A stretch of 64,000 nucleotides of DNA from Gammaproteobacteria bacterium (lineage in GTDB: Bacteria; Pseudomonadota; Gammaproteobacteria; JAABTG01). Numbering within the stretch: position 1 is the stretch's first letter; each line of letters begins with the position of its first letter. The stretch covers positions 1-64,000 of the forward strand of contig JAGNLM010000003.1 in NCBI GenBank assembly GCA_017999615.1, read 5' to 3'. Below, piece by piece: positions 1 to 64,000 of this stretch. The position numbers and the translations under genes are program-made. The notes under the pieces are model-generated. The model did not search any database and was not told the DNA's origin. It saw only the letters and a program-made list of their open reading frames with translations.

Positions 1-1
1 G

Positions 2-103
2 CTGACGCCGGGGGCTGACAGTGCCGCTGCCCGGGCGCTGCTGAAGTATCTGCAGGGCGACGCGGCGCGGACCGTGATCCGGTCCTTCGGCTACGACCTG
101 TAG
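2..103 (+). CDS. modA: ModA, C-terminal end only (molybdate-binding periplasmic protein)
   Basis: The last 33 codons of a gene that begins before the window. The peptide has the typical ModA ending: an Ala/Leu-rich helix with a '[11 protein letters not shown]' stretch, then 'VIRSFGYDL' and a TAG stop. ModA captures molybdate or tungstate in the periplasm and delivers it to the ModB permease. The assignment rests on this C-terminal pattern and on modB and modC lying directly downstream on the same strand. The rest of the gene cannot be seen. Confidence 0.8.
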
Positions 104-165
104 CCGGGGCAGGGTCGGGGCCGGGGTCGGGGCAGGGCAGGGGCAGGGCAGCAGCAGGGCAGGGG
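104..165 (+). repeat. G-rich imperfect repeat between modA and modB
   Basis: The modA-modB spacer consists of repeated GGGGCAGGG/GGGTCGGGG-type units, with more than eight runs of three to five G on the coding strand. It ends directly at the modB start codon, so the modB ribosome-binding region lies inside it. By base composition the mRNA could form a G-quadruplex here. Confidence 0.6.
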
Positions 166-855
166 GTGGAGCGCACGATGGGCTTCAGTGATGCGGACCT
201 GGGGGCGATCTGGCTGACGCTGAAGCTGGCGACGGTCACCACCACGCTCCTGCTGCTGGTGGGCACGCCGCTCGCGTGGTGGCTCGCGCGCACCCGCTCC
301 CGCTGGAAGGGGCCGGTCGGCGCGGTGGTGGCCCTGCCGCTGGTGCTGCCGCCGACCGTGCTCGGCTTCTACCTCCTGGTGGCGATGGGTCCCCACGGTC
401 CCATCGGCCAGCTGACCCAATGGCTCGGCCTGGGGACCTTGCCCTTCACGTTCCCCGGGCTGGTGGTGGCCTCGGTGGTCTACTCCATGCCGTTCGTGGT
501 CCAGCCGATCCAGAACGCCTTCGAGGCGGTGGGTGAGCGCCCGCTCGAGGTGGCGGCGACCCTGCGGGCCTCCGCCCTCGACCGCTTCTTCACCGTGGCC
601 CTGCCCCTGGCCCGTCCGGGCTTCATCACCGCTTCGATCCTGGGGTTTGCCCACACCGTCGGCGAGTTCGGGGTGGTGTTGATGATCGGAGGCAACATCC
701 CCGGGGTCACCCGGGTGGTGTCGGTGCAGATCTACGACCACGTGGAGGCCCTGGAATACGCCGAGGCCCACTGGCTGGCGGGGATGCTGATGGCGTTCTC
801 GTTCCTGGTCCTGCTCGCCCTCTACGGTTTCCGGCCGGGCCGATGGCAGCGCTAG
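166..855 (+). CDS. modB: ModB, molybdate ABC transporter permease
   Basis: Integral membrane subunit of the molybdate importer ModABC. The 229-aa product has about five hydrophobic segments and the permease EAA-type loop (around '[23 protein letters not shown]'), followed by '[14 protein letters not shown]', which is characteristic of ModB. The GTG at 166 gives the full length; an ATG at 178 is a possible alternative start. The 3' end overlaps modC by 13 bp, which implies translational coupling. Length and motif order fit the family, so the call is secure. Confidence 0.93.
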
Positions 856-1931
856 GCGCGGACGCGATCCGGGCCGTCTTCCGGCTCGGCTGGCCCGGCT
901 TCACCCTGGACGTCGATCTGACTCTGCCGGGCCGGGGCGTGACGGGCCTCTTCGGCCCCTCCGGCTCCGGCAAGACCACCGTCCTGCGCTGCGTGGCCGG
1001 CCTCGAGCAGGCGTCCGCGGGCCTGCTCACGGTAGCCGGCGAGGTCTGGCAGGACGGGGAGCGCTTCGTGCCGACCCACTGCCGGCCGCTCGGCTATGTG
1101 TTCCAGGAGGCGAGCCTCTTCCCGCACCTGAGCGTGCGCCGCAACCTCGAGTACGGGCTGAAGCGGGTGCCGGCGGCCGAGCGGCGGGTCTCGCTGGAGC
1201 GTGCCATCGAGCTCCTTGGCATCGGCCACCTGCTGGACCGCCGGCCGGACCGCCTCTCCGGCGGCGAGCGCCAGCGGGTGGGGATCGCGAGGGCGCTGGC
1301 TGTGAGTCCACGGCTGCTGTTGATGGACGAGCCGCTCGCCGCCCTGGACCTCGCCCGGCGGCGGGAGCTCTTGCCCTACCTGGAGCGCCTGCACGAGGAG
1401 CTCACGGTGCCGGTCCTCTACGTGAGCCACGCCCCCCAGGAAGTGGCGCGGCTCGCCGACCACCTGGTGGTGATGGACGGGGGCCGGGCGGTGGCGAGCG
1501 GGCCCCTCGCGGAGACCCTGGCGCGGCTCGACCTGCCGGTCCGGCTCGGCGAGGACGCTGGCGTGGTGCTGGAGGCGGTGATTGGCAAGCGCGACGCCGA
1601 CTGGAGTCTGGCGCGGGCCGACTTCCCCGGCGGCAGCCTCTGGGTGGAGGACACCGGCCTGCCCATCGGGAGGCGGGTGCGGGTGCGAATCCTCGCCCGG
1701 GACGTCAGCCTCGCCCTGGAGCGCCCCGAGCACACCAGCATCCAGAATCTGCTGCCAGGCCAGGTGGCGGAGGTGAGCGGCGAGTCCCACCCGGCCCTGA
1801 CCCTGGTGAGGGTCCAGGTGGGGGACTCCCCGGTGACCGCCCGCCTCACCCGGCGCTCGGCCGGGCAGCTGGGCCTGGCGCCGGGCAAACCGGTGTGGGT
1901 GCAGGTGAAGGCGGTCGCCCTCATCGGCTGA
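843..1931 (+). CDS. modC: ModC, molybdate ABC transporter ATP-binding protein
   Basis: Cytoplasmic ATPase of the molybdate importer. The 362-aa product has Walker A 'GPSGSGKTT' near residue 38, the ABC signature '[15 protein letters not shown]' near residue 140 and Walker B '[12 protein letters not shown]' near residue 160. The C-terminal 100 or so residues form the molybdate-binding TOBE/Mop domain that is specific to ModC. The start overlaps modB. The gene is followed by a strong hairpin and then by a convergent gene. Complete and ordinary. Confidence 0.95.
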
Positions 1932-1955
1932 CCGCCACCTGTGCACCTAAGGAGA

Positions 1956-1981
1956 GGGCGCAGCCCTTGGCGGCTGCGCCC
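1956..1981. terminator. Hairpin between convergent modC and the small secreted-protein gene
   Basis: A perfect 10-bp stem, GGGCGCAGCC/GGCTGCGCCC, with a 6-nt loop. It lies 25 bp after the modC stop and 24 bp before the stop of the convergent gene. There is no U-tract on either strand, so bidirectional termination is inferred from position. Confidence 0.5.
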
Positions 1982-2004
1982 GATCCCGCGGACCGTCAGA
2001 GAAC

Positions 2005-2382
2005 CTACCACCACCTGCCGTGGGAACGGCCACGGTTGTAGTCGCGCCCGTGGTCCTTACCGGGGTGAAAGTCCTGGCGCCCGCCGTAGCGATGGTTATC
2101 CCTTGCGCTGTGCCTGAGCGAGTGGTGACCGCGGTCACTGTCGTGGCGATCGTGGCTTGCGCGGTTGACCCGTTGAGCGGCACGGTCCCCGCGGACATCC
2201 GAGTGCTGGGCGCGCTGGTGATCGCCCCCGCGACGGTCGAACTGGTGCGGTTGGGTACGGGTTTCCGCGAACCCGCGGTGCAGGCCAGCGTCCCCGCGCG
2301 TGTGGTCCCGTGCCTCCGCGAGGTTGGACAGTCCAAGAGCTGCAACGGCGAGGGCGACGAACGTGTACTTGAGGCTGTTCAT
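2005..2382 (-). CDS. Small secreted His/Arg/Asp-rich protein
   Basis: A 125-aa protein with a clear Sec signal peptide (residues 1-24: Lys, then an Ala/Leu/Val core, cleavage after 'AEA'). The mature part is almost entirely hydrophilic and rich in His, Arg, Asp and Gly with no predicted core, ending 'RSHGRWW'. Its composition suggests a periplasmic metal-binding or disordered protein; no family was recognised. The start is supported by an AGGAGAG ribosome-binding site. A hydrophobic reading frame on the opposite strand is a compositional shadow. The gene is convergent with modC. Function unknown. Confidence 0.65.
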   Translation of the reverse strand: MNSLKYTFVALAVAALGLSNLAEARDHTRGDAGLHRGFAETRTQPHQFDRRGGDHQRAQHSDVRGDRAAQRVNRASHDRHDSDRGHHSLRHSARDNHRYGGRQDFHPGKDHGRDYNRGRSHGRWW

Positions 2383-2528
2383 TGTCTGCTCTCCTCTGTC
2401 TTGGCGAAGGCACCTGCCTTTGCCCGCGCAGTCAGACTAGGGAGAAGATGCTGAACGACGCCTGAACCTCTACCATCGCGTCCGCAGTGATGGGGTTGAG
2501 AGTCTCGCGCGACCCGGGAGGGACTTGG

Positions 2529-3347
2529 TTGAGTTTTCGGTGGTTGCTCTGGTCGCTGGCCAGCCCTTCTCAGGTGTTGCTCGCGCTTGTCGTGGCGGGG
2601 ATCCTCCTGACTCTGGTCATCCGTCACCGCGCGGGTCCGGCCTCGAGAGGTGCGCGTATCGGCGCGGCGCTCACCCTGGTCGGAGGCGCGGGCCTGGCGC
2701 TCTTCGGGTTCCTCCCCGTCAGCCACTACTCGACGCATCTTCTTGAGTCGAGATTCCCGATCCCGGAGCCCCTTGCGGATGTGGCTGGCATCATCCTGCT
2801 GGCCGGGTCGGAGCGGCCAGGGGCCTCAGACGCCTTCGGCGAGCCCCAGTTGGGCGAGCAAGGCAGCCGCTACATCACGGCCCTACGCCTCGCAAACCGG
2901 TACCCCAATGCCCGGCTGATCTATACGGGCGGCAGCCGCAGTGCGCCCGGGAAAGGGCCACTCGGCACCCAGTCTGCCGTCGCCACGGCGATTCTGGAAA
3001 GCGTCGGTCTGGACCCCGCTCGGATTGTCTATGAGCTGGAGTCAAACGATTCCTGCGATCACCCACGCAACGTCCGCGCACTCGTCCAACCTGCGGCGGG
3101 GGAACACTGGGTCGTGGTGACCACGGCGATGCACATGCCGCGAGTCGTTGCCTGCTTCAGGGCTGCGGGTTGGCCAGAGATCATCCCCTATCCAACCGAC
3201 TTCAAGGTCGAGCTGGGTTCCTGGGACATCTCCACTTTTCAGGTCGTCGATAACCTTCGGCTTCTCGACGCATCCATGCATGAATGGGTGGGGCTTCTTT
3301 ACTACCGCCTGACAGGCAGAATCCAGGAGCTCTTCCCAGCTCCATGA
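2529..3347 (+). CDS. YdcF/SanA-like (DUF218) membrane protein
   Basis: Two N-terminal membrane helices (about residues 5-28 and 38-60 from the proposed TTG start) precede a Rossmann-like DUF218 domain. This carries 'IILLAGS', 'YTGGS', 'ESNDSCDHPRN' and 'VVTTAMHMPR', the usual landmarks of the YdcF/ElyC/SanA family. Members act in envelope and peptidoglycan-precursor processes, but the reaction is unsettled. The frame is open back to a GTG at 2487, but only the TTG at 2529 has a good Shine-Dalgarno (GGGAGGG, about 8 nt upstream) and gives the usual N-terminus. It stands alone between two minus-strand genes. Confidence 0.8.
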   Translation: MSFRWLLWSLASPSQVLLALVVAGILLTLVIRHRAGPASRGARIGAALTLVGGAGLALFGFLPVSHYSTHLLESRFPIPEPLADVAGIILLAGSERPGASDAFGEPQLGEQGSRYITALRLANRYPNARLIYTGGSRSAPGKGPLGTQSAVATAILESVGLDPARIVYELESNDSCDHPRNVRALVQPAAGEHWVVVTTAMHMPRVVACFRAAGWPEIIPYPTDFKVELGSWDISTFQVVDNLRLLDASMHEWVGLLYYRLTGRIQELFPAP

Positions 3348-3421
3348 CTGTTCCCTTCAGAGTCAACGTGAAGGAATCGCCGGGGCAGGGAAACCGCAGA
3401 AATTCTTTCTGCACTCTCCGA

Positions 3422-4441
3422 CTATCCAGCCCCTCGAGCCCCTGACCGCGGACTCCCGGACCTGCCGTCGTGCACCTCGATGGTGGAATGCACGATCTCC
3501 TGGTGCACGGAAAGCCATTCCCGCACGCGATCCGGGGTCAGGCGCGCATCGTGGGTCACCACGCTGAGCGCGCAAGAGTAGGCATTCTTGCCGACACGCC
3601 AGACGTGCAGGTCGGCGATCCGACTTCCCCCTCGGTCGGGGCCCTTCTCCACCGCTTCACGGATCTCGTTCACCACCGTGTGGTCCATCTCCCGGTCGAG
3701 GAGCACCTTGCCTGTCTCCGTCAGCAGGTTGCGCGCCCAGAGGGCGACCAGCGCGGCTCCGACCATGCCCATCACCGGGTCGAGCCAGGACCAGCCGCGC
3801 CACCACCCGCCAGCCAGGGCAACGATCGCCAGCACGGAGGTCACCGCATCCGCGAGGACATGCAGGTAGGCGGACCGGAGGTTCAGGTCATGATGGTGAT
3901 GCGCACCTTGGTGGTGGTGCTCGTGCCCGTCGTGGTCGTCGTGGTGCTCGTGCCCGTCGTGGGCGTCGTGGGCGTCGTGGGCGTCGTGCGCGTCGCCCAG
4001 TATCAGTGCCGAGACGAGATTGACCGCAAGGCCGACCGCCGCGATCGTCATCGCCTCCGGATAGTGGATCACCTGGGGTGCGAGGAGGCGCTCCAGGGAG
4101 CCGAGGACCATGAGGGCGGCGACGACGAGCAGGAAAACGGCACTCGCGAAACCGCCGAGGATCTCGATCTTCCAGGTCCCGAAGGCAAAGCGTGGGTCAC
4201 CCGCGTACCGCCGGGCCCCCGCATAGGCGAAGGCGCTGACGCCAATGGCAACGGCGTGCGAGCTCATGTGCCACCCGTCGGCCAGCAGCGCCATGGAGTT
4301 GTAGGCCCAGCCGGCCACGATCTCGACAACCATGGTGAGCGCGGTGATCCACACGACGAGCCGCGTGCCGCGCTCCCCGGCCTGGTTCCCGGAGTCGAAC
4401 ACGTGCTCGTGAGTCCACGCGGAGATGTCGTGTGTCTGCAC
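3422..4441 (-). CDS. dmeF: DmeF-type cation diffusion facilitator (Co/Ni efflux)
   Basis: Inner-membrane CDF exporter for divalent metals, driven by proton antiport. The 339-aa product opens 'VQTHDISAWTHEHVF', the diagnostic DmeF N-terminus, and has six transmembrane segments. Metal-site motifs are 'LLADGWHMSSH' (TM2) and 'HVLADAVTSV' (TM5). A His/Asp-rich cytoplasmic loop between TM4 and TM5 is built from tandem DAH units (9-bp DNA repeats). The C-terminal ferredoxin-like CDF domain is present. The GTG start is chosen because an AAGGAGGG site lies 9 nt upstream and it restores the family N-terminus; an ATG at 4471 is weaker. Substrate is inferred from the subfamily. Confidence 0.9.
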   Translation of the reverse strand: MQTHDISAWTHEHVFDSGNQAGERGTRLVVWITALTMVVEIVAGWAYNSMALLADGWHMSSHAVAIGVSAFAYAGARRYAGDPRFAFGTWKIEILGGFASAVFLLVVAALMVLGSLERLLAPQVIHYPEAMTIAAVGLAVNLVSALILGDAHDAHDAHDAHDGHEHHDDHDGHEHHHQGAHHHHDLNLRSAYLHVLADAVTSVLAIVALAGGWWRGWSWLDPVMGMVGAALVALWARNLLTETGKVLLDREMDHTVVNEIREAVEKGPDRGGSRIADLHVWRVGKNAYSCALSVVTHDARLTPDRVREWLSVHQEIVHSTIEVHDGRSGSPRSGARGAG

Positions 4442-4582
4442 GGGCCGTTCCCTCCTTCGCCGAGAGGCCATCAATATACAGGCGTGATAGGGCCCTGGCA
4501 GCTTCGCTCGCAGGTTCTCGGATATCCAGGGTCGGCGCGGGTATCATCGCCCGCGAGGCCGGAAACGTCCGGGAGGCGGTTC

Positions 4583-6082
4583 ATGCGCGAAATCGGCGGG
4601 GGAGGGTCTCCGGCCGCGAATGCAGTGGCGTGTCGGAAGGTGCTTTCCGCCCTGACGGCGGTCCTGATCCTCGTGCCGGGTTGCGCACCGGTCGGGCCGG
4701 ACTACCAGAAGCCGGAGCTCCCGGTGCCGGCCGCCTGGAGCAGCGGGGGGCTTCCGGGCGAGGCGGTGACCGGGGCGCCGGCCGGGGAGCTTTCCCGGTG
4801 GTGGGAGCGGCTCGGGGATGACACCCTGACCGGGCTCATCGAGCAGGCCCTCGCGGGGAGCACCGACGTCCGGACCGCGCAGGCGCGGCTCCGGGAAGCG
4901 CGGGCCCGCCGGGGGGTGGCGGCCGCGGGGCTGTTCCCGACCGTCACGGCCTCGGGCTCCGCCAGCCGCAGCTGGAAGAGCGACTCGGACTACGGCCCCG
5001 GCGACACGAGCTCGCTCTACAGCGCGGGCTTCGACGCCGCGTGGGAGCCGGACGTCTTCGGCGGCACCCGCCGCGGGATCGAGGCGGCCCAGGCCGACCT
5101 GGAATCGGCCGAGGCCGACCTGCACGCCGCGCAGGTCTCCCTTGCCGCGGAAGTGGCGCTCAACTACGTGGACGCCCGCTCGTACCAGACGATGTTGGCC
5201 ATCGCGCAAAAGAACCTCGCCAGCCAGTCCGAGACCTACCAGCTCACCGACTGGCGCACCCAGGCGGGGCTGGCCACGTCGCTCGACGTCGAGCAGGCGC
5301 GCACCAACCTGGAGCAGACGCGCGCGAAGATCCCGACCCTGACCGCCGCCCTGGCCGAGGCGGAGCATCGCCTCGCCGTGCTCCTGGGGCAGGCTCCCGG
5401 GGCGGTGCGGCAGACGATGGCCGCCGCGGCGCCCGTCCCGGCGGTCCCCGACGCCGTGGCGGCGGGGATCCCCGCCGACGCCCTCGGGAACCGGCCCGAC
5501 GTCCGGGTGGCGGAGCGCAGGCTGGGCGCGGAGACGGCGCGGGTCGGGCAGGCGGTGGCCGCCAGATATCCCGGCTTCAACCTGAACGCGTCGATCGCCC
5601 TGGACGCACTCACCCTGGGCGGCCTGGACGCGGGGGGCATCTTCACCCGGAGCCTCCTGGGGAGGGTGGTGGCGCCTGTCTTCGACGCGGGGCGGCTCCG
5701 TCAGCAGGTGGAGGTCCAGGACGCGGTGCAGGAGCAGGCACTGATCGGCTACGAGGCCACCGTCCTGACCGCCCTGGAGGAGGTGGAGAATGCCCTCGTG
5801 TCGCTGTCCGAGAACCGCAGGCGGCAGTCTTCGCTTCGCGCCGCCGTGGAGGCGGCCCGCAACGCCGCCCTGCTCGCCCGCCACCGATATACGGCGGGGC
5901 TGATCGACTTCCAGACGGTGCTCGACACGGAGCGCACGCAGCTCACCGTCGAGGAAGCGCTGGCGAACGCGCAGGCCGGGGGGGCCACGGCGCTCATCCA
6001 GCTCTACAAGGCGCTCGGCGGAGGCTGGCAACTGGATGCGCCCGGCAGCGGGGCAGCCGAGAGCGAGGGGGGGAGGACATGA
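4583..6082 (+). CDS. NodT-type outer-membrane efflux lipoprotein (TolC-like)
   Basis: Outer-membrane channel for the downstream MacAB-like pump. The 499-aa product has a lipoprotein signal ('LVPGC', Cys near residue 33) followed by 'APVGPDYQKP', the classic NodT/OprM start. Two OEP repeats of long alpha-helical and beta segments follow, each with the conserved DV/NRPDV-type motif. The ATG at 4583 has GGGAGG 6 nt upstream; the same frame is open for more than 1 kb further upstream, but that is antisense to dmeF. The stop overlaps the next start (ATGA), so this is the first gene of a four-gene operon. Confidence 0.9.
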   Translation: MREIGGGGSPAANAVACRKVLSALTAVLILVPGCAPVGPDYQKPELPVPAAWSSGGLPGEAVTGAPAGELSRWWERLGDDTLTGLIEQALAGSTDVRTAQARLREARARRGVAAAGLFPTVTASGSASRSWKSDSDYGPGDTSSLYSAGFDAAWEPDVFGGTRRGIEAAQADLESAEADLHAAQVSLAAEVALNYVDARSYQTMLAIAQKNLASQSETYQLTDWRTQAGLATSLDVEQARTNLEQTRAKIPTLTAALAEAEHRLAVLLGQAPGAVRQTMAAAAPVPAVPDAVAAGIPADALGNRPDVRVAERRLGAETARVGQAVAARYPGFNLNASIALDALTLGGLDAGGIFTRSLLGRVVAPVFDAGRLRQQVEVQDAVQEQALIGYEATVLTALEEVENALVSLSENRRRQSSLRAAVEAARNAALLARHRYTAGLIDFQTVLDTERTQLTVEEALANAQAGGATALIQLYKALGGGWQLDAPGSGAAESEGGRT

Positions 6083-7392
6083 CCGATACGCGGGGCAAGG
6101 GCAGGGAGGACGTCTCCGTGCTCCTCGAGACGGGGAAGACGAGCCGCTTCCGCAGGTTCCTGCCGTGGGCCGCCGCCGCGCTCCTGGCCGTGCTGCTGGC
6201 CGCCGGCTACGCGTACCTGCGCCCGGCGGGAACGGGCAAGGCGCCGACATACCTCACCGATGCGGTCACGCGGGGGAACCTGGTCGTCACCGTGTCGGCG
6301 ACCGGAAATCTGAAGCCGACGAACCAGGTGGACGTCGGCAGCGAGATCTCCGGGACGATCGAGGCCGTGCTCGTGGACGACAACGACCAGGTGACCCGGG
6401 GGCAGGTCCTGGCGCGCCTCGACACATCCCGCCTCGAGGACCAGGTGACGAAGGACCGCGCCGGGCTCGAGGCGGCCCAGGCCCAGGTGCTGCAGATGCG
6501 GGCGACGGTCGAGGAGGCGCGCGCCGAGCTGGCCCGGCTGCGGCGGGTGTCGGAGCTCTCCGGGGGGAAGGTGCCGTCGAAGGCCGAGCTCGACGCCGCG
6601 GAGGCGGCGCTCAAGCGCGCCGAGGCCAACGCGGTGGGGGCCGTGGCCTCGGTCGCTCAGGCCCGCGCCACGCTCAAGTCGGACGAGACGAACCTGTCCA
6701 AGGCGATCATCAAGTCGCCGATCGACGGCGTCATCCTGTCGCGGAAGGTGGAGCCGGGGCAGACCGTCGCCGCCTCGCTGAACTCCCCGGTGCTGTTCAC
6801 CATCGCCGAAGACCTCTCCAAGATGGAGCTCGAGGTGAACGTGGACGAGGCCGACGTCGGAAGCGTGCGCGAGGAGCAGGAGGCGACCTTCGGGGTGGAC
6901 GCCTGGCCCGACCGCAAATACCCGGCGCGCATCAAGCGGGTCGCGTACGGGTCGACGGAGTCGGAAAACGTCGTTTCGTACCCCGCGCTCCTTTCGGTGA
7001 GCAACTCCGACCTGTCGCTGCGCCCCGGGATGACGGCGACCGCGGAGATCGTCACGGCAAAGCGCCAGGGCGTGCTGCTGGTGCCCAACGCCGCGCTGCG
7101 CTTCGCTCCCGAAGTCCCCTCCGCGCAGGCCGGGGCGCCGAAAAAGAGGAGCGGCGGAGGGCTCGTCGGCACCCTGATGCCGCGCCCGCCCCGCGCTGCG
7201 TCGACGAAGCCCTCGAACAGCGCCCCGGTGAAGGGGGGAGGGCAGCAGCAGGTGTACGTCCTCAAGGACGGGGTCCCGACGGCCGTGCCGGTGACCGTCG
7301 GGGTGACCGACGGGCGGACGACCGAGCTGCTCTCCGGTGACCTGGCCGAGGGGACCCGGGTGATCACCGAAGCCGTGGGGGGAGGGACGTGA
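6079..7392 (+). CDS. macA: MacA-like periplasmic adaptor (HlyD/RND membrane-fusion family)
   Basis: Links the inner-membrane ABC pump to the outer-membrane channel. The 437-aa product has a single N-terminal membrane anchor (residues ~30-48), a biotinyl-lipoyl half ('GNLKPTNQVDVGSEISG'), a long coiled-coil hairpin (~110-190), the returning lipoyl half ('SPIDGVILSRKVEPGQTV') and beta-barrel and membrane-proximal domains. A Lys/Gly/Pro-rich insert lies near residue 350. The ATG overlaps the upstream TGA, and the stop overlaps the GTG of the ATPase gene. The pump substrate cannot be read from sequence. Confidence 0.9.
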   Translation: MTDTRGKGREDVSVLLETGKTSRFRRFLPWAAAALLAVLLAAGYAYLRPAGTGKAPTYLTDAVTRGNLVVTVSATGNLKPTNQVDVGSEISGTIEAVLVDDNDQVTRGQVLARLDTSRLEDQVTKDRAGLEAAQAQVLQMRATVEEARAELARLRRVSELSGGKVPSKAELDAAEAALKRAEANAVGAVASVAQARATLKSDETNLSKAIIKSPIDGVILSRKVEPGQTVAASLNSPVLFTIAEDLSKMELEVNVDEADVGSVREEQEATFGVDAWPDRKYPARIKRVAYGSTESENVVSYPALLSVSNSDLSLRPGMTATAEIVTAKRQGVLLVPNAALRFAPEVPSAQAGAPKKRSGGGLVGTLMPRPPRAASTKPSNSAPVKGGGQQQVYVLKDGVPTAVPVTVGVTDGRTTELLSGDLAEGTRVITEAVGGGT

Positions 7393-8111
7393 CCGACGCG
7401 TCCGCCCCGGCGGGCGGACCGATCATCGCGCTCGCCGGCGTCACGAAGACCTACGGCGAGGGGCAGGCCGCCTTCCAGGCGCTGCGCGGCATCGATTTCA
7501 CAGTCGACGAAGGGGAGTTCGTCGCCGTGATGGGGCCCAGCGGTTCCGGCAAGTCGACGGCGATGAACATCATCGGCTGCCTCGACACGCCGACCGGCGG
7601 CACCTACCTCTTCCGCGGGGTCCACGTGGAGCGGCTGTCGCGGCGCCAGCGCGCGCTGCTCCGGCGGCATTACCTCGGATTCGTCTTCCAGGGGTTCAAT
7701 CTGCTGGCGCGGACCTCCGCCCAGGAGAACGTCGAGCTGCCGCTCCTCTACCGGGGGGAGCCGGCACTGGTCCGGCGCGCCGCCGCCCGAGCCGCGCTCG
7801 CCGCGGTGGGCCTTGCGGGGTGGGAGGGGCACACCCAGGCCGAGCTTTCCGGGGGCCAGCAGCAGCGGGTCGCCATCGCCCGGGCCATCGCCACAGACCC
7901 CGCGATCCTGCTGGCCGACGAGCCGACCGGAAACCTCGACACGCAGCGCAGCCGGGAGATCATGGAACTGCTCTCCGGCCTCAACCGCGAAAAGGGGATC
8001 ACCATCCTCATGGTGACGCACGAGCCGGACATGGCCGAGTACGCCGGCCGGGTCATCCGTTTCGTCGACGGGCTCGTCGAGTCCGACGTCCGCAGGGGGG
8101 AGGGGCGCTGA
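7389..8111 (+). CDS. MacB-like ABC transporter ATPase (LolD/FtsE group)
   Basis: The 240-aa nucleotide-binding subunit of a MacB-type exporter. It shows Walker A 'GPSGSGKST' (~residue 48), Q-loop 'GFVFQGFNLL', signature 'LSGGQQQRVAIARAI', Walker B 'ILLADEPTGNLD' and an H-loop His in 'LMVTHEP', matching the LolD/MacB family that pairs with FtsX-like permeases. The GTG start overlaps the previous stop and the TGA overlaps the permease ATG. In E. coli MacB, ATPase and permease are fused; here they are two genes. Confidence 0.92.
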   Translation: MTDASAPAGGPIIALAGVTKTYGEGQAAFQALRGIDFTVDEGEFVAVMGPSGSGKSTAMNIIGCLDTPTGGTYLFRGVHVERLSRRQRALLRRHYLGFVFQGFNLLARTSAQENVELPLLYRGEPALVRRAAARAALAAVGLAGWEGHTQAELSGGQQQRVAIARAIATDPAILLADEPTGNLDTQRSREIMELLSGLNREKGITILMVTHEPDMAEYAGRVIRFVDGLVESDVRRGEGR

Positions 8112-9310
8112 TGCTGCTGAACACCCTGCTGCTGGCGATGCGGGCGATCTGGAGGAACAAGATGCGCTCGTTCCTGACCATCCTCGGCATCGTCATCGGG
8201 GTGGCCGCGGTCATCACCATGGTGACGCTGGGAAACGGCGCCACCCGCTCCGTGCAGGACCAGATCTCCAGCATGGGGAGCAACCTGCTGATGCTGCGCC
8301 CGGGGCAGCGCATGGGCCCTGCGGAAGGCGCCCCCAACTTCAAGCAGGACGACGCGGACGCGATCCGGTCGCAGATCGGCGGACTGGAGGCGGTCGCCCC
8401 GACGGTCTCCAAGAGCGTGACCGCGGTGCGGACGTCCCGCAACTGGTCGACCTCGGTCACGGGTACGACCGGCGACTGGTTCCGGGCGGGGAACTGGAAG
8501 CTCGCGGGCGGCCGGGTCTTCAGCGAGGCGGAGGAGCGCGGCGGCCAGTCGGTGTGCGTGATCGGCGGCACCGTGCGCCGGGAGCTGTTCGGGGCCGCGA
8601 GCCCGGTCGGCGAGTCGATCCGGGTCAAGCAGTTCTCCTGCGAGGTGGTCGGGGTGCTCGAGCCGAAGGGGCAGTCCGCCATGGGCAGGGACCAGGACGA
8701 CGTGATCGTCATGCCGCTGCGCACGGTGCAGCGGCGCCTCACCGGCAGCCAGGACGTCAGCGTGCTGATGGTTTCGGTGAAGGAGGGGGTTTCGACCGAT
8801 CGGGCGACCGTTCAGATCAAGGCGCTGATGCGCGAGCGCAGGAAGGTCGGCGACGGCGAGTCCGACGACTTCTCCGTGATGGACACCAAGGAGATCGCGC
8901 AGACGCTGACGGGCACCACCCGCATCCTGACCGCGCTGCTGGGCGCCGTCGCGGCGGTGAGCCTCCTGGTCGGCGGCATCGGCATCATGAACATCATGCT
9001 GGTGTCCGTGACGGAGCGGACCCGCGAGATCGGCATCCGCCTCGCGATCGGCGCACTGGAGGAGGAGGTGCTCCTGCAGTTCCTGATCGAGGCGGTCGTG
9101 CTGGCGTCTCTGGGAGGAGTCGTCGGCATCGCGCTGGCGGCGGGGGCATCCGCGGTGTTGGCGAAGGTGCTCGAGGTCCCGTTCCTGTTCAACCCGTTCA
9201 TCAACGCGATTTCCTTCCTCTTCTCCGCCGGGATCGGGGCGGCGTTCGGCTATTTCCCGGCCCGGCGCGCGGCCAGCCTGGACCCGATCGAGGCGCTGCG
9301 GCACGAGTAG
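8111..9310 (+). CDS. MacB-like ABC transporter permease (FtsX domain)
   Basis: A 399-aa inner-membrane subunit in the MacB layout: one N-terminal transmembrane helix ('FLTILGIVIGVAAVITMVTL'), a large periplasmic MacB-PCD domain (~50-270) and three C-terminal helices forming the FtsX domain ('GIGIMNIMLVSVTERTREIG' is highly characteristic). Start and preceding stop overlap as TGATG. Together with the outer-membrane factor and adaptor this completes a tripartite efflux system, probably for a small molecule or peptide. It ends 13 bp from a convergent gene. Confidence 0.92.
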   Translation: MLLNTLLLAMRAIWRNKMRSFLTILGIVIGVAAVITMVTLGNGATRSVQDQISSMGSNLLMLRPGQRMGPAEGAPNFKQDDADAIRSQIGGLEAVAPTVSKSVTAVRTSRNWSTSVTGTTGDWFRAGNWKLAGGRVFSEAEERGGQSVCVIGGTVRRELFGAASPVGESIRVKQFSCEVVGVLEPKGQSAMGRDQDDVIVMPLRTVQRRLTGSQDVSVLMVSVKEGVSTDRATVQIKALMRERRKVGDGESDDFSVMDTKEIAQTLTGTTRILTALLGAVAAVSLLVGGIGIMNIMLVSVTERTREIGIRLAIGALEEEVLLQFLIEAVVLASLGGVVGIALAAGASAVLAKVLEVPFLFNPFINAISFLFSAGIGAAFGYFPARRAASLDPIEALRHE

Positions 9311-9323
9311 CCCGCCGCCCTCC

Positions 9324-10649
9324 TCATCCTCGATCCAGCCCAGCGAGCAGCCATTCGTACGTGGGCTGCACCTCGACTCCCGGCTCCTTCAAGCCCGTCA
9401 GTGCGTCGCGGTCGAGCACCAGCAGACGCCGCACGGCGCGTGAGTGGTCCTGGGCCGCTGCCGTTAACGCGCGCACCTCGCGCACCAGCGTGTCTGGCGA
9501 AGAGACATCAGCACAGACCTGAATCAGCTCCTCGCCGTTGCCGAGATATCGCGCGAGGAAATCGACCTCCAACCCGTCCCGCGTCTTCACGTACCCGACC
9601 TCGGTCCCGCGCCGCTCCAACTCGTTCAGCACGGCGGTCTCCAGTGAGTGCCCCACGTTGGAACGGCCGCTCGCGTCGAAGGCCTTGATCAGCCCCGGAT
9701 CCGCCGGGTAGAGCTTCCGGGGGTTCGAGTTGCGCTGCCGCTCTGACTCGGTGGCCAGGGAAACGGCACTGAGCAGAAAGGCATCCAGCAGATGGCCGAG
9801 CAGGGCATGGACGGCGTCCTTCGCGATGGCGTGCCCCTGCGCCTTCAGGTCCTGGTGCAACCGGTGGACACTGAAGCTTCCGGCCGGATTGCGCAGGCAC
9901 TGTCGCACCAGCCAGCGCAGGGCGGCAACCTGTGACACCCCGTAGCGTTCCACGACGTCGCGAAAGAGGACCGTGTCGACATAGCCCTGCAAGAGCTCGA
10001 TCCGCAGCGGAGCGGGGAGGCCCTGCGTCTCGGGAAACCCGCCTTCGACCAGGAACTCACGAAACCGCTTCTCGATCAGCGACCGCTCGGCCGGGGGCCA
10101 TTCGGAGGGCTTGCGCGTTGGCTCTTCGCCGTGATGACGGAGGAACTCGCGGAAGCTGAACGGGCGAATGACCGTCGCTATGCCACGACCGCGCAGTGAG
10201 GTGTGGACCTCCCGCGAGAGCATGCGCGCCGAGGAGCCAGAGACGGCGATCTCTACCTTCTCCGAATCCAGCACGCGCCGAACGAACCGCTCCCACCCGG
10301 GCACCAGCTGGACCTCGTCCAGGAACCAGTACACCGTCTCGCGCCCGCGCAGTGCGGGGTAGCGACGGTAGTACTCCTCGAGCAGGAACCCGAGCTGTTC
10401 GACGCCGAGGTCGCCGAATCGGTCGTCGTCGAAGCTGAGGTACACGGCACGCTCCGGCGGCAGGGACTGCCGGCGCTCGGCCTGCAACTGGCGGAGAAAT
10501 GTCGTCTTGCCGGCGCGGCGCATGCCGATCACGGCGTGCACCTTGCCCGACACCGCCGGCAGGCGCGCGTCGCGAGGGGTCAGGGTCGGTGCCGCAGCCG
10601 GCTCCAGTGCAGCGCTCAGCTTCTCTGCCAGGACGGGATGGAGGCTCAT
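9324..10649 (-). CDS. AAA-type ATPase with DUF4143 C-terminal domain
   Basis: A 441-aa protein of the widespread P-loop 'ATP-binding protein/DUF4143' family. Walker A is in 'IGMRRAGKTTFLRQL' (~residue 45) and Walker B in 'YWFLDEVQLVPGWE' (~residue 108); the C-terminal half is the DUF4143 restriction-endonuclease-like region with 'EVDFLARY'. The cellular role of this family is unknown; members are often found in accessory or defence-rich DNA. There is no Shine-Dalgarno, and the promoter-like TTGACA sits so close that the mRNA may be leaderless. The same-strand Fic gene lies upstream. Confidence 0.85.
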   Translation of the reverse strand: MSLHPVLAEKLSAALEPAAAPTLTPRDARLPAVSGKVHAVIGMRRAGKTTFLRQLQAERRQSLPPERAVYLSFDDDRFGDLGVEQLGFLLEEYYRRYPALRGRETVYWFLDEVQLVPGWERFVRRVLDSEKVEIAVSGSSARMLSREVHTSLRGRGIATVIRPFSFREFLRHHGEEPTRKPSEWPPAERSLIEKRFREFLVEGGFPETQGLPAPLRIELLQGYVDTVLFRDVVERYGVSQVAALRWLVRQCLRNPAGSFSVHRLHQDLKAQGHAIAKDAVHALLGHLLDAFLLSAVSLATESERQRNSNPRKLYPADPGLIKAFDASGRSNVGHSLETAVLNELERRGTEVGYVKTRDGLEVDFLARYLGNGEELIQVCADVSSPDTLVREVRALTAAAQDHSRAVRRLLVLDRDALTGLKEPGVEVQPTYEWLLAGLDRG

Positions 10650-10669
10650 GCGGACAGAATCTCGGTATT

Positions 10670-10690
10670 GTGTCCTTCTGTCAAGGACAC
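10670..10690 (-). promoter_or_regulatory. Operator-like inverted repeat over a TTGACA -35 box
   Basis: GTGTCCTT-N5-AAGGACAC is a perfect 8-bp inverted repeat located 21-41 bp upstream of the DUF4143 ATPase start. On the minus strand the spacer and right arm contain TTGACA, a consensus -35 hexamer. A weak -10 (GATTCT) follows at 17 bp. A dimeric repressor bound here would block the promoter; the regulator is not identified. Confidence 0.5.
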
Positions 10691-10719
10691 TTTGTTAATA
10701 ATGCAGCCTTCTGGAAAGG

Positions 10720-11901
10720 CTACCGAGGTGCGGTCCCGCGGGCGGGCCTCGCGAAGCCCGGCCAGAGGCGATGGTCCTCGTACGGAACGAGCAGCCCTTG
10801 TTCCCGCAGGCGGCGCAGATCGCGCTGTTTGGTCTTGTCCGTGCGCTTCGCGTACAGCGCCAGGTACCACGGGGCGCGCCGCAGATCCGCAAGGGACACC
10901 GGCTGTCCCGCCTTCAGGACCTGGGTGACGATGGCGTACTGGCGGGCGTTGATCTCTCTGGCGTCGTGCCGGCGCTTGACTTCCGTTTCGAAAAGCAGCA
11001 CCCGAACGATGTAGTTGACGCGCCCGTGCAGGCTGTTCAGGGTGCGGAGCATGCCCTCCAGGAAGAACTCGACGAAGTCCACGTTGGGATGCGCACGGCC
11101 CGCCTCGGCCGCCTTGCGGCAGGCGTTGAAGAGCGCGTAATAGCGATGGATGTGGTCCAGGTAGTACCGCGCCTGGGCGAAGGGGGCGTACTGGAAGCCC
11201 TCGCGCAGCAGCAGGGTCGCCTCGAGGACGCGACCGACGCGGCCGTTGCCGTCCCAGAACGGATGGATCACCTCATAGTAGTAATGAACCAGTGGGGCGC
11301 GGACCAGCACCGGCAGCCCCTGGGCCTCCAGTTCGCCGTGCCAGTCCAGCAGGGCCTCCAGGAGCCGGTGCACGTCGGCGCCGAGTTGCGGCGGCTTGTG
11401 GCGGCCCCCGTGCGCCTGATCCCCCACGAAGGTGGGCAGGTGCTTCGGGTTGTCTCGTAGCAGTCCCGGCTGGTTGTGCTCGTGGGGCAGGTCCCGGGTG
11501 ATGGCCTCGTGCACGGCCCGGACGAAGTCCACGCTCAGGCGCCAGTCCGGGCTCGCCGCTGCCCCCCGGGCCAGGTCGTAGGCCGCCTTGATGTTGACCG
11601 CGCGACGCTGCTCCACTCCCTCGACCTCTGCCGGGGGCAGGGCGAGAGCACGCTGGGTCTCTTCCTCCGTGAGGGTGCCGCCCTCGATGCTGTTGGTGCC
11701 GAAGACGCTTGAGACCACGACCTCCCGCTCCAGTTGGCCGGCGACCTGGGCCAGGGGGGAGTCGTGGAGGCGCTGCTGGGCGTCGCCCACGCGCAAGAGC
11801 AGGGTCTCCACCCGGGCAGCGTCCACGCCGACCTGGAACGTGAAGGGGCCGAAACGAGCGGTCTCGACACGCAGTCTGTACTCAGGTATCGCGAGCGCCA
11901 C
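10720..11901 (-). CDS. Fic-domain AMP-transferase-like protein
   Basis: A 393-aa Fic protein. It contains the complete catalytic loop 'HPFWDGNGRVGR', so AMPylation (or related NMP transfer) of a target protein is predicted. An N-terminal 'TNSIEG' matches the inhibitory-helix motif (S/T)xxxE(G/N), placing it in class II with built-in auto-inhibition. The C-terminus looks like a winged helix ('LRRLREQGLL'). The start is GTG and lacks an obvious Shine-Dalgarno. It precedes the DUF4143 ATPase gene, though a promoter and operator lie between them. The target is unknown. Confidence 0.9.
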   Translation of the reverse strand: MALAIPEYRLRVETARFGPFTFQVGVDAARVETLLLRVGDAQQRLHDSPLAQVAGQLEREVVVSSVFGTNSIEGGTLTEEETQRALALPPAEVEGVEQRRAVNIKAAYDLARGAAASPDWRLSVDFVRAVHEAITRDLPHEHNQPGLLRDNPKHLPTFVGDQAHGGRHKPPQLGADVHRLLEALLDWHGELEAQGLPVLVRAPLVHYYYEVIHPFWDGNGRVGRVLEATLLLREGFQYAPFAQARYYLDHIHRYYALFNACRKAAEAGRAHPNVDFVEFFLEGMLRTLNSLHGRVNYIVRVLLFETEVKRRHDAREINARQYAIVTQVLKAGQPVSLADLRRAPWYLALYAKRTDKTKQRDLRRLREQGLLVPYEDHRLWPGFARPARGTAPR

Positions 11902-11952
11902 GGAGGATGTCCCGGGAAGTGTCCACCTTGCAGTGTCTCTTACTGCCTGATT

Positions 11953-11958
11953 ATTATA
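11953..11958 (-). promoter_or_regulatory. TATAAT -10 box upstream of the Fic gene
   Basis: A perfect minus-strand TATAAT in a locally AT-rich island (11948-11970) within otherwise GC-rich DNA, about 52 bp upstream of the Fic start codon. No convincing -35 is visible at 16-18 bp, so the assignment is tentative. Confidence 0.4.
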
Positions 11959-12029
11959 GTAGTTATGGACGACAAAGACATCGAGCGTCCTTCAGGATGT
12001 CCTCTTGCTGGAGGCAAGGAGTTTCTGCA

Positions 12030-12776
12030 GTGGACATTCCACGGATCTTCAACATCACCGAAAGTGCGCACCGCATCCACAACCCGTTCACCCCAGAAAA
12101 GCTCGCCACTCTCGGCGCTGCGCTGCGTCTGGAATCGGGGGCCCGAGTGCTCGACCTCGGCAGCGGTTCGGGGGAGATGCTGTGCACCTGGGCACGCGAT
12201 CACGGCGTCATCGGCACCGGCATCGACATGAGCCCGTTGTTCACCGAGCAGGCGAGACTCCGTGCCGAAGAGCTCGGCGTTGCCGACCGAGTCGAGTTCA
12301 TCCACGGCGATGCTGCCGGCTATGTCTCTCACGAGAAGGTCAGTGTGGCAGCCTGTGTCGGTGCCACCTGGGTCGGTGGGGGAGTCGTCGGCACCATCGA
12401 GCTTCTGGCGCGGAGCTTGCGAACCGGCGGGGTCATCCTCATCGGCGAGCCCTACTGGCGGCAGTTACCGCCGACGGAGGATGTCGCCAGAGGGTGCCTT
12501 GCCAACTCGATATCGGATTTTCTCCCGCTTCCAGAACTTCTCGCGTCTTTGGGCCGCCTCGGCTATGACGTCGTTGAAATGGTTCTGGCCGACCAGGACA
12601 GCTGGGACAGGTACGAGGCTGCCAAGTGGCTCACCATGCGCCGATGGCTCGAAGCGAATCCCGGCGACGAGTTCGCCAGAGAGGTTCGAGCCGAGCTGAC
12701 CTCGGAGCCCGTGCGTTACGCCAGGTACACGCGGGAATACCTCGGGTGGGGCGTGTTCGCGCTGATGGCGCGCTAG
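12030..12776 (+). CDS. SAM-dependent class I methyltransferase
   Basis: A 248-aa protein with the class I methyltransferase motif I 'VLDLGSGSGEML' (~residue 38), an acidic motif II 'GIDMSPL' and a motif for the post-I strand 'VEFIHGDAAG'. Its N-terminus ('NITESAHRIHNPFTPEKL') resembles small-molecule methyltransferases of the ubiE/cyclopropane type, but the substrate cannot be assigned. The GTG at 12030 is chosen because AAGGAG is centred about 10 nt upstream. The frame continues upstream across the Fic promoter, but that stretch looks non-coding. It stands alone. Confidence 0.8.
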   Translation: MDIPRIFNITESAHRIHNPFTPEKLATLGAALRLESGARVLDLGSGSGEMLCTWARDHGVIGTGIDMSPLFTEQARLRAEELGVADRVEFIHGDAAGYVSHEKVSVAACVGATWVGGGVVGTIELLARSLRTGGVILIGEPYWRQLPPTEDVARGCLANSISDFLPLPELLASLGRLGYDVVEMVLADQDSWDRYEAAKWLTMRRWLEANPGDEFAREVRAELTSEPVRYARYTREYLGWGVFALMAR

Positions 12777-12787
12777 GTTTCGGGGCC

Positions 12788-12916
12788 CTACCGTGCGAAC
12801 GCGAGCTTCGCGTTCTGCTCCTGGATCTGCTTCACCTGGGCTGTCACTGCTGACTGGAGCAGCTGCACGCGCCCCATCTGAAGGGCTGCCATCACGTCGT
12901 CGAGGCTGGTGCTCAT
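12788..12916 (-). CDS. Small helical protein, 42 aa
   Basis: A 42-codon frame on the minus strand beginning 'MSTSLDDVMAALQMGR' and ending 'KLAFAR'. The peptide is amphipathic and Gln-rich, and could be one or two helices. An excellent GGAGG site lies 8 nt upstream of the ATG, the strongest evidence that it is translated. It vaguely resembles very short motility-type (YjfB-like) peptides, but I cannot confirm this. It is convergent with the methyltransferase gene and last in a run of three small same-strand frames. Confidence 0.5.
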   Translation of the reverse strand: MSTSLDDVMAALQMGRVQLLQSAVTAQVKQIQEQNAKLAFAR

Positions 12917-12934
12917 CTGAAGGTCCTCCGGTCG

Positions 12935-13093
12935 TCAGTGTGAGGTTTCCGCGAGGTCTCGGATCGGATTGAAGGGCGCCACCACCCTTCGCAGGGCGTC
13001 GCACAATCGGCGCTCCTCCCGAACGAAGCGCAGGAGGTAAACGCGAATGTCGCGGGCGAACTGGCGTGACCGCGACCGTACGGGGCTCGGCAC
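12935..13093 (-). CDS. Possible small basic amphipathic protein, 52 aa
   Basis: An open frame with a GTG start at 13093, encoding an Arg-rich amphipathic peptide ('QFARDIRVYLLRFVREERR', later 'ALRRVVAPFNPIRDLAE'). It fits neatly between the genes at 12788-12916 and 13108-13449 on the same strand, with 15-18 bp gaps. The start has no visible Shine-Dalgarno, so the support is the protein-like periodicity and the position. Function unknown. Confidence 0.3.
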   Translation of the reverse strand: MPSPVRSRSRQFARDIRVYLLRFVREERRLCDALRRVVAPFNPIRDLAETSH

Positions 13094-13107
13094 CTCGGCA
13101 CACGGGC

Positions 13108-13449
13108 CTACCCAGTGCAGGCTCCCCGGCCCGCTCGGATCAGTCGCCGTACCGAGGTCGCGCTCCAGTCGATGCCGCCGGTGCGCGCGTCCTGAAGAAC
13201 TGCCGGATCCACCGGGTAGATGACCGTGCGGTGTCCGCTGCTTCCGAGGAGGCCCATGACCGCAGTGGCAGTCGGCGACGGCTCCAGACCCTGAAGCAGG
13301 CGGATGACGTCGGCCTCGAACTCGGTTGCATCCGGATTGGCGGCGCCGAATCGAAGCACGGCCCGGGGTCCGGCCGGGGTCTGCTCCAACCGGGCGCCCG
13401 CGTAGACCCGGCCACCGTCGACCGAGATGCCGTAGTCGAACTCCCTCAT
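13108..13449 (-). CDS. Hypothetical protein, 113 aa
   Basis: An unrecognised protein starting 'MREFDYGISVDGGRVYAG'. An N-terminal beta-like stretch is followed by an acidic helix ('FEADVIRLLQGLE') and a C-terminal basic helix. No catalytic motif or membrane segment is seen. The ATG at 13449 has AAGG about 11 nt upstream; the frame extends to 13506 but the extra residues look non-coding. It heads three small minus-strand frames that may form one transcript. Confidence 0.5.
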   Translation of the reverse strand: MREFDYGISVDGGRVYAGARLEQTPAGPRAVLRFGAANPDATEFEADVIRLLQGLEPSPTATAVMGLLGSSGHRTVIYPVDPAVLQDARTGGIDWSATSVRRLIRAGRGACTG

Positions 13450-13534
13450 CTCGAAAGTACCTTGCCGATCCCCTGGTCCGGGGACGCCGTCAGGCAGACA
13501 ACCCACACGGCTCCTCTGAAGGGTCCTTCTAAAG

Positions 13535-14026
13535 CTAGTCGAAGACGCCTTCCAGGACCTCGGCCACGATGGCGGTCCCGAGGGTCACCAGAAGGAGATC
13601 GGTGCCGGAGATGGTCCACTCATGGCCTGGATAGCTCGGAAGCCGCGCGAGCATGGGCCCTGGCACGACCTTCTTCGCAATCCCCGGCGGCAGCGGTTTG
13701 CCCCGAGCCAGGTTCTTGCGAATGCCCGGGGGCAGGGATGCGTACCCCGTGTACCCCTGCGCCAGCGCGAGGCTGCGGGCTTCCTCGCGGCCGATGCTCA
13801 CGCGCACCGGTCCCTCTGCGCCTCTCGTCTCCGGGCCGGCGTCGGGCTGATGCCCGCCTTTCCCGCCTTTCCCGCCTTTCCCGGCCTTGTCCGGCTTTCC
13901 CTTGCCCTCTGGAGGGGCCGCCGCCGTGGGAGATGCGGGGAGCGAGACCAACAGGACGAGCGACGCGATGGCCTTCAGGGTGTACCGTCTCGTCTGATCA
14001 AGCGGCGACTGATCAATCGGCGACAT
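13535..14026 (-). CDS. CigR/RcnB-like periplasmic protein
   Basis: A 163-aa exported protein with a signal peptide (~residues 18-40), then a low-complexity Lys/Gly/Pro linker (three GKG repeats from a CCCGCCTTT tandem repeat). The family hallmark repeat 'LPPGIRKNLARGKPLPPGIAKKV' lies near residue 100, followed by a C-terminal hydrophobic segment. It matches the 'anti-virulence regulator CigR/RcnB' group by the PPGI-KN-L-RG-PLPPG signature; the mechanism is unclear. The ATG has GGAGG 9 nt upstream. Divergent from the WG/ankyrin gene. Confidence 0.7.
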   Translation of the reverse strand: MSPIDQSPLDQTRRYTLKAIASLVLLVSLPASPTAAAPPEGKGKPDKAGKGGKGGKGGHQPDAGPETRGAEGPVRVSIGREEARSLALAQGYTGYASLPPGIRKNLARGKPLPPGIAKKVVPGPMLARLPSYPGHEWTISGTDLLLVTLGTAIVAEVLEGVFD

Positions 14027-14105
14027 GTCGGTCCGCCTCCAATGAGGGCGCACCAGGCGCTCCGGTGGGTCTATCTTGACCGATCATAAGGCTGGGGAGA
14101 TCTCG

Positions 14106-15653
14106 ATGCACACGCATTCTGCACGGCTCCGCACGCTGCTGACCCTCGGCTTCGTTCTTCTCTGCGTTGGCCAGGTCTGGGTGGTCTCGGCGCACGCGGC
14201 GCCGGTGTTGTCTGCGTTCGAAGACCCGGCGAGCGGACTGTGGGGGTACCGGGACGCTCGAGGTGCGGTGGTGATCGAGCCGCGCTTCCTCGTCGCCCAG
14301 GACTTCTCGGCGCACGGCATCGCCGCGGTCGCCGACGCCGTCGGTTGGAGGATCATCGACCAGCGCGGGGCGGTGCTGATCCCCCAGCCCTATCTCGTGG
14401 ACAACGGACCGGACCCCTTCCAGGGAGGCCTGGCCCGCTTCGTCGAAGGCGGACGCCTTGGCTTCTTCGACGAGAGCGGCCGCGTCGTCATTCCGGCCCG
14501 CTTCGCGTTCGTCGCGCCGTTCTCCGAGGGACGTGCCGCCTTCTGCGAGGGGTGCCGCGAGCAGGCGGAGGGCGAGCACCGCTCCGTGCGGGGTGGGCGC
14601 TGGGGCTTCATCGACCGGCGCGGAAACGTCACCGGTTCCCCCGCGCTAGCCGGCCTCTCGGCCGCGGGGGGAGCGCAAGCGGGGGCCGGGGACCTCGTCG
14701 AGGCGGCCGAGCGTGGCGATGTCGCCGAGGTCCAGGCGCTGCTCGGGGCGGGGACGGACGTCAACGCCGCACGGGGCGATGGCGCCACGGCGCTGCTCGT
14801 GGCCTCGCAGAATGGTCATCCCGAGGTGGTAGTAACCCTGCTCCAGGCCCACGCCGACGTGAACGCCCGGGACAGCTATGGCGACACGGCGCTGATGGCG
14901 GCCGCGCTGGGTGGTCACCGGGCCGTGGTTCGGGCACTCCTCGCGGCCGAGGCCGACGTCAACGCCAGGGCCGTCAATGGCGCCACCGCGTTGCTCCTGG
15001 CCTCCCAGGAGGGCCACCTGGAGGCGGTCCAGGCGCTCATCGGGGCCCGGGCCGACGTCGATGCCGGGCGGCACGATGGGGTCACGGCGTTGATGCTGGC
15101 GTCGCTCAAGGGGCATCTCGAGGTGGTGCGGGCGCTGCTCGCGGCGAAGGCCGACGTGAACACCAAGGCCGGCAGTGGCGCGATGCCGCTGGTCCTTTCC
15201 TCGGAGAAGTGCCACCGGGAGGTGGTGCGGGCGATGCTGAAGGCGGGTGCGGACGGCAACGCCGCGAGCGGCGAGGGCCCGACGGCGCTGATGCTGGCCT
15301 CCCAGGAGGGCCACCTGGAGGTGGTCCACGCGCTCATCGGGGCCCGGGCCGACGTGAACGCTCAGGCGGGGGACGGCCCCACCGCACTGATGCTGGCCTC
15401 GCGGGACGGCCACGCGGGGGTCGTGCGCGCGCTGCTCCGTGCGAGGGCGGACGCGAACGGCGAGAGTGGCGATGGCTTCACGGCGTTGATGGTCGCGTCG
15501 GCGCGCGGCCACCGGGAGGTGGTGCAGCTGCTGCTCGAGGGCGGTGCCGACGTGAACGCCCGGACGAGCGACGGGCTCACGGCGCTGCAAATGGCCTTGC
15601 AGAAAGGGCACCCGGAGGTCGTCGAGCTTCTGAAGGTGGCGGCAGAACGATGA
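14106..15653 (+). CDS. Exported WG-repeat plus ankyrin-repeat protein
   Basis: A 515-aa protein with three parts. A signal peptide is cleaved after 'AHA' near residue 33. About four WG (KWG-type) repeats follow (~40-175; 'GLWGYRDARGAVVIEPRF', 'GRLGFFDESGRVVIP', 'GRWGFIDRRGN'). Nine or so near-identical ankyrin repeats of 33 residues then run to the C-terminus ('GATALLLASQEGHLEAV' type). Both repeat classes mediate protein contacts; no catalytic domain is seen. The ATG has GGGGAG 7 nt upstream. Strong internal DNA repetition makes repeat-number change by recombination likely. Confidence 0.85.
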   Translation: MHTHSARLRTLLTLGFVLLCVGQVWVVSAHAAPVLSAFEDPASGLWGYRDARGAVVIEPRFLVAQDFSAHGIAAVADAVGWRIIDQRGAVLIPQPYLVDNGPDPFQGGLARFVEGGRLGFFDESGRVVIPARFAFVAPFSEGRAAFCEGCREQAEGEHRSVRGGRWGFIDRRGNVTGSPALAGLSAAGGAQAGAGDLVEAAERGDVAEVQALLGAGTDVNAARGDGATALLVASQNGHPEVVVTLLQAHADVNARDSYGDTALMAAALGGHRAVVRALLAAEADVNARAVNGATALLLASQEGHLEAVQALIGARADVDAGRHDGVTALMLASLKGHLEVVRALLAAKADVNTKAGSGAMPLVLSSEKCHREVVRAMLKAGADGNAASGEGPTALMLASQEGHLEVVHALIGARADVNAQAGDGPTALMLASRDGHAGVVRALLRARADANGESGDGFTALMVASARGHREVVQLLLEGGADVNARTSDGLTALQMALQKGHPEVVELLKVAAER

Positions 15654-15672
15654 CGCTCGTCGAGAAGACTCA

Positions 15673-15765
15673 GCCCTGGCGCGGCCTTCTTCGCGATGCC
15701 TTGGAGCGAACTCCCCGGACCGCGTTCTCCGGGGCGTTTGCCTGGGCTGGAGCCCGGTCCTTCGG
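15673..15765 (-). pseudogene. Possible degraded CigR-like remnant
   Basis: Within the 236-bp gap after the ankyrin gene, the minus strand encodes 'GSSLQGIAKKAAPG' preceded by a 'PGKRPGERG' stretch. This mirrors the 'PPGIRKN..RGKPLPPGIAKKVVPG' core of the CigR-like protein at 13535-14026. There is no start, no signal peptide and no sustained frame, so at most it is a decayed fragment or a chance match. Confidence 0.2.
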
Positions 15766-15889
15766 GGGCGGTCGGTGAGTATCGGTGGGGGAGGGGGGCG
15801 CTTGCCGGGGCGGCCGACAGTAGATAACCTGGGTTAGGACCGTGCCTCCTGCTGCGCGGCTGACCAGAACCAGAAACGGAGGGAATGCG

Positions 15890-16408
15890 ATGAAGACCCT
15901 GAACGCCTTGCTCGCTGTCGTGATCCTGGCCGGGGTGGCGGGCGCTCCGCTGGCTGCCGCCCAGCCCTTCGACCCCGGCGTGCCGCCGCCCAAGGTCCCC
16001 GCTGACTACTACGTTGGGGCGGAGAAGGCCGTATACCACCTCTCGGTGAACCCGGAGGAGAAGGGCTATCTGGCCGTGCTGGGGAACGTGCGGAACCACC
16101 TGAACGCTCTGGTCGCCAGCGGAGTGAAGCCGGAGATCAAGGTGGTGATAAACGGCGACGGCCTCGGTCTGCTGCAACTGGCCCACGAGCAGGAGTTCGA
16201 CGCTAACGCCAGGCTTCCCGCCGCGATCACCGAGCTGCGGGAGAAGGGCGTGCAGTTCCTGGTCTGCTACAACACCCTCACGGGCCGGAAGATCCCGATG
16301 GCCAAGCTGTACGGGGCCAAGCCGGGGGACCTGGTTCCGGCGGGAGTGGCGGAAGTGGCGGAAGTGGCGCGCCTGCAGGCCCTGGGCTATCACCTCGTGA
16401 AGCCCTGA
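15890..16408 (+). CDS. Exported DsrE-like family protein
   Basis: A 172-aa protein with a signal peptide (residues 1-24, cleavage after 'AAA'). It is followed by a DsrE/F-like alpha/beta domain ('AVYHLSVNPEE', 'VKPEIKVVINGDGLGLL', 'FLVCYNTLTGRKI'). The single Cys in 'VCYNT' occupies the position of the conserved DsrE-fold cysteine, so a sulfur-carrier role is possible but unproven for periplasmic members. The ATG is preceded by CGGAGGG at good spacing. It stands alone. Confidence 0.75.
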   Translation: MKTLNALLAVVILAGVAGAPLAAAQPFDPGVPPPKVPADYYVGAEKAVYHLSVNPEEKGYLAVLGNVRNHLNALVASGVKPEIKVVINGDGLGLLQLAHEQEFDANARLPAAITELREKGVQFLVCYNTLTGRKIPMAKLYGAKPGDLVPAGVAEVAEVARLQALGYHLVKP

Positions 16409-16518
16409 GGCCGAGTGGGAAACCGGCCTGCGCGGCTTGCGCAGGCGCCCTGCCGGCAGACCCGAGCCCGGGCGAGGACGCGCTCGGAGACGCGCTGTTT
16501 TTCGACTTCGCTAGACGT

Positions 16519-17241
16519 TCACCCGCGAAGCCTTCGAATGATGCGTCCCTCCATTGCCGCTCGCCCGCCTCGCCGCTTCGGGGCAAGGAGCACGAGGCCC
16601 GCGAGGGCGCAGGCCAGCAGCGGCAGGGCGCCGGGGAGGGGGACGGTCGCGACGCTCAGGTCGATGGCGTACGAGCCGGCGACGTAGAGGGGATAGCCTT
16701 CACCTTCGAAGAGCTGCCACCCTGTCCAGGGCAACTCCTTGCCGTCGCCGTTCGGGGGCGCGTTCTCGAGTCCGGAGACAAACTCGTCCCAGATCAGGCC
16801 ATCCGTGGAGAAGGGGCCGTCCACGTCGCCCACGTCAAAGACTGCCAGGTAATACGTGCCGGCGGTTGCGAGCGTCTCCGTCACTCGCCCGCAGTACAGG
16901 CAGGTATCCGCGTCGCCGCTGTCATCATCGGCCCGCAGGCCCTTCCCCGTACCGTCAAAGAGGACCAGAGCGGTGTCGAGGGTGCCGATGCTGGCAGTGA
17001 CCGCTGCCGAGAAGGCCCCCGCCGGTAGCTCCAGGCGGTACACGTCGATGTCGACGACGTCCGTGGTGCGGCTGGACGCGACCTGCCCCTGAATGCTGCT
17101 GACCCCGGGCCCAACCGCCAGGGCGGTGCCGATGAGGTCCCCTGCATCCAGCGACTCGATGTAGGTGGACGCCGTGGCAGGCGCCCCGGCGCAGAGCAGG
17201 CAGGAAACGAGGATTGCGTTGGTGATCCGGCTCGCAGTCAT
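16519..17241 (-). CDS. Secreted DVUA0089-like protein with VPLPA-type C-terminal sorting signal
   Basis: A 240-aa exported protein: signal peptide (1-25), beta-rich PPC-like domain ('YRLELPAGAFSA', 'DTALVLFDGTGKGLRADDD', 'GTYYLAVFDVGD') and a C-terminal tripartite tail 'VPLPGALPLLACALAG' then 'KRRGGR'. This is the VPLPA-CTERM form of the exosortase-type sorting signal. Known biology of such tails: membrane transit, cleavage and surface or EPS-associated export by an exosortase encoded elsewhere. No exosortase gene is in this window. Divergent from the 17410 gene. Confidence 0.75.
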   Translation of the reverse strand: MTASRITNAILVSCLLCAGAPATASTYIESLDAGDLIGTALAVGPGVSSIQGQVASSRTTDVVDIDVYRLELPAGAFSAAVTASIGTLDTALVLFDGTGKGLRADDDSGDADTCLYCGRVTETLATAGTYYLAVFDVGDVDGPFSTDGLIWDEFVSGLENAPPNGDGKELPWTGWQLFEGEGYPLYVAGSYAIDLSVATVPLPGALPLLACALAGLVLLAPKRRGGRAAMEGRIIRRLRG

Positions 17242-17409
17242 GTCCGCACGCCCCTCGCTGGAAGACGATGGCCAACGGGAGGATTGTGACCCCGTTCGCT
17301 GCGCGGGGCCACCCGGGCCTGCAGTTCAGTTCACCCCTGTTTCCGCGATACAGAGGGTCGGGCGGACTCGGCTGACCGAGCCTCTCCGCGCCGCGCACAG
17401 GAGGGTTGC

Positions 17410-19281
17410 ATGTTCAGTGTAGCGGGCAGACGAATGCGGTGGGCGGCATTGCTGACCCTGGTCGGTCTGCTCGCGCTGGGCACCGTCATCACTTTCCTGG
17501 CGTCCGGCCCAGCCTGGACCGGACGCCTGACGTTGGGTGCGCCGGACTTCTGGGTGGAGGACATCCGGCGGGCGGTGGACCTCTCGGACGAAGAGGCGAC
17601 GCGGGTGCTGGCGGCAGTCCGAAGGGCGCTCGCGGCGGCAGAGAGTGTCCCCGTCGACCGTTCGAGTCTGCCGGCGGGACCGGCCTCTCCCCAGGTCGTC
17701 CTGCTGTCCGCGAGCGACGGCCGGTCGCGGGCGAAGGTTGCGGTCGGTGCCGGCGCGAACTTTCCCGCGGCCGTCGAGCACGCCGTCACAGCGCTCCGCC
17801 GCCTCGGTGTGACCGCCAAGGGTGCGCGCTGGCTCCGGCTGGACGTCGTCAAGGGAGCTGGCGAACGCCCGCTGGATGGGAACGGCCGGCCTCTTCCCCG
17901 TCCGTTGCCGTGGGACGGCGTCGCTTTCGCGCGCCGAACGGGCCTGGCTATGCTCACCCCCGAGCTCGCCGCGCAGCGGGCGCTCACGAGCGATGGCCAG
18001 GTGCATGTGGCGCACCTCCCGCGTCTCCTGCAGCTTCGGGTCGCCCCGCCGTGGCGGGTCGCCCTGGCGGAGGTGTCGGAGTCCGAGCGGGCGGCGCTCG
18101 ATGAGTGGACCGTCACCACGCCGTTTGCCAGCGCCTCGTTCTTTTCCGACGGCGAGGGCGCCGAACGCCTGACCGGCACCCAGCGTGCCCGCAGCTCGAC
18201 TGAACCTGCGGTCCTCCTGCAGGCGATCCGCGATGGGGCCGCCTACCTGCAGCGCATGACGCTCGCGGACGGGCGGTTCGTCTACAGCTACCTGCCCGGG
18301 TCCGATGGGGAGGTGCCCGACTACAACATCGTCCGGCACGCCGGCACCGTGTACGCCATGCTCGAGGTGTACGAGCTGACACGCGACCCGGCGCTCCTCG
18401 CCGACGCCGATCGGGCGCTGGGCTACCTGCTCGGCCACATTCGGCCCCATCCCTCGACACCGGCGATGGAGGTCGTGGTCAGCGAGGGGTCGGTCAAGCT
18501 GGGCGGGGTGGCGCTGACCCTGCTCGCGCTGGCCAAACACGCTGTGGTCACCGGCGATGGCCGGTACCTGCCGCGCATGCGGGCCCTCGCCCGATACATC
18601 CAGGATTCGCAGGGACCGGACGGCGCCTTCGTCAGTCAGCGCTCCTACCCGGCCATGGAGCCAGACCTGAAGGTGGACGTGCAGTACTTCCCCGGAGAGT
18701 CCATCTTTGCTCTCCTCCGCTTGCACGCGCTCGACCCCCAGGAGTCCTGGCTTGCCACCGCCGAGCGCGGCGCGCGCTACCTGATCCACGTGCGCGACGG
18801 TTCGTTGCCGCCGGAGCGGGTGACCCCGGACCACTGGTTGCTCTACGCGCTGAACGAACTGCACCGGGCGCGGCCCGACCCCGTCTACCTGGACCACGCA
18901 CAGCGCATCGCGCGCGTGATCGCCGCCAGCCAGAGCCGCAGCCCGTATCCCCCGGAGCGTGTGGGAATCTACGGTCGAGGGGCCCACTCTACCCCCGCGG
19001 CGGCGCGTACCGAGGGCCTCGTCGCCGCGTACCTCCTGGCTCGGGACTTCGGCCGGCGGGAGGACCTCTCCCTGGTGCGTTCCGCGGTCGAGCTGGGCGT
19101 CGGGTTCCAGCTCAAGACGCAACTCCTGCCGGAGCAGGCCATGTACGCCGAGAACCCGCCGCGCGCGCTGGGGGCGTTCCACCAGAGCCTCACGGATTAC
19201 GAGGTGCGCATTGACTACGTGCAGCACAACCTCTCGGGCATCCTCGGCCTGCGCGGGGTGCTGCTGGAGGCGAGCGACTGA
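17410..19281 (+). CDS. Membrane-anchored (alpha/alpha)-barrel protein, glycosidase/epimerase-like fold
   Basis: A 623-aa protein with one N-terminal membrane anchor (~residues 10-32). A 200-residue N-terminal region of unknown type is followed by a repetitive alpha-helical C-terminal domain (~255-620) with motifs such as 'GAAYLQRM', 'ALGYLLGHI', 'RYIQDSQGPDGAF' and 'DHWLLYALNEL'. The spacing of helical hairpins fits six-hairpin glycosidases and N-acylglucosamine 2-epimerases, hence a sugar-active role is possible. No catalytic residue could be pinned down. Its neighbours are envelope and secreted proteins. Confidence 0.6.
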   Translation: MFSVAGRRMRWAALLTLVGLLALGTVITFLASGPAWTGRLTLGAPDFWVEDIRRAVDLSDEEATRVLAAVRRALAAAESVPVDRSSLPAGPASPQVVLLSASDGRSRAKVAVGAGANFPAAVEHAVTALRRLGVTAKGARWLRLDVVKGAGERPLDGNGRPLPRPLPWDGVAFARRTGLAMLTPELAAQRALTSDGQVHVAHLPRLLQLRVAPPWRVALAEVSESERAALDEWTVTTPFASASFFSDGEGAERLTGTQRARSSTEPAVLLQAIRDGAAYLQRMTLADGRFVYSYLPGSDGEVPDYNIVRHAGTVYAMLEVYELTRDPALLADADRALGYLLGHIRPHPSTPAMEVVVSEGSVKLGGVALTLLALAKHAVVTGDGRYLPRMRALARYIQDSQGPDGAFVSQRSYPAMEPDLKVDVQYFPGESIFALLRLHALDPQESWLATAERGARYLIHVRDGSLPPERVTPDHWLLYALNELHRARPDPVYLDHAQRIARVIAASQSRSPYPPERVGIYGRGAHSTPAAARTEGLVAAYLLARDFGRREDLSLVRSAVELGVGFQLKTQLLPEQAMYAENPPRALGAFHQSLTDYEVRIDYVQHNLSGILGLRGVLLEASD

Positions 19282-19391
19282 AGTGGCGAGGCCCATCACC
19301 CGCGACGGCGCGGGCGCATGGAGCGGGGCACGAACCCCTTGCCGCGCATTCAGGGAATGCGCGGAGCAGCGTGGTTCGTCGCTGCGCGCAC

Positions 19392-19421
19392 AAAAAAGAA
19401 CACCGGCCAAGGGCCGGTGTT
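19392..19421 (-). terminator. Rho-independent terminator of the PEP-CTERM gene
   Basis: On the minus strand, AACACCGGCC-CTT-GGCCGGTGTT forms a perfect 10-bp stem followed directly by TTCTTTTTTG. It lies about 55 bp after the stop of the gene at 19477-20142. Confidence 0.9.
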
Positions 19422-19476
19422 CCATGCGCTGTGGTGTGTCAGGGGCGGCGGGTCGTACCCGCCGCGTGGTCAGGGC

Positions 19477-20142
19477 TCAGCCGTTCTTGCGACGGATGCG
19501 CGCCAAGCCAGCGCCCAGGAGACCCGCGCCGAACAGCAGGAGCGTGCCGGGCTCTGGAACGGGGACGTCGTCGTCGGCGGGGACGTCGCTTCCCTGGGCC
19601 CAGAGGTCGATGTGCGAGATTGCGCCCTGGTTCGGGTAAAACCCGCTCAGCACCAACTCCACCTTCCCATCCCACCCCAACGCCTCGAGGTCGAACAAAT
19701 ACTGGTTCGGGCTCGCGTGGCCATCCTTCACCAACAGGAAGCACTCTTGGCAACTGACAGAGCTCCCGCCGACGTAGGAGATCGTCGCGCCGTCATAGTC
19801 ACCTGAAGAACCAGAAAAAACTGTGGAGTATGACGTCGCGAGAGTTCCGACTTCGCTGCCGTCGTCGTTAATTTTATAGAGCTGCTCAAGCCCCTTAGGA
19901 GCTTCAATGTCGAAGCCGTCGTAGGTCTTAGCGCCGGTGTCATTGAAGGCGCTCTTGTCTTCCAAGATCGTGTCACTCTTATCGTTGTCGGTGACATCCC
20001 AGTCATTGAAGGCCTTCCGGTAATCGCTCGTCCAGCCAGCATCATCAGGCCGAATCTGGAGCGCCAGGGCTTCTCCCTGCACCCCTGCCAAGGCGAGCGC
20101 GGCCCCCATGGCAACCGCAAGCTTCGTCTGTTTCGCGTTCAT
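19477..20142 (-). CDS. PEP-CTERM sorting-domain protein
   Basis: A 221-aa secreted protein with a signal peptide (1-28, ending 'GEALAL') and a textbook PEP-CTERM tail: 'VPEPGTLLLFGAGLLGAGLA' followed by 'RIRRKNG'. The middle is acidic and beta-rich with one 'SCQEC' pair. Known role: exosortase recognises the tail; such proteins accompany extracellular polysaccharide. Base composition is clearly more AT-rich than its neighbours. The ATG has GAGGGG upstream. A sigma-54-type promoter lies 90 bp upstream and a strong terminator downstream, so it is monocistronic. Confidence 0.9.
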   Translation of the reverse strand: MNAKQTKLAVAMGAALALAGVQGEALALQIRPDDAGWTSDYRKAFNDWDVTDNDKSDTILEDKSAFNDTGAKTYDGFDIEAPKGLEQLYKINDDGSEVGTLATSYSTVFSGSSGDYDGATISYVGGSSVSCQECFLLVKDGHASPNQYLFDLEALGWDGKVELVLSGFYPNQGAISHIDLWAQGSDVPADDDVPVPEPGTLLLFGAGLLGAGLARIRRKNG

Positions 20143-20234
20143 TGTCGTCCCCTCTACCACTCAAATCGCTCTGTCGAGTCTGCTGGGCCTTTGGCCCTGA
20201 CGCCCTTGATGACAGGCTGTGTGCCAAGTCTAAC

Positions 20235-20250
20235 GCAGCTAGCGTGCCAA
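20235..20250 (-). promoter_or_regulatory. Sigma-54-type promoter for the PEP-CTERM gene
   Basis: The minus strand reads TTGGCACGCTAGCTGC: -24 element TGGCAC, exact GG-N10-GC spacing and -12 element CTGC. This differs from the TGGCAC-N5-TTGC consensus at one position. The predicted start site is about 80 bp upstream of the ATG. PEP-CTERM genes are known to be driven by sigma-54 with PrsR-type activators, which supports the reading. A second, poorer TTGGCAC lies at 20222-20228. Confidence 0.6.
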
Positions 20251-20960
20251 CACAAAAATACCCAATGGATTGAGAGAAGTGGAGTCGCATCCCGTCCGAG
20301 AGCCGTGGTGGGTGTAAAAGATCCCGACACCGATTTTACGGGTCTGCCATCGGAGCGGCCCGAGGCGACACAGAAATCAACCGTGCCGTTGTAAGAAATT
20401 CCGACGTCCTCCAGGTGGGTGTCAGGGGCAGGGGCAGGGGGCGGCAAGAGGTGACGGGAGGCCCCTCCTTCCCGCTTTGACCCGCAGACCGTTTGGCCCG
20501 GCGTGAAGTGTGAATGTGGTCACACTTCGTTCTGCGTTTCTTGACATATGCCAAGCCGGTGGCGGCCTGGATCGCCACCATCGACCGTTCCCCCGTTAGA
20601 CCAGCGCGTCCGCGGAATGCGCGGGACCTGTCGCACTGAGCGCGCGGCCTCCTGGGCTCTCGTGGCCTCCCGCACTGAAGAAGCGCAGGCGCTCCACTAC
20701 GCGGCGGGCCCGGGCGAGGCCAAGCAGGACCGCGTTGCTGCGGTCCTTCGGAAAGAAGCGCGGGCATGCACCGAGGTGCGCGGAGACCCATGGTCTGCGT
20801 CTTGCATGCCGGTGTGTGTTCCTGGTCCGGCGGCGTCATCGTGACGGAGTGGACGCCTCCGGCATGCGCTCTTCCACAAACCCGGAAGAGGATCCTGAAG
20901 ATTCCGGAGTCCCGGCCGAATCCCAGGTCAGGGCAGAAACGCTCTCACAGGAGGAACCCC
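20251..20960. other. Long intergenic region between divergent PEP-CTERM and S8 protease genes
   Basis: No convincing gene is seen in these 710 bp; short frames on both strands lack ribosome-binding sites and protein-like composition. It holds the upstream control region of the PEP-CTERM gene, a perfect inverted repeat (20505-20528), a TTGACA box at 20541-20546, and an 8-bp stem-loop AGGACCGC/GCGGTCCT (20726-20747). The protease ribosome-binding site AGGAGG is near 20950. Confidence 0.6.
20505..20528. promoter_or_regulatory. Perfect 9-bp inverted repeat, operator-like
   Basis: GAAGTGTGA-N6-TCACACTTC is a 24-bp palindrome typical of a dimeric regulator site. A TTGACA -35-like hexamer follows 12 bp downstream on the plus strand, towards the S8 protease gene 430 bp away. 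The regulator is unknown. Confidence 0.45.
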
Positions 20961-22772
20961 ATGACCACCGGCCGCCCGCATCCCCAGAGCAGTTCCCGCC
21001 AGCCCCAGGGCCGAGTGCCGCGCCTGTCCGTCGTCGCCGCTGCGGTTTCGGCGACGTTCGCTCTCGCTACCCTGCCGCTGCCGGTGGGTGCGGCCCAGGA
21101 CGGCGCGGGGCCCCCGCAGAAGCGTTACGCCGAGGGCCGCATCCTCGTGCAGCCGAAGGCGGGGCTGCCCGAGGCCCGCTTACGGAAGCTCCTCGGTGAG
21201 GAGGGCGCGAAGAGCCAGAAGAAGCTCGACCGGCTCAAAGTGCACGTGGTGGAAGTGCCCAAGGGTGCCGAGGAGGCGCTCGCCCGCAAGCTCGCCCGCC
21301 ACCCGCACGTGAAGTTCGCCGAGGTCGACGCGCTGGTCCCCGTCGAGAGCCTCGTGCCGAACGACACCTACTGGGGCAACGCCTGGCACGTGCGCAAGAT
21401 GCAGGCGGACAGCGCGTGGGACGTCACCACCGGTAGCGGTGTGACGGTCGCCGTGCTCGACACGGGCGTCGACGGGACACACCTGGACCTGGGCGCCAAT
21501 CTCGTGCCGGGCTGGAACGTCGTCTCCAACTCTGCGGACACCAGCGACGTCTACACGCACGGGACGCGCGTGGCCGGTACGGTCGCGGCGCTCAGCAACA
21601 ACGCCCTCGGCGTGACCTCCGTCGCCTCCGGCGCGAAGGTGATGCCCGTGCGCATCACGAACAACACCGATGGCAGCGCCTCCTACAGCGACATGGCCAG
21701 CGGCGTGACCTGGGCCGCCGACCACGGGGCCCGTGTCGCCAACATCAGCTATCAGAACGTGACCAGCAGCTCGACCGTTGCGGCGGCCGCCGAGTACATG
21801 CGCAGCAAGGGCGGCGTCGTCGTGGTGGCTGCGGGCAACAGCGGAATCGACCCGGGGTATGCCAACGCCCCCGCGATGATCACCGTCGCCGCGACCGACA
21901 GCGCCGACGCGAAGGCGAGCTTCTCGAACTTCGGTAACCTGATCGACCTCGCCGCGCCCGGTGTCGGCATCTACACGACGGCCAAGGGTGGGGGTTACAG
22001 CTCGTCCTCCGGCACCTCCTTCGCGAGCCCCGCGGCAGCCGCCGTGGCCGCGCTCGTGATGGCCGCGAAGCCCACCCTGCGCCCGAGCGACGTCGAGACG
22101 GTGCTGAAGACCAGCGCCGACGACCTGGGCACGGCCGGCTGGGATCCCTACTTCGGATACGGCCGCGTCAATGCGGCGAAGGCCGTAAGCTTGGCCGCCC
22201 AGGCCGTGGTGAGCGACACCCAGGCCCCGAAGGTCAGCATCGCGTCGCCGGCAGCGGGCACCACCGTTCAGGAGGTGGTCACGGTGGACGTGACCGCGAG
22301 CGACGACGTCGGGGTGGCGCGTGTCGACCTCTACGCCAACAACGCCCTGGTTGCGAGCGACAGCGGCGCGCCGTACTCCTTCGCCTGGGACGCCTCCGCC
22401 CTGGCCGCCGGCAGCTCGGTGACCCTGACCGCCAAGGCCTACGACGCCGCCAACAACGCCGCCACCTCGACGGCCGTATCCGTGAAGATTGGCGGGGCGG
22501 CGGACTCCGTGCCGCCGACCGTCGCGATCAGCAGCCCCTACGCGGGTGCCACCGTCGACGGAACCGTGACCCTCTCTGCCTCCGGCAGCGACGACAAGCA
22601 GCTCAGCTCGGTCAGCATCTTCTTCGACGGCAAGCTGGTGTGCTCCGCGGCGAACAACCCCTCCTGCGGGTTCAACACCAGGAAGGTCAAGAGCGGAACC
22701 CACACGGTGAGCGCCACGGCGAAGGATGCCGCAGGCCTCTCGACGACCGCCTCGATCACGGTCAAGAAGTAA
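20961..22772 (+). CDS. Secreted subtilisin-like (S8) serine protease with two C-terminal Ig-like domains
   Basis: A 603-aa exported protease. Signal peptide (long, Arg-rich n-region, core ~25-45), fervidolysin-type N-terminal prodomain (~55-130), then the S8 catalytic domain with all three residues: Asp in 'VAVLDTGVDG', His in 'THGTRVAGTVA' and Ser in 'SGTSFASPAAAAV'. Two bacterial Ig-like repeats follow ('APKVSIASPAAGTTV' and 'PPTVAISSPYAGATV'), each starting at a PPTV-like hinge. The ATG is selected because AGGAGG lies 8 nt upstream. A 15-bp terminator-like stem follows. Probably extracellular degradation or processing. Confidence 0.92.
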   Translation: MTTGRPHPQSSSRQPQGRVPRLSVVAAAVSATFALATLPLPVGAAQDGAGPPQKRYAEGRILVQPKAGLPEARLRKLLGEEGAKSQKKLDRLKVHVVEVPKGAEEALARKLARHPHVKFAEVDALVPVESLVPNDTYWGNAWHVRKMQADSAWDVTTGSGVTVAVLDTGVDGTHLDLGANLVPGWNVVSNSADTSDVYTHGTRVAGTVAALSNNALGVTSVASGAKVMPVRITNNTDGSASYSDMASGVTWAADHGARVANISYQNVTSSSTVAAAAEYMRSKGGVVVVAAGNSGIDPGYANAPAMITVAATDSADAKASFSNFGNLIDLAAPGVGIYTTAKGGGYSSSSGTSFASPAAAAVAALVMAAKPTLRPSDVETVLKTSADDLGTAGWDPYFGYGRVNAAKAVSLAAQAVVSDTQAPKVSIASPAAGTTVQEVVTVDVTASDDVGVARVDLYANNALVASDSGAPYSFAWDASALAAGSSVTLTAKAYDAANNAATSTAVSVKIGGAADSVPPTVAISSPYAGATVDGTVTLSASGSDDKQLSSVSIFFDGKLVCSAANNPSCGFNTRKVKSGTHTVSATAKDAAGLSTTASITVKK

Positions 22773-22805
22773 CCCCCTCCCGGGTTCCTCCGAGAGCCTG
22801 CCCTC

Positions 22806-22839
22806 TGCAGGGGCGCCGGTCCGCACCGGCGCCCCTGCA
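22806..22839 (+). terminator. Perfect 15-bp stem-loop after the S8 protease gene
   Basis: TGCAGGGGCGCCGGT-CCGC-ACCGGCGCCCCTGCA is a perfect 15-bp stem with a 4-nt loop, 33 bp after the stop codon. There is no U-tract, so it may stop transcription by structure alone or protect the mRNA 3' end. Confidence 0.65.
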
Positions 22840-22844
22840 CGTTC

Positions 22845-23933
22845 ATGGGAAATGGGAAATGGGGACATTCTGGTTTCCCGGAGAGCCAGGCGGAGCAAGG
22901 CTTCCACGGCACCGGTGCTGAGGGTGCGGAGAGCCGCGCCGCACAAGGCTCAGCAGGAACGCAGAATGTCCCCATTTCCCATTTCCCCTGGGTCGAGGCC
23001 CTCGACCTCGCCAGCCTCGACCGGGTCAGTGCGAGCTTCGTCAGCCCCGATCTGCGCGACCGCGAAGGCGACGTGATCTGGCGGGTACGCACCGCCGACG
23101 GCTGGCTCTACGTCTATCTCCTGATCGAGCTCCAGTCGACCGTCGACCGCTGGATGGCGGTGCGCCTGCTGGTCTATCTGGGGCTTCTCTACCAGGACCT
23201 GATCGCGCGGGGCGAGGGGCTCGCTGGCGGCCGGCTGCCGCCCGTGGTGCCGATCGTGCTCTACAACGGTGGACGGCGTTGGACGGCGGCCCGGGAGCTG
23301 TCGGCGCTCCTCGCCCCGGGTCCGGCGGGGCTCGAGCACTACCACCCGCGGTTGCGCTACCTGCTGCTGGAGGAGGGGCGCTACAGCGAGGCCGAGCTGG
23401 CACCGCTTCGTAGCCTCGTGGCGGCGCTCTTCCGGCTGGAGGCGAGTGCCGGCAGCGATTCGCTGGTCCGGGCGCTGGCGCTCGCCCTGCGCACCCTGCG
23501 CGAGCCGCGCTACGCGGGGGCAAAGGAGGCCTTCCGGACATGGTTGCGGCGGGTGTTGCTGCCGGGGCGGTTTCCCGGCCTAGAATGGCCCGAGGGGCTG
23601 GAGCTGTCGGAGGACGAGACGATGGTGGCCGAGCGCGTGAAGGAGTGGACCCGGGTGTGGCGGGAGGAAGGGCTGCGCCAAGGACTGGACCAGGGCTTGA
23701 AGCAAGGGCTCGAGCAGGGCCTGGAACGGGGCCTCGAGCAGGTCCTTCACTCCGAGCGCCGCATGCTGCTGCGTCTGATCGAGCGCCGCTTTGACGCCGG
23801 GACCGCAGTGGCTGCTGAGCCGCTGCTCGCCCGCCTGGACCGCCCGGAGCCCTTCGAACACGTCGGCGAGTGGGTGATCGACTGCCGGGAGCCGCAGGAC
23901 TTCCTCGCCCGGCTCCGCACGCTCGCCCCCTGA
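22845..23933 (+). CDS. Rpn-family PD-(D/E)XK nuclease/transposase-like protein, N-terminus replaced by a 121-bp element
   Basis: The frame encodes the Rpn (YhgA-like) domain from the segment 'WVEALDLASLDRVSASFV' onward, with the nuclease-type Asp in 'REGDVIWRV' and the 'LIELQS' Glu-x-Gln. The C-terminal region has Gln-Gly-Leu repeats (~265-290) typical of the family. Complete homologues begin with about 30 residues of 'DHDxxYKxLFSHPxMV' type; here that part is absent and the frame instead runs through a 121-bp inverted-repeat element to an ATG at 22845. Either the gene is 5'-truncated and dead, or it is expressed as a fusion. A second element follows directly. Confidence 0.7.
   Translation: MGNGKWGHSGFPESQAEQGFHGTGAEGAESRAAQGSAGTQNVPISHFPWVEALDLASLDRVSASFVSPDLRDREGDVIWRVRTADGWLYVYLLIELQSTVDRWMAVRLLVYLGLLYQDLIARGEGLAGGRLPPVVPIVLYNGGRRWTAARELSALLAPGPAGLEHYHPRLRYLLLEEGRYSEAELAPLRSLVAALFRLEASAGSDSLVRALALALRTLREPRYAGAKEAFRTWLRRVLLPGRFPGLEWPEGLELSEDETMVAERVKEWTRVWREEGLRQGLDQGLKQGLEQGLERGLEQVLHSERRMLLRLIERRFDAGTAVAAEPLLARLDRPEPFEHVGEWVIDCREPQDFLARLRTLAP
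22857..22977 (+). mobile_element. 121-bp inverted-repeat element, copy A
   Basis: Bounded by AAATGGGGACATTCTG and its exact 16-bp inverse complement CAGAATGTCCCCATTT, with additional GGGAAAT/ATTTCCC on both sides (22848-22987). The interior has the conserved core GCGGAGAGCCGCGCCGCAC. It shares length and sequence with three other copies in the window. No coding capacity for a transposase. It abuts the Rpn domain at the point where the normal N-terminus is missing. Confidence 0.8.
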
Positions 23934-23945
23934 AACGGAAACGGG

Positions 23946-24066
23946 AAATGGGGACATTCTGGTTTCCCGGAGAGCAAGGCGGATCAAGGCTTCCACGGCA
24001 CCGGTGCTGAGCGTGCGGAGAGCCGCGCCGCACAAGGCTCGGCCGCAGTGCAGAATGTCTCGGTTT
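23946..24066 (+). mobile_element. 121-bp inverted-repeat element, copy B
   Basis: Same orientation and exact length as copy A. The left end is perfect; the right end has decayed (CAGAATGTCTCGGTTT). It begins 12 bp after the Rpn stop codon, so the Rpn gene sits between two directly repeated copies. The lipoprotein gene with its own ACAGGAGG site starts 26 bp downstream. Confidence 0.8.
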
Positions 24067-24092
24067 CTCGTTTCGCCACAGGAGGACCTGGG

Positions 24093-24431
24093 ATGAAGAT
24101 TCGATTCGCGCTGTTGGCCATCGGGCTGCTTGCGGCGGGGTGTACGCAGGAGAGCCAGAACACCGTCGTCCGCTCGATCCAGAACTGGACCGGGGTCGAC
24201 GGCGTTCTGGAGGTCTACGCTGGCGAGAAGCTCGTCAGGCGCTTCATCAAGATCGACAAGCTCAGCACGGCGCTCGCCACCCAGGGCGAGGGCGCGCGTC
24301 CCTACCGCTTCGGCTATGGCGTGCTGGACGCCAACCAGAACGGCCAGCAGGATCCGGGCGAGCGCAAGGTTTACTTCGAGATCAGCGACTTCTCGACGAA
24401 TTACGTCTTCTACGACAACCCGGCCTCCTGA
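24093..24431 (+). CDS. Small lipoprotein, 112 aa
   Basis: Starts 'MKIRFALLAIGLLAAGC': a lipoprotein signal with the lipobox LAAGC, so Cys17 is probably acylated. The mature part is a compact soluble domain with a Tyr-rich beta segment ('YAGEKLVRRFIKIDKL', later 'ISDFSTNYVFYDNP'). A 'DANQNGQQDPGER' loop resembles a calcium-type Asp/Asn loop. Family not recognised. GGAGG lies 8 nt upstream. It is bracketed by element copies B and C in the same orientation. Confidence 0.75.
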   Translation: MKIRFALLAIGLLAAGCTQESQNTVVRSIQNWTGVDGVLEVYAGEKLVRRFIKIDKLSTALATQGEGARPYRFGYGVLDANQNGQQDPGERKVYFEISDFSTNYVFYDNPAS

Positions 24432-24449
24432 CCAGAACGGGAAATGGGG

Positions 24450-24570
24450 AAATGGGGACATTCTGGTTTCCCGGAGAGCAAGGCGGGCCAAGGCCCCTGT
24501 AGCACCGGTAGTGAGGTTGCGGAGAGCCGCGCCGCACAAGGCTCCGATGGAGGTCAGAATGTCCCCATTT
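24450..24570 (+). mobile_element. 121-bp inverted-repeat element, copy C
   Basis: Again 121 bp with both 16-bp ends perfect. It starts 18 bp after the lipoprotein stop codon. Its right end, CAGAATGTCCCCATTT, supplies the ATG of the next small frame, and the GGAGG in its interior (24549-24553) acts as that frame's potential ribosome-binding site. Confidence 0.8.
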
Positions 24571-24753
24571 CCCATAAAACAGGACCTGGAACTGCGGGTC
24601 CGCTCGCGCGGGGTGCGGGTGGAGGAGCGAGTGGCCCTCCTGGCCACGCTGCTGGCGGAGTCGGGTGAGCCCGCCGGGCCGCTCGAGCGAAGGGAAGAGT
24701 TGCTGGAGGCCGTGCGTGCCGCTGCCCGGAAGGTGCGGGAGGCCCTGCCGTGA
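24559..24753 (+). CDS. 64-aa helical protein whose start lies inside element copy C
   Basis: A short Glu/Arg/Leu-rich frame ('QDLELRVRSRGVRVEERVALL', later 'ELLEAVRAAARKVREALP') that is almost entirely helical. Its ATG and GGAGG belong to the right end of element C; only the codons after residue 7 are outside the element. This may be the tail of a longer gene cut by element insertion, or a genuine small partner of the ATPase gene 37 bp downstream. Family not recognised. Confidence 0.5.
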   Translation: MSPFPIKQDLELRVRSRGVRVEERVALLATLLAESGEPAGPLERREELLEAVRAAARKVREALP

Positions 24754-24790
24754 CGGGACGGCTCCGGCGCGGGACGCAGGAGGCCCTGCC

Positions 24791-27154
24791 GTGATCCGGC
24801 CCCTTTGGGTCGAGGTGCAGGAGTTCCGCGGCTGGCGGGCCCGCAGGCGGCTGCCGCTCGACCGGCGGCTGACCGTCATCGTGGGCGAGAACCGCTGCGG
24901 GAAGAGCAGCACTCTCAACGCCATCGAGTGGTGCCTCTTCGGCGCCGGGGTGGAGAAGGCCGCTTCGGGGCTCGGCGAGCGGGCGGACTGGGAGGTGCGC
25001 CCGCGCGGCGCGGGGGAGTCGCCCACGGAGGTCACCCTCGCGCTCGCCACGCCCGAGGGTGAGGTGTGGGTCCGCCGGCGGCGCTCGGGTAAGGCGAGGG
25101 CGGCGAAAGGGGACGACCTCACCGTTCGGCGCGTCGACGCCACCACGTCCCCCGGCACGGATGCGGCCACGCCCGCCGCAAGGGGCGCTCCCGGGGCAGT
25201 GGTCGCGGATGCCACCCCCCTCACGGGGCAGGCCGCCGAGCGCTGGCTCGCCGGGCACGGGCTCGGCGACTGGGAGACGTACCGCAGGGCGCACTGCTTT
25301 CACCAGGAGGCGGCCCGGCAGCGGGTGCTGGAGAAACCGGACCGGTCCGCGATCCTGGCGGGGCTCCTCGGGCTCGGCGAGGACCGGGAGCTGCGGGACA
25401 CGCTCGCCGGGCTGAAGGCCGGGGCGCTCGTGCGAGAGGTCGACGCCGTGCTGGCCGGCCTCGGCGAGGAGGTCCAGAAGGCGCTCTGGCGGCCCCAGCA
25501 GCAGGTCATCGCCCTGGAGCAGCGCCTCCTCGCGCAGAGAGGCCTCGAGCGCTGGCAACTCGGGCCCGCGTTGGAGGCCGAGGTCGCTCAGCGGCTCCTC
25601 GACCGGGCCCGGCGGTTGGCGGCGGCCCTGGGGGTTTCCGTCACGCTGCCGGACACCAACACCAACACCAACACCAACACCAACACCAACGCCAACACCG
25701 GCACCGGCACCGGCACCGGCAGCAAGGCCGAAGCCAACACCAACACCAACATAAGCGCCACCGCCACCGCCACCACCGAGGCCCCCACCCCCCCCACACC
25801 CACCGACCTCGCCGCGGTGCTCCACTGGGCCGGCGCTTGGCCGGGGGTGGTGCGCGCCAGCCCCGGTGTGCTGCGAGACCTTCCGGCGCTGCGCCGGCGG
25901 TCCGGGTCGCTCGCCGCCGCCCTCGAGCTCGCCGCCCCGAGCGAGGCCGCCTGGCGCGGGGCGGAGGGGTCTCTCACCGCAGCCGTGGCGAGCGGGGGAG
26001 ACGAGGCCCTGCGCACCCAGCGCCACCAGGCGGCGGAGGTGGCCCTCGCGGAGGCGGACGCCGCGCTCAAGGCCGCCCACGCGCTGGCGGCGCTGCTCCG
26101 GGACGCCCGGTCGGTGCTCGCGGCCCGCGCTGCCCCGGAGCGGTGTCCCGTCTGCGAGAGCGTGGTCCCTGACCTCCCGGCGCGCATCGACGCCGCGCTC
26201 GCGAGCCAGGGGTCGCAGACCCTCGAGGCGCTCACCGCGGTCCGGGACCAGCGGCGCGCCGCGCGGGACGAGGCCGAGCGGGCCCTCCAGGAACTGCGGG
26301 GCCTCGCCAGGCGGCGGAACCTGGCGTGGTCGGCGTGGGAGCGCCAGCGCAAGGACCTCGTGCAGCACCTGCCGGCGCCGGTGCCGGCCGACGTGCTCGC
26401 GGCCGCCAACGCGGAGCGCGCCCGGCTCGCCGCCGAGGTGCGCCGCCTGGAGCAACTGGACTCGGCGCGGGACGCGAGCCTCTCGGACCACGACGCCGAC
26501 CGGCTTCTGCTGAAGGACCTGCGGGACTGGGCGCTGGCCTCCCAGGCGGCCCATACTCCGGTAGAGCTCGGCGCGCTCCCCGCCTGGGCCGAGCTCGAGA
26601 AGGCAGTGGACGAGGCCGCCGCATACGCCTCCGACGTGGAGTGCCTCGAAGAGGCGGCGCGCGAGGCCCAGACGGAGCGCTCGGCGGCCCGCGTGCAGGA
26701 AGTGAACCGGACGCTCGGCGAGTACTTCGCCGCGATCACGGGCAGCGGCGGCGCCCGGGGCGTGCAGGTGCACGCGCACAGGACGCCGAAGGGCCTCGAT
26801 TACCAGCTGTGGGACGGGACCGGCGAGTCCGCCGTCCCGGTGATGAATCAGGCCGCCATCAACGCACTCTCCCTCGCTGCGTTGTTCGCGCAGGCCGAAG
26901 ACGCCGCCGCCCGGGAGGGGCTCGCCTGGGTGGTCCTCGACGACCCGGTGCAGAGCCTCGACGAGGCCCATCAGCAGGGCCTGGCCGAGGCCCTGCGCCG
27001 GCTCTCGGAGCGCTGCCACATCCTGATCGCCGCGGTCCCCTCACCCCTGGTCGAGCGCCTGCGCACCCACGTCCCGGCCGAGCGCCGCTTCCTGTTTCTC
27101 GGTCCCTGGCAGGAGGAGGTCGGGAGCACGATCGCGCGCGAGGAGGTCCTGTGA
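24791..27154 (+). CDS. SMC/Rad50-like AAA ATPase with zinc-hook-like CxxC
   Basis: A 787-aa ATPase with Walker A 'VGENRCGKSST' (~residue 35) in an N-terminal lobe, long coiled-coil arms, and a central 'CPVCES' motif like a Rad50 zinc hook (~residue 450). In the C-terminal lobe, Walker B and D-loop are seen in 'WVVLDDPVQSLDEAHQ'. The ABC signature is degenerate ('MNQAAINALSLAAL'). A low-complexity Thr-Asn/Thr-Gly tract interrupts the first arm. The GTG start has AGGAGG 7 nt upstream. Same architecture as SMC-like subunits of ABC-ATPase defence systems (Lamassu, ABC-3C); the nuclease gene follows. Confidence 0.8.
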   Translation: MIRPLWVEVQEFRGWRARRRLPLDRRLTVIVGENRCGKSSTLNAIEWCLFGAGVEKAASGLGERADWEVRPRGAGESPTEVTLALATPEGEVWVRRRRSGKARAAKGDDLTVRRVDATTSPGTDAATPAARGAPGAVVADATPLTGQAAERWLAGHGLGDWETYRRAHCFHQEAARQRVLEKPDRSAILAGLLGLGEDRELRDTLAGLKAGALVREVDAVLAGLGEEVQKALWRPQQQVIALEQRLLAQRGLERWQLGPALEAEVAQRLLDRARRLAAALGVSVTLPDTNTNTNTNTNTNANTGTGTGTGSKAEANTNTNISATATATTEAPTPPTPTDLAAVLHWAGAWPGVVRASPGVLRDLPALRRRSGSLAAALELAAPSEAAWRGAEGSLTAAVASGGDEALRTQRHQAAEVALAEADAALKAAHALAALLRDARSVLAARAAPERCPVCESVVPDLPARIDAALASQGSQTLEALTAVRDQRRAARDEAERALQELRGLARRRNLAWSAWERQRKDLVQHLPAPVPADVLAAANAERARLAAEVRRLEQLDSARDASLSDHDADRLLLKDLRDWALASQAAHTPVELGALPAWAELEKAVDEAAAYASDVECLEEAAREAQTERSAARVQEVNRTLGEYFAAITGSGGARGVQVHAHRTPKGLDYQLWDGTGESAVPVMNQAAINALSLAALFAQAEDAAAREGLAWVVLDDPVQSLDEAHQQGLAEALRRLSERCHILIAAVPSPLVERLRTHVPAERRFLFLGPWQEEVGSTIAREEVL
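25655..25784 (+). repeat. In-frame hexanucleotide tandem repeat inside the ATPase gene
   Basis: Tandem ACCAAC units (six clean copies plus variants), then GGCACC units, then ACCAAC and GCCACC units, encoding (Thr-Asn)n, (Gly-Thr)n and (Ala-Thr)n. All units are 6 bp, so gain or loss of copies keeps the frame. The tract lies in the descending coiled coil, roughly residues 290-330. Confidence 0.9.
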
Positions 27155-27219
27155 CGGGGGGTGCTGCGAGGGGGTGCTGCGAGGGGGTGCTGTGAGGACG
27201 GTCCTGTGAGGGAGGTCCT

Positions 27220-27744
27220 GTGAGGATCGAGGTGCACCGTCGTCTCCGGGACCTCGCCGAGCGCAGCGGCCAGGAGTACGGGAAGCTCGTGCAGAAGCTC
27301 CTCGCCATCGCGCTCTGCGAGTGTGGGGCGACGCGCCTCACCGAGCGCAGCACGCAGGGCATCGACCTGGAGGTCGAGCTGCCCGGCGGGCGCTCGCTCG
27401 CCCTCGAGGTGAAGACCACAGTCACCGGCGAGGTCACGTTCGGGCGCAAGGACATCAAGGGGCTCGAGGCCCGGGCATCCCAGGGACTGGCGCCGTACTT
27501 CGCGGTGCTGGGCCTGCGCCTGGTCGACGACTGGGTACTCGCGCGCTACCACCCCGGCGAGGTGCAGCCCGACCGGGCCTATTCCCCCACGCGCCTGCGG
27601 GCGTACCGCGACGCCGAGCTGGAGCGGCTGGTCGGCCCGCGCTTCGACGACGCGGTGACCCGGCACGGGCAGGCGGCCATCGAAGGCGGCCAGGCCGCGC
27701 TCGACAGGCTCCTGCAGGGCTACGCGTGTTACGCCCCGGCGTGA
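27220..27744 (+). CDS. PD-(D/E)XK nuclease-like protein linked to the SMC-like ATPase
   Basis: A 174-aa protein with a restriction-endonuclease-type core: an N-terminal helix, then 'STQGIDLEVELPGG' (catalytic Asp) and 'SLALEVKTTVTG' (Glu-x-Lys), giving the D-x(n)-ExK arrangement of Mrr/DUF3883-like nucleases. The C-terminus is helical. The GTG start overlaps a GGAGGTCCTG sequence that duplicates the ATPase 3' end, suggesting translational coupling. It probably supplies the DNA-cutting or effector activity for the ATPase; substrate specificity unknown. It ends 79 bp from a convergent porin gene. Confidence 0.75.
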   Translation: MRIEVHRRLRDLAERSGQEYGKLVQKLLAIALCECGATRLTERSTQGIDLEVELPGGRSLALEVKTTVTGEVTFGRKDIKGLEARASQGLAPYFAVLGLRLVDDWVLARYHPGEVQPDRAYSPTRLRAYRDAELERLVGPRFDDAVTRHGQAAIEGGQAALDRLLQGYACYAPA

Positions 27745-27823
27745 CCTGATGGATGCCCGCCTGCTGGAACGACGGCCCCGCGCCCTGCGCCCCGCGGCCC
27801 GCCGTTCGTGGTCCGGCCGCCTG

Positions 27824-29248
27824 CTAGAACGACAGCTTTCCCCACACCATGAAGTAGGACCAGGGCTCGTCGCCGCCGGTGAGCTCGCGGGCGCCGCGGT
27901 CGGGACGGACGTGGGCCGCGACCGCGCTCACCTGCAGTCGCTCGGTCACGGACCAGTCGAGGGCGAGGTCGAGCTCGCGGGCGAAGTCCTCGCTGTGCAC
28001 GCCGAGGCTCTCGGGGCGGTGCAGACGGAAGTCGTAGTAGAGGGCGCGAACCGTCACCGAGTCGGACGGCGTCGCCTTCACCTGCACGAGATGGGTGTCC
28101 AGGTTGGAGTTGCCGAGGACGTACTCTCCGACGAGCTCGCCCTGGTACCAGAACCCCCAGTCGGAGAATCCGTAGAACAGCGGGTCGAAGTCCTCGCTGC
28201 GGCGCGAGCCGTCGTCGTCGCCCTGGAAGTGGGCGTAGCGGTAGGCGACGGTCGGCGTCCAGGGGAGACGGTCGATGCGGTAGGAGGCCTGCGCGTACCA
28301 GCCCGAGGCCCGGAGTCGCTCGCCGTTGTCCTCGTAGACGTACTCCCCCTGCAGGCCCAGGCCGGGCAGGGCCGGGAGGGGCGTCAGGTCGACCCGGACG
28401 TCGTAGACGCTCATGCCGTCGCGGGTGCGCGTGTCGGAGCCGAGCACCCGGTAGAAGCCGCCGCCGAGCGAGCCCAGGTCGCCGAGGGAACGGTCGACCG
28501 TCAGGCCGGCGAGGCGGGTGTGGGTGTCCGGCCGGTCGTCGGCCTCCAGGTACAGTACGTCCACGCCCCAGGGTCCCGTCTTCAGGCGCGTGAGGACGGT
28601 CAGGTCGGCCGCCTTGCGCTCGCCGGTCCAGTAGGCGCCGCGGCCGCCGCCGTTCCCGGACTGGTTGAAGAAGAGGAAACCGGTTCCGGCGGTGTACTGC
28701 CGGCGGCCGACCGAGAGGTCGAGGGCGTCCTCGCCGAGACCGCTCAGGAGCTCTCCGGAGCGCCAGCCGAGGTAGGCGTCCTCCCACCGCCACTCACCGT
28801 CCCCGTCGCCGACGGTGGAGCCGGCCGAGTCGACCCGGCCGGTCAGGCCCCCCACGACACTCAGGCGCCCGTACAGGGTCCCGCCCCCGGCCAGGGGATG
28901 AGCGCCGACCAGACCGGGCGTCGCCACGACCTCGGTCCAGTGGTCGGACTTCTTGCCGAGATTGGCGCGGGACGCGCCGAACCAGGACGAATCCTGGAAG
29001 AACTGGGCGAACTGGAGGGAGAGAGTGCCCTTCAAGAGCGAGCCGTCGCTCGTCGCGTAGAGACTGAGCGGGCTCGCCGCCTCCTCGGCCGCGGCCGCAC
29101 CGGGGTAGCCCAAACCAAGCCCGAGACAGAAGGCGTGACAGAAGACATGACAGAAGGCGTGACCGAAACCGAGGCACAGAAACGCCCACGCGGTGCCTGA
29201 CGGGCGCCCGACGCCTGCGACGGCCAGGGTGCCGTGACCTCTACTCAC
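27824..29248 (-). CDS. Outer-membrane beta-barrel porin, alginate-export-like
   Basis: A 474-aa outer-membrane protein. The hydrophobic signal region is odd: a 12-bp tandem repeat encodes Cys/His/Phe repeats before 'GAAAAEE'. The mature part alternates polar and aromatic residues in beta-strands ('WRWEDAYLGWRSGELL', 'LDLSVGRRQYTAGTG', 'FWYQGELVGEYVLG') and ends in Phe ('MVWGKLSF'), as outer-membrane barrels do. It resembles the alginate-export domain group; the substrate is not known. The start is uncertain; the GTG at 29248 is used, and the frame continues far upstream without protein-like content. Confidence 0.7.
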   Translation of the reverse strand: MSRGHGTLAVAGVGRPSGTAWAFLCLGFGHAFCHVFCHAFCLGLGLGYPGAAAAEEAASPLSLYATSDGSLLKGTLSLQFAQFFQDSSWFGASRANLGKKSDHWTEVVATPGLVGAHPLAGGGTLYGRLSVVGGLTGRVDSAGSTVGDGDGEWRWEDAYLGWRSGELLSGLGEDALDLSVGRRQYTAGTGFLFFNQSGNGGGRGAYWTGERKAADLTVLTRLKTGPWGVDVLYLEADDRPDTHTRLAGLTVDRSLGDLGSLGGGFYRVLGSDTRTRDGMSVYDVRVDLTPLPALPGLGLQGEYVYEDNGERLRASGWYAQASYRIDRLPWTPTVAYRYAHFQGDDDGSRRSEDFDPLFYGFSDWGFWYQGELVGEYVLGNSNLDTHLVQVKATPSDSVTVRALYYDFRLHRPESLGVHSEDFARELDLALDWSVTERLQVSAVAAHVRPDRGARELTGGDEPWSYFMVWGKLSF

Positions 29249-29514
29249 CTGGACCCTCGAACCCCGGAACCGTGACCCCGAACCCGGGGTCCCGGTCCCT
29301 GGACCCCCAGACCCCTGGGGACCTGAATCGATTGCGCGCGCCGCCGACACGGGGCCCCTCTGCGCTGCGGTTGCCTTGGGGAATATTGGCTCCGTGCGCG
29401 GCGCCCGTCCACGGTCTAGGATGCCTGGGGGGGCTGGAGCCCGAGCCGCCTCCGGTTCGGGTGTCCGAGCGCGCCCAGAGGCGTGTGGTGGAGAGGCAGA
29501 CCAGAGTGTCCCCG

Positions 29515-30007
29515 ATGCCCCCGATGCCGGCGCGCGAGCGGCTTCGGCGCTGGGCGGCGAGCCCCTGGGTGCTGCTGGCCAGTGTCGGGGTGGGCGCCGG
29601 CCTCGGGCTGTGGGCCCCGCGCGCCGCACGGATGGCCGCACCGGTCGGCGAGGTCTACCTCGACCTGCTGACGATGTGCGTGTTGCCGGTGATGATGACG
29701 GCCCTGGTTTCCGCGGTGGCCCGGGCCCTCGGCAGCGGCGCGGGTCTTCACTACCTGCGTCGGCTTTCGGCGGTGTTCGTGCTGGTCCTGTTGGCCGGCG
29801 CCGCGGCCGGCATCGCCGCCGAGCCCGGCGGCAGCCCCAGGTTTCTGCCTGGAGGCGAGTGGGCGATACAGCCACGCGGAGCCTTACGTTCGGGGCGTGC
29901 TGGCCCAGGCGGCCCTGGCAGTCGAGAGGCTGGAGGGCGTGGACTTGCGGCTGGAGGCCGGGCAGCCGGTCGCGGGTCTCCTCGTTGCGTCCCGCAAGGT
30001 GCCCTGA
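29515..30007 (+). pseudogene. Remnant of a cation:dicarboxylate symporter plus an unrelated C-terminal fragment
   Basis: From the ATG at 29515 the frame gives the N-terminal ~100 residues of a DAACS (SLC1-type) symporter: 'SPWVLLASVGVGAGLGL', 'EVYLDLLTMCVLPVMMTALV' and 'VFVLVLLAGAAAGI'. Similarity ends near 29830 and the frame becomes Gly/Arg nonsense. A different frame then carries a protein-like ending ('YVRGVLAQAALAVERLEGV' to 'GLLVASRKVP', stop 30005-30007) from about 29822. The two pieces do not belong to one family, so a deletion has joined two broken genes. Confidence 0.6.
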
Positions 30008-30017
30008 CCCGCCCTCG

Positions 30018-30356
30018 ATGAAGATCGAGAACCTGTTCGCCGGCGCGACGCCGCCCTCCCGCGGAGAGCGCTTCGAGACGCTCCTCGCCCACCGGAACCT
30101 GGTGGTCGAGCGCATCGTCAGTTCGTCGTCGATCACCCCGAGCGAGCAGGTGCAGACCCAGGACGAATGGGTCGCGCTGGTGCGGGGCGAGGCGGTGATC
30201 GAGATGGCCGGCGAGAGCGTCGCGCTGCGCTCCGGGGACTGCCTGTTCATCCCGGCGGGCACGCCCCACACGGTCCGGAGCGTGTCGGAGGGTGCCCTCT
30301 GGCTCGCGGTTCACCTCCATCCGCTCCCCCCCGAGCGGGCGCCAGGGCGAACCTGA
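30018..30356 (+). CDS. Cupin-domain protein, 112 aa
   Basis: A small single-cupin protein: 'QDEWVALVRGEAVIEMAG' and 'LRSGDCLFIPAGTPHTV' are the two cupin motifs. The His of 'PHTV' is kept, while the His pair of motif 1 is replaced by Gln, so metal binding is uncertain. Close relatives are annotated only as cupins. The ATG lies 10 bp after the upstream pseudogene stop with no strong Shine-Dalgarno. The 3' end runs into GC-rich repeats. Confidence 0.8.
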   Translation: MKIENLFAGATPPSRGERFETLLAHRNLVVERIVSSSSITPSEQVQTQDEWVALVRGEAVIEMAGESVALRSGDCLFIPAGTPHTVRSVSEGALWLAVHLHPLPPERAPGRT

Positions 30357-30359
30357 GCG

Positions 30360-30510
30360 CCCGCAGACGGCGCCTGACCCTGCGCAGCCGCCGCCCGCAG
30401 CATGGCCGCCTGACCGCGCGCAGCCGCAGCCCGGGCATAGCCGCCTCCTGGCCGCGCGCAGCCGCCGCCCGGGCGCAGCCGTCGCCCCGGACTTGCGGGC
30501 ACGCCACCGG
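30360..30510 (+). repeat. Imperfect GCGCAGCCGCC repeat tract
   Basis: Repeated CGCGCAGCCGC(C)GCCC units with variants occupy most of the 200 bp between the cupin and antitoxin genes. No gene is seen here. The AT-richer 30518-30545 downstream of the tract ('TACTTTTGTAGTACATC') is probably the antitoxin promoter/operator; GTACTACA-type symmetry is visible there. Confidence 0.5.
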
Positions 30511-30557
30511 GCGTGCTACTTTTGTAGTACATCGAGGCATCCCCAGAGAGCCTGGCC

Positions 30558-30839
30558 ATGACAGCCACGACCACCATCCGCCTTCCCCCCGAGCTCCGCG
30601 GGCGGGTCAATGCCCTCGCAGAGGAGACCGGCCGCTCGGCGCACAGCCTCATCATCGAGGCGGTCGAGCGGTACACGGCCTACGAGGAACAGATGCGCAA
30701 CCTCGTCGAGGAGGCCCTGGCGGCCGACGCCGACATCGAGCGCACGGGGGAGGTGTACCGTGCGGAGGACGTTCATGCCTGGCTGGGCCGGTTGGCGCGC
30801 GACCCTGCGGCAAGGCGCCCCACGCCGTGGCGTCGGTAG
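30558..30839 (+). CDS. Ribbon-helix-helix antitoxin (CopG/ParD type)
   Basis: A 93-aa protein starting 'MTATTTIRLPPELRGRV', the beta-strand of a ribbon-helix-helix DNA-binding domain, followed by 'LAEETGRSAHSLIIEAV', its two helices. The C-terminal half is acidic and helical, as in toxin-binding tails. It lies directly before and overlaps the ParE/RelE-like gene by 13 bp, the standard antitoxin-first arrangement; it is expected to repress its own promoter. Confidence 0.85.
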   Translation: MTATTTIRLPPELRGRVNALAEETGRSAHSLIIEAVERYTAYEEQMRNLVEEALAADADIERTGEVYRAEDVHAWLGRLARDPAARRPTPWRR

Positions 30840-31120
30840 TCTATTCCGCGCGGTCACTGTCCCATCTCGAGCGCGCCTTTCAGTTCCTGCGTGACGAGAA
30901 TCCCCAGGTGGCCCTCGACGCCGTCGTGGCGATACAGGGCGCCGTCAACGCGCTCGCTTCCCATCCCCTGATCGGCCAGCGCGTGAAAGGGGACGTCCGG
31001 GAGCTCGTCATCTCTTACGGGCGCACCGGCTACCTGGCCCTGTACCGATTCGTCGTCGCGCGCGACGAGGTGCGGGTGCTCGCCATTCGCCACCAGCGCG
31101 AGCTCGGTTTCGTCCCGTAG
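30827..31120 (+). CDS. ParE/RelE-family toxin
   Basis: A 97-aa protein with the ParE fold pattern: 'VVYSARSLSHLERAFQFL', 'AIQGAVNALASHPLIGQRV', then 'VRELVISYGRTGYLALYRFV' and the C-terminal 'EVRVLAIRHQRELGF'. Known members poison gyrase (ParE) or cut mRNA on the ribosome (RelE); which applies here cannot be read. The GTG start lies within the antitoxin gene, so translation is coupled. The stop lies inside the first unit of a tandem repeat. Confidence 0.85.
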   Translation: MASVVYSARSLSHLERAFQFLRDENPQVALDAVVAIQGAVNALASHPLIGQRVKGDVRELVISYGRTGYLALYRFVVARDEVRVLAIRHQRELGFVP

Positions 31121-31190
31121 GCGACCCGTAGGCGGCCCGAAGGCGGCCCGAAGGCGGCCCGTAGGCGCCCCGAAGGCGGCCCGTAGGCAC
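31114..31190 (+). repeat. Seven tandem 11-bp units after the toxin gene
   Basis: Seven consecutive 11-bp units of CCCGWAGGCGG type fill 77 bp. The first unit contains the toxin TAG stop. Units alternate CCCGTAGGC and CCCGAAGGC. No terminator stem is visible; the repeat separates the toxin-antitoxin pair from cydA. Confidence 0.9.
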
Positions 31191-31299
31191 TCGGCGCTGG
31201 ATCACCCAGGGCAAGGACAACTCTGCCGTCGAGCGTCTATCCTTCACCTTTACCCCCCCCGGGGCCACGGCCCCGCGCCCGCAAGCCGGAGGCAGTCGG

Positions 31300-32727
31300 A
31301 TGCTCGACCTCAACGCCCTGGACCTCGCGCGGACACAGTTCGCGTTCACGGTGTCCTTCCACATCATCTTCCCCGCGATCACGATCGGCATGGCCGCCTA
31401 CCTGGTCGTGCTCGAGGGCCTGTGGCTGTACACGAAGCAGACCCTCTATCGGGACCTGTACCACTTCTGGGTCAAGATCTTCGCGCTCAATTTCGGCATG
31501 GGCGTGGTCTCCGGGCTGGTGATGGCCTATCAGTTCGGCACGAACTGGAGCTTCTTCTCCGACTTCGCGGGCGGCGTCACCGGCCCCCTGCTGGCCTACG
31601 AGGTGCTCACCGCCTTCTTCCTCGAGGCCGGCTTTCTCGGCGTCATGCTGTTCGGCTGGAACCGGGTCTCCCCGGGGCTGCACTTCTTCTCGACGGTCAT
31701 GGTGTCGCTCGGCACGCTGATCTCGATGACCTGGATCCTCGCCTCCAACAGCTGGATGCAGACGCCCACGGGATTCGAGATCGTCGACGGGCGCGTGGTC
31801 CCGGTGGACTGGCTCGCCGTCATCTTCAGCCCGTCCTTCCCCTACCGGCTGGCGCACATGGCCATCGCGGCCTTCCTGTCCAACGCGCTCTTCGTCGGGG
31901 CCTCGGCGGCCTGGCTCCTGCTGCGCGGGCGGGACAACTGCGCCATCCGCACCATGCTCTCGATGGCCCTGTGGATGCTGCTCATCGTGGCGCCGCTGCA
32001 GGCGGTGGTCGGCGACTTCCACGGCCTGAATACCCTCGAGCACCAGCCCGTGAAGGTCGCGGCGATGGAGGGGCACTGGGAGAACCACCCCGGCGAGGGC
32101 GTGCCCATGGTGCTGTTCGCGCTGCCGGACCAGGAGGCCGAGACGAACCGCTTCGCGCTGACCATCCCGCACCTCGCGAGCCTCATCCTGACGCACAGCT
32201 GGGACGGCCAGATCCCGAGCCTGAAGGACTTCCCGGCCGAGGACCGGCCGCCGGTGGCGGTCGTGCTGTGGTCGTTCCGGATCATGGTGGGGCTCGGCGT
32301 GCTGATGAGCCTGCTCGGGTTCTGGGGCCTGTGGCTGCGCCGGGGCGGGGAGGTCTATCGCTCGCCGAACTTCCTGCGCGCGATGTTGTGGATGGGGCCC
32401 ACCGGCCTCGTCGCCCTGCTCGCGGGGTGGGTCACCACCGAGGTGGGCCGTCAGCCCTGGGCCGTCTACGGCCTGCAGCGCACCGCCGAGGGGGTGTCCA
32501 ACCACGGCGTGCAGCCGCTCTCGATCTCGCTCGCCCTGTTCGTGCTCGTGTATTTCACGGTGTTCACCGTGGGCATCGGCTACATGCTGCGTCTGGTCGC
32601 CAGGGGGCCGGTCATGCACGAGGGTGACACCGCCGTCAGCGGTGGACCGGGTCACGAGCGCCAGCCGATGCGTCCCATTTCGGCCGCGACCGACGACGAT
32701 TCGGACGCGGCGCCGACGAGGAGCTGA
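31300..32727 (+). CDS. cydA: Cytochrome bd ubiquinol oxidase subunit I, CioA-like
   Basis: Quinol-oxidising, haem-carrying subunit of a bd-type terminal oxidase (475 aa, about nine membrane helices). The N-terminal haem ligand lies in 'AFTVSFHIIFPAITIG'; 'AYEVLTAFFLEAGFLG' carries the proton-channel Glu residues; 'RLAHMAIAAF' carries the second His; 'AGWVTTEVGRQPW' is the family signature. The periplasmic Q-loop is short, as in the cyanide-insensitive CioA type. The ATG has GGAGG 7 nt upstream. It forms an operon with cydB 5 bp downstream. Supports high-affinity O2 respiration or stress tolerance. Confidence 0.95.
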   Translation: MLDLNALDLARTQFAFTVSFHIIFPAITIGMAAYLVVLEGLWLYTKQTLYRDLYHFWVKIFALNFGMGVVSGLVMAYQFGTNWSFFSDFAGGVTGPLLAYEVLTAFFLEAGFLGVMLFGWNRVSPGLHFFSTVMVSLGTLISMTWILASNSWMQTPTGFEIVDGRVVPVDWLAVIFSPSFPYRLAHMAIAAFLSNALFVGASAAWLLLRGRDNCAIRTMLSMALWMLLIVAPLQAVVGDFHGLNTLEHQPVKVAAMEGHWENHPGEGVPMVLFALPDQEAETNRFALTIPHLASLILTHSWDGQIPSLKDFPAEDRPPVAVVLWSFRIMVGLGVLMSLLGFWGLWLRRGGEVYRSPNFLRAMLWMGPTGLVALLAGWVTTEVGRQPWAVYGLQRTAEGVSNHGVQPLSISLALFVLVYFTVFTVGIGYMLRLVARGPVMHEGDTAVSGGPGHERQPMRPISAATDDDSDAAPTRS

Positions 32728-32732
32728 CCAAC

Positions 32733-33740
32733 ATGGGTATCGACTTGTCCGTCATCTGGATGGTGCTGATCTTCTTCGGCGTGATGATGTACGTGGTCAT
32801 GGACGGCTTCGACCTCGGCATCGGGATCCTCTTCCCGTTCGTGCCCGCGGAGCACGACCGCGACGTGATGATGAACACCGTCGCCCCGGTTTGGGATGGC
32901 AACGAGACCTGGCTGGTGCTCGGCGGGGCGGCGCTGATGGCGGCGTTTCCGCTGGTGTACTCGGTGGTGCTGAGCGCGCTCTACCTGCCCCTCGTCTTCA
33001 TGCTGCTCGGTCTCATCCTGCGCGGGGTCGCCTTCGAGTTCCGCTTCAAGTCCCACGACCACGAGCGCCATCTGTGGGACAAGGCGTTCATTCTCGGCTC
33101 GCTCAGCGCCTCCTTCTTCCAGGGCGTCGCGCTCGGGGCCTACATCCAGGGGATCCCGGTGGTGGACCGCGCCTTCGCCGGCGGTCCGTTCGACTGGGTG
33201 GCGCCGTTCCCGCTGTTCACGGGGCTCGGGGTCGTAGCGGCGTACGCGCTGCTCGGCAGCACTTGGCTCATCCTGAAGACGGAGGGGCCGCTGCAGGCGA
33301 CGATGACGGGGCTCACCCGCCCGCTGCTCTGGGTGCTCCTCGGCTTCATCGTGGCGGTGAGCGTGTGGACCCCGCTCAGCCAGGAGTCGATCGCCCGGCG
33401 CTGGTTCACGTTGCCGAATACGATCTTCTTCTCTCCCGTGCCGCTACTGGTGGCCGTCTTCTCGCTCAGGTTGTGGCGGCCCCTGCAGGGGGAGCCGCAC
33501 GCCGCGCCGTTCCTGTACGTGCTGGGGCTCGTGTTCCTCGGCTACACCGGGCTCGCCATCAGCCTGTGGCCCATGGTGATCCCGCCCGACGTCACGCTCT
33601 GGGAGGCGGCCGCACCCCTGCAGAGCCAGGGCTTCGCCCTGCTCGGGGCTCTCGGGATCATCCCGTTCATCCTGATGTACACGGCCTGGTCCTACTACGT
33701 CTTCCGCGGCAAGGTGCGGGCGGGCGAGGGCTACCACTGA
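32733..33740 (+). CDS. cydB: Cytochrome bd ubiquinol oxidase subunit II, CioB-like
   Basis: A 335-aa integral membrane partner of CydA with eight predicted helices. Characteristic stretches are 'MDGFDLGIGILFPF', 'WDGNETWLVLGGAALMAAFP' and 'GVAFEFRFKSHDHERHLWD', all typical of CydB/CioB. The gene begins 5 bp after cydA. No CydX-like small subunit could be found downstream; instead a 121-bp repeat element follows, then the convergent nhaD gene. Confidence 0.95.
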   Translation: MGIDLSVIWMVLIFFGVMMYVVMDGFDLGIGILFPFVPAEHDRDVMMNTVAPVWDGNETWLVLGGAALMAAFPLVYSVVLSALYLPLVFMLLGLILRGVAFEFRFKSHDHERHLWDKAFILGSLSASFFQGVALGAYIQGIPVVDRAFAGGPFDWVAPFPLFTGLGVVAAYALLGSTWLILKTEGPLQATMTGLTRPLLWVLLGFIVAVSVWTPLSQESIARRWFTLPNTIFFSPVPLLVAVFSLRLWRPLQGEPHAAPFLYVLGLVFLGYTGLAISLWPMVIPPDVTLWEAAAPLQSQGFALLGALGIIPFILMYTAWSYYVFRGKVRAGEGYH

Positions 33741-33751
33741 GAAACGGGGAG

Positions 33752-33872
33752 AAACGGGGACATTCTGCATTCCCGCCGAGCCAAGTGCGGCGCGGCTCTC
33801 CGCGCCATCACCGCCGGTGCCGCGGAAGCCTTGATCCGCCTTGCTCTCCGGAAACCCAGAATGTCCCCATTT
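33752..33872 (-). mobile_element. 121-bp inverted-repeat element, copy D (reverse orientation)
   Basis: Compared with copies A-C it is inverted but has exactly the same 121-bp length. Its ends are AAACGGGGACATTCTG (one mismatch) and CAGAATGTCCCCATTT. It fills the space between the convergent cydB and nhaD genes; the nhaD stop codon is 5 bp from its edge, in the extended flank. It may serve as their common terminator. Confidence 0.8.
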
Positions 33873-33877
33873 CCATT

Positions 33878-35161
33878 TCAGCCCACGAGCTGGTGCTGGA
33901 GCAGGTAGGCGGCCGCGCCCGCGAAGTAGCCCACCAGCGCGAGCCCGCTGATCCGGCGCACGTACCAGAAGAAATCGATCTTCTCGAGCCCCATCGCGGC
34001 GACGCCCGCTGCCGACCCGATGATGAGGATCGACCCTCCCGTGCCCGCGCAGTAGGCGAGGAACTCCCACAGGAAGTGGTCCGGGGGATAGGTCGTGAGG
34101 CTGTACATCCCCATCGACGCGGCCACGAGCGGCACGTTGTCCACGATGGCGCTGACGACCCCGATGATGAGCACGATGACGTCGAGGCGTCCCACCGTCT
34201 CGTTGAGCCACTGCGCCAGCGAGGAGAGCACGTGGGTGTGCTCGAGCGTGGCCACCGAAAGGAGGATGCCGACGAAGAACACGAGCGAGCCCATGTCGAT
34301 GCGGGTCAGCGCGTGGACCAGCGTGAAGCGGTACTTGTCCTCGTCGTTCTTGCGCCGGTGCAGGAGGTCTCCCACCAGCCACAGGATCCCCAGGCCGAAG
34401 AGGACGCCCATGAACGGAGGCAGGTGGGTCACCGTCTTGAAGGCAGGCACGGCCACCAGGATACCGAGCCCCAGGACGAACATCAGATTTCGCTCGAACG
34501 GATTGGTGTGCAGTCCGTGATCCACGTCGACCACCGTCCTGCCCACCACCAGCCGGCCGCGCAGGGCGTAGGCCGTAATCGCGAGCGGCACGATCATGCT
34601 GACGAGCGAGGGCAGGAGGACGGAGGTGACGATGGCGCCTGCCGTGATCTGGCCGCCGATCCAGAGCATGGTGGTGGTGACGTCGCCAATCGGGGACCAC
34701 GCACCTCCCGAGTTGGCGGCGATCACGATGATGCCGGCGAAGAAGAGTCGGTCGTCGTGATTCGCCAGGAGCTTGCGCATGAGCGAGATCATCACGATCG
34801 TGGTCGTCAGGTTGTCGAGGATCGCGCTGAGGAGGAAGGTTACGAAGGCCACCATCCACATCAACGACGAGAGGTGCGAGGTGCGGACGCGCTCCGTGAT
34901 GACCTCGAAGCCGTTGTGGGCGTCGACGACCTCGACGATCGTCATGGCACCCATCAGGAAGAACACGACTTGCGCCGTGCCCATCAGCGAGTGGCCGAGC
35001 TCCTCGTTCAGCACGTGCGGATCGCCCGCGGCGAGTGCGTAGATCGTCCACAGCACGCCGGCGCCCAGAAGTGCGGACGCGGACTTGTTGATCTTGAGAG
35101 GGTGTTCCAGGGCGATGGCGGCGTAGGCGATCACGAAAAAGACGACGATTGCGGTGATCAT
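33878..35161 (-). CDS. nhaD: NhaD-type Na+/H+ antiporter
   Basis: A 427-aa ion transporter with about 12 membrane segments. 'LSAILDNLTTTIVMISLMRKLL', 'AANSGGAWSPIGDVTTTMLW' and 'AIVDNVPLVAASMGMY' are the paired conserved NhaD/ArsB-superfamily motifs. NhaD members expel Na+ or Li+ in exchange for protons and are common in salt-tolerant bacteria. The ATG at 35161 is used because GGAAGG lies about 9 nt upstream and it gives the normal N-terminus; the frame extends to 35251. Monocistronic. Confidence 0.92.
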   Translation of the reverse strand: MITAIVVFFVIAYAAIALEHPLKINKSASALLGAGVLWTIYALAAGDPHVLNEELGHSLMGTAQVVFFLMGAMTIVEVVDAHNGFEVITERVRTSHLSSLMWMVAFVTFLLSAILDNLTTTIVMISLMRKLLANHDDRLFFAGIIVIAANSGGAWSPIGDVTTTMLWIGGQITAGAIVTSVLLPSLVSMIVPLAITAYALRGRLVVGRTVVDVDHGLHTNPFERNLMFVLGLGILVAVPAFKTVTHLPPFMGVLFGLGILWLVGDLLHRRKNDEDKYRFTLVHALTRIDMGSLVFFVGILLSVATLEHTHVLSSLAQWLNETVGRLDVIVLIIGVVSAIVDNVPLVAASMGMYSLTTYPPDHFLWEFLAYCAGTGGSILIIGSAAGVAAMGLEKIDFFWYVRRISGLALVGYFAGAAAYLLQHQLVG

Positions 35162-35242
35162 GGGACCGGCCTTCCGGAGGGGTAGGGGAAGTGACTTTCT
35201 AACATCTTCCCCGTCAGCTTGAAACAGCCGATGGAAAGAGCC

Positions 35243-35281
35243 GACTGACACAGACGACTGAAACAGACGACTGAAGCGGCT
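35243..35281. repeat. Three tandem 13-bp units upstream of nhaD
   Basis: GACTGACACAGAC / GACTGAAACAGAC / GACTGAAGCGGC. The units lie 80-120 bp upstream of the nhaD start on the promoter side and could bind a regulator, but no promoter boxes are clear. Confidence 0.55.
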
Positions 35282-35348
35282 GGCGGCCCGGCTGGGGCAA
35301 CCTGAGCGAGGACGCCGTGCACGCAGCGCCTCAATCTCGCGCGACCGG

Positions 35349-36053
35349 CTATCGCGCCTGCAGACGGAACCAGAGCATGGCGTCGAACGGAAGGCGGCCG
35401 CGCAGGCGGGTGTCCCCGAGTCCGGTCCCGAGTGCGGCTCCGGGTGCGGCTCCGGGCGCGGCTCCGGGCGCGGCTTCGGGTGCGGCTCCGAGTGCGGGGA
35501 TCTCCTGTGCCCGGGCGACGAGCACCTTCTCGACCGTCGCGTGGGTGATGCGATACCCCGCGGCCGTCAGCGCGGGTTGCAGACGGTCCGTGACCGCGGG
35601 TCCGGAGAGCAGCTCCGCGACGTAGTGGTTGATGTCCTCCCGGTGCGGACGTCCCGTGCGGCGATTCCAGCGCGGGTCGGCAGCGGCCGTGCGGGCGAGG
35701 TGTGCCGAAAGCCAGGGATGGTCGACGAGCCGCCCGAGCGAGATCGTGGAGTAGAACGGCCCGGTCTGCGCTTCGTTCGCAGTTCCGACGGCCTGCTCCA
35801 GCACGGCCACGAGGGCGGTCGGGTCGATCGTGCAGCCCAGATACTTCGGGTGGAACGTGCGCACGCGCAGCACGTGCGGCTCCTGCGTGCTCCTCTCGAC
35901 GCTGAGGGCGCACTCGCCGACGGGACGCGAGGCGAGGACGAGGTCGTCGGCGAAGGCGGGGCGAAGGAGGGCAGCCGCGCCGAGCCCTGCCAGGCCGACG
36001 ACGGCGGCCTGGGCGAGAGCGCCGAGCCGGTGCGGTGTGGGGGCGCCAGGCAC
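35349..36053 (-). CDS. Exported hypothetical protein, 234 aa
   Basis: The protein opens with a long signal peptide (hydrophobic 'AAVVGLAGLGAAALL', cleavage after 'AFA'). The mature part has two Cys, 'GPFYSTISLGRLVDHPW' and 'NHYVAELLSGPAVTDRL', then a Pro-Ala-Gly repeat tract encoded by 12-bp tandem GGCTCCGGGCGC-type units (~residues 190-215), and 'LRGRLPFDAMLWFRL' at the end. Domain family not recognised. The start is GTG without a Shine-Dalgarno. It is separated from nhaD by the 13-bp repeats. Function unknown. Confidence 0.6.
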   Translation of the reverse strand: MPGAPTPHRLGALAQAAVVGLAGLGAAALLRPAFADDLVLASRPVGECALSVERSTQEPHVLRVRTFHPKYLGCTIDPTALVAVLEQAVGTANEAQTGPFYSTISLGRLVDHPWLSAHLARTAAADPRWNRRTGRPHREDINHYVAELLSGPAVTDRLQPALTAAGYRITHATVEKVLVARAQEIPALGAAPEAAPGAAPGAAPGAALGTGLGDTRLRGRLPFDAMLWFRLQAR

Positions 36054-36200
36054 GTGCCGAGTGTATCAGGACCCGGGCGGGACGAGTCCCGCGTCCCGCG
36101 CGCGGGCTGTGCCGGCGCCGGGGCGAGGCCCGCTCGGTTCGGCGGTACCGGTCGAGGCCCGCGAACCGGGCATTCTTCCCACCCACGGCTCGACTACACT

Positions 36201-36315
36201 AAGGCGCCGCGACCGACCTTCGAAGGCGCTGCGAGCGGCCTTCGGCCGACCTTCGGGCGATCCTCGAAGGCGCCGCGACCGACCTTCGGCCGATCCTCGG
36301 CCGACCGCCGGCGAA
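36201..36315. repeat. 22-bp direct repeat and related units upstream of the DUF2721 gene
   Basis: The 22-mer AAGGCGCCGCGACCGACCTTCG occurs at 36201-36222 and again at 36267-36288. Related CTTCGG-CCGAC units fill the space between and after. With the flanks, this is all that the 290-bp gap between the hypothetical gene and the DUF2721 gene contains. Confidence 0.8.
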
Positions 36316-36345
36316 TCGCTTGCCAGTTCACGGAGGGCTCGACCC

Positions 36346-36774
36346 GTGCAGGACCACGTCTCCGAGATCAGCCGGGTCATCCAGCTCGCCGTGGCGCCGG
36401 TGTTCCTGTTGACCGCGCTGGCCACGCTCATCGGCGCCCTGAACGTGCGCCTGGGGCGCATCGTGGACCGCCGCCGTGTCCTGCTGGCCCGGGGGGCCAC
36501 CAGCACCCCCGGAGACCCCTCGGCCGAGGAGCTCACGGTGCTGGCGCGGCGCGGCCGGCTGATCTACTGGTCCATCTTCGCGGCGGTGCTGAGCGCGCTC
36601 CTCGTGTGCCTGGTCGTGGCGACGGCCTTCCTCGGCGCGCTGGTCTCCACGGACCTCTCGCGCGTGGTGGCGACGCTGTTCATCCTCGCGATGCTCTCCA
36701 TGATCGGGGCGCTTGGCGTGTTCCTGCGGGAGGTCTACTACGCGGTGCGCAAGGGGTCGCACCGCCGGGGATAG
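36346..36774 (+). CDS. DUF2721 membrane protein
   Basis: A 142-aa protein with three membrane segments: one near the N-terminus ('VIQLAVAPVFLLTALATLIGAL') and two in the C-terminal half. 'NVRLGRIVDRRRVL' follows TM1 and is the DUF2721 signature. Family function unknown. The GTG is supported by CGGAGGG at 8-9 nt; there is no closer alternative. Monocistronic, with tandem repeats upstream and convergent with selD. Confidence 0.85.
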   Translation: MQDHVSEISRVIQLAVAPVFLLTALATLIGALNVRLGRIVDRRRVLLARGATSTPGDPSAEELTVLARRGRLIYWSIFAAVLSALLVCLVVATAFLGALVSTDLSRVVATLFILAMLSMIGALGVFLREVYYAVRKGSHRRG

Positions 36775-36841
36775 CCCGCACCCGTCCAGGGCCCCGGACG
36801 GGGACCGCGGTTCCGTCCGGGGCGGGCGGTGAGGCTCTGCC

Positions 36842-37882
36842 TTACCGCCCGGAGACGACGATGCGCGGCGCCGGCCCCGCGACCAGGCGTCCGATCACGG
36901 CAGTGGGCACGCCAGCCTCGCGGAAGGCGGCGAGCGCCCCCTCCAGCCGGGAGGGCGCGAAGGCGACCAGCAGCCCGCCCGAGGTCTGCGGGTCCGCCAG
37001 CAGGAGTTGCTGCCAATCGCCGAGGGCGGGGGCGAAATGCACGTGCTCGGCGTAGGCCTCGAGGTTGCTGAGGGCCCCGCCCGGGAACATCCCCTTGCGG
37101 GCGAGGGCGACTGCCTCGGGGTGCACGGGGATGGCTCCCCAGTCGAGCTCGGCGACGACCCCGGCGGCCGTCACCATCTCGTGGAGATGGCCGAGGAGCC
37201 CGAAGCCGGTGATGTCGGTCGCCGCGCTCGCCCCGTGTGCGACCATCACCGCGGCGGCCCGGTCGTTCGCCTGGAGCATCGAGGCGGTCACGTCCCGGGT
37301 GCCCTCCGCGGAGAGACTCTCGGCCTTCAGCGCGGTGGTCATGACGCCGACGCCGAGGGGCTTCGTGAGCACCAGGACGTCCCCGACGCGGGCGCCCCCC
37401 TTGAGGATCAGGCGGTCGTGGTGGCAGACCCCGTTCACCGCGAGCCCGAAGAGCGGCTCGGAGTTCTTCACGGTGTGGCCCCCGACGACGGGCACGCCGC
37501 AGGCGGCGGCCGCGTCCATCATCCCGCGGAGCACCTCGGCGAGCACGTCGAGGGACAGGCGGAAGTCGGGAAAGCCCGCGATGGAGAGCGCGGACACGGG
37601 CCGCGCCCCCATGGCGTAGACGTCCGAGAGGCTGTTGACGGCGGCGATGGCGCCGTAGTCATAGGGATCGTCGACCACGGGGGTGAACACGTCGACCGTG
37701 CTCACCAGCGCCAGGTCGTCGGTGAGGCGCACGACGCCGCAGTCGTCGGGCGCGCCGACGCCGACGATCACGTCCGGGTGCTTGTAGAGCGGCAGCTTGC
37801 GCAGGACCTGCGACAACTCGGCGGGGCCGAGCTTCGCCGCTCAACCGGCACAGGTGGCGAGTTGCGTCAGTCGGATTTTCAT
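36842..37882 (-). CDS. selD: Selenophosphate synthetase SelD, selenocysteine-containing
   Basis: Makes selenophosphate from selenide and ATP for Sec-tRNA and selenouridine synthesis. The full gene begins ATG at 37882 ('MKIRLTQLATCAG'), then an in-frame UGA at codon 14 (37841-37843), then 'AAKLGPAELSQVLRKLP' and the standard SelD body ('GAPDDCGVV', 'ITGFGLLGHLHEM', 'QTSGGLL'). The UGA sits where the catalytic Cys/Sec is found, three residues before the conserved Lys. A hairpin follows as expected for a bacterial SECIS. An automatic call would start at 37816 and lose the active site. Confidence 0.93.
37817..37831 (-). promoter_or_regulatory. Candidate bacterial SECIS hairpin in selD
   Basis: Beginning 9 nt after the UGA, the mRNA can form the perfect 6-bp stem CUCGGC/GCCGAG with a 3-nt loop. 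Position and size fit a SelB-binding bSECIS. Recognition detail (bulged U, apical GU) is not obvious, so this is a structural inference. Confidence 0.55.
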
Positions 37883-38055
37883 GGGTCTCCGGGAGGTGCG
37901 GAACGAGCCGGGCGTGGCCCTTCGTGGGCCCCCGCTCGGGAGGCCAGTATACCGGGCCCGCCGCCCCAGGTTACGGCACCGGCCGGCAGCCCTCGCCGTC
38001 GGTCTCCCGCACGACGCCTGGCCTCGTCGCGGCCCGCCGCGCCGGAGGTTCGTCG

Positions 38056-39000
38056 TCATCCCGGGCCCGCGTCGAGGCCGAGCCCCTCCAGGAGGATCGC
38101 CCCCAGCCCCCGCAGCGGCGCGACGCCGCGGAGCTCCTCCCCGCTGAGGGGGACTCTCGCGACCGGCATGCCCCCCGCGAGCTCCACCAGGCGGCGCACG
38201 TAGGGCTCCTGGCGCGCGTGCATGCCCGCCAGGACCTCGGAGCCGTCCCCCTCCGCGACCCGGTTGACGACGAGGCCCCCCACTTCGAATCCCGCCTCCC
38301 TCAGGGCGAGGAGCATCCTCTCGGCCTGGTGGACCACCAGGGCCTCGGGGTTGGCCACGATGAAGAACCGGGTCCGCTCGAGGAGAAAGCCCGCGAGCTG
38401 CGCGGACCGCTGGACCCACTCCTCCATGACCGTGGCGAGGGTCTTGCGGTTGGCGACCATGCCCGCGAGCCGGTCCACCGCCTCGTAGACCCGGGCGCCC
38501 GCCCGCAGGTGCTGCCGCATCAGCTTCGGCATCCCCAGGAGCTTGAGGGTCTCCCCCGCCGGGGCGGTGTCCCAGATGATCCTCTGGTATCGGCCCCCCT
38601 CGGCCATCTCCCGGATCATGTCCAGGAGGGTCTCCTCGCGCAGCGCCGGGGCGGTCCCGATGTAATCGAGGAGGTCGAGTTTCCCCTCCTCGAGCATCCC
38701 CTCCACGTCCATGATGTGGGAGAGGATGTGGAGGAAATCGGGGCCGAACTTCTCTTTCCACACCCGCGCGACCGTGTCCTGGGTGATCTCCAACGCGTCC
38801 AGTGTGGGGAGGATGGGTGTCGTGGTCCCTCCGATCTCCACGCGGTAGATGTCGGCGAGGGACGGGGCGGCGTCCGAGGTGAGGTGGAGCGTCCTCACCC
38901 CCCGGGAGGCCAGCGCGACGGCGACGGCCGCCGAGCAGGTGGTCTTGCCGACACCGCCCTTCCCGCCGAAGAGGAGGAGCCTCGTGTCCTGTCCGCTCAT
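38056..39000 (-). CDS. ArsA/Get3-like ATPase
   Basis: A 314-aa single-domain ATPase of the ArsA/GET3 family. It has a deviant P-loop 'GGKGGVGKTTCSAAVAV' (residues ~10-26), 'TSDAAPSLADIY' (switch-like), and 'IIWDTAPAGETLKLLGMP' (switch II with DTAPAGET). In arsenite efflux systems ArsA energises ArsB, but single-domain homologues also have other roles; no arsenic genes adjoin it. The ATG at 39000 or 39012 can start it; neither has a clear Shine-Dalgarno. It lies 173 bp upstream of selD on the same strand and is divergent from hisF. Confidence 0.85.
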   Translation of the reverse strand: MSGQDTRLLLFGGKGGVGKTTCSAAVAVALASRGVRTLHLTSDAAPSLADIYRVEIGGTTTPILPTLDALEITQDTVARVWKEKFGPDFLHILSHIMDVEGMLEEGKLDLLDYIGTAPALREETLLDMIREMAEGGRYQRIIWDTAPAGETLKLLGMPKLMRQHLRAGARVYEAVDRLAGMVANRKTLATVMEEWVQRSAQLAGFLLERTRFFIVANPEALVVHQAERMLLALREAGFEVGGLVVNRVAEGDGSEVLAGMHARQEPYVRRLVELAGGMPVARVPLSGEELRGVAPLRGLGAILLEGLGLDAGPG

Positions 39001-39150
39001 GCGGGTGTCCATGTGTGGTAAAACAGCGCGCCCGGCGGGTGGGAGCCTGTCGGGCGCCGGGTGACGGGGAGCCTGATGGCCGAAACGCGTCGAAGAGCGC
39101 GTCGAAGAGCGCGTCGACGAGACTGGGACAAGACGGGGGTGCACGGAACC

Positions 39151-39909
39151 ATGATCAAGATTATGCCCTGCCTGGACATGAAGAACGGACGAGTCGTGAA
39201 GGGGATCCACTTCGTCGACATCAAGGATGCCGGAGACCCCGCCGAGAATGCCGCCCGCTATCAGCAGGAAGGCGCCGACGAGCTCGCCATGCTGGACATC
39301 GCCGCAACCCTGGACAACCGCAAGACCCGTCTCGAGTGGGTCCGCAACGTCGCCGGCGTGATCGACATCCCGCTCACGGTCGGGGGCGGCATCTCGACCC
39401 TGCAGGACATCGAGCTGCTTTTCGAGGCCGGCGCGGACAAGGTCTCCATGAACAGCGCGGCGGTGAGCCGGCCGGAGCTCGTGAGCGAGGCCGCGAAGGC
39501 GTTCGGGCCCGAGCGTGTCACCGTCGCGATCGACGCGCGCCGCAATGCGGCCATGCCCTCAGGGTTCGAGCTGGTCGTCTCCGGCGGGACCCGGGCGGTG
39601 GGCAAGGATGCCGTGGAGTGGGCCCGGCAGTGCGAGGCGCTGGGGGCCGGCGTGATTCTACCCACCAGCATGGACGGCGACGGCACGCAGCAGGGCTACG
39701 ACATCCCCTTCACCCGCGCCATCTCCCAGGCCGTCCGCGTGCCCGTGGTCGCCTCCGGCGGGGCCGGCAAGCTCGAGGATTTCGAGGAGGCCGTCACTCA
39801 GGGCGGCGCGAGCATCCTGCTCGCGGCCTCGGTGTTCCATTACCGGCTCCTCAGCATCCGGCAGGTCAAGGAGTACCTGCGCGGGAAGGGGCACGCGGTC
39901 GTTCTCTGA
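39151..39909 (+). CDS. hisF: Imidazole glycerol phosphate synthase subunit HisF (stand-alone)
   Basis: A 252-aa TIM barrel. It carries both catalytic Asp residues: 'IMPCLDMKNGRVVKG' (Asp9) and 'TVAIDARRN' (Asp near 125), plus the phosphate loop 'LTVGGGIST' and 'PTSMDGDGTQQGYD'. HisF cyclises PRFAR-derived ammonia adduct to IGP and AICAR in histidine synthesis. It lacks hisH or other his genes as neighbours, and its sequence (e.g. 'MDGDGTQQG', N-terminus) is somewhat divergent, so a paralogous role cannot be excluded. The ATG at 39151 gives the usual start. Upstream 39085-39121 holds GCGTCGAAGAGC-type 12-bp repeats. Confidence 0.85.
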   Translation: MIKIMPCLDMKNGRVVKGIHFVDIKDAGDPAENAARYQQEGADELAMLDIAATLDNRKTRLEWVRNVAGVIDIPLTVGGGISTLQDIELLFEAGADKVSMNSAAVSRPELVSEAAKAFGPERVTVAIDARRNAAMPSGFELVVSGGTRAVGKDAVEWARQCEALGAGVILPTSMDGDGTQQGYDIPFTRAISQAVRVPVVASGGAGKLEDFEEAVTQGGASILLAASVFHYRLLSIRQVKEYLRGKGHAVVL

Positions 39910-39973
39910 CCGGCGGCCTCCGGCGGGTGCTCTGGGACCGGCGCCCCTGACGGGCGCCCTCTGATCGGCGCCC

Positions 39974-40375
39974 TCAGTTTCGGGAGGCGAAGTAGGCTGC
40001 GATGTCGGCGAAGTCCTGGTGGCTGCCCCTGGCAAACCGCTGCATGGTCTGGCTGGGGCGGCTGCCGTCCTTGAAGGCCTTCAGCGCCCCGATGATCTTC
40101 TCTTCGCCGAGGTTTCCGATCCGCGGGTTGCCGGACCTGCCCTCGCCCTTCTCTCCGTGACAGGCGATGCAGGCGGTCGCCTTCTGCTTGCCGGCGGCGG
40201 GGTCTCCCGCCGCGTGGGCGGCGGGGCTGAGCGTCGCCAGCCCGAGGACTGCCACCCCGAGGACTCTCAGCCTGAGCAGCGCCATCCCGGCGGCGGTGAT
40301 GGTGGTGGTGATGGTGGCGGAGGCCGTCGCGGTCGCGGTGGCGGGGGCGGCGGTGGCGATCCGGTGTGCCTTCAT
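39974..40375 (-). CDS. Small c-type cytochrome (cytochrome c553-like)
   Basis: A 133-aa periplasmic electron carrier. The haem-binding motif 'CIACHGEKGEG' follows 'DPAAGKQKATA'; the distal Met is in 'SRPSQTMQRFA'. Signal peptide core is 'LLRLRVLGVAVLGLATL', cleaved after 'AHA'. The first 30 residues are a Thr/Ala repeat encoded by GGT-type tandem trinucleotides. The ATG at 40375 is preferred because GGAGGAAGGAAGG adjoins it; an ATG at 40285 would remove the repeat. It is the last gene of the five-gene minus-strand operon. Confidence 0.85.
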   Translation of the reverse strand: MKAHRIATAAPATATATASATITTTITAAGMALLRLRVLGVAVLGLATLSPAAHAAGDPAAGKQKATACIACHGEKGEGRSGNPRIGNLGEEKIIGALKAFKDGSRPSQTMQRFARGSHQDFADIAAYFASRN

Positions 40376-40389
40376 CCTTCCTTCCTCCC

Positions 40390-41304
40390 TCACTCGAACT
40401 CTTCGGACTCCTCCGCGGAATAGAAGAGAACGCGCTCCTCGCTCCCCATCTTCCCGGGGGTGCAGTGCAGGAGGTGCTCCTGCCCGCTCGCGCGCGCGGC
40501 CCGCGCCCTCTCCTCCAGCTCCTCCAGCTTGCGCACCACGCCCTGCTCGCGCAGGAGCGTCTTGATCTCGGCGAAGAGGGGCTCGCTGCCGTAGAGCAGC
40601 GTGCCTTCGTGGAGGATCTTGCAGGCGACCATGCGCTTGAAGTCGTCGAATCGCAACTGCTCGCGCACGCGCGACATCTTCTTCACGACGTAGTCGATCT
40701 CCTCCCGCACCGAGGGGGTCACGAGCGCCCTGTACTTGTGCCGGTAGATGGCCTCGTCGAGGCGCCTCACGAGCTCGTCCGGAACGTCGTCCGTCGCGAT
40801 CGCCACGAGGTCGATGTCGGAGCCGTGGACGAGCTCCCCGGTGCTGCGCTCCGGGCGCGGGACCCGGTGCGCCATGCGATAGACGATGTCGCCGGCAAGG
40901 ATGACGCAGACCCGTTCCTCCGGCCAGGAATCCCCCAGCTCCCTGCGGATGCCGTCGACGAAATGGCGAGCGAGCTCTTCCTTCTGCCGGCTCGTCTCGT
41001 CGATGCGCGAGGTGACCTCCCGCGCCCGCTCCTCGAGGGGCTCGGGGTCGCCCGAGAGCCCGATGACCGAGTAGGTGAGGAACTCCCTCAGGATGGAGGG
41101 CGAGAGACGGGCGTAGCCCTCCACCTGCCGGTCGAGCCGCAGGTAGCGCCGGCCCAGCGTCCTCGTTTCCAGCGCCGGCGAGGTGCGGCACGCCTGCCAG
41201 AGGGCGAGCGGACTCTCGCCCCGCAGGTGGTCGCGGATCTCGATCCCCGTGAGGGGGCCCGCGGTGCGGACGAGCTCTGCGACGGCCCTCTCGAGCGGGC
41301 TCAA
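40390..41304 (-). CDS. Nucleotidyltransferase-like protein, 304 aa
   Basis: The middle of the protein has 'VHGSDIDLVAIATDD', the GS-x10-DxD-type signature of the nucleotidyltransferase fold (here Gly-Ser then Asp-Ile-Asp). An N-terminal winged-helix-like region ('LTGIEIRDHLRGESPLALWQ') precedes it and a helical C-terminus follows ('RFDDFKRMVACKILHEGT'). Specific family not recognised; an adenylyltransferase modifying protein or RNA is possible. Its ATG overlaps the nagB-like stop (ATGA), so it is co-translated with that gene; cytochrome c follows 14 bp after its stop. Confidence 0.6.
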   Translation of the reverse strand: MSPLERAVAELVRTAGPLTGIEIRDHLRGESPLALWQACRTSPALETRTLGRRYLRLDRQVEGYARLSPSILREFLTYSVIGLSGDPEPLEERAREVTSRIDETSRQKEELARHFVDGIRRELGDSWPEERVCVILAGDIVYRMAHRVPRPERSTGELVHGSDIDLVAIATDDVPDELVRRLDEAIYRHKYRALVTPSVREEIDYVVKKMSRVREQLRFDDFKRMVACKILHEGTLLYGSEPLFAEIKTLLREQGVVRKLEELEERARAARASGQEHLLHCTPGKMGSEERVLFYSAEESEEFE

Positions 41305-42269
41305 GGAACGAGGGAGAACTCGACGCCCCGGGCCTCGAGGGCGGACCGGGAGGCGAGCAGGTCCCGGGCGGCGACCCGGTCGAGGACGTAGAAGAGGTGG
41401 CCGCCGCGGGCCGAGTAGATCTGGCCGTAGGAGATGGGCACCTCGGGGGTCGGCTCGCCGAGGAGCGACCGGGCGATGGGCTCGACCTTGCGCTCCCCGT
41501 TCGCCAGGAGCACGACGGCCCGGGCCCGGTACACCAGCTCGGCGCCCATGCTGACGGCGTAGCGCGGGCTCTCCTCGACCGCGGCGAAGTGGCCGTCGGC
41601 CACCGCGTTGGCCACTGTGTTGTCGTCGAGCTTCACCAGCATCACCTGGCTGCCCTCGAAGGGGATCCCCGACTCGTGGAAGGCCACGTGTCCGCGCCCC
41701 CCGACGCCGATGATCTGCAGGTCAATGCCCCCGGCGCGCTCGATCTTGCGGGCGTAGGCCTCCAGGACCTCCCTGCGGACCCACGCCAGGTACTCCGAGG
41801 AGGCGTCGGCCTGGATGACGATCGACCGGCCGGCGTCGGCGCCGTCCTCCCGCCAGTCGCCCGGATGCGCCGCGAGCTCCTCGACGAGGCGCTCCTGATC
41901 GATGAGGCAGCCGTAGGGGACGCTCGTCTCGATGAACTTGCGCTCCAGGCGGCTGAAGAACTGCTCGATCATGAACGTGCAGTAGCTCTCCCGATGCAGC
42001 ACCCGCTGCTGGGCGTTCTCGCCGGGCAGACCCACATACTCGTCGAGGTTGAAGCTGCGGATCCGGCGGCTGTCGAGCTCCCCGGCGTTGGCCGCCTGGG
42101 CCAGGTGCCGGTAGACGCCGGTCGGGGAGTTGCCAGTCGCGAGGCCCAGCACCATCTCGCGCTTCTGGCCGAGGGTGCGGTTGACGTGGTCCTCGACCAG
42201 GTCCGCACCCACCCTGCTCATGTGCTCGAAGTCGTGGGTGACGAGGATCTTGATGGGCATCGGTTTCAT
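41301..42269 (-). CDS. nagB: NagB-like glucosamine-6-phosphate deaminase with altered active site
   Basis: A 322-aa member of the NagB/SIS-like family: 'GLATGNSPTGVYRHL' (phosphate loop), 'SFNLDEYVGLPGENAQ' (catalytic Asp equivalent to Asp72) and 'GVGGRGHVAFHESG'. In E. coli NagB the last motif is GxGxDGHIAFNE, with Asp141, His143 and Glu148 acting in ring opening; here Asp141 is replaced by Arg, while His and Glu remain. The protein is also longer than NagB (about 266 aa). It may be a deaminase with a changed mechanism or a sugar-phosphate isomerase-like paralogue. Operon with glmM. Confidence 0.75.
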   Translation of the reverse strand: MKPMPIKILVTHDFEHMSRVGADLVEDHVNRTLGQKREMVLGLATGNSPTGVYRHLAQAANAGELDSRRIRSFNLDEYVGLPGENAQQRVLHRESYCTFMIEQFFSRLERKFIETSVPYGCLIDQERLVEELAAHPGDWREDGADAGRSIVIQADASSEYLAWVRREVLEAYARKIERAGGIDLQIIGVGGRGHVAFHESGIPFEGSQVMLVKLDDNTVANAVADGHFAAVEESPRYAVSMGAELVYRARAVVLLANGERKVEPIARSLLGEPTPEVPISYGQIYSARGGHLFYVLDRVAARDLLASRSALEARGVEFSLVP

Positions 42270-42309
42270 CCTGTGTGGTAGGGCGTGGGGGCGCTCGGCG
42301 AGCGGGGCG

Positions 42310-43659
42310 TCAGCCGAGGGCCTTCCTCAGCACGTCGGCGATGGTGGTGCAGTACTTCTCGGTGAGCTCCACGCTCGGTCCCTCGACCATGACGCGGCAC
42401 ATGTTCTGGGTGCCCGAATAACGGACCAGCACACGCCCTTCGTCCTGGAGCTGAGATTCGACCTGGCGGATGACCTCGGCCACCTCCGGCACGGTGGCGA
42501 GGTCCGGCTTGCGGCTGACGTCCACGTTGATGAGTTTCTGGGGGTAGACGTCCATCTGCGCCGCGAGCTCGGAGAGGGGTTTGCCCGCCCGGATCATCGC
42601 CGAGAGGAGCTGCAGCGCGGTGAGGATGCCGTCGCCGGTGGTGTGGTGGTCGAGGAAGATCATGTGCCCCGACTCCTCGCCGCCCAGCACGCTGCCCAGG
42701 CGCTGCATGTCCTCGAGCACGTAGCGGTCGCCCACCTTCGACGCGTGGTGCTTGAACCCGTACTTGCGGCACGCGACGCGCAGCCCCATGTTGCTCATCA
42801 CGGTGCTGACCACGAGGTCGTTCTTCAGGCGGCCCTGCTCCTTCAGCATCCGGGCGCAGGCGAGCAGGATCTGATCGCCGGTGATCTCGTGTCCCTTCTC
42901 GTCCACCGCGATCAGGCGGTCTCCGTCGCCGTCGAACGCGAGTCCCACCGCGGCGCCCGTCTCCACCACGCGCTTGCGCAGGTCCGCGGTGTGCTGGGAG
43001 CCGCAGTTGTCGTTGATGTTGAGCCCGTTCGGGTTGTTGTGGATCGTCTCGACCTTCGCGCCGAGCTCCCAGAAGAGCTCTGGCGCGACCTTGTAGGTGG
43101 CCCCGTTCGCGGTGTCCAGGACGACCTTGACCCCTTCCAGGGAGAGGTCCCGGGGGAAGGTGTTCTTCAGGAAGACGATGTAGCGCCCGTGCATGTCGTG
43201 CAGGCGGAACGCCTGGCCCATCTCGGCCACGCCCGGCACCAGCTTCGGCAGCTGTCCGCCCAGGACGAGGTTCTCGATGACGCCCTCGAGGTCGTCGGAC
43301 AGCTTGTAACCCCCACCGCCGAAGATCTTGATGCCGTTGTCCTGGAAGGGGTTGTGGGAGGCGGAGATGACGATGCCGGCGTCGGCCCGCATGCTGAAGG
43401 TCGCGAAGGCGATGCCCGGCGTCGGCAGTACACCGACCAGATAGGGGTCGCCGCCCATCGACGTGATGCCCGCCTCGAGCGAGCTCTCCAGCATGTAGCC
43501 GGAGATGCGCGTGTCCTTGCCGATGATCACGCGCGTGCGGTGATCGCCCTTGCGGAGCACGTGGGTGATCGCCTGGCCGACGGAGAAGGCGACGGCGCTG
43601 TCCATCGGGTAGCGGTTGGCCTCGCCCCGAATGCCGTCGGTGCCGAACAATTTGCCCAT
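42310..43659 (-). CDS. glmM: Phosphoglucosamine mutase GlmM
   Basis: Converts glucosamine-6-P to glucosamine-1-P for UDP-GlcNAc. The 449-aa product starts 'MGKLFGTDGIRGEAN' and carries the phosphoserine loop 'GIVISASHNPFQDNGIKIF', the metal loop 'LAFDGDGDRLIAVD' (DGDGDR), the sugar-binding 'GGEESGHMIF' and the phosphate-binding 'VRYSGTQNMCRVMVEG'. All four sites are intact. The ATG has GAGGAG 7 nt upstream. It sits between the hexapeptide-repeat gene (34 bp away) and the NagB-like gene (40 bp away). Confidence 0.94.
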   Translation of the reverse strand: MGKLFGTDGIRGEANRYPMDSAVAFSVGQAITHVLRKGDHRTRVIIGKDTRISGYMLESSLEAGITSMGGDPYLVGVLPTPGIAFATFSMRADAGIVISASHNPFQDNGIKIFGGGGYKLSDDLEGVIENLVLGGQLPKLVPGVAEMGQAFRLHDMHGRYIVFLKNTFPRDLSLEGVKVVLDTANGATYKVAPELFWELGAKVETIHNNPNGLNINDNCGSQHTADLRKRVVETGAAVGLAFDGDGDRLIAVDEKGHEITGDQILLACARMLKEQGRLKNDLVVSTVMSNMGLRVACRKYGFKHHASKVGDRYVLEDMQRLGSVLGGEESGHMIFLDHHTTGDGILTALQLLSAMIRAGKPLSELAAQMDVYPQKLINVDVSRKPDLATVPEVAEVIRQVESQLQDEGRVLVRYSGTQNMCRVMVEGPSVELTEKYCTTIADVLRKALG

Positions 43660-43693
43660 GGAGCTCTCCTCAGGTTGAGTGGTGCCCGACGCC

Positions 43694-44947
43694 TCAGTCG
43701 CGGGCCGCGTCGAGCGCCGGCACCTGGGAGGCCAGGAGCGCGGTGACGTCGGCGACGATCTGGTCGAGCCAGCGGGTGCCGTCCTGCACGACGTCCGCCG
43801 GCAGGTGCTGGATGGTCTCGAGATAGCCCTGGCCCTTCGCCCGGTGGGCCTGCAAGCCCGCGAGGAACCGGTCGCGCTCGCGCTCACCGGCCTGGCGCGC
43901 GGTGCCCGCGGCCAGCAGCTCGCGCAGGCGGCCCGCGCCCTCGCGCAGCTCGCGCCGGCCCGGTGCCTCGGTGCCCGGGTCGGCGGGGACGGGGAGCTTT
44001 CCGGCCAGGTCCTCGATTCGCTTGCAGCGCTCGGCGGTGGCCATCGAGAGCTTCTCGATGGCGCCCTGGAAGACCAGCGGGCCGAGCTCCTGCTCCGCGA
44101 AGAAGGGCTGGCGCACGTGCCGGTACCACTGCTCGAGCGCCGCCAGGTTGGCGAGGTAGAGGAAGTTGTTGCGCACGATGCGCGAGAGTCGCGGGTAGGC
44201 GTGCGGCGAAAACGGCGTGACCTTGCCCGGGTGCCGGTCGGGGACGACCAGCAGGCCCTCGCCGAGGACGTCCTTGCGCAGCACGCCCCCGGCCGCGACG
44301 ATGTTGCCGAAGCCGATCCGCAGCGGGCCGACCATGCCTCCCTGGCCGCCGAGGAAGATGGGCGGCTGGCTCAGCATCACGCCGCGCGGAACGTCGCCCA
44401 CCAGCGAGGCGGTGGTCTTGTCGCCGTCGGGCGTGAAATTGAAGTGGACGTAGGAGCTGCCCACCTCGCTGTGGTTCTTGCGGCTGGTCCCCCCCGCCAT
44501 CAGGCAGTCGCAGAAGTTGATGAGGCTGCCGAGCGTGACGAAGGGGAAGAGGATGGTCTGCTTGAGGCCCACGCAGTGGGCGCCGCCGGCCTCTTCCTCG
44601 AGGATGCACGCCTCGCGCACCTGAGCGCCGAGGCCGAGGTTCGATTGTTGGAGAAAAACCGACTTGCTAAAGTACCCGCCCTTGAGCTGAGCCCGGGGCC
44701 CGAGCTGGCAGTCCTCGATCGTCACGGGGCCTTCGCGCCCGATCTGCGCACCCGCCGAGATGACCGTCTTTGCGCCGTATATCCGGCATCCCGGGTGGAT
44801 GGTGACCCCGTTCCCCGAAATCCGCTCCACGTCCACCTCGTCACCGATGTCGACGGTGAGGGGATTGGGGAGGCTCACGCCCTTGAGGAGCAGACGGCGT
44901 ATCTTGTCCTGCAGTGCCGGCCTGAGTTCCACTTCTCTCGTCTCCAT
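43694..44947 (-). CDS. Left-handed beta-helix (hexapeptide-repeat) protein, UDP-GlcNAc-pathway-like
   Basis: A 417-aa protein with a hexapeptide-repeat beta-helix (~residues 30-250): 'GVTIHPGCRIYGAKTVISAGAQIG', 'GPVTIEDCQLGPRAQLKGGY' and 'VFLQQSNLGLGAQV'. It resembles the acetyltransferase half of GlmU. A C-terminal helical region without known motifs follows. Position as first gene before glmM suggests a GlcN-1-P acetyltransferase or a scaffold in the UDP-GlcNAc route; a pyrophosphorylase domain is not present. No good Shine-Dalgarno before the ATG at 44947. It is divergent from the YvcK-like gene. Confidence 0.65.
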   Translation of the reverse strand: METREVELRPALQDKIRRLLLKGVSLPNPLTVDIGDEVDVERISGNGVTIHPGCRIYGAKTVISAGAQIGREGPVTIEDCQLGPRAQLKGGYFSKSVFLQQSNLGLGAQVREACILEEEAGGAHCVGLKQTILFPFVTLGSLINFCDCLMAGGTSRKNHSEVGSSYVHFNFTPDGDKTTASLVGDVPRGVMLSQPPIFLGGQGGMVGPLRIGFGNIVAAGGVLRKDVLGEGLLVVPDRHPGKVTPFSPHAYPRLSRIVRNNFLYLANLAALEQWYRHVRQPFFAEQELGPLVFQGAIEKLSMATAERCKRIEDLAGKLPVPADPGTEAPGRRELREGAGRLRELLAAGTARQAGERERDRFLAGLQAHRAKGQGYLETIQHLPADVVQDGTRWLDQIVADVTALLASQVPALDAARD

Positions 44948-45059
44948 GGGTAACCGAAAAAAGTAGGTGACGCCCCCGGGTGATGTCAACGTCGCACGGG
45001 CGGCTGGAGGCTGCCGCGGGTTAGCGACAGGGCGCGCCGCGCCATTGAGGGCACCGGAC

Positions 45060-47285
45060 ATGACGTTCCTTACGGAGCAGCTGGTCGAGGCGGTTCTCCT
45101 GAGCGGGACGCCCGGGGTGGTGCTCCCCGAGCGTCTGCGCGCCCTCGTGCGCGGGGTGCTGGACTTCGACTGCAATCCCGTCCGGGTGGTCGTCCTCGGC
45201 GGAGGCACCGGCCTGTCGACGGTCGTGGGGGGGAATTCACGCCTGGCGGGATGGCCGGCCAACCCGAACCTGGGGCTGAAGCAGGTCTTCCCGAACCTCG
45301 ACGTGGTCGTCTGCACGACCGACGACGGCGGGGCCACCGGCGAGCTCTTGAAGCAGCTCCCGATGATCGGGATCGGCGACCTGCGCAAGCTCTGCCTGTC
45401 CATGGTCGAGCCCGGGAACCTCCGGCGGCGCTACGGCCTCGACGGCGGCCGCGCCCAGGCCCTGGTCCGGGTCCTCCACAGCGTGTTCAACCACCGCTTT
45501 CCCCGGGAGGGGGCGAGTGCCGGCGAGGCCGAGGACCCCCTGCTCGCGGCCCCGGCGCCCTTGCGTGACGCGTGCCCCGAGCCGCTGAGGGACCTCCTGC
45601 GCGCGGTGGGCCGGTTCGTGACGCCCGGCGGGGGCGGCCCCGCGGTGGAGGTGGGAGGGCAATGCCTCGGCAACCTGCTCCTCACCTCGGCGATCTTCGC
45701 CGAGACGGGCGGGGAGTTTCGCAGCCCGCCGGCGATGGCGGCCATCCGCAGGGGGATCGACCGGATCGCGGACGCCATCGGCGCGCGCCCGGGCAGGCTT
45801 CACCCGGCGACGGCGGCGCCCGGACAGCTCGTGTTCCGTTACGCGAACGGGGTGGAGCTTCACGGGCAGAGCAAGTCGGCCACCTCGCGCCGCGGTGTCG
45901 CCGTGGACCGCGTGTACCCGGAGTTCTACGGCGTTCCCGAGGTGCCGGCCGAGGTCCTGCGGATGGTGCGCGAGGCGGACCTGATCCTGCTCGCCCCGGG
46001 CAGCCTGTACACGAGCAGCATCCCCACGCTGCAGGTGCCGGGCATCGCCCAGGCGATCCGGGAGAACCGCACGGCGCTCAAGGTCCTCGGCGCTAACCTC
46101 TGGGTGGAGGAAGGGGAGACCGACATCGCGCACGAGGACCGGGGGAGGGGCTTCCGGGTCTCCGAGATCCTGGACGCCTACGAGCGCAACGTGCCCGGCG
46201 GCCGGTCGGGGCTCTTCGATGTGGTGCTCGCCGCCAATCTGCAGCACCTCTCCGGGGACGTGTTGAGGAACTACGCGCTCGAGGGGAAGAAGCCCATCTA
46301 TCTCGACCGCCGGACCGTCGAGGCGATGGGCGTGGAGGCCGTCGAGTCGACCATCTTCTCCGTGGAGCACGGACGGGAGTCCGGCTTCATCCACCACGAG
46401 CCGAAGAAGTTCGCCCTGGCGATCCGGGCCCTGCTGTTCGCGCGCGAGCACGGGCGGCTGGGAGGGCAGCCGGGCGGGCAGCCGGGCGGGCATCTGGGCG
46501 GGCGGGTGGGGGCCGCGGGGCCCACGGGGGAGTCGCCGGCCGAGGGACACCGCAGGGGCGCGCAGCCGCTCTGCGGCTACTGGGCGGACATCACGGGCAC
46601 CCTCGGCCGCAAGCGCTTCCAGCCGGAGCGTCTTCGCGACGTCGTGCGCGACATTGCCTGGCGGAACCGGGACATCCAGACGGGCCACTTCGACCTGATG
46701 GAGGGTGCGCGGGTCGTGCCGGCGGGGGAGTGGAAGCGGAACACGGAGTGGGACTCCGTGCTGGGCTACTACGATCCCGAGGACCGCTGCATCCGGGTCC
46801 ACGAGCAGGTGTTGGACGACCCCGACCGGTTGCAGGGAAACCTGCTGGTCGCACTGGGGGAGTCACTGCTCGGACGCTACGTCGAAGAGCGGAGCTGGGT
46901 CCATCTCGACGGCGCGCACGGCTGGGGCGCGCGCCGCTACGAGGTCCGGCTGCTCCCGCCCGGGGAGCGCGAGTGCCTCCTCAGCGACGCGCGGCTCCAC
47001 GAATACCTGACCCTGGCCCGGATGGTGCCCCATCCCGGGGACCCGGGCCGCTACGGCATCACGCTGAACGACGGAGAGGGCTTCCTGCCGCCCGGCCTCC
47101 TGTTCGGGCTGATGTACGCCTGGTACCTCGACAACTCGTGCGCGGCCATCATGGAGAACGAGATGGCCATCCTGCACTGGCCGGAGGCGACGCTCATCCC
47201 CTCCCAGGCCCACGAGTACCGGCGCAAGAAGGCGCTGGTGGCTTTCTTCCGGGACGCGGTGTTCGGCAACGAAGGCTATGCTTGA
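45060..47285 (+). CDS. YvcK/CofD-like protein with a large C-terminal extension
   Basis: A 741-aa protein. Residues ~40-465 match the YvcK/CofD family: 'RVVVLGGGTGLSTVVGG', 'VVCTTDDGGATGELL', 'IGDLRKLCLSMV' and 'LILLAPGSLYTSSIPTLQV'. YvcK proteins bind UDP-GlcNAc and influence cell-wall and gluconeogenic metabolism. After a Gly-rich linker (LGGQPGGQPGG, ~465-500) comes an unrecognised domain of about 240 residues with 'CGYWADITGTLGRKRF' and 'SWVHLDGAHGWGARRYEV'. The ATG has GAGGG 8 nt upstream. It faces the glmM operon, consistent with a UDP-GlcNAc role. Confidence 0.8.
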   Translation: MTFLTEQLVEAVLLSGTPGVVLPERLRALVRGVLDFDCNPVRVVVLGGGTGLSTVVGGNSRLAGWPANPNLGLKQVFPNLDVVVCTTDDGGATGELLKQLPMIGIGDLRKLCLSMVEPGNLRRRYGLDGGRAQALVRVLHSVFNHRFPREGASAGEAEDPLLAAPAPLRDACPEPLRDLLRAVGRFVTPGGGGPAVEVGGQCLGNLLLTSAIFAETGGEFRSPPAMAAIRRGIDRIADAIGARPGRLHPATAAPGQLVFRYANGVELHGQSKSATSRRGVAVDRVYPEFYGVPEVPAEVLRMVREADLILLAPGSLYTSSIPTLQVPGIAQAIRENRTALKVLGANLWVEEGETDIAHEDRGRGFRVSEILDAYERNVPGGRSGLFDVVLAANLQHLSGDVLRNYALEGKKPIYLDRRTVEAMGVEAVESTIFSVEHGRESGFIHHEPKKFALAIRALLFAREHGRLGGQPGGQPGGHLGGRVGAAGPTGESPAEGHRRGAQPLCGYWADITGTLGRKRFQPERLRDVVRDIAWRNRDIQTGHFDLMEGARVVPAGEWKRNTEWDSVLGYYDPEDRCIRVHEQVLDDPDRLQGNLLVALGESLLGRYVEERSWVHLDGAHGWGARRYEVRLLPPGERECLLSDARLHEYLTLARMVPHPGDPGRYGITLNDGEGFLPPGLLFGLMYAWYLDNSCAAIMENEMAILHWPEATLIPSQAHEYRRKKALVAFFRDAVFGNEGYA

Positions 47286-47359
47286 CGATTGATGAAGGAG
47301 GATGGAGCGGTCGGGCCCCCCGCCCGGCCGCGCCCGGCGGTCGACCCCCGATGCGGTAC

Positions 47360-47372
47360 GGGGTCAGACCCC
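47360..47372. repeat. GGGGTCAGACCCC palindrome
   Basis: A perfect 6-bp inverted repeat with a central A in the 115-bp gap between the YvcK-like and DASS transporter genes. GGGGTCAGACCCC-type sequences are known REP-like motifs near RAYT transposases. It is also near the 'CCCCCCTATACAAACAACG' AT-richer stretch that may carry the next promoter. Confidence 0.45.
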
Positions 47373-47400
47373 CCCCTATACAAACAACGAGAGGTCGCCC

Positions 47401-48852
47401 ATGAAACTCAGCTGGAAGCTCTTCGCACCCCTGGTGGTCGGGGTCGCCATCGCCCTGACTCCGGCCCCCGAGGGTCTCGCCCCCCACGCGTGGTACTACT
47501 TCGCGATCTTCGCGGCCGCCATCACGGGGCTCGTCCTGGAGCCGCTCCCGGGCGCCGCCGTGGGGCTGCTGGGAGTCGCCGTGGTGATGGCGCTCGCCCC
47601 CTGGGTCTTCTTCAGCCCCGAGCAGCTCGCCAAGGCCGGCTTCAAGCCCGCCTCGGAGGCCATACGCTGGGGCCTGTCGGGGTTTTCGAACACCACCGTG
47701 TGGCTCATCTTCGCCGCCTTCATGTTCGCCCTCGGCTACGAGAAGAGCGGGCTCGGCAAGCGCATCGCGCTCCTGCTGGTGAAGGCCATGGGCAGGCGCA
47801 CCCTCACCCTCGGCTACGCGGTGACGATCGCCGACCTCATCCTCGCGCCCTTCACCCCCTCGAACACCGCGCGCAGCGGCGGCACCATCTACCCCGTCAT
47901 CCGCAACCTGCCGGCGCTCTACGACTCGAAGCCGAACGATCCCTCGGCGCGGCGCATCGGCTCCTACCTGATGTGGGTCGCGATCGCTGCGACCTCCGTG
48001 ACGAGCACCATGTTCCTCACGGGCTTGGCTCCGAACCTCCTCGCCATCGAGCTGGTGAAGAAGACGAGCAGCATCGAGATCAGCTGGATGCAGTGGATCA
48101 CGGCAATGGCGCCGTTCGGTTTCCTGATGCTGCTGGTCCTGCCGCTCCTCGTCTACGTTCTCTACCCGCCCGTCGTGAAGGCCGGATCCGAGGTGCCGGA
48201 CTGGGCGGCCGGCGAGCTGCAGAAGCTCGGCCGGATGTCCTGGCGCGAGGTCGTGCTGGCCGTGCTCGTGGTGATCGCGCTCGGCCTCTGGATCTCGGGC
48301 GGGAAGTTCATCGACGCGAGCGCGGTGGCCGTCTCGGTGGTGGCCCTGATGGTGCTCTTCGGCGTCGTGACCTGGGACGATGTCCTCGGCAACAAGCAGG
48401 CCTGGAACGTGCTGGTGTGGTTCGGCACGCTGGTGGCCCTGGCCGCCGGGCTGGCCCAGGTGGGCTTCGTCACCTGGTTCGCCAAGGCGGTCGGCGCGTA
48501 CATGGAGGGCTACTCGCCGCTCACCGCGATGGTGGCCCTGACGCTGGTGTTCTTCTTCATCCACTACATGTTCGCCAGCATCACCGCCCACGTCACGGCA
48601 GTGATCCCAGTCATGCTCGCCGTCGGGTCCGCGATCCCGGGCATGAACATGCCCATGTTCGCCATGATGCTGGTGGGCACGCTGGGCATCATGGGGATCC
48701 TCACGCCCTACGCCACGGGGCCGTCGCCGGTCTACTACGGCAGCGGCTATCTGCCGGCCAGGGCCTACTGGCTGCTGGGCGCGGTGTTCGGCGTGATCTT
48801 CATCGCCGTGTACCTGCTGATTGGCGTGCCGTGGCTCGGGACGCTGTATTGA
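47401..48852 (+). CDS. DASS-family (SLC13) anion symporter
   Basis: A 483-aa transporter with about 12 membrane segments and a clear family pattern: 'FTPSNTARSGGTIYPVI' (the SNT motif for substrate and sodium), and 'GILTPYATGPSPVYYGSGY' (second half). Homologues include CitT and plastid 2-oxoglutarate/malate translocators, so dicarboxylate or citrate exchange is most likely. The ATG at 47401 has GAGAGG 7 nt upstream and is preferred over 47302. Monocistronic; the ankyrin gene follows after a short repeat. Confidence 0.9.
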   Translation: MKLSWKLFAPLVVGVAIALTPAPEGLAPHAWYYFAIFAAAITGLVLEPLPGAAVGLLGVAVVMALAPWVFFSPEQLAKAGFKPASEAIRWGLSGFSNTTVWLIFAAFMFALGYEKSGLGKRIALLLVKAMGRRTLTLGYAVTIADLILAPFTPSNTARSGGTIYPVIRNLPALYDSKPNDPSARRIGSYLMWVAIAATSVTSTMFLTGLAPNLLAIELVKKTSSIEISWMQWITAMAPFGFLMLLVLPLLVYVLYPPVVKAGSEVPDWAAGELQKLGRMSWREVVLAVLVVIALGLWISGGKFIDASAVAVSVVALMVLFGVVTWDDVLGNKQAWNVLVWFGTLVALAAGLAQVGFVTWFAKAVGAYMEGYSPLTAMVALTLVFFFIHYMFASITAHVTAVIPVMLAVGSAIPGMNMPMFAMMLVGTLGIMGILTPYATGPSPVYYGSGYLPARAYWLLGAVFGVIFIAVYLLIGVPWLGTLY

Positions 48853-48910
48853 CGAGGGCCGGATGCACGAGGGTCCGATGGACGAGCGTCCGATGGTCGG
48901 GAGGCGGCGG

Positions 48911-50050
48911 ATGAGCTGGCTGCGGATTCAAAAGGGTGCGTGGGGCCTGGCGGCAGTTTTTGCGCTTGCGGTCACCTCCGCCGCCGAGGCGCCGAGGGTG
49001 GACGAGAGCCTCTTCTGGGCGGCCTTCGCGGGGAACGCCGCGCGGGTCAAAGAGCTCGTGGCCACCGGCGTGGACGTGAACGCCAGGGACAGCGATGGCT
49101 CGACGGGGCTGATGCTGGCCTCGGGGAACGGCCACCGGGAGGCGGCCCAGGCGCTCCTCGAGGCCAAGGCCGACGTGAACCTGAAGAACACCAATGGTTC
49201 GACGGGTCTGCTCATGGCGCTTGCGGGCGGCCACGGGGAAGTGGCGGGCCTGCTCGCCGGGGCGGGGGCGGCCCTCGACGCCAGGACGAACGATGGCGCC
49301 ACCGCCCTCATGGGCGCGGCGCACGCGGGGCACGTCCCGTGGGTGCGGTACCTGCTGGAGCGCGGGGCCGACGTGGGCGCAACGACGAGCCAGGGCCTCA
49401 CGGCGCTGATGTTCGCCGCGGGGGCGGCGGGGCCCGCACGGGATCCCGCCGCGCAGGAAGGCCGGGTGGCCGTCCTGCAGATGCTGTTGGACGCCGGGGC
49501 CGACGTCAACGCGAAGAACAGCCGGGGCTGGACCGCGCTCTCGGTGGCCTCTGCCCGAGGGCACTCGCAGGTCGTGGACCTGCTGCGCAACTGGGTGCCC
49601 GGAGCAGCTCCCGCCCCGGAGGCGGTACGACCGCCGCGGGAGCCTGCTCCGCCGCCGACACCGCCTGCGCCGGCCGTGCCGGTGCCTGCGGCGCCTGCAC
49701 CCGCCCTGCCGGCGCCGGTGACCTGTCAGGCGCCCCAGGCCCGCAACCTGACCGAGAACGAGGCCAAGGCACTGCGGTACGTGCTGGAGCGCAAGCTCGG
49801 CTTCACCGGCGTGGCCTGCATCACCGAATTGGTCGCGGTGGACAAGTTCTCGCTGCGCGGGCAGACGGTCGTGCTGTACGAGATGACCATCACCTTCCCG
49901 AACGGCTACCGGGTGGAGTGTCTGGACAAGAAGTCGTTCGACGTGGGTGGGTTCCCCTCCCACTACCACGGCCCGGACTGCCCCGCGCTGGCCATCCCGC
50001 CCGTGCGTCCGGGCGAGGTGTGGACCTACCGGGGAGACGAGATCATCTAG
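48911..50050 (+). CDS. Exported ankyrin-repeat protein with Pro-rich linker and C-terminal domain
   Basis: A 379-aa protein with a signal peptide (~1-25), five or six ankyrin repeats (~30-230; 'GSTGLMLASGNGHREAAQALLEAKADVN'-type, with one longer unit), a Pro/Ala linker (~232-270), and an unrecognised ~100-aa C-terminal domain with four Cys ('VTCQAPQARNLTENEAKAL', 'FTGVACITELVAVDKF', 'RVECLDKKSF', 'HGPDCPAL'), which may form two disulphides. The ATG has GGGAGG 6 nt upstream. It is the second exported ankyrin protein of this window. Confidence 0.75.
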   Translation: MSWLRIQKGAWGLAAVFALAVTSAAEAPRVDESLFWAAFAGNAARVKELVATGVDVNARDSDGSTGLMLASGNGHREAAQALLEAKADVNLKNTNGSTGLLMALAGGHGEVAGLLAGAGAALDARTNDGATALMGAAHAGHVPWVRYLLERGADVGATTSQGLTALMFAAGAAGPARDPAAQEGRVAVLQMLLDAGADVNAKNSRGWTALSVASARGHSQVVDLLRNWVPGAAPAPEAVRPPREPAPPPTPPAPAVPVPAAPAPALPAPVTCQAPQARNLTENEAKALRYVLERKLGFTGVACITELVAVDKFSLRGQTVVLYEMTITFPNGYRVECLDKKSFDVGGFPSHYHGPDCPALAIPPVRPGEVWTYRGDEII

Positions 50051-50133
50051 CAGGCCGGGGAACGCGACTCGGGCCCCGGCGGGGCGCTCGGGAAGCGCCT
50101 CGTCAGGGCCTCTGCCAGGCGAACTGTTGCGCC

Positions 50134-50682
50134 CTAGCCCCTTGCGTCCCGCACCTTCGCGGCGAGGGCGCTCATCTGGTCCGCGACCAGCTTCGCGATC
50201 TCTTCGTCCACCAGGTTTCCGTCGGCGTCGAATCCGCCCGCGAAGGCGTTGGCGAACACCTCCGGCCTGGAGAGCGGCTGCAATTCCAGAACGACGCAGA
50301 CCTGGCGCAGGTGGTACTGCGCCCGTGACGTGCCCATGCCGCCGCCCGCGCCCAGGATGGCCGCGGGCTTGCCCGCGAGGACCGCGTTCTGCGGCTCGCG
50401 CGAGGCCCAGTCGAGGATGTTCTTCAGGGCCGGAGCCATCGAGTAGTTGTACTCGGTGCTGGCCAGCACGAAGGCCTGCGCCTCGGCCATCTGTGCGAGC
50501 ACGCGGCGCACTCCCGCGGGCTTCTCCGTGAGGTCCGGGTTGTAGAAGGGGACGTCGGAGAGTTCGGCGATCTCCATCGTCACGCCCTCCGGGAGGCGCG
50601 CCTGCGCGGCGCGCAGTAGCCCCCGATTCGTCGATTTCTGCCGCAGGCTGCCGGCGATGCCCAGTAGTCTCACTGCTGCCAC
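50134..50682 (-). CDS. NADPH-dependent FMN reductase (SsuE/ChrR-like flavodoxin fold)
   Basis: A 182-aa flavin reductase: 'LLGIAGSLRQKSTNRGLLRAA' (FMN phosphate loop), 'DVPFYNPDL', and 'STEYNYSMAPALKNILDWASR' with the family 'Y.y.(s/g).P..lKn..Dw' signature, then 'GAGGGMGTSRAQ'. Reduces quinones, chromate or azo compounds with NADPH; the specific substrate is open. The GTG at 50682 is chosen because GGAGGA is 6-7 nt upstream; an upstream ATG (50697) lies within that site. Divergent from otsA. Confidence 0.9.
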   Translation of the reverse strand: MAAVRLLGIAGSLRQKSTNRGLLRAAQARLPEGVTMEIAELSDVPFYNPDLTEKPAGVRRVLAQMAEAQAFVLASTEYNYSMAPALKNILDWASREPQNAVLAGKPAAILGAGGGMGTSRAQYHLRQVCVVLELQPLSRPEVFANAFAGGFDADGNLVDEEIAKLVADQMSALAAKVRDARG

Positions 50683-50861
50683 GGTGTCTTCCTCCATTCC
50701 GAGCGTTCTTGGTCTGTCGCGACGTCCGCGGCGAGTATCCGCGATCGACCCTTCGCAAGCCAGCGTGGCAGCGGACCCGGAATGCCGCGGGCCGCGCGGG
50801 ACCATCGGCCCGGACTTTGCTACCATGGCGCGCGAGACTTCGCGTCCCAGCGCCAGGATTC

Positions 50862-53093
50862 ATGAAGAACGTACTGCGTTTCGTCCTTCCTCTGCTCGTC
50901 GTTCTCGGCGTGCTCGCGCTGGTGGCGAGCATGCTTGCCGAGCGCCTGGCCATGCGTTGGGCGCTGCGCGATCTGGAGGCTCGCGATCACCTCATCGTGA
51001 ACACGCTGGCGACGAGTCTCGCACCGCTGCTCGTGGCGGAAGTGGAGCCCGCGGTGATCCGTACCGTGATGAGCCGCGCGACACGCGACGCGCGGCTGAT
51101 GGCGGTCGGGCTCTGCGGACCCGATGGCGCGGTGCGGATTGGCACCGAGCTCCTGCCGCGCGGGATGGACTGCCGGAACGCTCCGCGGCCCGGGGCCTCC
51201 AGGCGCGCGCTCGTGGAGCTCGACGCGGGCCCCGCGCACGTGATGGCGTTTCCCCTCGACCCGCAGCACCCGGAGCAGGCGGGCCTCATCCTGGTCCACG
51301 ACCTCAGCTATCTCACGAAACGGATCGAGGACGCGCACGGTTACGTCTTCCTGTTCTTCACCGTGCTGACGGGCCTCGTCTCGGTGGTGACGGTGGTGAT
51401 CGCACGCGTCAGCCTGCGCCGCTGGGTGAGCGCGGTGCGTGCGGCCATGACCCAGGTGGGAACGTCAGCGAGCGAGGCGCCCGCCGCGCCCGGTGAGATC
51501 CAGCCGATCCTGCAGGAGGTGCGCACGCTCGTGCGGGAGTTGAAAGGGGGTGTGCGCGAGCGTGACGACTCTCTGGTGAGGTGGGACCCGTCGGTGCTGC
51601 GGGAGGTGATCGATCGCGAGCTCGCCGGGGACGAGGTCATCGCGGTCTCCAATCGCGAGCCCTACATCCATGTGCGCGGAAAGGACGGCACCGTCGAGGT
51701 CCGGTTCCCCGCGAGCGGTCTGGTGAGCGCGCTCGACCCCGTGATGCGGGCCTGCGGGGGAACCTGGGTCGCCCACGGCAGCGGCGACGCGGACCGCGAG
51801 GCCGCCGACGAGCACGCGCGGGTGCGCGTGCCCCCCCAGGACCCCGCGTACACGCTGCGCCGGGTCTGGCTGAGCGCGAAGGAAGAGCAGGGCTACTACT
51901 ACGGCTTCGCCAACGAGGGGTTGTGGCCGCTCTGTCACCTCGCGCACGCGCGCCCGCAGTTTCGCAGCGAGGATTGGGAACAGTACCAGCGCGTGAATCG
52001 CCGCTTCGCGGACGCCGTGGTCGAGGAGTCGCGCAGCGACGACCCCATCGTGCTCGTGCAGGACTATCACTTCGCGCTGCTGCCGCGAATGATCCAGGAG
52101 CGGCTCCCGGCGTCGACCGTCATCACGTTCTGGCACATCCCCTGGCCGAACCCCGAGGCCTTCGCGATCTGCCCGTGGCGGGAGGAGATCCTCGAGGGCC
52201 TTCTGGGGAGCACGATCCTCGGTTTCCACACTCGTTTTCACTGCAACAACTTCATCGACACGGTGGACCGAACAGTCGAATCCCGCATCGACCGGGAATA
52301 CTCCAACATCTCGTACCGGGGGCGAACCACTCTCGTTCAGCACTACCCCATCTCGGTGGAGTGCCCCTCGCGCTGGCTGCAGGGACAGCCCTCGGTGCCC
52401 GAAGCACGCGTGCGGGTGCGGAACGCGAATGCCATGGCGAAGGACGTGCGCCTCGGCGTCGGCGTGGACCGTCTCGATTACACGAAGGGGATCGTGGAGC
52501 GTCTGCGGGCCGTGGAGCGGCTCCTGGACACCCACCCCGAGTGGGTCGGGCGCTTCTCCTTCGTGCAGATCGCGGCGCCAAGCCGCTCGGACATCGAGCG
52601 TTACCGCCGCTTCTCGGAGGAGGTCAGCGCGGTCGCCGGCGCCATCAACGAGCGCTTCGCGCGGCCCGGTTACGCCCCCGTGCACCTGCGGGTCGCGCAC
52701 CACTCCCCGCCCGAGGTGTTCGAGTATTATCGCGGCGCGGACCTCTGCTTCGTGAGCAGCCTGCACGACGGCATGAACCTGGTCGCCAAGGAGTTCGTGG
52801 CGGCGCGCGACGACGAGCAGGGCGTACTGCTGCTCAGCCTGTTCACCGGGGCCTCACGCGAGCTCCCCGAGGCGCTGGTCGTGAACCCCTACGACACGGA
52901 CGAGTGCGCGCGAGCGCTCCATCGGGCGCTCGTGATGACGCCCGAGGAGCAGCGCAGCCGCATGCGGCGCATGCGGGGGTACGTGCGCGAGTACAACATC
53001 TACCGCTGGGCGGGTCGCATGCTGATGGACGCCGCTCGGATCCGCGCGCGCAACCGGCTCCTCGTGCGCTTGCCCGAGCTCTCCGCCGAGTAG
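50862..53093 (+). CDS. otsA: Trehalose-6-phosphate synthase with an N-terminal membrane sensor-like region
   Basis: A 743-aa fusion. Residues 1-250 have two membrane helices (~5-25 and ~165-190) flanking a ~135-aa periplasmic domain, followed by a HAMP-like coiled linker. Residues ~250-743 are a GT20 glycosyltransferase: '[15 protein letters not shown]', '[16 protein letters not shown]', '[17 protein letters not shown]' and '[19 protein letters not shown]', with UDP-glucose and Glc-6-P contacts conserved. It makes trehalose-6-P, which the next gene product dephosphorylates. Typical OtsA has only the GT20 part, so membrane attachment suggests regulation by an external signal. Confidence 0.9.
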
Positions 53094-53140
53094 AGACCGG
53101 CGCGGCCCGAATCCTCTTCAGGCCACTTCAGGGGGTATCC

Positions 53141-53956
53141 ATGCTTGCACTGCGTCAGGGATTGAGCCTCAGCGAACTCTTCCGCAAGCTGCGTGGTGCG
53201 GCGAATCGCGCGTTGCTGCTGGACTACGACGGCACGCTCGCGCCCTTTCACGTGGACCCGGCGAAGGCGGAACCCTACCCCGGGGTCCCGGAGGCCCTGC
53301 GCACGATCCTGTCTGCGGGGCACACCCGGCTGGTGATCGTGACCGGCCGGGCGCGCCGGGACCTGATGCCCCTGCTCCGGCTCGACCCCCTCCCGGAGGT
53401 CTGGGGGTCCCACGGCTGGGAGCCGGCCGCGACGGCGGAGCCTGCGCCGACGGCGGAGATCCACGCAGCGGGCCGGGCGGCGCTGTCGGACGCCGCCGCG
53501 CTCGCGCCGCAGCTCGAGGCGCTGCGTGCGCGGATCGAGCTGAAGCCCTCGGGTCTCGCCGTGCACTGGCGGGGTCTTCCGGAGGAGGGTGCAGCGGCCA
53601 TCCGGGTCTTTCTGGAGGCGCGCTGGGCGGCGCTCGACCTCGGGCGGGGCCTCGACTGGTGCGACTTCGACGGCGGGGTCGAGCTGCGGCTGCCCGGGCG
53701 GGACAAGGGTCTGGTGGTCGACCGGATCCTCGGGGAGATGGGGCCGGACACCGTCGCGGCCTACCTCGGCGACGACCTGACGGACGAGGACGCCTTCCGC
53801 GCGATCCGGGGCAAGGGCGCAGGCATCCTGGTGCGCAAGGAATTCCGGCCGACTGCGGCGGACTTCCTCCTGGAGCCGCCGGAGGACGTCCTCGACTTCC
53901 TGGCGCGCTGGGACGAGGCCGCCGGCGGCGGGGAGGAGGCTTCGGGGCGGACGTGA
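53141..53956 (+). CDS. otsB: Trehalose-6-phosphate phosphatase
   Basis: A 271-aa HAD-superfamily enzyme that dephosphorylates trehalose-6-P. Motif I 'LLLDYDGTLAPF' (nucleophile Asp near 29) is intact, motif II is in 'VIVTGRARRDL', and the metal motif IV is 'AYLGDDLTDEDAF'. A cap domain ('SHGWEPAATAEPAPTAEIHAAGRAAL') contains a short Ala-rich tract. The ATG at 53141 begins 47 bp after otsA, so the two form an operon; the sequence 'CAGGGGGTATCC' supplies the ribosome-binding site. Convergent with malQ. Confidence 0.92.
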   Translation: MLALRQGLSLSELFRKLRGAANRALLLDYDGTLAPFHVDPAKAEPYPGVPEALRTILSAGHTRLVIVTGRARRDLMPLLRLDPLPEVWGSHGWEPAATAEPAPTAEIHAAGRAALSDAAALAPQLEALRARIELKPSGLAVHWRGLPEEGAAAIRVFLEARWAALDLGRGLDWCDFDGGVELRLPGRDKGLVVDRILGEMGPDTVAAYLGDDLTDEDAFRAIRGKGAGILVRKEFRPTAADFLLEPPEDVLDFLARWDEAAGGGEEASGRT

Positions 53957-54014
53957 GCCCGGACGTGATTCCCGGGGCGCCGGCAGGGCGCAGGCGCCGC
54001 GGTCGACCGTCCCG

Positions 54015-55577
54015 TCAGCGGTAGCGCTCGCGCAGCCGCCGCACCGAACGGGCCAGCTCGTCACTCAGGCCGTCCGGCGGCAGCCGCCACCCCCAGTTGC
54101 CCGCGAGGCGGGCCGGGTCGTTCATGCGGGCGCGGCCATCCAGCACCAGCAGGTCCTGCATGGGGAGGACGGCGACCCGGGACCGGCAGGCGACCGCCGC
54201 CTCGATGAGGGACCAGACCACGGTGCCCACGGGGGCCTCGGGGTGGAACTGGTAGTAGCGGGCGACCTCGGCCCGGGTCTCCGGCCCCAGCTTCTCCCAC
54301 CAGCCGGCGAGCGTGTCGTTGTCGTGGGTTCCCGTGTAGGCGAGGGACTCCTCGGGGAACACGTCCGGGCGGTGCGCGTTGTGCGGCAGGCCGTCGAAGC
54401 CGAACTGCAGGATCCTCATGCCGAAGAGTCCGTTGCGCTCGCGCAGTTCGTGCACCGCCTCGTCGAGCGTGCCCAGGTCCTCGGCCACGAAGGGCCTCTG
54501 CGGAAAGCTGGCGGCGAGCGCGTCGAAGAAGGGCTGACCGGGTCCCGCCACCCAGCGCCCGGTGCGCGCGTCGGTGGCCTCGGGGGGGATCTCCCAGTAG
54601 GCCGAGAGCGCCCGGAAGTGGTCGATGCGGACGATGTCGTTCAGGTCGATGCAGCGGCGCAGCCGGGCGATCCACCAGGAATACCCGTCGCGCCCCATCC
54701 GCCGCCAGTCGTAGATGGGGTTGCCCCAGAGCTGGCCCGAGGCGCTGAAGTAGTCGGGCGGCACGCCCGACTGCGCCCGCATGCGCCCTTGCCGGTCGAG
54801 CCGGAACTGCTCGCGGTAGCGCCACACGTCGGCGGAGTCGTGGTGCACGTAGATCGGAAGGTCGCCGAGGACCCGGATCCCCTTGCCGTTGGCGTAGCGC
54901 TTGAGCTCGTGCCACTGCCGGTCGAAGAAGAAGAGCAGCGCCTCCCAGGCCTCGATGGGGTGGGCGAGGAGGCTCCGGCTCTTCTCCAGGGCGCCGGGGT
55001 CGCGCCGGCGCAGCCCGGGCTCCCAGGACCACCAGGGCGTGTCCTGGCGCAGCTGGCCCAGGGCGAAGAAGTGCGCGGTGTGCTCGAGCCACGCCTCGCG
55101 CTCCCGGAAGGCCTCGAAGGCGTCGCGCCAGGGGTGTCGGGGCCGGGCGAGGAGGGCCTCGGCCGCCGCCAGCAGCTGGGGCAGCTTGTGCTCCGCGAGC
55201 CGGGCGAAGGGGACGCGCGCGTCGCGCGGTCCCGGGTGCAGGGCGGGCTCCGGAAGCAGGCCCGCCTCGCAGAGGAGCTCGAGGTCCACGAGCCACGGGT
55301 TCCCGGCAAAGGCTGAGGAGCTGAAGTAGGGGGAGTCGTGCAGGCCGTTCGGGGTGAGGGGCAGGATCTGCCAGAGGCTCACGCCCGCCTGCTCCAGCCA
55401 GTCGACGAAGGCGTAGGCCCCGCGCCCGAGCGTGCCCACGTCCTCCCGGTTGCAGAGGGACGTGGGGTGGAGCAGCACCCCGAGCTCCCGGCGGGGGAAG
55501 AGGGCGGGCCTTGCGGGCGCAGTAGCGGCCGGCGGCATGGCGGGGCGGTTGGCAGGACGGCTGGGGGTCGGTGGCAT
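54015..55577 (-). CDS. malQ: 4-alpha-glucanotransferase (amylomaltase)
   Basis: A GH77 enzyme of 520 aa that transfers maltosyl units between alpha-1,4-glucans. The catalytic Asp is in 'IVRIDHFRALSAYWEIP', the acid Glu in 'FVAEDLGTLDEAV' and the third Asp in 'YTGTHDNDTLAGW', all conserved. Opening 'GVLLHPTSL' and 'WQILPLTPNGLHDSPY' are family hallmarks. The N-terminal Pro-rich segment is poorly conserved; the start may be the ATG at 55538. No Shine-Dalgarno is seen for either. Divergent from treS; shares a short promoter region of 12-bp repeats. Confidence 0.92.
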   Translation of the reverse strand: MPPTPSRPANRPAMPPAATAPARPALFPRRELGVLLHPTSLCNREDVGTLGRGAYAFVDWLEQAGVSLWQILPLTPNGLHDSPYFSSSAFAGNPWLVDLELLCEAGLLPEPALHPGPRDARVPFARLAEHKLPQLLAAAEALLARPRHPWRDAFEAFREREAWLEHTAHFFALGQLRQDTPWWSWEPGLRRRDPGALEKSRSLLAHPIEAWEALLFFFDRQWHELKRYANGKGIRVLGDLPIYVHHDSADVWRYREQFRLDRQGRMRAQSGVPPDYFSASGQLWGNPIYDWRRMGRDGYSWWIARLRRCIDLNDIVRIDHFRALSAYWEIPPEATDARTGRWVAGPGQPFFDALAASFPQRPFVAEDLGTLDEAVHELRERNGLFGMRILQFGFDGLPHNAHRPDVFPEESLAYTGTHDNDTLAGWWEKLGPETRAEVARYYQFHPEAPVGTVVWSLIEAAVACRSRVAVLPMQDLLVLDGRARMNDPARLAGNWGWRLPPDGLSDELARSVRRLRERYR

Positions 55578-55585
55578 CGCGGGTT

Positions 55586-55621
55586 GGCTGGCGGGTCAGC
55601 TGGCGGGTCGGCTGGCGGGTG
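55586..55621. repeat. Three tandem 12-bp units between malQ and treS
   Basis: GGCTGGCGGGTC / AGCTGGCGGGTC / GGCTGGCGGGTG. They fill the centre of the 105-bp divergent spacer, directly upstream of the treS promoter box TATACT. Confidence 0.8.
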
Positions 55622-55637
55622 AGGGTCCGGCAGCCAG

Positions 55638-55643
55638 TATACT
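55638..55643 (+). promoter_or_regulatory. TATACT -10 box of treS
   Basis: TATACT stands in GC-rich DNA ~40 bp upstream of the treS ATG. No -35 consensus is apparent at 17 bp, where the 12-bp repeats end; an activator binding there would be consistent, but this is inference. Confidence 0.4.
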
Positions 55644-55682
55644 GGGGGGCTTGCGTCGTCCGCCGGACCGAGAGGAGCCGCC

Positions 55683-59027
<3,345 letters not shown>

Positions 59028-59072
59028 CCGGGGCCCCCCGTGAGGGGGAGCCCCGGCCCCGGCGCGTGGACT

Positions 59073-59078
59073 TATAAT
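59073..59078 (+). promoter_or_regulatory. TATAAT -10 box of the transporter gene
   Basis: A consensus -10 hexamer in a 46-bp GC-rich surrounding, 51 bp upstream of the start of the gene at 59129. No clear -35 at 17 bp, so strength is uncertain. Confidence 0.4.
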
Positions 59079-59128
59079 TCACCCGCGTGACATCCCACGC
59101 GCGACACGCGACCGAGCGGAGAGCCCCG

Positions 59129-60105
59129 ATGCAAGCCGTCTTCGCATTCATGCGCAACAACCTCACCTGGCTCGTCATCGTGGCGATGGGGCTCGGGCTG
59201 CTGAAGGGGCACTTCGCGCCGATGGAGTTCTCGCGCCTCATCTGCGCGACGGCGGCCTTCATCATGCTCTATCCGGTGATGGTGAATTTCCGCCTCGAAG
59301 AGGGCTTCAAGAACATCGGCGGCGTGGGCCGCATCCTCGCGCTGACGCTCGGCGTGAACTTCGTGATCTCGCCGCTCCTGGCCGCGCTCGTCGCGTGGGC
59401 CATGCTCGGCTCCCAGCCGCTCGCCGCCGCGGGGCTCCTCCTCATCGGGGCGGTGCCCTCGAGCGGGATGGCCATCGGTTGGCTGAACCAGTTCAAGGCG
59501 AACGTGCACCTGGGGGTCGTGCTCGTGGCGGCGAACATCCTCGCCACCTTCGTCATCGTGCCGCTCCTGATGCCCGTGGCCCTCGAGCACCTGTTCCGCG
59601 CGGACATCGAGGTCGGCTCGCTCGTCATCATCGAAAAGCTCGGGTTCGTCATCCTGATCCCGCTCACGCTCGGCTGGCTGACCCGCGTGGTGCTGCAGCG
59701 GATGGGCCGCGGCGACCTCCCCGCGAAGAACCGGGAGACCCTGAACGGCGTGGCGAACTTCGGCATCCTGCTCGTGATGTTCCTCATCATGAGCCTGACC
59801 GACAGCCAGTCGGTGCTCTCGCACCCCCACGTGGCCCTGCTCTCGGTGCCCGCGGTCGCGGCCTACTACGCGGTGATGTACTTCGTCGTGACTCGTGTCA
59901 TCCGCCACGCGCTCGCGCCGGGCGAGGCGCTGCCGTTCTTCGTGACGACGTTCCTGCGCTTCCACATCATCAGCCTCGGCATCACGATCGCGGCCTTCGG
60001 CGAGATCGAGAACGGGATCTTCGCCTCCGTCCCGATCATCGTCGGTCTCCTGATGCAGCCGGCGCTCGCCTCAGCGCTCGGCCGCCGGCTCGCGCGCCAG
60101 GCAAC

Positions 60106-60109
<4 letters not shown>
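59129..60109 (+). CDS. BASS/ACR3-family membrane transporter
   Basis: A 326-aa protein of nine to ten membrane segments from the bile acid:sodium symporter superfamily. 'GAVPSSGMAIGWLNQFKANV' and 'NFVISPLLAALVAWAML' resemble the ACR3/ArsB arsenite permease subgroup more than bile-acid transporters, but the Cys and Glu residues that define Acr3 are not clear to me. No arsenic regulator is close. The ATG at 59129 has GGAGAG upstream; the product ends 'ARQAT'. It overlaps convergently with nspC by 4 bp. Confidence 0.75.
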
Positions 60110-61278
<1,169 letters not shown>

Positions 61279-61334
61279 GGAGGGACCGTTTCCTCGCGCG
61301 GTCGCCGCTTCCCTGCGGCGGGACCGCGGAAATC

Positions 61335-62540
61335 TCAGACCGGGAGCGGCCCCTCGGGCGCGGTCTCCACCCAGGGCAGGCCCCACTTGCCCACCTCGTG
61401 CATGAACGGGTCGGGGTCGAACTGCTCCACGTTCCACACCCCCGGCTTGCGCCAGCGCCCCTCCACCAGCAGCTTCGCGCCGAGCATCGCCGGCACCCCG
61501 GTGGTGTAGGAGATCGCCTGGGAGCGCACCTCGCGGTAGGCCTCCGCGTGGTCGCTCACGTTGTAGACGTAGTAGCGCTTGAATTTCCCGTCCTTGACCC
61601 CTTCGATCCAGCAGCCGATGTTGGTCTTGCCGGTGTAGTTCTTGCCGAGCGTCTCGGGCTTCGGCAGCACCGCCTTCAGGAACTGCAGCGGGACGATCTC
61701 CTTGCCCTCGAACAGGATGGGCTCGATGGAGGTCATGCCCACGTTCTGCAGCACCTCGAGGTGGGTGAGGTACGGCTTGCCGAAGGTCATCCAGAAGCGG
61801 ATCCGCTTCAGGCCCTTGAGGTGTTTCACGAGGGACTCGAGCTCCTCGTGGTACATCAGGTACATGTCCTTCTCGCCGCACTCGGGGAAGTCGAAGGGCG
61901 TGTGCACGGAGAGCGGGTCGGTGTAGACCCACTTCCCTTCCTCCCAGAACTTGCCGCGCTGGGTGATCTCGCGGATGTTGATCTCGGGGTTGAAGTTGGT
62001 CGCGAACGCCTTGCCGTGGCTGCCCGCGTTGCAGTCCATGATGTCGACGGTGTGGATCTCGTCGAAGTGGTGCTTCTGGGCCCAGGCGCAGTAGATGTTG
62101 GTCTGGCCCGGGTCGAAGCCGCAGCCGAGGATCGCGGTGATGCCGGCCTGCTCGAATCTCTTGCGGTACGCCCACTGCCACTTGTACTCGAACTTCGCCT
62201 TGTCCGGCGGCTCGTAGTTCGCGGTGTCGAGGTAGTGCACGCCGGTGGCGAGGCAGGCCTCCATGATCGCCAGGTCCTGGTAGGGCAGGGCCACGTTGAT
62301 CACCACCTCCGGCTTGAACGACTCGATGAGCGCAATGGTGTTCTTCGGGTCGTCGGCGTCGAGGCTCGCGGTCCTGACGACGCGGCGCTGCAGCTTCTTC
62401 ACGTCGCGTGCGATGGCCTCGCACTTGGACTCGGTGCGGCTGGCGAGCAGGATATCGCTGAAGGTGTCCCGGGCCTGGGCGCACTTGTGCGTCACCACGC
62501 CGCCCACCCCGCCGGCACCGATGATGAGGACTCGCGACAT
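61335..62540 (-). CDS. Carboxynorspermidine dehydrogenase (saccharopine dehydrogenase-like)
   Basis: A 401-aa NAD(P)H-dependent reductase: 'RVLIIGAGGVGGVVTHKCAQ' (Rossmann loop), 'VVINVALPYQDLAIMEACLATGVHYLDTANYE', 'TAILGCGFDPGQTNIYCAWA' and a C-terminal catalytic domain. The set is typical of CANSDH, which condenses diaminopropane or putrescine with aspartate semialdehyde. With nspC 56 bp downstream it forms the norspermidine/spermidine pathway; polyamines of this type affect biofilm formation in some bacteria. Good AAGGAG 8 nt upstream of the ATG. Confidence 0.92.
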   Translation of the reverse strand: MSRVLIIGAGGVGGVVTHKCAQARDTFSDILLASRTESKCEAIARDVKKLQRRVVRTASLDADDPKNTIALIESFKPEVVINVALPYQDLAIMEACLATGVHYLDTANYEPPDKAKFEYKWQWAYRKRFEQAGITAILGCGFDPGQTNIYCAWAQKHHFDEIHTVDIMDCNAGSHGKAFATNFNPEINIREITQRGKFWEEGKWVYTDPLSVHTPFDFPECGEKDMYLMYHEELESLVKHLKGLKRIRFWMTFGKPYLTHLEVLQNVGMTSIEPILFEGKEIVPLQFLKAVLPKPETLGKNYTGKTNIGCWIEGVKDGKFKRYYVYNVSDHAEAYREVRSQAISYTTGVPAMLGAKLLVEGRWRKPGVWNVEQFDPDPFMHEVGKWGLPWVETAPEGPLPV

Positions 62541-62668
62541 GTCGATTCTCCTTGCGCAGATGGCGCTTTATAGCACTGTGTCCGCCGCGGGGCGACGCCC
62601 GGTCCCCGGGTGTGGCCGGAATGGCTTATCCTTTCCACTCCACCCAGGCGGAAGCGCGAGATAGTCTG

Positions 62669-63580
62669 ATGAATCCATATGAAATTCTGGGGTCCCTGAT
62701 CCAGAACGGGATGGGCGCGTCGTCGGGACGCCTGAATCACTCCCTCGGTAACGAGGGCCTCGGCGGGGGGGGCGGGTTCCCCGGCGCCGGGTCGGGGGCA
62801 GGGTACGGTGGCGGCGGGATGCCGGGTGCGGGCGGTGGGTTGTTCGACATCCTCGGCAAGGTGCTCGGCGGCGCGAGCGCCGCACCCTCCGCGGCGCCCT
62901 CGCGCCCGAGCTTTCCTGGCGGTGGGTTCCCGGGCGGCTCCGGGGCATCCAGCGGGGGCGGTGCGGGCCCGACGGCGGAGGTCCTGAAACAGGTGGCCGG
63001 GGCCATCCTGGGCGGATCCGGGGGCTCGGGCGCGAACGCGACCGGCGCGGGAGCCATGGCGGTGCTGGCGGGCCTCGCGGCGAAGGCGCTGGCCGCCTCC
63101 CGCGCGAGCAGCGCCGCGGCGCCGCGGTCCCCGGCGCCCCAGGCACAGGCCCAGGCCGAGAGCGAGGACAGCCTCGCCGCGGTGCTGGCGGGCCTGCGCA
63201 AGGCGGCCAACCCCCAGGAGGAGACGCTGGTCCAGGACATCGCCGCGCTCACCGTGCGGGCGATGCTGAACGCCGCGAAGGCCGACGGGCGCATCGACGA
63301 GGGCGAGGCCCAGCGGCTGGTGGGCAAGCTCCAGGAGGACGGACTCACGGCGGAGGACGAGCGCTTCCTGCGGGAAGAGATCCGCAAGCCCATGGAGACC
63401 GACGCGATCGTGCGCGCGGCGCGCACCCCCCAGGTGGCCGCGCAGATCTACGCGGCGTCGGTTGTCGCCATCGAGGCCGACACGGACGTGGAGCGCCGTT
63501 ACCTCCAGGACCTCGCGGCAAGGCTCGGCCTGAACCAGCAGGCCGTGGCGTACGTGCACCGCTCGCTCGGGATGGCCTGA
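62669..63580 (+). CDS. DUF533/TerB-like inner-membrane-associated protein
   Basis: A 303-aa protein. The N-terminal third is glycine-rich and low complexity ('GGGGFPGAGSGAGYGGGG'); residues ~110-150 are helical and the C-terminal half matches DUF533 (YebE): 'VQDIAALTVRAMLNAAKADGRIDEGEAQRL', 'EEIRKPMETDAIVRAARTP' and 'AASVVAIEADTDVERRYLQDLA'. The TerB-like helical bundle has acidic clusters suited to metal binding. Function of DUF533 is unknown. The ATG at 62669 fits the family start; ribosome-binding site weak. Repeats and an opposite-strand gene follow. Confidence 0.88.
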   Translation: MNPYEILGSLIQNGMGASSGRLNHSLGNEGLGGGGGFPGAGSGAGYGGGGMPGAGGGLFDILGKVLGGASAAPSAAPSRPSFPGGGFPGGSGASSGGGAGPTAEVLKQVAGAILGGSGGSGANATGAGAMAVLAGLAAKALAASRASSAAAPRSPAPQAQAQAESEDSLAAVLAGLRKAANPQEETLVQDIAALTVRAMLNAAKADGRIDEGEAQRLVGKLQEDGLTAEDERFLREEIRKPMETDAIVRAARTPQVAAQIYAASVVAIEADTDVERRYLQDLAARLGLNQQAVAYVHRSLGMA

Positions 63581-63629
63581 GCGGAGCGCACACACCGCGG
63601 CGGCTCGGGCCCCGGGCCGCGCCGCCGCG

Positions 63630-63719
63630 GCGCCTCTCAGGGCGCCTCTCAGGGCGCCTCGATGGGTGCCTCTCAGGGCGCCTCGATGGGTGCCTCTCAG
63701 GGCGCCTCGATGGGTGCCT
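63630..63719. repeat. Tandem 12-bp repeat with two alternating variants
   Basis: Seven and a half 12-bp units: GCGCCTCTCAGG (twice), then GCGCCTCGATGG and GTGCCTCTCAGG in alternation, giving a 24-bp higher-order period. They occupy the gap between the convergent DUF533 gene and the minus-strand gene that leaves the window; no terminator stem is visible. Confidence 0.9.
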
Positions 63720-63726
63720 TAACGCC

Positions 63727-64000
63727 TCAACGCACGAAGTACCACGCCACCGCCAGGGCCAGCAGCAGCGCGACCCCCACAAAGTAGGCGATGGGGCGCG
63801 CGCTGCGGCGGGGTGCGTCGCGACCGGCCGGGTGGGGCGCACCGTCGCCGCCCCGGTCCCTGTCCCCAGCCTCTCCCCTGTCCGGGGCCTGCAGGGGTGC
63901 CGCCAGGGCCTCCCGCTGGTCGGCATCGGCCGCCTTCGCTCGGGCCTCCTCGTAGAGCCGGCTCGCCTCTGCGTACACCGGCGCCGACCGGTCTTCCCCC
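63727..64000 (-). CDS. C-terminal part of a membrane-anchored protein (5' end outside the window)
   Basis: The minus-strand frame is open from the window edge to a stop at 63727-63729. It encodes a helical, Ala/Glu-rich segment ('VYAEASRLYEEARAKAADADQREALA') typical of TPR-like or DnaJ-linked helices, an Asp/Arg/Gly-rich linker, and a single C-terminal membrane helix 'YFVGVALLLALAVAWYFV' ending in Arg. A GTG at 63978 could start it, but the frame continues in the same style to the edge, so it is probably partial. Family not recognised. Confidence 0.55.
   Translation of the reverse strand, partial: GEDRSAPVYAEASRLYEEARAKAADADQREALAAPLQAPDRGEAGDRDRGGDGAPHPAGRDAPRRSARPIAYFVGVALLLALAVAWYFVR

Follow-up and report, generated by a model that had tools for sequence, protein, structure and literature searches.

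Bacteria cannot do without the synthesis of UDP-GlcNAc, a cell-wall sugar precursor; the enzyme GlmU, a target for drugs, is, to our knowledge, treated as near-universal among them. A survey has reported that GlmU, or its acetyltransferase half alone, is missing in various genomes, which absence was read as an incomplete or lost pathway or was left open (PMC7725333). The window analyzed here—a stretch of 64,000 nucleotides from a gammaproteobacterial genome—carries a cluster of genes suggestive of amino-sugar metabolism, and the question that this locus raises is whether those genes form, as the original prediction held, a dedicated route or control circuit for UDP-GlcNAc.

Gene order at the locus and in relatives

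All the genes named in that prediction were found in the window where it had placed them. On the minus strand, a left-handed beta-helix protein of 417 aa (LBH; 43694-44947) is followed by glmM (449 aa; 42310-43659) and then by a NagB-like gene (41301-42269). The nucleotidyltransferase-like gene after that (40390-41304) has a GSDxD motif and matches no family in Pfam or NCBIfam, and last comes the gene of a small cytochrome c (39974-40375; PF00034). Between neighbors there are 15-40 bases or an overlap, which amounts to 4 bases for the NagB-like and nucleotidyltransferase-like genes, so that co-transcription is likely. Divergent from LBH, on the plus strand, lies a long YvcK/CofD-like gene (45060-47285; PF01933, 154 bits), whose probable start is the ATG at 45060. 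The 112 bases between the two (44948-45059) presumably contain the promoter or promoters of the divergent genes; no sigma-70 consensus was found in that interval, nor did searches around the locus reveal RNA elements (Rfam) or consensus promoters.

A scan of the whole collection with the LBH core retrieved at least 533 relatives, most of the genomes compared being metagenome-assembled (MAGs). The best 80 of these, being 69-95% identical to that core over 155 residues, come mostly from Deltaproteobacteria, together with some bins labelled Nitrospirae, Actinobacteria, Chloroflexi, and Aminicenantes; and their loci, whenever enough sequence was available, furnished the following counts. The glmM gene lies directly 3' of LBH in 72 of 74 usable loci, at a median gap of 43 bases; a NagB-like gene then follows in 43 of 63, and a nucleotidyltransferase-like gene is found downstream in 26 of 58. 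The gene order is thus not unique to the source genome. The long YvcK-like gene, whose divergence from the operon the prediction had emphasized, does have that arrangement in the source genome, but elsewhere is close upstream of LBH—either divergent or in the same direction—in a minority of the loci (9/55). As to the cytochrome c, which was supposed to complete the operon, no homologue occurs in any relative's cassette locus, and we accordingly discarded that gene as a member.

Among 369 gammaproteobacterial genomes, LBH was detected in the source genome only, the weaker matches being GlmU. In the same genus one other carrier is known, an uncultured Ectothiorhodospiraceae MAG in 220 contigs (G001), and a search of plasmids for LBH returned just a distant GlmU. 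Since LBH is absent from the other sampled members of the class while the operon is kept across phyla, the latter was apparently acquired as a block; and, to judge from these sequence comparisons, the operon is most likely a part of the UDP-GlcNAc pathway that moves horizontally between genomes.

Some of the relatives' loci display additional features. Upstream of LBH and in the same direction, L124 (5786-9553) encodes a GlmS-like protein about 1250 residues long, consisting of glutamine amidotransferase and SIS regions along with large extra regions, with similar genes of that size in L129, L134-L137, L141, L148, L158, L160, and L166. Two LBH paralogues per genome were observed in L114 (4271-5536 and 9617-10879), where they flank a GlmS-like gene, as well as in G390 and G401.

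The beta-helix protein and the enzymes encoded beside it

LBH matches no Pfam family. Its best profile is that of GlmU (TIGR01173, E 5e-13), the match being confined to positions 235-435, so that the N-terminal uridyltransferase domain of GlmU is lacking. In a profile-profile alignment (hhalign), residues 13-230 of LBH aligned on GlmU 241-434 with a probability of 99.1% (E 4.6e-19), and the best high-probability Foldseek matches of the predicted structure were GlmU structures (0.99-1.00); both comparisons identify the C-terminal left-handed beta-helix acetyltransferase domain of GlmU. Over residues 120-242, the conserved core, the AlphaFold model is of too low a quality for catalytic residues to be placed, and the active-site positions were taken from the profile alignment. 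There, R111, K129, H159, and N170, all four invariant in 50 LBH sequences, are the equivalents of GlmU R333, K351, H363, and N386, of which R333, K351, and N386 are residues that we take to have a structural role in the acetyltransferase active site. For S. aureus GlmU, H362 has been described as a key catalytic residue (PMC11947611). The equivalents of GlmU E349, Y366, and N377 are replaced in LBH, according to the same alignment in a core region that is hard to align, which replacements suggest a site related to that of GlmU but altered.

LBH and GlmU thus have some 190 residues of left-handed beta-helix domain in common, whereas LBH is without the uridyltransferase domain, contains an 18-residue insert (the FPFVTLGSLINFCDCLMAG region), bears a helical C-terminal extension of 170 residues, and is encoded almost always next to glmM. 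The LBH core is, furthermore, unusually conserved, at about 70-78% identity across phyla. Apparently stand-alone C-terminal acetyltransferase domains of GlmU itself, constituting a naturally split GlmU, were observed in G429 (L270:3440-4090) and G466 (L271:3241-3843). In those, as in LBH, the acetyltransferase is a separate polypeptide; but the split domains show about 50% identity with E. coli GlmU, whereas LBH, at 25% identity in the profile alignment, represents a separate and distant family.

The source GlmM surpasses the TIGR01455 cut-off (582 bits versus 448), contains the SASHNP active-site motif, and has a median identity of 75% to the GlmMs of other cassettes versus 47% to that of E. 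coli, which figures mark it as a cassette-specific phosphoglucosamine mutase. The NagB-like protein, for its part, exceeds the PF01182 cut-off, with the match interrupted for some 60 residues, but remains below that of the NagB equivalog (133 versus 237 bits). In comparison with NagB deaminase the fold is the same and the equivalents of D72, H143, E148, and K208 are kept, whereas the stretch of some 60 residues is an insert, and the positions of E. coli D141 and R172 are occupied by Arg and His, both of which are conserved across the group. The catalytic triad D141/H143/E148 is therefore incomplete. With two NagB active-site residues missing, the label of a normal deaminase is doubtful; the protein might act as a deaminase in modified form, or else regulate glucosamine-6-phosphate. 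That the NagB-like and nucleotidyltransferase-like proteins might control flux at glucosamine-6-phosphate is a guess.

GlmU and its acetyltransferase half in genomes with and without the cassette

The source genome, outside the window, encodes a GlmU of 342 residues versus about 456 at full length, which protein ends just before the acetyltransferase active site and, on inspection, has intact uridyltransferase motifs. The gene occupies the standard place between atpC and glmS, about 125 bases from the latter; a frameshift or sequencing error was ruled out as the origin of the truncation because the interval before glmS is too short to hold the missing 110 residues. The glmS gene itself encodes a full GlmS (842 bits), which excludes for the source genome a missing GlmS replaced by a NagB acting in reverse. 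In a survey of 115 near-complete gammaproteobacterial genomes, all of the other 110 having a GlmU above the family cut-off retained the C-terminal domain, G003 included; and the genomes of the same family that are devoid of the cassette (G002-G004) possess a full-length GlmU. In the congeneric carrier, G001, no GlmU match was found except LBH itself. In another gammaproteobacterial MAG, G005, neither a canonical GlmU nor LBH was found, which absence may be an assembly gap.

Among 50 cassette genomes, 41 lack the GlmU C-terminal domain—their GlmU ending near 320-358 or near 240, having as its sole counterpart a divergent protein some 275 residues long, or not being found—and the remaining 9 have a GlmU extending past position 400. 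In an evenly drawn sample of 148 Desulfobacterota, of which 28 have LBH, the C-terminal domain is present in 4/28 genomes with LBH versus 75/120 without (odds ratio 0.1; Fisher p 4e-6, a test that ignores shared ancestry). A tree of the GlmU N-terminal domain comprising 111 rows requires at least 19 changes in the C-terminal domain and about 20 in LBH; the independent pairs in which both traits differ amount to about 3.5 in the expected direction versus about 0.2 in the opposite one, numbers too few for significance. A full GlmU is kept in 11 of the 51 LBH genomes of the tree set. The complementarity between LBH and the acetyltransferase half of GlmU is, then, loose.

Conversely, GlmU is truncated or divergent in 35 LBH-negative Desulfobacterota, in which a profile search finds no LBH. 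A further acetyltransferase must accordingly exist there; LBH does not explain every GlmU truncation, and such truncation alone is no proof of a role for LBH. In three loci (L091, L092, and L103) glmS and a truncated glmU adjoin the LBH-glmM pair, divergently, and in the truncated GlmUs of L178, L180, and L181 a short C-terminal end is kept while the active-site middle is lost.

Along with those genes, we observed GlmUs truncated at about 240 or 330 residues in Desulfobacterota genomes without LBH (G462, G551, G542, G563, G470, G498, G520, and G431; L258-L265), three of which truncated genes sit in the atp operon. In genomes without a canonical GlmU, L246-L257 encode a divergent uridyltransferase, GlmU-like and about 275 residues long, with no beta-helix domain; one of these proteins, when scored against the NCBIfam GlmU models, reached 109-120 bits, far below the cut-off.

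A proposed route to UDP-GlcNAc and its alternatives

We lean toward the reading that LBH is a stand-alone glucosamine-1-phosphate acetyltransferase, inherited together with its own phosphoglucosamine mutase: an acetyltransferase because of the homology to GlmU 241-434 and the invariant equivalents of R333, K351, H363, and N386, and one acting in the UDP-GlcNAc route because of the neighboring glmM, the cassette type of that GlmM, the truncated GlmU of the source genome, and the association in Desulfobacterota. The enzymatic reaction, its substrate, and the replacement of GlmU by LBH we infer from these comparisons. GlmS would provide glucosamine-6-phosphate, which the cassette GlmM would convert to glucosamine-1-phosphate, and LBH would acetylate that intermediate with acetyl-CoA. 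A uridyltransferase would then form UDP-GlcNAc, which enzyme would usually be a GlmU reduced to its N-terminal domain, but sometimes the divergent protein of about 275 residues or, possibly, the YvcK-like protein. With LBH present, the acetyltransferase half of GlmU would be free to decay, as in the source genome. The operon is in this respect a concrete candidate for the missing acetyltransferase in hundreds of genomes; in the literature searched, with subscription papers outside its scope, no description was found of an LBH-type stand-alone acetyltransferase or of the operon. Of the original prediction, the dedicated UDP-GlcNAc route is consequently upheld by the gene order, the cassette GlmM, the adjacency of glmU and glmS in three relatives, and the loss of the acetyltransferase half, whereas the sensor or control circuit that it proposed is a conjecture.

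A broader scenario, possible though in our estimate well short of probable, would have the mobile operon carry a class of glucosamine-1-phosphate acetyltransferase that had no name before, along with a mutase dedicated to it—plus, in some lineages, a YvcK-type uridyltransferase—and displace GlmU stepwise: both being present at the outset, the acetyltransferase half then being lost, as in the source genome, and GlmU finally being gone, as in G001.

If, alternatively, LBH used another amino-sugar phosphate or acyl donor, the operon might feed a specialized glycan, such as an unusual lipid A or a capsule sugar, and the GlmU truncations would have been compensated by another route. Several GlmU substrate-binding positions are indeed changed in LBH, a full GlmU is retained in some LBH genomes, and the 35 LBH-negative genomes indicate that truncation has another solution. 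Nevertheless, the near-obligate GlmM partner (72/74), the glmS and truncated glmU adjoining the cassette in three loci, the retention of all four active-site equivalents, and a core whose identity across phyla befits a core metabolite rather than a variable surface sugar render that possibility unlikely.

The remaining alternatives depend on the YvcK-like protein, which comprises a CofD-fold N-terminal part and a C-terminal domain of about 260 aa that matches no family, and which falls below the cut-off of the YvcK model TIGR01826 (118 versus 196 bits). The C-terminal domain (46500-47282) has a well-predicted fold (model pLDDT 86) with a weak resemblance to small zinc metallopeptidases (zincin-like), the zinc motif being absent and GESLLGRY standing in its place. 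A membership in the CofD family of the GAK system was ruled out, the match being weak and partial. GlmR/YvcK of B. subtilis is a UDP-GlcNAc-binding regulator of GlmS (PMC7525490, PMC6171935); Listeria GlmR makes UDP-GlcNAc from GlcNAc-1-P and UTP, for which activity D40, D41, and N198 are needed (PMC10128056). The CofD-like fold and the candidate catalytic Asp-Asp and Asn are common to those proteins and the YvcK-like one, the residues having been mapped by motif only; the fused C-terminal domain is absent from GlmR. The TTDDGG and LGAN motifs are conserved in the long YvcK-like proteins examined, except that L109 has no match to the TTDDGG pattern. Outside the source genus, 10 of about 68 LBH genomes carry the long gene, and none of 12 LBH-negative genomes tested has it. 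A necessary partner of LBH is thereby ruled out; the protein might serve as an accessory uridyltransferase, or regulate in the manner of GlmR.

One could propose, in keeping with the B. subtilis precedent, that the YvcK-like protein acts as a UDP-GlcNAc-binding sensor which, jointly with LBH and the NagB-like protein, governs the flux through GlmM or GlmS, LBH and the NagB-like protein being non-catalytic. The loss of D141 and R172 and the likeness of the YvcK-like C-terminal domain to a degenerate enzyme fold would agree with such a circuit; but the scarcity of the YvcK-like gene, both near LBH and among the LBH genomes, the invariance of catalytic-site positions that a mere scaffold would not need, and the uridyltransferase activity reported for the Listeria homologue itself make it quite improbable, and the link with the loss of the GlmU acetyltransferase half would be left unexplained. 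We likewise give little credence to the YvcK-like protein as the uridyltransferase of a complete GlmU-independent pathway, through which the whole GlmU could be dispensed with. The Listeria activity, the matching Asp pair and Asn, the possession by G001 of the YvcK-like gene with no GlmU match apart from LBH, and six YvcK-like genomes without a canonical GlmU all speak for that possibility; yet those six carry the divergent 275-aa GlmU-like uridyltransferase, two other YvcK-like genomes keep a full GlmU, G001 is a MAG of 220 contigs, and most LBH genomes have no YvcK-like gene. The stand-alone acetyltransferase therefore continues to be the reading that we prefer.

Elsewhere in the window, at 50709-53093, is a trehalose-6-phosphate synthase gene (GT20), whose product is unusual in being extended by about 300 residues at the N terminus; a phosphatase-like gene comes after it.
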